Of a DNA stretch of 12,784 nucleotides, positions 1 through 12,784 are shown in pieces. The stretch lies in NCBI GenBank assembly GCA_018058445.1, contig JAGOZY010000005.1, forward strand, positions 1 to 12,784, read 5' to 3'. This stretch comes from Negativicutes bacterium (GTDB lineage Bacteria; Bacillota; Negativicutes; JAGOZY01). The translations under genes and the position numbers were made by a program. Each line of letters opens with the position of its first letter. Position 1 is the stretch's first letter. The notes under the pieces were generated by a model that had not been told where the DNA came from, did no database searches, and was given only the letters and a program-made list of their open reading frames with translations.

Positions 1-1343
1 GAATCGGTGTAGAGCTCGTCGCAATTCATGGTCAACACGACACTCAGGAGATTTTTTCATCCGACTTTGCTTTGAAAATATTAGATCAAAGCCACCCAGA
101 AATCCTTACTTTAAAAGAAAAATACCAAGAAAAATACCGAGCCCTCAAAGCCCTTGAAGCGGAAGAAGAGCGAATCCGGCAAAGAGAAAGTGACCGAAGC
201 AATCGCCTCGAAATGCTTACCTGGCAGATCCAAGAACTTTCAGAAGCCCAATTAAACGAAGAAGAAGAAAATAAGCTCGAAGCCTATGTGCTGAAAGCTT
301 CAAATACAGAGCGAATTGCTGGTGGTCTTGGGGAAGCCTACGAACGATTAAATGGCGACACAGGTTCCATTCTTAGCGGCCTTTTCCAATCCAAGCGCGC
401 CCTTGAGCAAGCCGCCCGATTTGATAGCTCAATCAGTGCTACCGTCAAAGAACTGGAAAATGTCTACTTTCTGACCGAAGAAATTATTCAACAAGTTCGT
501 GAAAGTCAAAGCACAATTGACTTTGATCCCTATGAGCTTGAACGCTCACAAAAACGGTTAGACGTGTTATATCGTCTCAAAAAGAAGTATAATTTAGACA
601 TCCCAGACTTAAAAAGTCATCTTCAATCGCAAATTGAAGAAAAACAGCAGCTTGAAATAGAGCAAATTCGTAAAAATTCACTCACAGCAGAGATCTTAGC
701 GGCCAAAGCCGAAGTTTTCACAAGCGGAAATCTACTTAGCGAGAAGCGCAGCAGCATTGCCCGTGAGTGGGGAAAAACGATACAAGATGCAATTTCATCC
801 CTTGCGATGCCAGATGCAAAATTTGAAATTTCTCAAGAGCAGCGAGACGAATGGACGATTGAAGGACAAGATCGAATAGAGTTCTTGTTCTCAGCCAATA
901 TCGGCCAGCCTTTGCAACCACTGCGCAAAGTCGCCTCTGGCGGCGAACTTTCACGAGTAGCCCTTGCCTTAAAAAGTATTGCTGCCCAAGACAATCAGTC
1001 ACAAACACTGATTTTTGACGAAGTAGACACAGGGATTGGTGGAAAAACCGCTCTTGCAGTAGGGGAAAAGATGCGAAAACTTGCAGAGCAAAACCAGCTC
1101 CTAACCATTACCCATCTTCCGCAAATTGCCTCCTTTGCCACTCGGCATTTTCACATCGCCAAAAATGTACTCAATCAGCAAACCCTCACAGAAGTATCCC
1201 TACTAGACCCCAAGGAACAAATTGACGAAATCGCCCGTATGCTTGCAGGCGACCGAGATCATGAGACCGCTCGAAAAATGGCGCAAGAAATGCTATTACA
1301 AAATGGCAACTCAGGCGAACGAAAGGGTGAGGCAGGATGGTAA
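1..1343 (+). CDS. recN: DNA repair protein RecN (5' end outside window)
   Basis: This is the C-terminal roughly 447 residues of RecN, an SMC-like ABC ATPase that acts early in recombinational repair of double-strand breaks. The frame is open from position 3, and the first residues carry the RecN hallmark HGQHD (nt 27-41), so the gene starts upstream of the window; full RecN proteins are about 550-570 residues. A long charged coiled coil (about nt 110-720) is followed by the ABC signature ASGGELSR (about nt 933-956), the Walker B segment LIFDEVDTG (about nt 1008-1034) and the switch histidine in ITHLPQIA (about nt 1108-1131), all intact. A TTG at 72 lies inside this frame and is not the real start. 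The TAA stop at 1341-1343 overlaps the ATG of spo0A, so the two are probably co-transcribed. In B. subtilis spoIVB lies between these genes; here it does not. Confidence 0.96.
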   Translation, partial: IGVELVAIHGQHDTQEIFSSDFALKILDQSHPEILTLKEKYQEKYRALKALEAEEERIRQRESDRSNRLEMLTWQIQELSEAQLNEEEENKLEAYVLKASNTERIAGGLGEAYERLNGDTGSILSGLFQSKRALEQAARFDSSISATVKELENVYFLTEEIIQQVRESQSTIDFDPYELERSQKRLDVLYRLKKKYNLDIPDLKSHLQSQIEEKQQLEIEQIRKNSLTAEILAAKAEVFTSGNLLSEKRSSIAREWGKTIQDAISSLAMPDAKFEISQEQRDEWTIEGQDRIEFLFSANIGQPLQPLRKVASGGELSRVALALKSIAAQDNQSQTLIFDEVDTGIGGKTALAVGEKMRKLAEQNQLLTITHLPQIASFATRHFHIAKNVLNQQTLTEVSLLDPKEQIDEIARMLAGDRDHETARKMAQEMLLQNGNSGERKGEAGW

Positions 1344-2103
1344 ACAACGTAGAGGCGATCTCTATTGCGATTGTCGAAGATAATCTGGAATTTGCAGAGT
1401 TACTTGCCGAATATATTGCCAAGCAGTCCGGTCTCTCCGTCATAGGAGTCGCAAATCATGGAGAAGAATCCATGAACTCCATCCGCAAGTCATCATTTTA
1501 GATATCGTCATGCCCCATTTAGATGGACTTGAAGTTCTAAAATCAATCATGACAATCTCCCCGGACGAACGGCCCAAAGTCATTGTACTGACCTCTTATG
1601 CCCAAGAAAAAATGACTCAGCGAGTGCTCGCCCTCGGAGCGGATTACTATATGCTAAAGCCCGTGAATTTAGAAGTCCTTATGACGCGAATTCGGGAGCT
1701 GTTCATCGAGGAATTCCAAACTGGAGCCATGGATCATCTCGTCACCCGAGGGGCCTCGGATATTGAAAACCAAGTGACCCGGATCATTCAAGAGTTTGGT
1801 ATTCCGGCTCATGTCAAAGGATACCAATATCTACGGGATGCAATTATCATGATTGTAAAAGATCCGGATCTTTTGGGTGGAGTTACCAAGATTCTCTACC
1901 CGGATATTGCTAAAAAATACAACACAACTGCCAGTCGGGTGGAGCGCTCGATCCGGCACTCGATTGAGATTGCCTGGTCTCGAAAACCAACGGATCGGGT
2001 AAACGAGCTTTTCAAAACATCACTCGATAGCTTAAATGGCGATCGACCCAGCAACTCCGAGTTCATCGCCATGGTCGCAGATAAATTACGAATTTTACAA
2101 TGA
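1337..2103 (+). pseudogene. spo0A: Sporulation master regulator Spo0A, receiver domain frameshifted
   Basis: Spo0A is the phosphorelay response regulator that switches on sporulation. The first part begins at ATG 1337 (behind an AGGGTGAGG-like site) and reads as a receiver domain: IAIVEDN with the acidic pocket E14-D15, then [11 protein letters not shown]. It hits a TAG at 1499-1501 after 54 codons. The rest of the protein continues in another frame from about 1480: [16 protein letters not shown], with the phosphoacceptor Asp codon at 1501-1503, then KP near 1660, then the complete DNA-binding domain, including [20 protein letters not shown] and [11 protein letters not shown], ending at TGA 2101. 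Compared with B. subtilis Spo0A from memory, about 13 nucleotides are missing between GEE (nt 1460-1468) and HPQ (nt 1480-1488). This is a multi-base deletion, not a one-base slip. A short direct repeat TCCAT (1469-1473, 1478-1482) lies at the lesion. It could be a true pseudogene or an assembly error; family identity is certain. Confidence 0.9.
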
Positions 2104-2105
2104 CA

Positions 2106-2150
2106 TAAAGGCAGCCGTCCCAGACTTTGGGTCGGACTGCCTCTTACTTT
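2106..2150 (+). terminator. Rho-independent terminator-like hairpin after spo0A
   Basis: Just past the spo0A stop, GGCAG-CCG-T-CCC (2110-2121) pairs with GGG-T-CGG-A-CTGCC (2129-2141) around a 7-nt loop. The stem has 5, 3 and 3 base pairs, with one bulged A and one T-T mismatch. It is followed by the pyrimidine-rich tail TCTTACTTT, which is weaker than an ideal T-tract. The nudF ribosome binding site starts at 2151, immediately after it, and I see no promoter in between. Termination is therefore probably partial, or nudF is transcribed from a promoter inside spo0A. Confidence 0.65.
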
Positions 2151-2160
2151 AGGAGGATTT

Positions 2161-2709
2161 ATGGAAAAAATCGATCCAAGTTTAGCTGAAAAGACGCTTT
2201 CGAAAAAAATGGGCTTTGATGGAGAGCTTCTCAAGCTCGAAGTCGAAGTTGTAGAGTTACCAAATGGGAAGACCGCAACAAGAGAAATCATTCGTCATCC
2301 TGGAGCCGTTGCGATCGTTTGTTTAAACGAAGAAAACAAAATCGTTTTGGTCCGTCAATTTAGGAAGCCACTGGATAAAACTCTCCTCGAAATTCCAGCT
2401 GGTAAATTAGAGTACGGCGAAGATCACTTAGAATGCGCGAAACGAGAGCTACTGGAAGAAACCGGATACATCGCCAAGTCATGGAAAAAATTAGGCCAAA
2501 CCGTGACAGCCCCAGGCTTCACCGACGAGACGATCCATCTTTTTTTAGCAACTGACGTGACATCAGGCACTGCTCAACCAGATGAAGATGAATTTTTACA
2601 AGTAGAAAATTATACGATTGACGAAATAAAAGAAATGATTTTTGCTGGAGTGATTGATGATGCAAAGTCGATCGTAGCCTTTTTTCTCTCGGGGATATTT
2701 ATAAAATGA
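2161..2709 (+). CDS. nudF: ADP-ribose pyrophosphatase, Nudix family
   Basis: The product is predicted to hydrolyse ADP-ribose to AMP and ribose 5-phosphate in the cytoplasm, clearing a reactive NAD breakdown product. The protein has 182 residues, normal for this family. The Nudix box is complete at residues 81-103, with pattern G-x5-E-x7-REUxEExGU seen as GKLEYGE followed by RELLEETGY; its glutamates bind the catalytic metal. The preceding VRQFRKP...LLEIPAGKLE segment and the following TVTAPGFTDETIHLFLA segment are typical of the ADP-ribose pyrophosphatase subgroup. The start ATG follows AGGAGG (2151-2156), with a rather short 4-nt spacer. The stop overlaps the next gene's start in an ATGA (2706-2709), implying translational coupling. 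A nudF gene near spo0A and xerD matches the B. subtilis neighbourhood. Substrate assignment is by family, not shown by sequence alone. Confidence 0.92.
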   Translation: MEKIDPSLAEKTLSKKMGFDGELLKLEVEVVELPNGKTATREIIRHPGAVAIVCLNEENKIVLVRQFRKPLDKTLLEIPAGKLEYGEDHLECAKRELLEETGYIAKSWKKLGQTVTAPGFTDETIHLFLATDVTSGTAQPDEDEFLQVENYTIDEIKEMIFAGVIDDAKSIVAFFLSGIFIK

Positions 2710-3932
2710 GATCCCTGCGCAGTGATTTTCACGTTCATATTGGAAAAGCGAAAAACAACTGGGTTAAAATGGCTTCGTCGGCCAACCTTACACTCGAAAA
2801 TATTGCAACCTATGCAGCCTTCCCGAAAGGAATGGATTGGGTTGGCATTGTCGATTGCGGATCAAAATGGGTACAAGAAGAATGGCAGCAAGGCATCCAC
2901 GAAGGACGCATTACGCCACTGCCCTTAGGAGGATACCAGCATCAGTCCGGCACGTTTTTACTACCTGGAATAGAGCTTGAGACCCGAGAGGAAAATGGCG
3001 GATTGGTACATGTTGTTTTCTATTTTCCTGATATCGAAAAAATTCAAGAAGCAATGAAAAGGCTAGACGGAAAGATCACAAATCCCAACCTAAGCACCCA
3101 AAATGTAAAAATTTCACTTCAAGAATTGATCCTTCTATTTGAAGACCTACCAAATATCCTCGTTCCTGCTCACATCTTTACCCCTTATAAAAGCTTGCTT
3201 GGGCGTTCCTGTCGCCGAATCAGTGAATTGATCGCCTCGGAATCGTTAGACAAAATCTCCGCGATCGAACTTGGCTTAAGTGGAGATCGCTTCTTAGCGG
3301 ATCGAATTGCCGAGCTTAGCAACTATCCTTTTTTAACGAATTCAGATTCCCATTCATTGGAAAACATTGGACGAGAGCACAATCTCCTACAAGTTGAAGA
3401 AGGAAGCTTTCAGGAACTTCAATATGCTCTTGCGGGCGAAAAAGGACGAAAAATCTTAGCCAATTGGGGATTCCACCCATCCCTTGGCAAGTATCATCTC
3501 AGTGCCTGCCGAGCCTGCGGAGCGGTTTTATCCAAAGAAGAAATCTCATTAAATAAATGTGCAGCTTGCGGAAAATCCCGCCTATCCATCGGTGTTTATG
3601 ATCGAATAGAGCAGCTTGCTGACTATAGTACGCCTCAGTCACCGCCCCATCGTCCACCTTATCATTATCAAATTCCCTTAAAATTTTTCCCCGGTATTGG
3701 CCCAAAGAAAAAAGATCAGCTTTACCGGGAAATTGGCACCGAGAGTCAGATCCTCTTCGAAGTGTCCGAAGAACAACTTATCCCGATCTTAGGAATTAAA
3801 ATTGCCAAAGACATCATTGCCAGTCGATCCGGAAATATCAAATTCAACCCGGGCGCAGGGGGACGATATGGAAAAGTAGTAGGAGGCGATCGACGTGAGA
3901 GCGATAAACAAAGAGCTCCAGGAATTCGTTGA
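2706..3932 (+). CDS. Endonuclease Q family PHP-domain DNA repair nuclease (YqxK-like)
   Basis: A 408-residue protein of the EndoQ/TIGR00375 family. Characterised members nick DNA 5' of deaminated bases (uracil, hypoxanthine, xanthine) and abasic sites. An N-terminal PHP metallophosphoesterase domain supplies metal ligands: D7, H9 and H11 (SDFHVH), D50, E90 (PGIELE), H102, H156 (VPAH) and D214/H216 (SDSH). A four-cysteine zinc finger follows, with CxxC pairs at C268/C271 and C285/C288. A helix-hairpin-helix region comes last (FFPGIGPKKK, residues 327-336), which would grip the DNA backbone; the conserved tail is around GAGGRYGKV (383-391). The last 17 residues past this tail lie mostly over the start of xerD and may be an unselected extension. 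The start is ATG 2706, in a 4-nt overlap with nudF. All recognisable catalytic residues are present, so it should be active. The exact lesion specificity is inferred from the family. Confidence 0.88.
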   Translation: MRSLRSDFHVHIGKAKNNWVKMASSANLTLENIATYAAFPKGMDWVGIVDCGSKWVQEEWQQGIHEGRITPLPLGGYQHQSGTFLLPGIELETREENGGLVHVVFYFPDIEKIQEAMKRLDGKITNPNLSTQNVKISLQELILLFEDLPNILVPAHIFTPYKSLLGRSCRRISELIASESLDKISAIELGLSGDRFLADRIAELSNYPFLTNSDSHSLENIGREHNLLQVEEGSFQELQYALAGEKGRKILANWGFHPSLGKYHLSACRACGAVLSKEEISLNKCAACGKSRLSIGVYDRIEQLADYSTPQSPPHRPPYHYQIPLKFFPGIGPKKKDQLYREIGTESQILFEVSEEQLIPILGIKIAKDIIASRSGNIKFNPGAGGRYGKVVGGDRRESDKQRAPGIR

Positions 3933-4794
3933 TTATCTGGCTCTTGAACTCGGACTTGCTAAAAATAGCCTACTTGCCTATGAACGGGATTTAACTAAAG
4001 TAATAGAGTTTTTAAATATCAGCCTAGAAGAGATCAAGCCCGATGACGTTCGCGCTTATCTACAGGCCCGAAAAAAAGAAGGATGGACTGCGGCATCGAC
4101 AAAGCGCACCCTGTCAGCCTTGCGAACTTGGGGAAAATATCTGGTCGAAAGAGGAATCTGGAAGAGCAACTCCATGCTACTACTCGAAGCGCCAAAAGGG
4201 GAGAGACGATTGCCGAAAACGCTCGAATTAGAAGAAGTCGAAGCGATCTTAAAGCAGCCTCAAGTGACGCTACCAGCAGGGGCTAGAGATTTAGCGATGA
4301 TTGAGCTTCTATTTTCAGCAGGACTTCGAGTATCGGAACTACTTGATCTAGATATTCAAGATGTCCAACTCGAAATGGGATATGTACGTTGTTTCGGAAA
4401 AGGCTCCAAAGAACGAATCGTTCCGATTGGTGAAAAATCGATTCGCTCCATTCAGTTTTATATCGAAAGAGGCCGCGGCGAATTTGTTTCAGCTACCTCT
4501 GACCGAGCCCTTTTTCTCAACCAAAAAGGAAACCGCATGACCCGGCAAGGGTTCTGGAAAATTTTAAAAGCCTATGCGACTAAAGCAGGGATAAAACGTC
4601 CGATCTCGCCCCATCATCTTCGGCATTCATTTGCGACTTTGCTACTCGAAAATGGAGCCGATCTGCGTAGCGTTCAGGAGATGCTTGGACACGCAGATAT
4701 CTCTACGACCCAGATTTATACCCATGTTAGCCAAAAACATTTATACAACATTTATCGCAATGCGCATCCGCGCGCGAAAAGTTTTGAAAAATAA
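3895..4794 (+). CDS. xerD: Tyrosine recombinase XerD
   Basis: A site-specific tyrosine recombinase of 299 residues (family norm about 298). XerD works with XerC at the dif site near the terminus to resolve chromosome dimers before division. The N-terminal SAM-like core-binding domain spans about residues 1-95, and the catalytic domain about 105-295. The full active-site set is visible: R145 in GLRVSELL, K169 in FGKGSKE, H240 and R243 in HHLRHSFA, H266 in LGHADIS and the nucleophile Y275 in QIYTHV. The start is GTG 3895, 8 nt after AGGAGG (3881-3886), giving a 38-nt overlap with the preceding gene. Assignment as XerD rather than XerC rests on the neighbourhood (nudF and spo0A upstream, as in B. 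subtilis) and the ending typical of XerD. No spoIIM or fur gene separates nudF from xerD, unlike B. subtilis. Confidence 0.93.
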   Translation: MRAINKELQEFVDYLALELGLAKNSLLAYERDLTKVIEFLNISLEEIKPDDVRAYLQARKKEGWTAASTKRTLSALRTWGKYLVERGIWKSNSMLLLEAPKGERRLPKTLELEEVEAILKQPQVTLPAGARDLAMIELLFSAGLRVSELLDLDIQDVQLEMGYVRCFGKGSKERIVPIGEKSIRSIQFYIERGRGEFVSATSDRALFLNQKGNRMTRQGFWKILKAYATKAGIKRPISPHHLRHSFATLLLENGADLRSVQEMLGHADISTTQIYTHVSQKHLYNIYRNAHPRAKSFEK

Positions 4795-4799
4795 GCAGT

Positions 4800-4828
4800 T
4801 TCTCAGGAATCCCCATCTATGATACAAT
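4800..4828 (+). promoter_or_regulatory. Probable SigA promoter with extended -10
   Basis: TTCTCA (4800-4805) and TACAAT (4823-4828) are separated by 17 nt. The -10 box matches TATAAT at 5 of 6 positions and is preceded by TGA, giving an extended TGn -10; the -35 box matches at 4 of 6. It lies in the only sizeable gap between xerD and the membrane protease gene, so it would drive the seven-gene unit from 4886 to 9836. Confidence 0.5.
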
Positions 4829-4838
4829 TTATCTTAGA

Positions 4839-4867
4839 GTTTCGTAGAGGGAATTTATCAGCGAAAC
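4839..4867 (+). repeat. Inverted repeat in the 5' UTR of the protease operon
   Basis: GTTTCG (4839-4844) and CGAAAC (4862-4867) are perfect inverted repeats separated by 17 nt. They lie between the predicted promoter and the ribosome binding site at 4874-4878. They could form a weak RNA hairpin or be a protein binding site. There is no T-tract, so it is not a terminator. Function is unknown. Confidence 0.35.
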
Positions 4868-4885
4868 CGAATAGGGGGAAATGAT

Positions 4886-5542
4886 TTGTTTGCTTTGCCA
4901 TCAGTAGAAAAAATTATTTACATGCTTCCGGCATTTGTCATAGCCATTAGCTGCCATGAATTTGCGCATGCCTGGGTTGCAAATCAATATGGTGATCCAA
5001 CTGCTAAAAACCACGGACGACTCACTTTAAATCCACTATCCCATTTTGACTTATTTGGCTTTTTTCTATTTGTCTTTGTCGGTTTAGGATGGGCCAAAGG
5101 CGTTCCAGTTAATTCATACAACTTTAAAGGAAACCGCCGAGTTGCGATGATTGCAGTTTCTCTTGCCGGCGTTACAGTTAATTTTATGTTAGCCATTTTG
5201 GCATTAATCATCCAGTGTCTGTTGGTTCTAGGCGTGCAAAGTGGGATCGTGGCTTCGGGAATATCTACTCCTTTGATTACTGTATTCCATTGGATGTTTA
5301 CCTATAATGTTATCTTTGGAGTCTTTAATTTGCTACCAATTCCTCCGTTGGATGGAAGCAAAGTGCTTGCTGCTCTTCTACCGGGAGAATTTGAAGATAA
5401 AATTGCTGCAGTCGATCGATTTGGATTTTTAATTCTTTTTGGTTTGCTATGGATCGGATGGCTTGATAAAGTGCTTTGGCCACTTATAGACAAAGTATCA
5501 TCTGGGCTCTATGAAATTATTGTTCCTATTTTTTTTAGATAG
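4886..5542 (+). CDS. Site-2 protease (M50) family membrane metalloprotease
   Basis: A 218-residue polytopic membrane protein of peptidase family M50, the intramembrane zinc metalloproteases. The zinc motif HExxH is HEFAH at residues 24-28 in the first membrane segment, and the third ligand is D156 in the conserved PIPPLDGSKV (151-160). About five hydrophobic segments are visible (about 8-30, 55-70, 87-115, 127-150 and 180-200). It is a compact YwhC-like form without PDZ or CBS domains, so its substrate cannot be predicted. The chosen start is TTG 4886, 7 nt after AGGGGG (4873-4878). The ATG at 4881 is in a different frame, and no in-frame ATG precedes the hydrophobic N-terminus. The TAG stop (5540-5542) overlaps the trpS ribosome binding site. 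M50 genes of this type commonly sit next to trpS and scpAB in Clostridia, which fits here. Confidence 0.88.
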   Translation: MFALPSVEKIIYMLPAFVIAISCHEFAHAWVANQYGDPTAKNHGRLTLNPLSHFDLFGFFLFVFVGLGWAKGVPVNSYNFKGNRRVAMIAVSLAGVTVNFMLAILALIIQCLLVLGVQSGIVASGISTPLITVFHWMFTYNVIFGVFNLLPIPPLDGSKVLAALLPGEFEDKIAAVDRFGFLILFGLLWIGWLDKVLWPLIDKVSSGLYEIIVPIFFR

Positions 5543-5556
5543 AGGAGTTTGTGATT

Positions 5557-6546
5557 ATGACAAAGCAACGTATTTTTAGCGGCATGCAGCCATCGGGGAA
5601 GTTTCATCTTGGCAACTACATGGGAGCGTTAGAAAATTGGATTCATCTGCAAGATGAATATGAATGCTTTTTTTCAATCGTAGATCTTCATTCGTTGACT
5701 TCCATGTATGAAGACACCAGTCAGTTAAAAGACTATACGTTTCAAATGGCACTGGATTGGCTCAGTGCGGGTCTAGACCCCGAAAAAAATACTATTTTTG
5801 TACAATCCCATGTTCCGGAGCACTCGGAGCTTCACCTTTTACTGTCGATGATGACACCTCTATCCTGGCTTGAACGGGTACCTACGTACAAAGATAAATT
5901 GCAAAACCTAGGTGAAATGGGCAAAGAAATCAACACCTATGGTTTTTTAGGTTACCCGGAATTAATGTCTGCCGATATTATGCTCTACAAAGCGGAAGTT
6001 GTCCCGGTCGGGGAAGATCAAATTCCCCACGTTGAGCTCTGTCGAGAAGTTATCAGGCGATTTAATCATTTATACAGTCCGGTCTTTCCCGAACCAAAGA
6101 CCAAGCTAAGTAAAGCACCTTCACTGCCAGGAACAGACGGACGAAAAATGTCTAAATCTTATGGCAACACGATCCCTTTTGCAGCAACAGAAGAAGAAAT
6201 CTGGGAGCGCCTACGAGGAATGATCACAGACCCACAACGAGTCCGTCGCACTGATCCAGGGAATCCGGACGTTTGTCCAGTATTTTCCTTGCAAAAGATA
6301 TTCAATCCGAGCGAAGTTCCAGAAATTGATGCAGCTTGCCGTAGTGCAGAGATTGGCTGTGTCGATTGTAAAAAGAAATTACTCAAGCAAATGTCGATTC
6401 TTTTGACTCCGATTCATGAACGCCGCATTGCCCTTGAAGCTCAGCCAGAAAAAGTGCGAGAAATTTTAGCATTTGGGGCGGAGCGAGCTCGAAAGGCTGC
6501 CCGTCAGACCATGGAGGAAGTACGATCAGCCATGGGATTCTACTAA
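5557..6546 (+). CDS. trpS: Tryptophanyl-tRNA synthetase with Fe-S type cysteine motif
   Basis: A class I aminoacyl-tRNA synthetase that charges tRNA-Trp. The 329-residue length is normal for bacterial TrpRS. The HIGH-equivalent is HLGN at 17-20 in GMQPSGKFHLGNYMGAL, and KMSKS is intact at 197-201. Four cysteines occur as C240-x20-C261-x6-C268-x2-C271, including IGCVDCKKKLL. This resembles the C-x22-C-x6-C-x2-C motif that holds a [4Fe-4S] cluster in Thermotoga maritima TrpRS, with a loop two residues shorter, so this enzyme probably binds a cluster near the anticodon-recognition region. ATG 5557 is preferred over GTG 5551 because it lies 9 nt from the GAGGAG site (5542-5547), whereas the GTG would be only 3 nt away. 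There is no T-box leader in the short gap upstream. scpA starts one base after the stop. Confidence 0.95.
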   Translation: MTKQRIFSGMQPSGKFHLGNYMGALENWIHLQDEYECFFSIVDLHSLTSMYEDTSQLKDYTFQMALDWLSAGLDPEKNTIFVQSHVPEHSELHLLLSMMTPLSWLERVPTYKDKLQNLGEMGKEINTYGFLGYPELMSADIMLYKAEVVPVGEDQIPHVELCREVIRRFNHLYSPVFPEPKTKLSKAPSLPGTDGRKMSKSYGNTIPFAATEEEIWERLRGMITDPQRVRRTDPGNPDVCPVFSLQKIFNPSEVPEIDAACRSAEIGCVDCKKKLLKQMSILLTPIHERRIALEAQPEKVREILAFGAERARKAARQTMEEVRSAMGFY

Positions 6547-6547
6547 A

Positions 6548-7267
6548 ATGTCAGAGCAAAGTTACCAATTGGAATTGGGAGTCTTTGAAGGGCCGCTGGA
6601 TCTATTACTTCATTTATTGGATAAAAATGAGCTGAACATTTACGATGTTCCACTTACCTTGGTTGCCGAGCAATACGTCGCCTACCTTGAGTCTCTAGAC
6701 AGCCTTGATATGGAAGTTGCCAGCGAATTTTTAATTGTTGCCGCTCAGCTCATGTATATTAAATCAAAAGCTCTTCTGCCAAGAAGTAGCGCAGTGGAAG
6801 AAGAAAGCGAAGAAGACTTAGAAGAGCGATTACGGCTACAATTGCTTGAATATCGGGCTTTTAAAGACATCTCTGCTTACTTGCGCGAGCTCTTTACAAG
6901 TCAGGATCATTTTGCTAGACACCCCAGTTTTGCCATCACTCGAAAAATCGATATGGAGCTTCAGAGTCCACTGGAGCTGCTAAATTCATTGAAACGGTTA
7001 CATACCGAAGAGATTTCTCTCTTCGAATCGGAAGAGTTGATTCCCCTTGAACCTTTTAACATTGAAGAACGAATGAGTGAAATCGAAGAAATATTAGCTT
7101 CATCAAGGACTCACACAATGCGACTAGATCAATTGCTCGCTAAGGGAAATGGACGGATGCGCTGGTTAAGCTGCATCTTGGCAATTTTAGAATTAGTTCG
7201 ACGGCAACGGGTCAATGTTCGGCAAGAGTCTGCTTTTGCAATGATCTATTTGACCGCGAAAGAGTAG
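6548..7267 (+). CDS. scpA: Segregation and condensation protein A
   Basis: The kleisin subunit of the bacterial SMC-ScpAB condensin, which bridges SMC heads and compacts and segregates the replicated chromosome. The 239-residue protein opens with the family signature FEGPLDLLLHLLDKNELNIYDVP (seen in parts: FEGPLDLLLHL at 13-23, NIYDVP at 30-35). It then has ASEFLIVAAQLMYIKSKALLP (the helix that contacts the SMC neck), a charged acidic linker (residues about 83-95), and a C-terminal winged-helix ending FAMIYLTAKE (cap-binding part). The start ATG 6548 lies one base after the trpS stop, with only a weak site (GGGAT, 6535-6539), so translation is probably coupled to trpS. The frame is open for 25 codons further upstream, inside trpS, but that stretch does not look like ScpA. 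scpB follows 9 nt downstream. Confidence 0.94.
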   Translation: MSEQSYQLELGVFEGPLDLLLHLLDKNELNIYDVPLTLVAEQYVAYLESLDSLDMEVASEFLIVAAQLMYIKSKALLPRSSAVEEESEEDLEERLRLQLLEYRAFKDISAYLRELFTSQDHFARHPSFAITRKIDMELQSPLELLNSLKRLHTEEISLFESEELIPLEPFNIEERMSEIEEILASSRTHTMRLDQLLAKGNGRMRWLSCILAILELVRRQRVNVRQESAFAMIYLTAKE

Positions 7268-7276
7268 GAGGAACCC

Positions 7277-7861
7277 ATGAAATATTTCGAAAAATCAGCT
7301 CTTGAAGCTGTTCTATTTGTGAGTGGCGATCCTCTCCCTCTCGTTAAATTAAGTGAAGCTGTCGGACAGAACCTCGAGGAAACTGAACGTTTACTGTTAG
7401 AACTCCAAACCGCCCTTGAAGAAAATCAACGAGGGATCAGGCTTGCTGAGGTACACGGGGGCTGGCAACTTGTGAGTGCGCCTGAATTCCGAACTCAAAT
7501 TGAGAGCCTCAGTATCGCCGAGCGTCCTCGGTTATCACCAGCCATGATGGAAGGGCTTGCAATCATCGCCTATCGCCAGCCAGTAACTCGTCAAGAAATC
7601 GAACAAGTTCGCGGCGTCGGAAGCGATCATATCGTTCGTAGCTTACTTGAAGCGCAAATGATTGAAGAAAAAGGACGAAAAGAAGTCGTTGGGCGACCCG
7701 TTCTATACGGCACGACTGATTATTTTTTGCGTACTTTCGGATTGAAAGCCGCTGATGAATTACCTCGTTGGGAAGAGTTCCATGAGCCAGAACCAGAAGT
7801 AAGTCCAGAGGAGGCAACTGAAACAAATGAAGGAGCGACTACAGAAGATCATCAGGAATAG
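7277..7861 (+). CDS. scpB: Segregation and condensation protein B
   Basis: Partner of ScpA in the SMC condensin; ScpB dimers bind and stabilise the central part of the kleisin. The 194-residue protein has two winged-helix domains. The second carries the most conserved stretch of the family: LSPAMMEGLAIIAYRQPVTR (residues 87-106), then QEIEQVRGVGSD and GRPVLYGTTDYFLRTFGL. A poorly conserved acidic tail (about 165-194, rich in E and T) is normal. The start ATG 7277 follows a strong AGGAGG (7268-7273). The 3' end overlaps rluB by 35 nt. In B. subtilis dacB, spmA and spmB lie between scpB and rluB; none of these is present here. Confidence 0.94.
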   Translation: MKYFEKSALEAVLFVSGDPLPLVKLSEAVGQNLEETERLLLELQTALEENQRGIRLAEVHGGWQLVSAPEFRTQIESLSIAERPRLSPAMMEGLAIIAYRQPVTRQEIEQVRGVGSDHIVRSLLEAQMIEEKGRKEVVGRPVLYGTTDYFLRTFGLKAADELPRWEEFHEPEPEVSPEEATETNEGATTEDHQE

Positions 7862-8549
7862 TGGCATCGCTTCGCGCCGTGAGGCCGAAAAATGGATTAC
7901 CTCTGGCCGGATCAGCATAGATGGGGTCATAGTGACAGAACTTGGGACTCAGGCTGATCAAGAGACTCAAGTGATTTGTATTGATGGAGTTCCCTTGAGG
8001 AAATCAGAGTCTCATGTGTATTACCTGTTTTATAAACCAACCAGTGTCGTAACGACTCTGCACGACCCCCAAGGGCGTCCAACCATTGTCGATTTTATTA
8101 AAGAGATTCCTGAACGGATTTTTCCAGTAGGCCGACTGGATCAAGATACTGAAGGCTTACTTGTACTTACAAATGATGGTAACTTAATGAATGGACTGCT
8201 ACATCCATCGCGGGAAATTCCCAAAATTTATCAAGTAAAGGTTAAAGGAATCCCAGATGAAAAAACTTTAAATGATTTGCGAAATGGAGTAGAATTAACC
8301 GACGGCAAGACAGCGCCAGCAAAAGTAAAACTTTTGAAAAGTGAAAAAGATACCGCCTTACTTGAAATCATTATTCATGAAGGAAAAAATCGTCAAGTAC
8401 GGCGAATGGTCGGAACTGTGGGCTTTCCGGCGGTGGCTTTAAAACGAATTGGCTTTGCTTTCTTGCGCTTAGATGGATTGACTTCTGGAAGCTTTCGTCC
8501 TTTAAGCCAAGAAGAAGTCAATCGACTTCGGGAATGGTGCGGTATTTAA
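7827..8549 (+). CDS. rluB: Ribosomal large subunit pseudouridine synthase B (RluB/RsuA family)
   Basis: Converts a uridine in 23S rRNA (position 2605 in E. coli numbering) to pseudouridine during 50S subunit maturation. The 240-residue protein has an N-terminal S4 RNA-binding domain (about 1-60, LQKIIRNSGIASRREAEKWI) and a RsuA-type catalytic domain. The catalytic aspartate is D105 in PVGRLDQDTEGLLVLTNDG, and the conserved GKNRQVRRM lies at 186-194. The start ATG 7827 sits inside the end of scpB, 12 nt after GAGGAGG (7808-7814); this spacing is long, and coupling to scpB translation is likely. The exact uridine modified is inferred from the family and the scpB-adjacent position. RluB, RluE and RluF are close relatives, but the syntenic copy is usually RluB. 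Confidence 0.9.
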   Translation: MKERLQKIIRNSGIASRREAEKWITSGRISIDGVIVTELGTQADQETQVICIDGVPLRKSESHVYYLFYKPTSVVTTLHDPQGRPTIVDFIKEIPERIFPVGRLDQDTEGLLVLTNDGNLMNGLLHPSREIPKIYQVKVKGIPDEKTLNDLRNGVELTDGKTAPAKVKLLKSEKDTALLEIIIHEGKNRQVRRMVGTVGFPAVALKRIGFAFLRLDGLTSGSFRPLSQEEVNRLREWCGI

Positions 8550-8568
8550 AAGTATTTGGAGGAAGATG

Positions 8569-9261
8569 ATGACGAGCTTTAAAATTGCTATTGATGGACC
8601 AGCAGGAGCCGGAAAAAGTACTGTTGCCAAGCAGCTGGCTAAAAAGCTTGGATTTATTTATATTGATACAGGAGCGATGTATCGAGCAGTCGCGCTAAAT
8701 GCACTCAATGAGAATCAAATGATCGATGATTCAAAGGACGAGGTAGTAGGGGAAATTGCCCAAAAATCAGTCATTCAATTAGCTCAAACTCTAGACGGTA
8801 AAGAGCAAGTTCTCTTAAATGGAGTTGATGTGACCGAAATCATTCGCTCCCCAGAAGTTACCCGCCTTGTTTCGTCGGTTGCCAAAAATCCTCAAGTCCG
8901 AAAAGTTTTAGTAGAGCAGCAGCGAAAATTAGCTGATAATCAATCAGTTGTTATGGACGGACGAGATATCGGAACCCAAGTTTTTCCTGACGCACAACTT
9001 AAAATTTTCTTGACTGCGACAGTCAAGCAACGGGCAATGAGACGCTGGAAAGAGCTAACTGATCAAGGAAAGCAAATAAACCTAGAATCAATTGAACAAG
9101 AAATTTCTGATCGGGATAAAATGGATGAAGAGCGGGCAGCAAGCCCTTTAATTCCAGCTGTTGATGCGATTCATATGGATACTACAAATCAAACCATTGA
9201 GGAAGTCGTTGACGAACTGACTCGCCTCTATACAGAGAAGGTGCAGTCATGTACAAAGTGA
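8569..9261 (+). CDS. cmk: Cytidylate kinase
   Basis: Phosphorylates CMP and dCMP to the diphosphates, recycling pyrimidine nucleotides from RNA and phospholipid turnover. The protein has 230 residues, with the P-loop GPAGAGKST at 10-18, the substrate-binding DTGAMYRA at 33-40, and the family marker MDGRDIGTQVFPDA in the middle, followed by the LID-like arginines in KQRAMRRWKEL. All key residues are present. Two adjacent ATGs (8566 and 8569) are possible. I chose 8569 because it lies 6 nt after GGAGG (8558-8562), while 8566 is only 3 nt away. The last 13 nt overlap the next gene, as in the frequent clostridial cmk-plsC pair. Confidence 0.95.
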   Translation: MTSFKIAIDGPAGAGKSTVAKQLAKKLGFIYIDTGAMYRAVALNALNENQMIDDSKDEVVGEIAQKSVIQLAQTLDGKEQVLLNGVDVTEIIRSPEVTRLVSSVAKNPQVRKVLVEQQRKLADNQSVVMDGRDIGTQVFPDAQLKIFLTATVKQRAMRRWKELTDQGKQINLESIEQEISDRDKMDEERAASPLIPAVDAIHMDTTNQTIEEVVDELTRLYTEKVQSCTK

Positions 9262-9836
9262 TTCGGTTTTTTTTAGATTGTTATTTTCGACTCAGCTATT
9301 CCTATGAATACACTTTTAAAACGGACGCATCGATCTTTAAAGGGCCCCTTTTAATCGCAGCTAACCATCAGACTAACTGGGATCCTTTTTTGATCCACGC
9401 GGTTATTCCAGTGCGTCTGGCATTTATGGCAAAAGAAGAGTTATTTAAAATTCCCGTTTTAGGCTGGGTCATGAAAAGAGAGGGAGCTATTCCGGTAAAA
9501 CGGGGCGGCTCAGGCGATCGACAAGCGATCCGCGATATGCTCCAAGCCTTAGAAGAAAAACAAATCTTAGGCATTTTCCCGGAAGGAACTCGAAGCACTG
9601 ACGGAAAGCTTCAGCCTTTCCAGCCTGGTATGGCAATGATGGCAACCCGTTCAGGCAGTCCGGTTCTTCCGGTATGGATTTTTTGGGATATAAAGCATAA
9701 AGTTAAAGTCCATGTAGGTGAGCCCATCGCGCCACCGCCGAAAGGATCAGATCGGGAGGTTCAGGTACAATTTACTGAACAAGTTCGAAATGCGATGTTA
9801 GCTTTAAAAGAAGAAGGGGAGTTACTAGACCGTTAG
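9249..9836 (+). CDS. plsC: 1-acyl-sn-glycerol-3-phosphate acyltransferase (PlsC-like)
   Basis: Predicted to transfer a second acyl chain to lysophosphatidic acid at the inner face of the membrane, making phosphatidic acid for phospholipid synthesis. The 195-residue protein has the acyltransferase motifs in order: H40-x4-D45 in NHQTNWD (catalytic pair), GAIPVKR (79-85), FPEGTRS (110-116, glycerolphosphate binding) and VLPVWI. The N-terminal hydrophobic stretch IRFFLDCYFRL may associate with the membrane. The start ATG 9249 overlaps cmk by 13 nt, behind GAGAAGGTG (9235-9243). The coding end forms the left arm of the operon terminator. Many Clostridia have ispH next after this gene; here the operon ends instead. 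Other members of this superfamily act on different acyl acceptors, so substrate specificity is by inference. Confidence 0.9.
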   Translation: MYKVIRFFLDCYFRLSYSYEYTFKTDASIFKGPLLIAANHQTNWDPFLIHAVIPVRLAFMAKEELFKIPVLGWVMKREGAIPVKRGGSGDRQAIRDMLQALEEKQILGIFPEGTRSTDGKLQPFQPGMAMMATRSGSPVLPVWIFWDIKHKVKVHVGEPIAPPPKGSDREVQVQFTEQVRNAMLALKEEGELLDR

Positions 9837-9857
9837 GTTCTAGTAACTCTTTTTTTG
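9819..9857 (+). terminator. Strong Rho-independent terminator of the protease-trpS-scpAB-cmk-plsC operon
   Basis: GAGTTACTAGA (9819-9829) and TCTAGTAACTC (9839-9849) form a perfect 11-bp stem with a 9-nt loop, followed by seven T residues (9850-9856). The left arm and the loop include the last codons and TAG stop of plsC, so the terminator overlaps the coding end. This marks the 3' end of the transcription unit. Confidence 0.9.
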
Positions 9858-9941
9858 TGAACTTTTAGCAACACTTTATTTCTTGTGAAGGTTTTCTGAC
9901 TGCGCAAACGAATTCTTTAAAGATATAGGAGGTATGAAACC

Positions 9942-10643
9942 ATGAAAAAAATACTAACCGCATTTGTCTTAGGGATAATGCTTATTACTACTGGAGGACT
10001 TGCATCTGCTGAGTCTGCTCAGACCGGAATACGAGTCATCGGTGAAGCCAATATCGAAAAGACCCCTGACCAAACAACCATTCAATTTGTCGTTGAAACA
10101 ACTGGAAAAACACCAGAACTTGCCCAAGCAGAGAATTCAAAAATTTCATCGCAAGTCTACCAAGAACTGATGGGACAGGGAATAGGTCGCGAACAATTTA
10201 AAACGACTCAACTCTCATTAGATGTCCAAAGGGAATATAATAAAGACGGTACGAATAAAGTAATCGGTTATCGAATGACTCATCGAGTTTCCTTAAAACT
10301 GGATGGAACCGATAAAGCCGGGCCCATGGTTACTAGTCTAATCGCAAGTGGTGTGAATCGAATTGATTCTGTTCAATTTGGTCTAAAAGATGAAAGCTCA
10401 GCACAACGAGAAGCTCTCGCAGCAGCCGTCAAAGATGCGCAAAGCAAAGCTGCGGTCTTGGCAGAAGCTTCCGGCCGCCGAATTATCGGTGTAAGAGCCA
10501 TTGAAGAGCAAGGCGTTAACTTACGTAGACCCGTTGCCCTTAATTATGAAATGAAAAGCGCTGCAGATGGTGTCGGCCAACAACAAGCTTGGGCTGGCGA
10601 TATTACAGTCACTGCAACGATCATCGTGACTTACGACTTCTAA
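9942..10643 (+). CDS. Exported SIMPL (DUF541) domain protein
   Basis: A 233-residue secreted protein of the SIMPL/DUF541 family (BP26/OMP28 relatives). The function is poorly defined: in various bacteria members are linked to stress or oxidative resistance or to immunogenic surface proteins. The N-terminus is a signal peptide: KK, then a hydrophobic core (about 4-20), then ASA with likely cleavage after A23; there is no lipobox cysteine. The mature part starts with the usual IRVIGEANIEKTPDQTTIQF and continues with VIGYRMTHRVSLKL and a C-terminal GDITVTATIIVTYDF strand, so the domain is complete. The start ATG 9942 follows AGGAGGT (9927-9933) with an 8-nt spacer. It sits alone between two terminators. 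I see no convincing promoter in 9858-9926, although the strong terminator upstream implies one. Confidence 0.9.
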   Translation: MKKILTAFVLGIMLITTGGLASAESAQTGIRVIGEANIEKTPDQTTIQFVVETTGKTPELAQAENSKISSQVYQELMGQGIGREQFKTTQLSLDVQREYNKDGTNKVIGYRMTHRVSLKLDGTDKAGPMVTSLIASGVNRIDSVQFGLKDESSAQREALAAAVKDAQSKAAVLAEASGRRIIGVRAIEEQGVNLRRPVALNYEMKSAADGVGQQQAWAGDITVTATIIVTYDF

Positions 10644-10694
10644 TAAAACCGCCTCACCGTTTTTGATCAGAACCTCAAAAGATGGACAATATAA

Positions 10695-10736
10695 AAAGCT
10701 CCCTATTGCAGAATAAAATCTACGATAAGGAGCTTT
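10695..10736. terminator. Probable bidirectional terminator between convergent genes
   Basis: AAAGCTCCCTAT (10695-10706) pairs with ATAAGGAGCTTT (10725-10736): 12 pairs with one mismatch and an 18-nt loop. The + strand exit is CTTATG, with a short pyrimidine run inside the arm. The minus strand exit reads GCTTTTTATAT, a good T-tract. Its position between the SIMPL gene (+) and the SH3 gene (-) fits termination of both, more convincingly for the minus strand. Confidence 0.6.
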
Positions 10737-10788
10737 CTTATGTCTGCAAAAAGCAGTCCATAGTTTTGAGAGGTTTAGTAGGAAATGC

Positions 10789-11144
10789 TCATATTTTTTC
10801 TTTAGATTATCTTTAGCAACCCATCCAGTTTCATTATCAGCTTTTCTGACACACCAATACCACCCATTAAGTTCATAAATTGCACCAACAATATCACCAG
10901 TAGTTACAGCCATTTCTTTTGAAGTATAGTCTTTAGTTGCAGTCCCAGTTCCCTTGTCTATGATCAATATGTGAACAGGAACCTAACCTTTTTGATCGGA
11001 CTGATTTGATGTACAGAATATCCAATTTGGATAGGGTCCATCTGGGTCTGATAATTCTCCTAGCTGTACAGTATCACCCTTTAAAAGCTCAACAGGATTC
11101 AGGTTATCATTTGTATAATCGCTGAGTACCTCAAATAACGCCAT
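10789..11144 (-). pseudogene. Double SH3-like domain protein, broken by amber stop and 3' frameshift
   Basis: Read on the minus strand from ATG 11144 (AGGAG about 8 nt upstream), the product is a small cytoplasmic protein of about 118 residues made of two SH3-like repeats. Repeat 1 runs MALFEVLSDYTNDN...LLKGDTVQLGE...PNWIFC and ends QKG-stop-VPVHIL. Repeat 2 runs DYTSKEMAVTTGDIVGAIYELNGWYWC and ends ETGWVAKDNL. The stop is a TAG at 10983-10985, exactly where the second repeat has W in GWV; both halves are in the same frame, so a single TGG-to-TAG change accounts for it. Near the 3' end a run of six A (minus strand, 10793-10798) reads through the expected end. One more A would give KKKI followed by TGA at 10789-10791. 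No lipoprotein or export signal is present. Function is unknown; SH3-like repeats usually bind peptides or cell-wall material. Confidence 0.7.
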
Positions 11145-11195
11145 CGTTCGATCTCCTGTTATCTTCAAAAGTTCCACATGTACTTATTTGAATAT

Positions 11196-11220
11196 CAAGA
11201 CTAGATAACATTGTGTCTTG
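11196..11220 (-). repeat. Small inverted repeat downstream of the hydrolase gene
   Basis: CAAGAC (11196-11201) and GTCTTG (11215-11220) are perfect inverted repeats around a 13-nt loop, in the 84-nt gap between the hydrolase stop and the SH3 gene start. There is no following T-tract on the minus strand, so termination is doubtful. It could be an operator or a processing hairpin. Confidence 0.3.
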
Positions 11221-11228
11221 CAATTTGA

Positions 11229-11900
11229 TTATAGTGTGATTTCTTCACCAGGAGGAACGATACTGACCGGAATTTTATAAGTTGTTTCGGTCAGTAATTT
11301 AAAGGCTTCAGGATCTTGGTCGATAATTGGCCACGTTTTATAATGAATAGGAATTACATGCTTAGGTTTAAGCATACTTGCTGCCAGTGCCGCATCCTCT
11401 GGTCCCATCGTGTAATTATTGCCGATGGGCAATAGAGCCCAATCAATTTGCTCAATTTTTCCAAGAAGTTCCATATCGCCAAAGAGTGCCGTATCGCCGG
11501 CAAAGTAAACAACTTTTCCGTAGAAATTTACAATAAAGCCGCAAGCATGACCACCGGAAATACCGGATCCGTGAAAAGCAGGAGTGACACGAACCCAACC
11601 GAAAGGAAAGGTTGTTTTTCCGCCTAAATGCATCGGATGAGTGTTTAACCCTTCCGCGGCACACATATTAGCGATTTCAGCTGTACTGATGACTTGAGCG
11701 CCAGTGCGTTTTGCAATTGCAAGGGTATCACCTAAATGATCGCCATGAGCATGGGAAACCAGAATGTATTTGCAGTTTATCTCTTCTTGCTTAGCCTTTT
11801 CCCAAGTATTTCCTGTAAAAAACGGATCAAAAAGAAGAATAGGCTCATCGTTGTGACTTAGCGAAAAAGCAGAATGACCATAATAATGTAATTTAATCAT
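11229..11900 (-). CDS. UPF0173 metal-dependent hydrolase (metallo-beta-lactamase fold, YtkL-like)
   Basis: A 223-residue cytoplasmic protein of the UPF0173 family, with an intact dinuclear zinc site: H50, H52, D54 and H55 in SHAHGDHLG, H110 in AFHGSG, D136 in FAGDTALFG and H186 in IPIHYKTWP. The opening MIKLHYYGHSAFSL and the segment LLPIGNNYTMGPEDAA are characteristic of the family. The length matches the usual 225-230 residues. The physiological substrate of this family is not established; the fold suggests hydrolysis of an ester or phosphodiester. The start ATG 11900 lies about 11 nt from AAAGGAG on the minus strand, a rather long spacer. The gene is divergent from the symporter across a 165-nt AT-rich gap. 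The downstream SH3 gene may be co-transcribed. Confidence 0.92.
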   Translation of the reverse strand: MIKLHYYGHSAFSLSHNDEPILLFDPFFTGNTWEKAKQEEINCKYILVSHAHGDHLGDTLAIAKRTGAQVISTAEIANMCAAEGLNTHPMHLGGKTTFPFGWVRVTPAFHGSGISGGHACGFIVNFYGKVVYFAGDTALFGDMELLGKIEQIDWALLPIGNNYTMGPEDAALAASMLKPKHVIPIHYKTWPIIDQDPEAFKLLTETTYKIPVSIVPPGEEITL

Positions 11901-11946
11901 AATATACCGAACTCCTTTTACTTTAAACCTTATCTAGTAATTTCGA

Positions 11947-11996
11947 AATAAAACAGAAAAAACCTTCAAATTTTTATAAAATTCCCAATAAAACAG
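11947..11996. repeat. Direct repeat AATAAAACAG in the divergent intergenic region
   Basis: AATAAAACAG occurs at 11947-11956 and again at 11987-11996, 40 bp apart start to start, in the AT-rich gap 11901-12065 between the hydrolase and symporter genes. Spacing close to four helical turns would suit cooperative binding of a regulator on one face of DNA, but in such AT-rich sequence chance is a serious alternative. The rest of the gap holds no gene, and I could not assign its promoters with confidence. Confidence 0.3.
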
Positions 11997-12065
11997 GACT
12001 TTTGCTCTTTCGATTCGAATTATATAAAGAGAGAAGTATGAGTAACTTAGAGAGAAGTGTTAATC

Positions 12066-12784
12066 ATGCAATTGACGAGTGGGCATTATTGGGCAATTTT
12101 TTTGACTTTAGGATTGGTGTTGTTGGTTGGAGCATCCGCTGTACGAAAAGTAAAAGGCTCAAAAGATTTTACTATGGGTGGAAATCAAATCGGCACAGCG
12201 GGTGTGATTGGAATTCTACTCGGAACAATTTTGGGTGGAGCCTCCACGATTGGAACCAGCCAATTGGCCTTTTCAAAAGGCATTTCCGCTGTTTGGTTTA
12301 GCTTAGGATGTAGCGTTGGTCTAATCGGTATTGCGATACTTTCTCCCCGATTATGCAAAATTCCCCGAGTAAATACAATTCCCCAGATTTTGTGTCGCCG
12401 TTACGGAAAAATGATTCGTCCGATTATTGGAATCACTGCGATACTAGGAATTTTCTTTAGCATTGTTGCAAGTAATTTATCGATGATCGACATTCTGGCC
12501 ACTCTACTTAAAATCGAGCTTTCAACAGCTTATTTCGTGCTATTTTTATTCATTATTTTCTACGTACTTTTTGGCGGGATTCTTGGGGCCAGCTGGATTG
12601 GTCTGATAAAAACGATACTTCTATACATTGTGCTGATTTGGGTAGGATTTATCGCTTTGGAAGGACTCGTAGGAGAAAAGAACCTTCTTCAGACACTTCC
12701 AGCAAACCCAACTTACAATGTTTTTGTTAATGGCTTTTTTACTGATATTGCTACTTTTTTCTCTGTTATTGTCGGAGTCATGTC
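12066..12784 (+). CDS. Sodium:solute symporter family protein (3' end outside window)
   Basis: The reading frame from ATG 12066 stays open to the right edge, giving the first 239 residues of an SSS-family transporter (full members are about 450-520). It starts MQLTSGHYWAIFLTLGLVLL (first membrane helix). The family-typical RKVKGSKDFTMGGNQIGTAG follows, then GILLGTILGGASTIGTSQLAF, the helix with the small and hydroxyl residues that line the substrate and sodium path, then IPRVNTIPQILCRRYG. At least six hydrophobic helices are visible. The start is supported by GAGAAG (12052-12057) 8 nt upstream and by the position of the first helix. An overlapping ATG at 12038 opens a different frame with no transporter character. 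The substrate cannot be told from this half. The gene is divergent from the hydrolase. Confidence 0.88.
   Translation, partial: MQLTSGHYWAIFLTLGLVLLVGASAVRKVKGSKDFTMGGNQIGTAGVIGILLGTILGGASTIGTSQLAFSKGISAVWFSLGCSVGLIGIAILSPRLCKIPRVNTIPQILCRRYGKMIRPIIGITAILGIFFSIVASNLSMIDILATLLKIELSTAYFVLFLFIIFYVLFGGILGASWIGLIKTILLYIVLIWVGFIALEGLVGEKNLLQTLPANPTYNVFVNGFFTDIATFFSVIVGVM

Follow-up and report, generated by a model that had tools for sequence, protein, structure and literature searches.

A probably recent 13-nt loss breaks spo0A in a seemingly asporogenous member of the Negativicutes

The window is a stretch of 12,784 nucleotides, contig C151 of the draft genome G000 (1,323,869 bases in 242 contigs, 74.36% complete). 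It begins with recN, which is cut by the contig start, followed by spo0A in two frames, a gene for a NUDIX hydrolase, a TIGR00375-like gene, xerD and others. The end of recN and the start of spo0A overlap by 7 nt. The features of this region are as follows.

3..1343, plus strand, recN, 3' part (NCBIfam TIGR00634, 1.1e-102, under the curated cut-off because of the truncation)
1337..1501, plus strand, 5' fragment of spo0A (from comparison with the proteins P0001 and P0002, tail common to P0121)
1466..1472, plus strand, approximate site of a 13-nt loss (from the distance between the conserved codons at 1460 and 1498)
1510..2103, plus strand, 3' fragment of spo0A in the other frame, with the remaining receiver and the complete Spo0A_C domain (PF08769, 1.1e-39; PF00072, 3.9e-11; TIGR02875, 3.7e-75)
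2161..2709, plus strand, NUDIX hydrolase, intact (PF00293, 2.3e-22), used for synteny
2706..3932, plus strand, TIGR00375-like protein, open frame (TIGR00375, 5.1e-67, under the curated cut-off)
3895..4794, plus strand, xerD, intact (TIGR02225, 8.9e-106)

The spo0A frame that opens at ATG 1337 encodes 54 residues and ends at TAG 1499-1501. The first 44 residues of the product are those of Spo0A and the rest is an out-of-frame tail; searched alone, the fragment at 1337..1501 gave no Pfam match. A different frame, open after a stop at 1381 and running to TGA 2101-2103, encodes what remains of the receiver and the entire DNA-binding domain. The DNA-binding domain is recognised in this 3' fragment by both PF08769 and TIGR02875 (252.6 bits, cut-off 200). 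In the window the receiver and the DNA-binding domain are thus not in one frame, the break falling at 1499-1501; in P0001 they are, with a single TIGR02875 match of 325.7 bits over residues 7-257.

The size of the loss was measured between two conserved codons. From the Gly codon at 1460 to the Leu codon of the LDIVMP site at 1498 there are 38 nt in the window and 51 nt in the intact P0001 and P0002, which gives a net loss of 13 nt. The loss adjoins codon 1466-1468, a placement that is approximate because the comparison with the intact copies is at the protein level. When a fixed pattern was applied to 107 loci (L001-L107; L001 is the locus of the window, and L027 matches weakly and is doubtful as a Spo0A), 85 had 17 codons (51 nt), two had 18, and one each had 19 and 20, with 18 loci unmatched by the pattern. 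Among 123 retrieved proteins the spacing is 17 codons in 98 and 18 codons (54 nt) in one, and 24 were unmatched. The only direct repeats found within 1441-1500 are of 5 nt. The first-pass annotation had described a frame from ATG 1337 ending at TAG 1499-1501 with its continuation in another frame, a net deletion of about 13 nt in the receiver, and conserved flanks including the DNA-binding domain, and our measurements bear out all three.

Two further possibilities were tried and rejected. A scan of the frame overlap at 1381-1515 for slippery heptamers of the form XXXYYYZ (Y = A or T) gave none, so a programmed frameshift is not suggested. A second intact spo0A, for which a genome search had been proposed, was not seen; the Spo0A_C search of the 74.36%-complete G000 gave one match only.

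Related sequences were retrieved with each of the two fragments. The 54-residue fragment found two clusters. The first, P0121, is a protein of 54 amino acids (longest contig 1116 nt) with an out-of-frame tail identical to that of the window and one substitution, at residue 4, which is N in the window and Q in P0121. The second, P0122, has 42 residues that are identical to the start of the fragment and ends just before the site (three contigs, the longest 2302 nt); this end may be a contig edge and hence carry no certain information. The 197-residue downstream fragment found P0001 and P0002, both of 259 amino acids, 99% and 89% identical respectively, in which the receiver is uninterrupted. P0001, which is also of the Q type at residue 4, represents a cluster of 21 sequences; complete and incomplete members may be lumped in such a cluster, whose size therefore yields no allele frequency. 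The window, P0001 and P0121 may all derive from one sample.

These sequences bear on whether the deletion was made in assembly, for example from a mixture of strains, from a gene that is truly intact. G000 is a fragmented draft of 242 contigs, an intact copy with 99% identity exists, and P0122 may stop just before the site because a contig ended where the sequence varies, all of which an artefact would explain. Against this, exactly the same broken tail occurs in P0121, a distinct sequence that differs at residue 4, which makes a sequencing error improbable. The usual errors of short reads do not include losses of 13 nt. We consider an artefact unlikely, and the break is probably real, as had been proposed on the ground that a loss of this size is not a typical base-call error. 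The earlier suggestion that the break is recent also holds at the protein level, where the window differs from the intact P0001 at one of 197 downstream residues. A comparison with close relatives had been suggested as a check for a fixed gap. The uninterrupted frame in the near-identical P0001, and also in P0002, indicates that the loss is not fixed, and spo0A looks polymorphic, with intact and broken alleles in existence.

The broken allele would be null if the 54-residue peptide, which has no DNA-binding domain, were its only product. It is conceivable that translation reinitiates at ATG 1510, 8 nt past the stop codon, and gives a phosphorylation-blind Spo0A that has no phosphorylation site and keeps the DNA-binding domain. 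The 197-amino-acid frame is open, it scores 252.6 bits against TIGR02875, and it has the single difference from the intact copy mentioned above, although so low a divergence is equally expected from a recent break. No clear Shine-Dalgarno sequence was seen by eye before 1510, and half a receiver domain probably would not fold. Reinitiation to an active protein therefore appears very improbable to us.

In the intact P0001 there are an acidic pair, ED (DD in relatives), the LDIVMP site and an LKP motif, to which we assign the roles presumed from general knowledge of response regulators. Given these three elements, P0001 probably functioned as a response regulator until recently.

We searched for sporulation markers in G000 and 39 relatives, 40 genomes in all. 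Besides G000, 25 of the 39 relatives gave a match for Spo0A_C. SpoIVA (PF09547) was found in 20 relatives, sigma-E over the cut-off in 21, and SpoVAC/AE (PF03862), SASP (PF00269) and SpoIIIAE (PF09546) in 22 each. The last three occur in the same 22 relatives. Each of these has Spo0A and lacks no more than one of the five markers; the gaps among them are SpoIVA in G029 and G036 and sigma-E over the cut-off in G002. G000, at 74% completeness, gave no match for PF09547, PF03862, PF00269 or PF09546 and no sigma-E over the cut-off (best 66 bits against 348.6). The only genome of the same family that was found, G001 (77% complete), has none of the five markers and no Spo0A_C match. At these levels of completeness single absences in G000 and G001 could be gaps.

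SpoIVB (PF05580) was matched in all 40 genomes, but G000 and G001 have nothing beyond a single partial match scoring about 57 bits. Every other genome has such a partial match too, in 21 of them beside a full one, and it is probably another protein. Apart from this partial match for spoIVB and scores under the cut-off for sigE, the core genes of endospore-formers (spoIVA, spoVAC/AE, spoIIIAE, SASP, spoIVB and sigE) were not found in the 74%-complete G000.

Three relatives of the same class as the window, G008, G013 and G016 (95, 99 and 98% complete), have Spo0A and none of the five markers was found in them. The other 13 marker-free relatives are without Spo0A as well.

Gene order was compared around recN. 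In the window spo0A directly follows recN. In G001 (locus L143, contig C41, 2591-5820) recN, the NUDIX gene and xerD are adjacent, with neither spo0A nor the TIGR00375-like gene; 71 nt separate the end of recN (4279) from the start of the NUDIX gene (4351), which leaves no room for spo0A. All 21 genomes searched for the NUDIX gene, with that of the window among them, gave a match. For the TIGR00375-like gene, tblastn at 1e-4 found nothing in the seven compared stretches, that of G001 included.

In G006, of the same class as the window, recN runs to 2697, spoIVB occupies 2916-4259 and spo0A starts at 4337 (L148). In the marker-free G008 (L144) and G016 (L146) recN stands directly before spo0A, as in the window, and the stretch around spo0A in G013 (L145) gave no recN match. 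The distance from spoIVB to spo0A is at most about 1.3 kb in 14 of the 22 marker-bearing genomes. Among the others, G012 and G033 carry spoIVB at a great distance on the same contig, G019 has it some 1.9 kb away, G003, G007, G023 and G036 have it on another contig, and G025 has no full match. Since spoIVB is not always beside spo0A, its absence from the window is supporting evidence that is weak alone.

It had been expected that a cell with this allele could not start sporulation. As an account of why the organism would not sporulate this does not stand, as the tested markers are missing in both G000 and G001, and sporulation seems to have been lost before spo0A broke. The lineage probably lost sporulation earlier and Spo0A outlived it, as far as the gene content of these drafts can tell. 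The further expectation, that other Spo0A-dependent programmes would be lost with the broken allele, is plausible.

Both parts of this picture have precedents. Spo0A-positive Firmicutes that do not form spores include Macrococcus caseolyticus, Exiguobacterium and Bacillus selenitireducens (Galperin et al. 2012, PMC3533761). As in these organisms (PMC3533761), Spo0A is kept here and core genes such as sigE, spoIVA, spoIVB and those for SASP are missing; unlike them, the present case probably lies in the Negativicutes and the retained spo0A is itself broken while near-identical sequences are intact. An organism of that kind has an intact Spo0A and no core genes; in the window the allele is broken, and its intact near relatives are known as proteins only.

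In Clostridioides difficile ribotype 078, non-sporulating variants with premature stops in spo0A arise after prolonged incubation (PMC6757067). There too loss-of-function alleles of spo0A stand beside intact siblings. This parallel would favour the idea that a spore-former ceased to sporulate when the allele of the window arose. The C. difficile alleles are point nonsense mutations in a spore-former (PMC6757067), whereas here there is a 13-nt deletion and the tested sporulation markers were not found. With those markers missing in G001 as well as in G000, we give this idea almost no credence. The case in the window combines both known kinds, a Spo0A without sporulation genes and loss-of-function alleles of spo0A. 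A broken spo0A in asporogenous Negativicutes was not found among the titles and the opening parts of abstracts in the literature searched.

We therefore think it likely that the spo0A allele of the window is genuine, of recent origin, confined to some strains and null in effect, and that its bearer, one of the Negativicutes, probably forms no spores, the regulator decaying after an earlier loss of sporulation. Endospore formation would have been lost first in the lineage, and Spo0A would have been kept afterwards, presumably for a role outside sporulation. The 13-nt deletion in the receiver would then have shifted the frame in some strains, leaving the short peptide, while near-identical sequences kept the gene intact. 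A sister genus lacks spo0A at the corresponding place. The deletion itself looks like ordinary gene decay and calls for no new mechanism.

A somewhat different history is suggested by residue 4. The same 13-nt deletion occurs on two backgrounds, N and Q, and the intact P0001 is of the Q type, which could point to an on/off polymorphism kept by recombination, recurrent deletion or selection and not to simple decay. We regard such a polymorphism as rather unlikely. In the reading as decay of the regulator, the loss of the sporulation machinery seems to be seen here near its end: the genes that build the spore go first, the master regulator outlives them and then breaks within a species. The function of Spo0A without sporulation thereby becomes a testable question in a group of the Negativicutes.

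A second gene in the window is also broken. An in-frame TAG at 10985-10983 interrupts a small minus-strand gene, named SH3-like by eye (10983-11177 and 10521-10967), neither part of which has an NCBIfam match. The retrieved protein P0123 has 53 residues, differs at one of them and terminates at the same residue, and the break may therefore also be present in this second sequence. A genome in decay would be consistent with this, though two genes are too few to gauge it.

More distant relatives of Spo0A were found in scans of contigs. Among genome contigs the best protein identity was 55% (in the best 80 of 569). The scan of viral contigs gave one nearly full-length match and 17 shorter pieces. 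The former (L152, 1320-2114 of viral contig IMGVR_UViG_3300048919_000251) is a Spo0A relative over almost its whole length with 44% identity. Sporulation genes in gut phages have been described (PMC10294663).

A tree of Spo0A was built from 29 loci (25 relatives and four outgroups), of which 21 proteins were used, together with P0001 and P0002, giving 23 rows. The loci L002, L006, L018, L022, L023, L026, L032 and L052, which were unmatched by the pattern, were left out. The marker-free rows need four changes on this tree; 148 of 500 shuffles needed no more, and the tree did not settle how many times sporulation was lost. P0001 and P0002 sit on a very long branch, as if they were fast-evolving.
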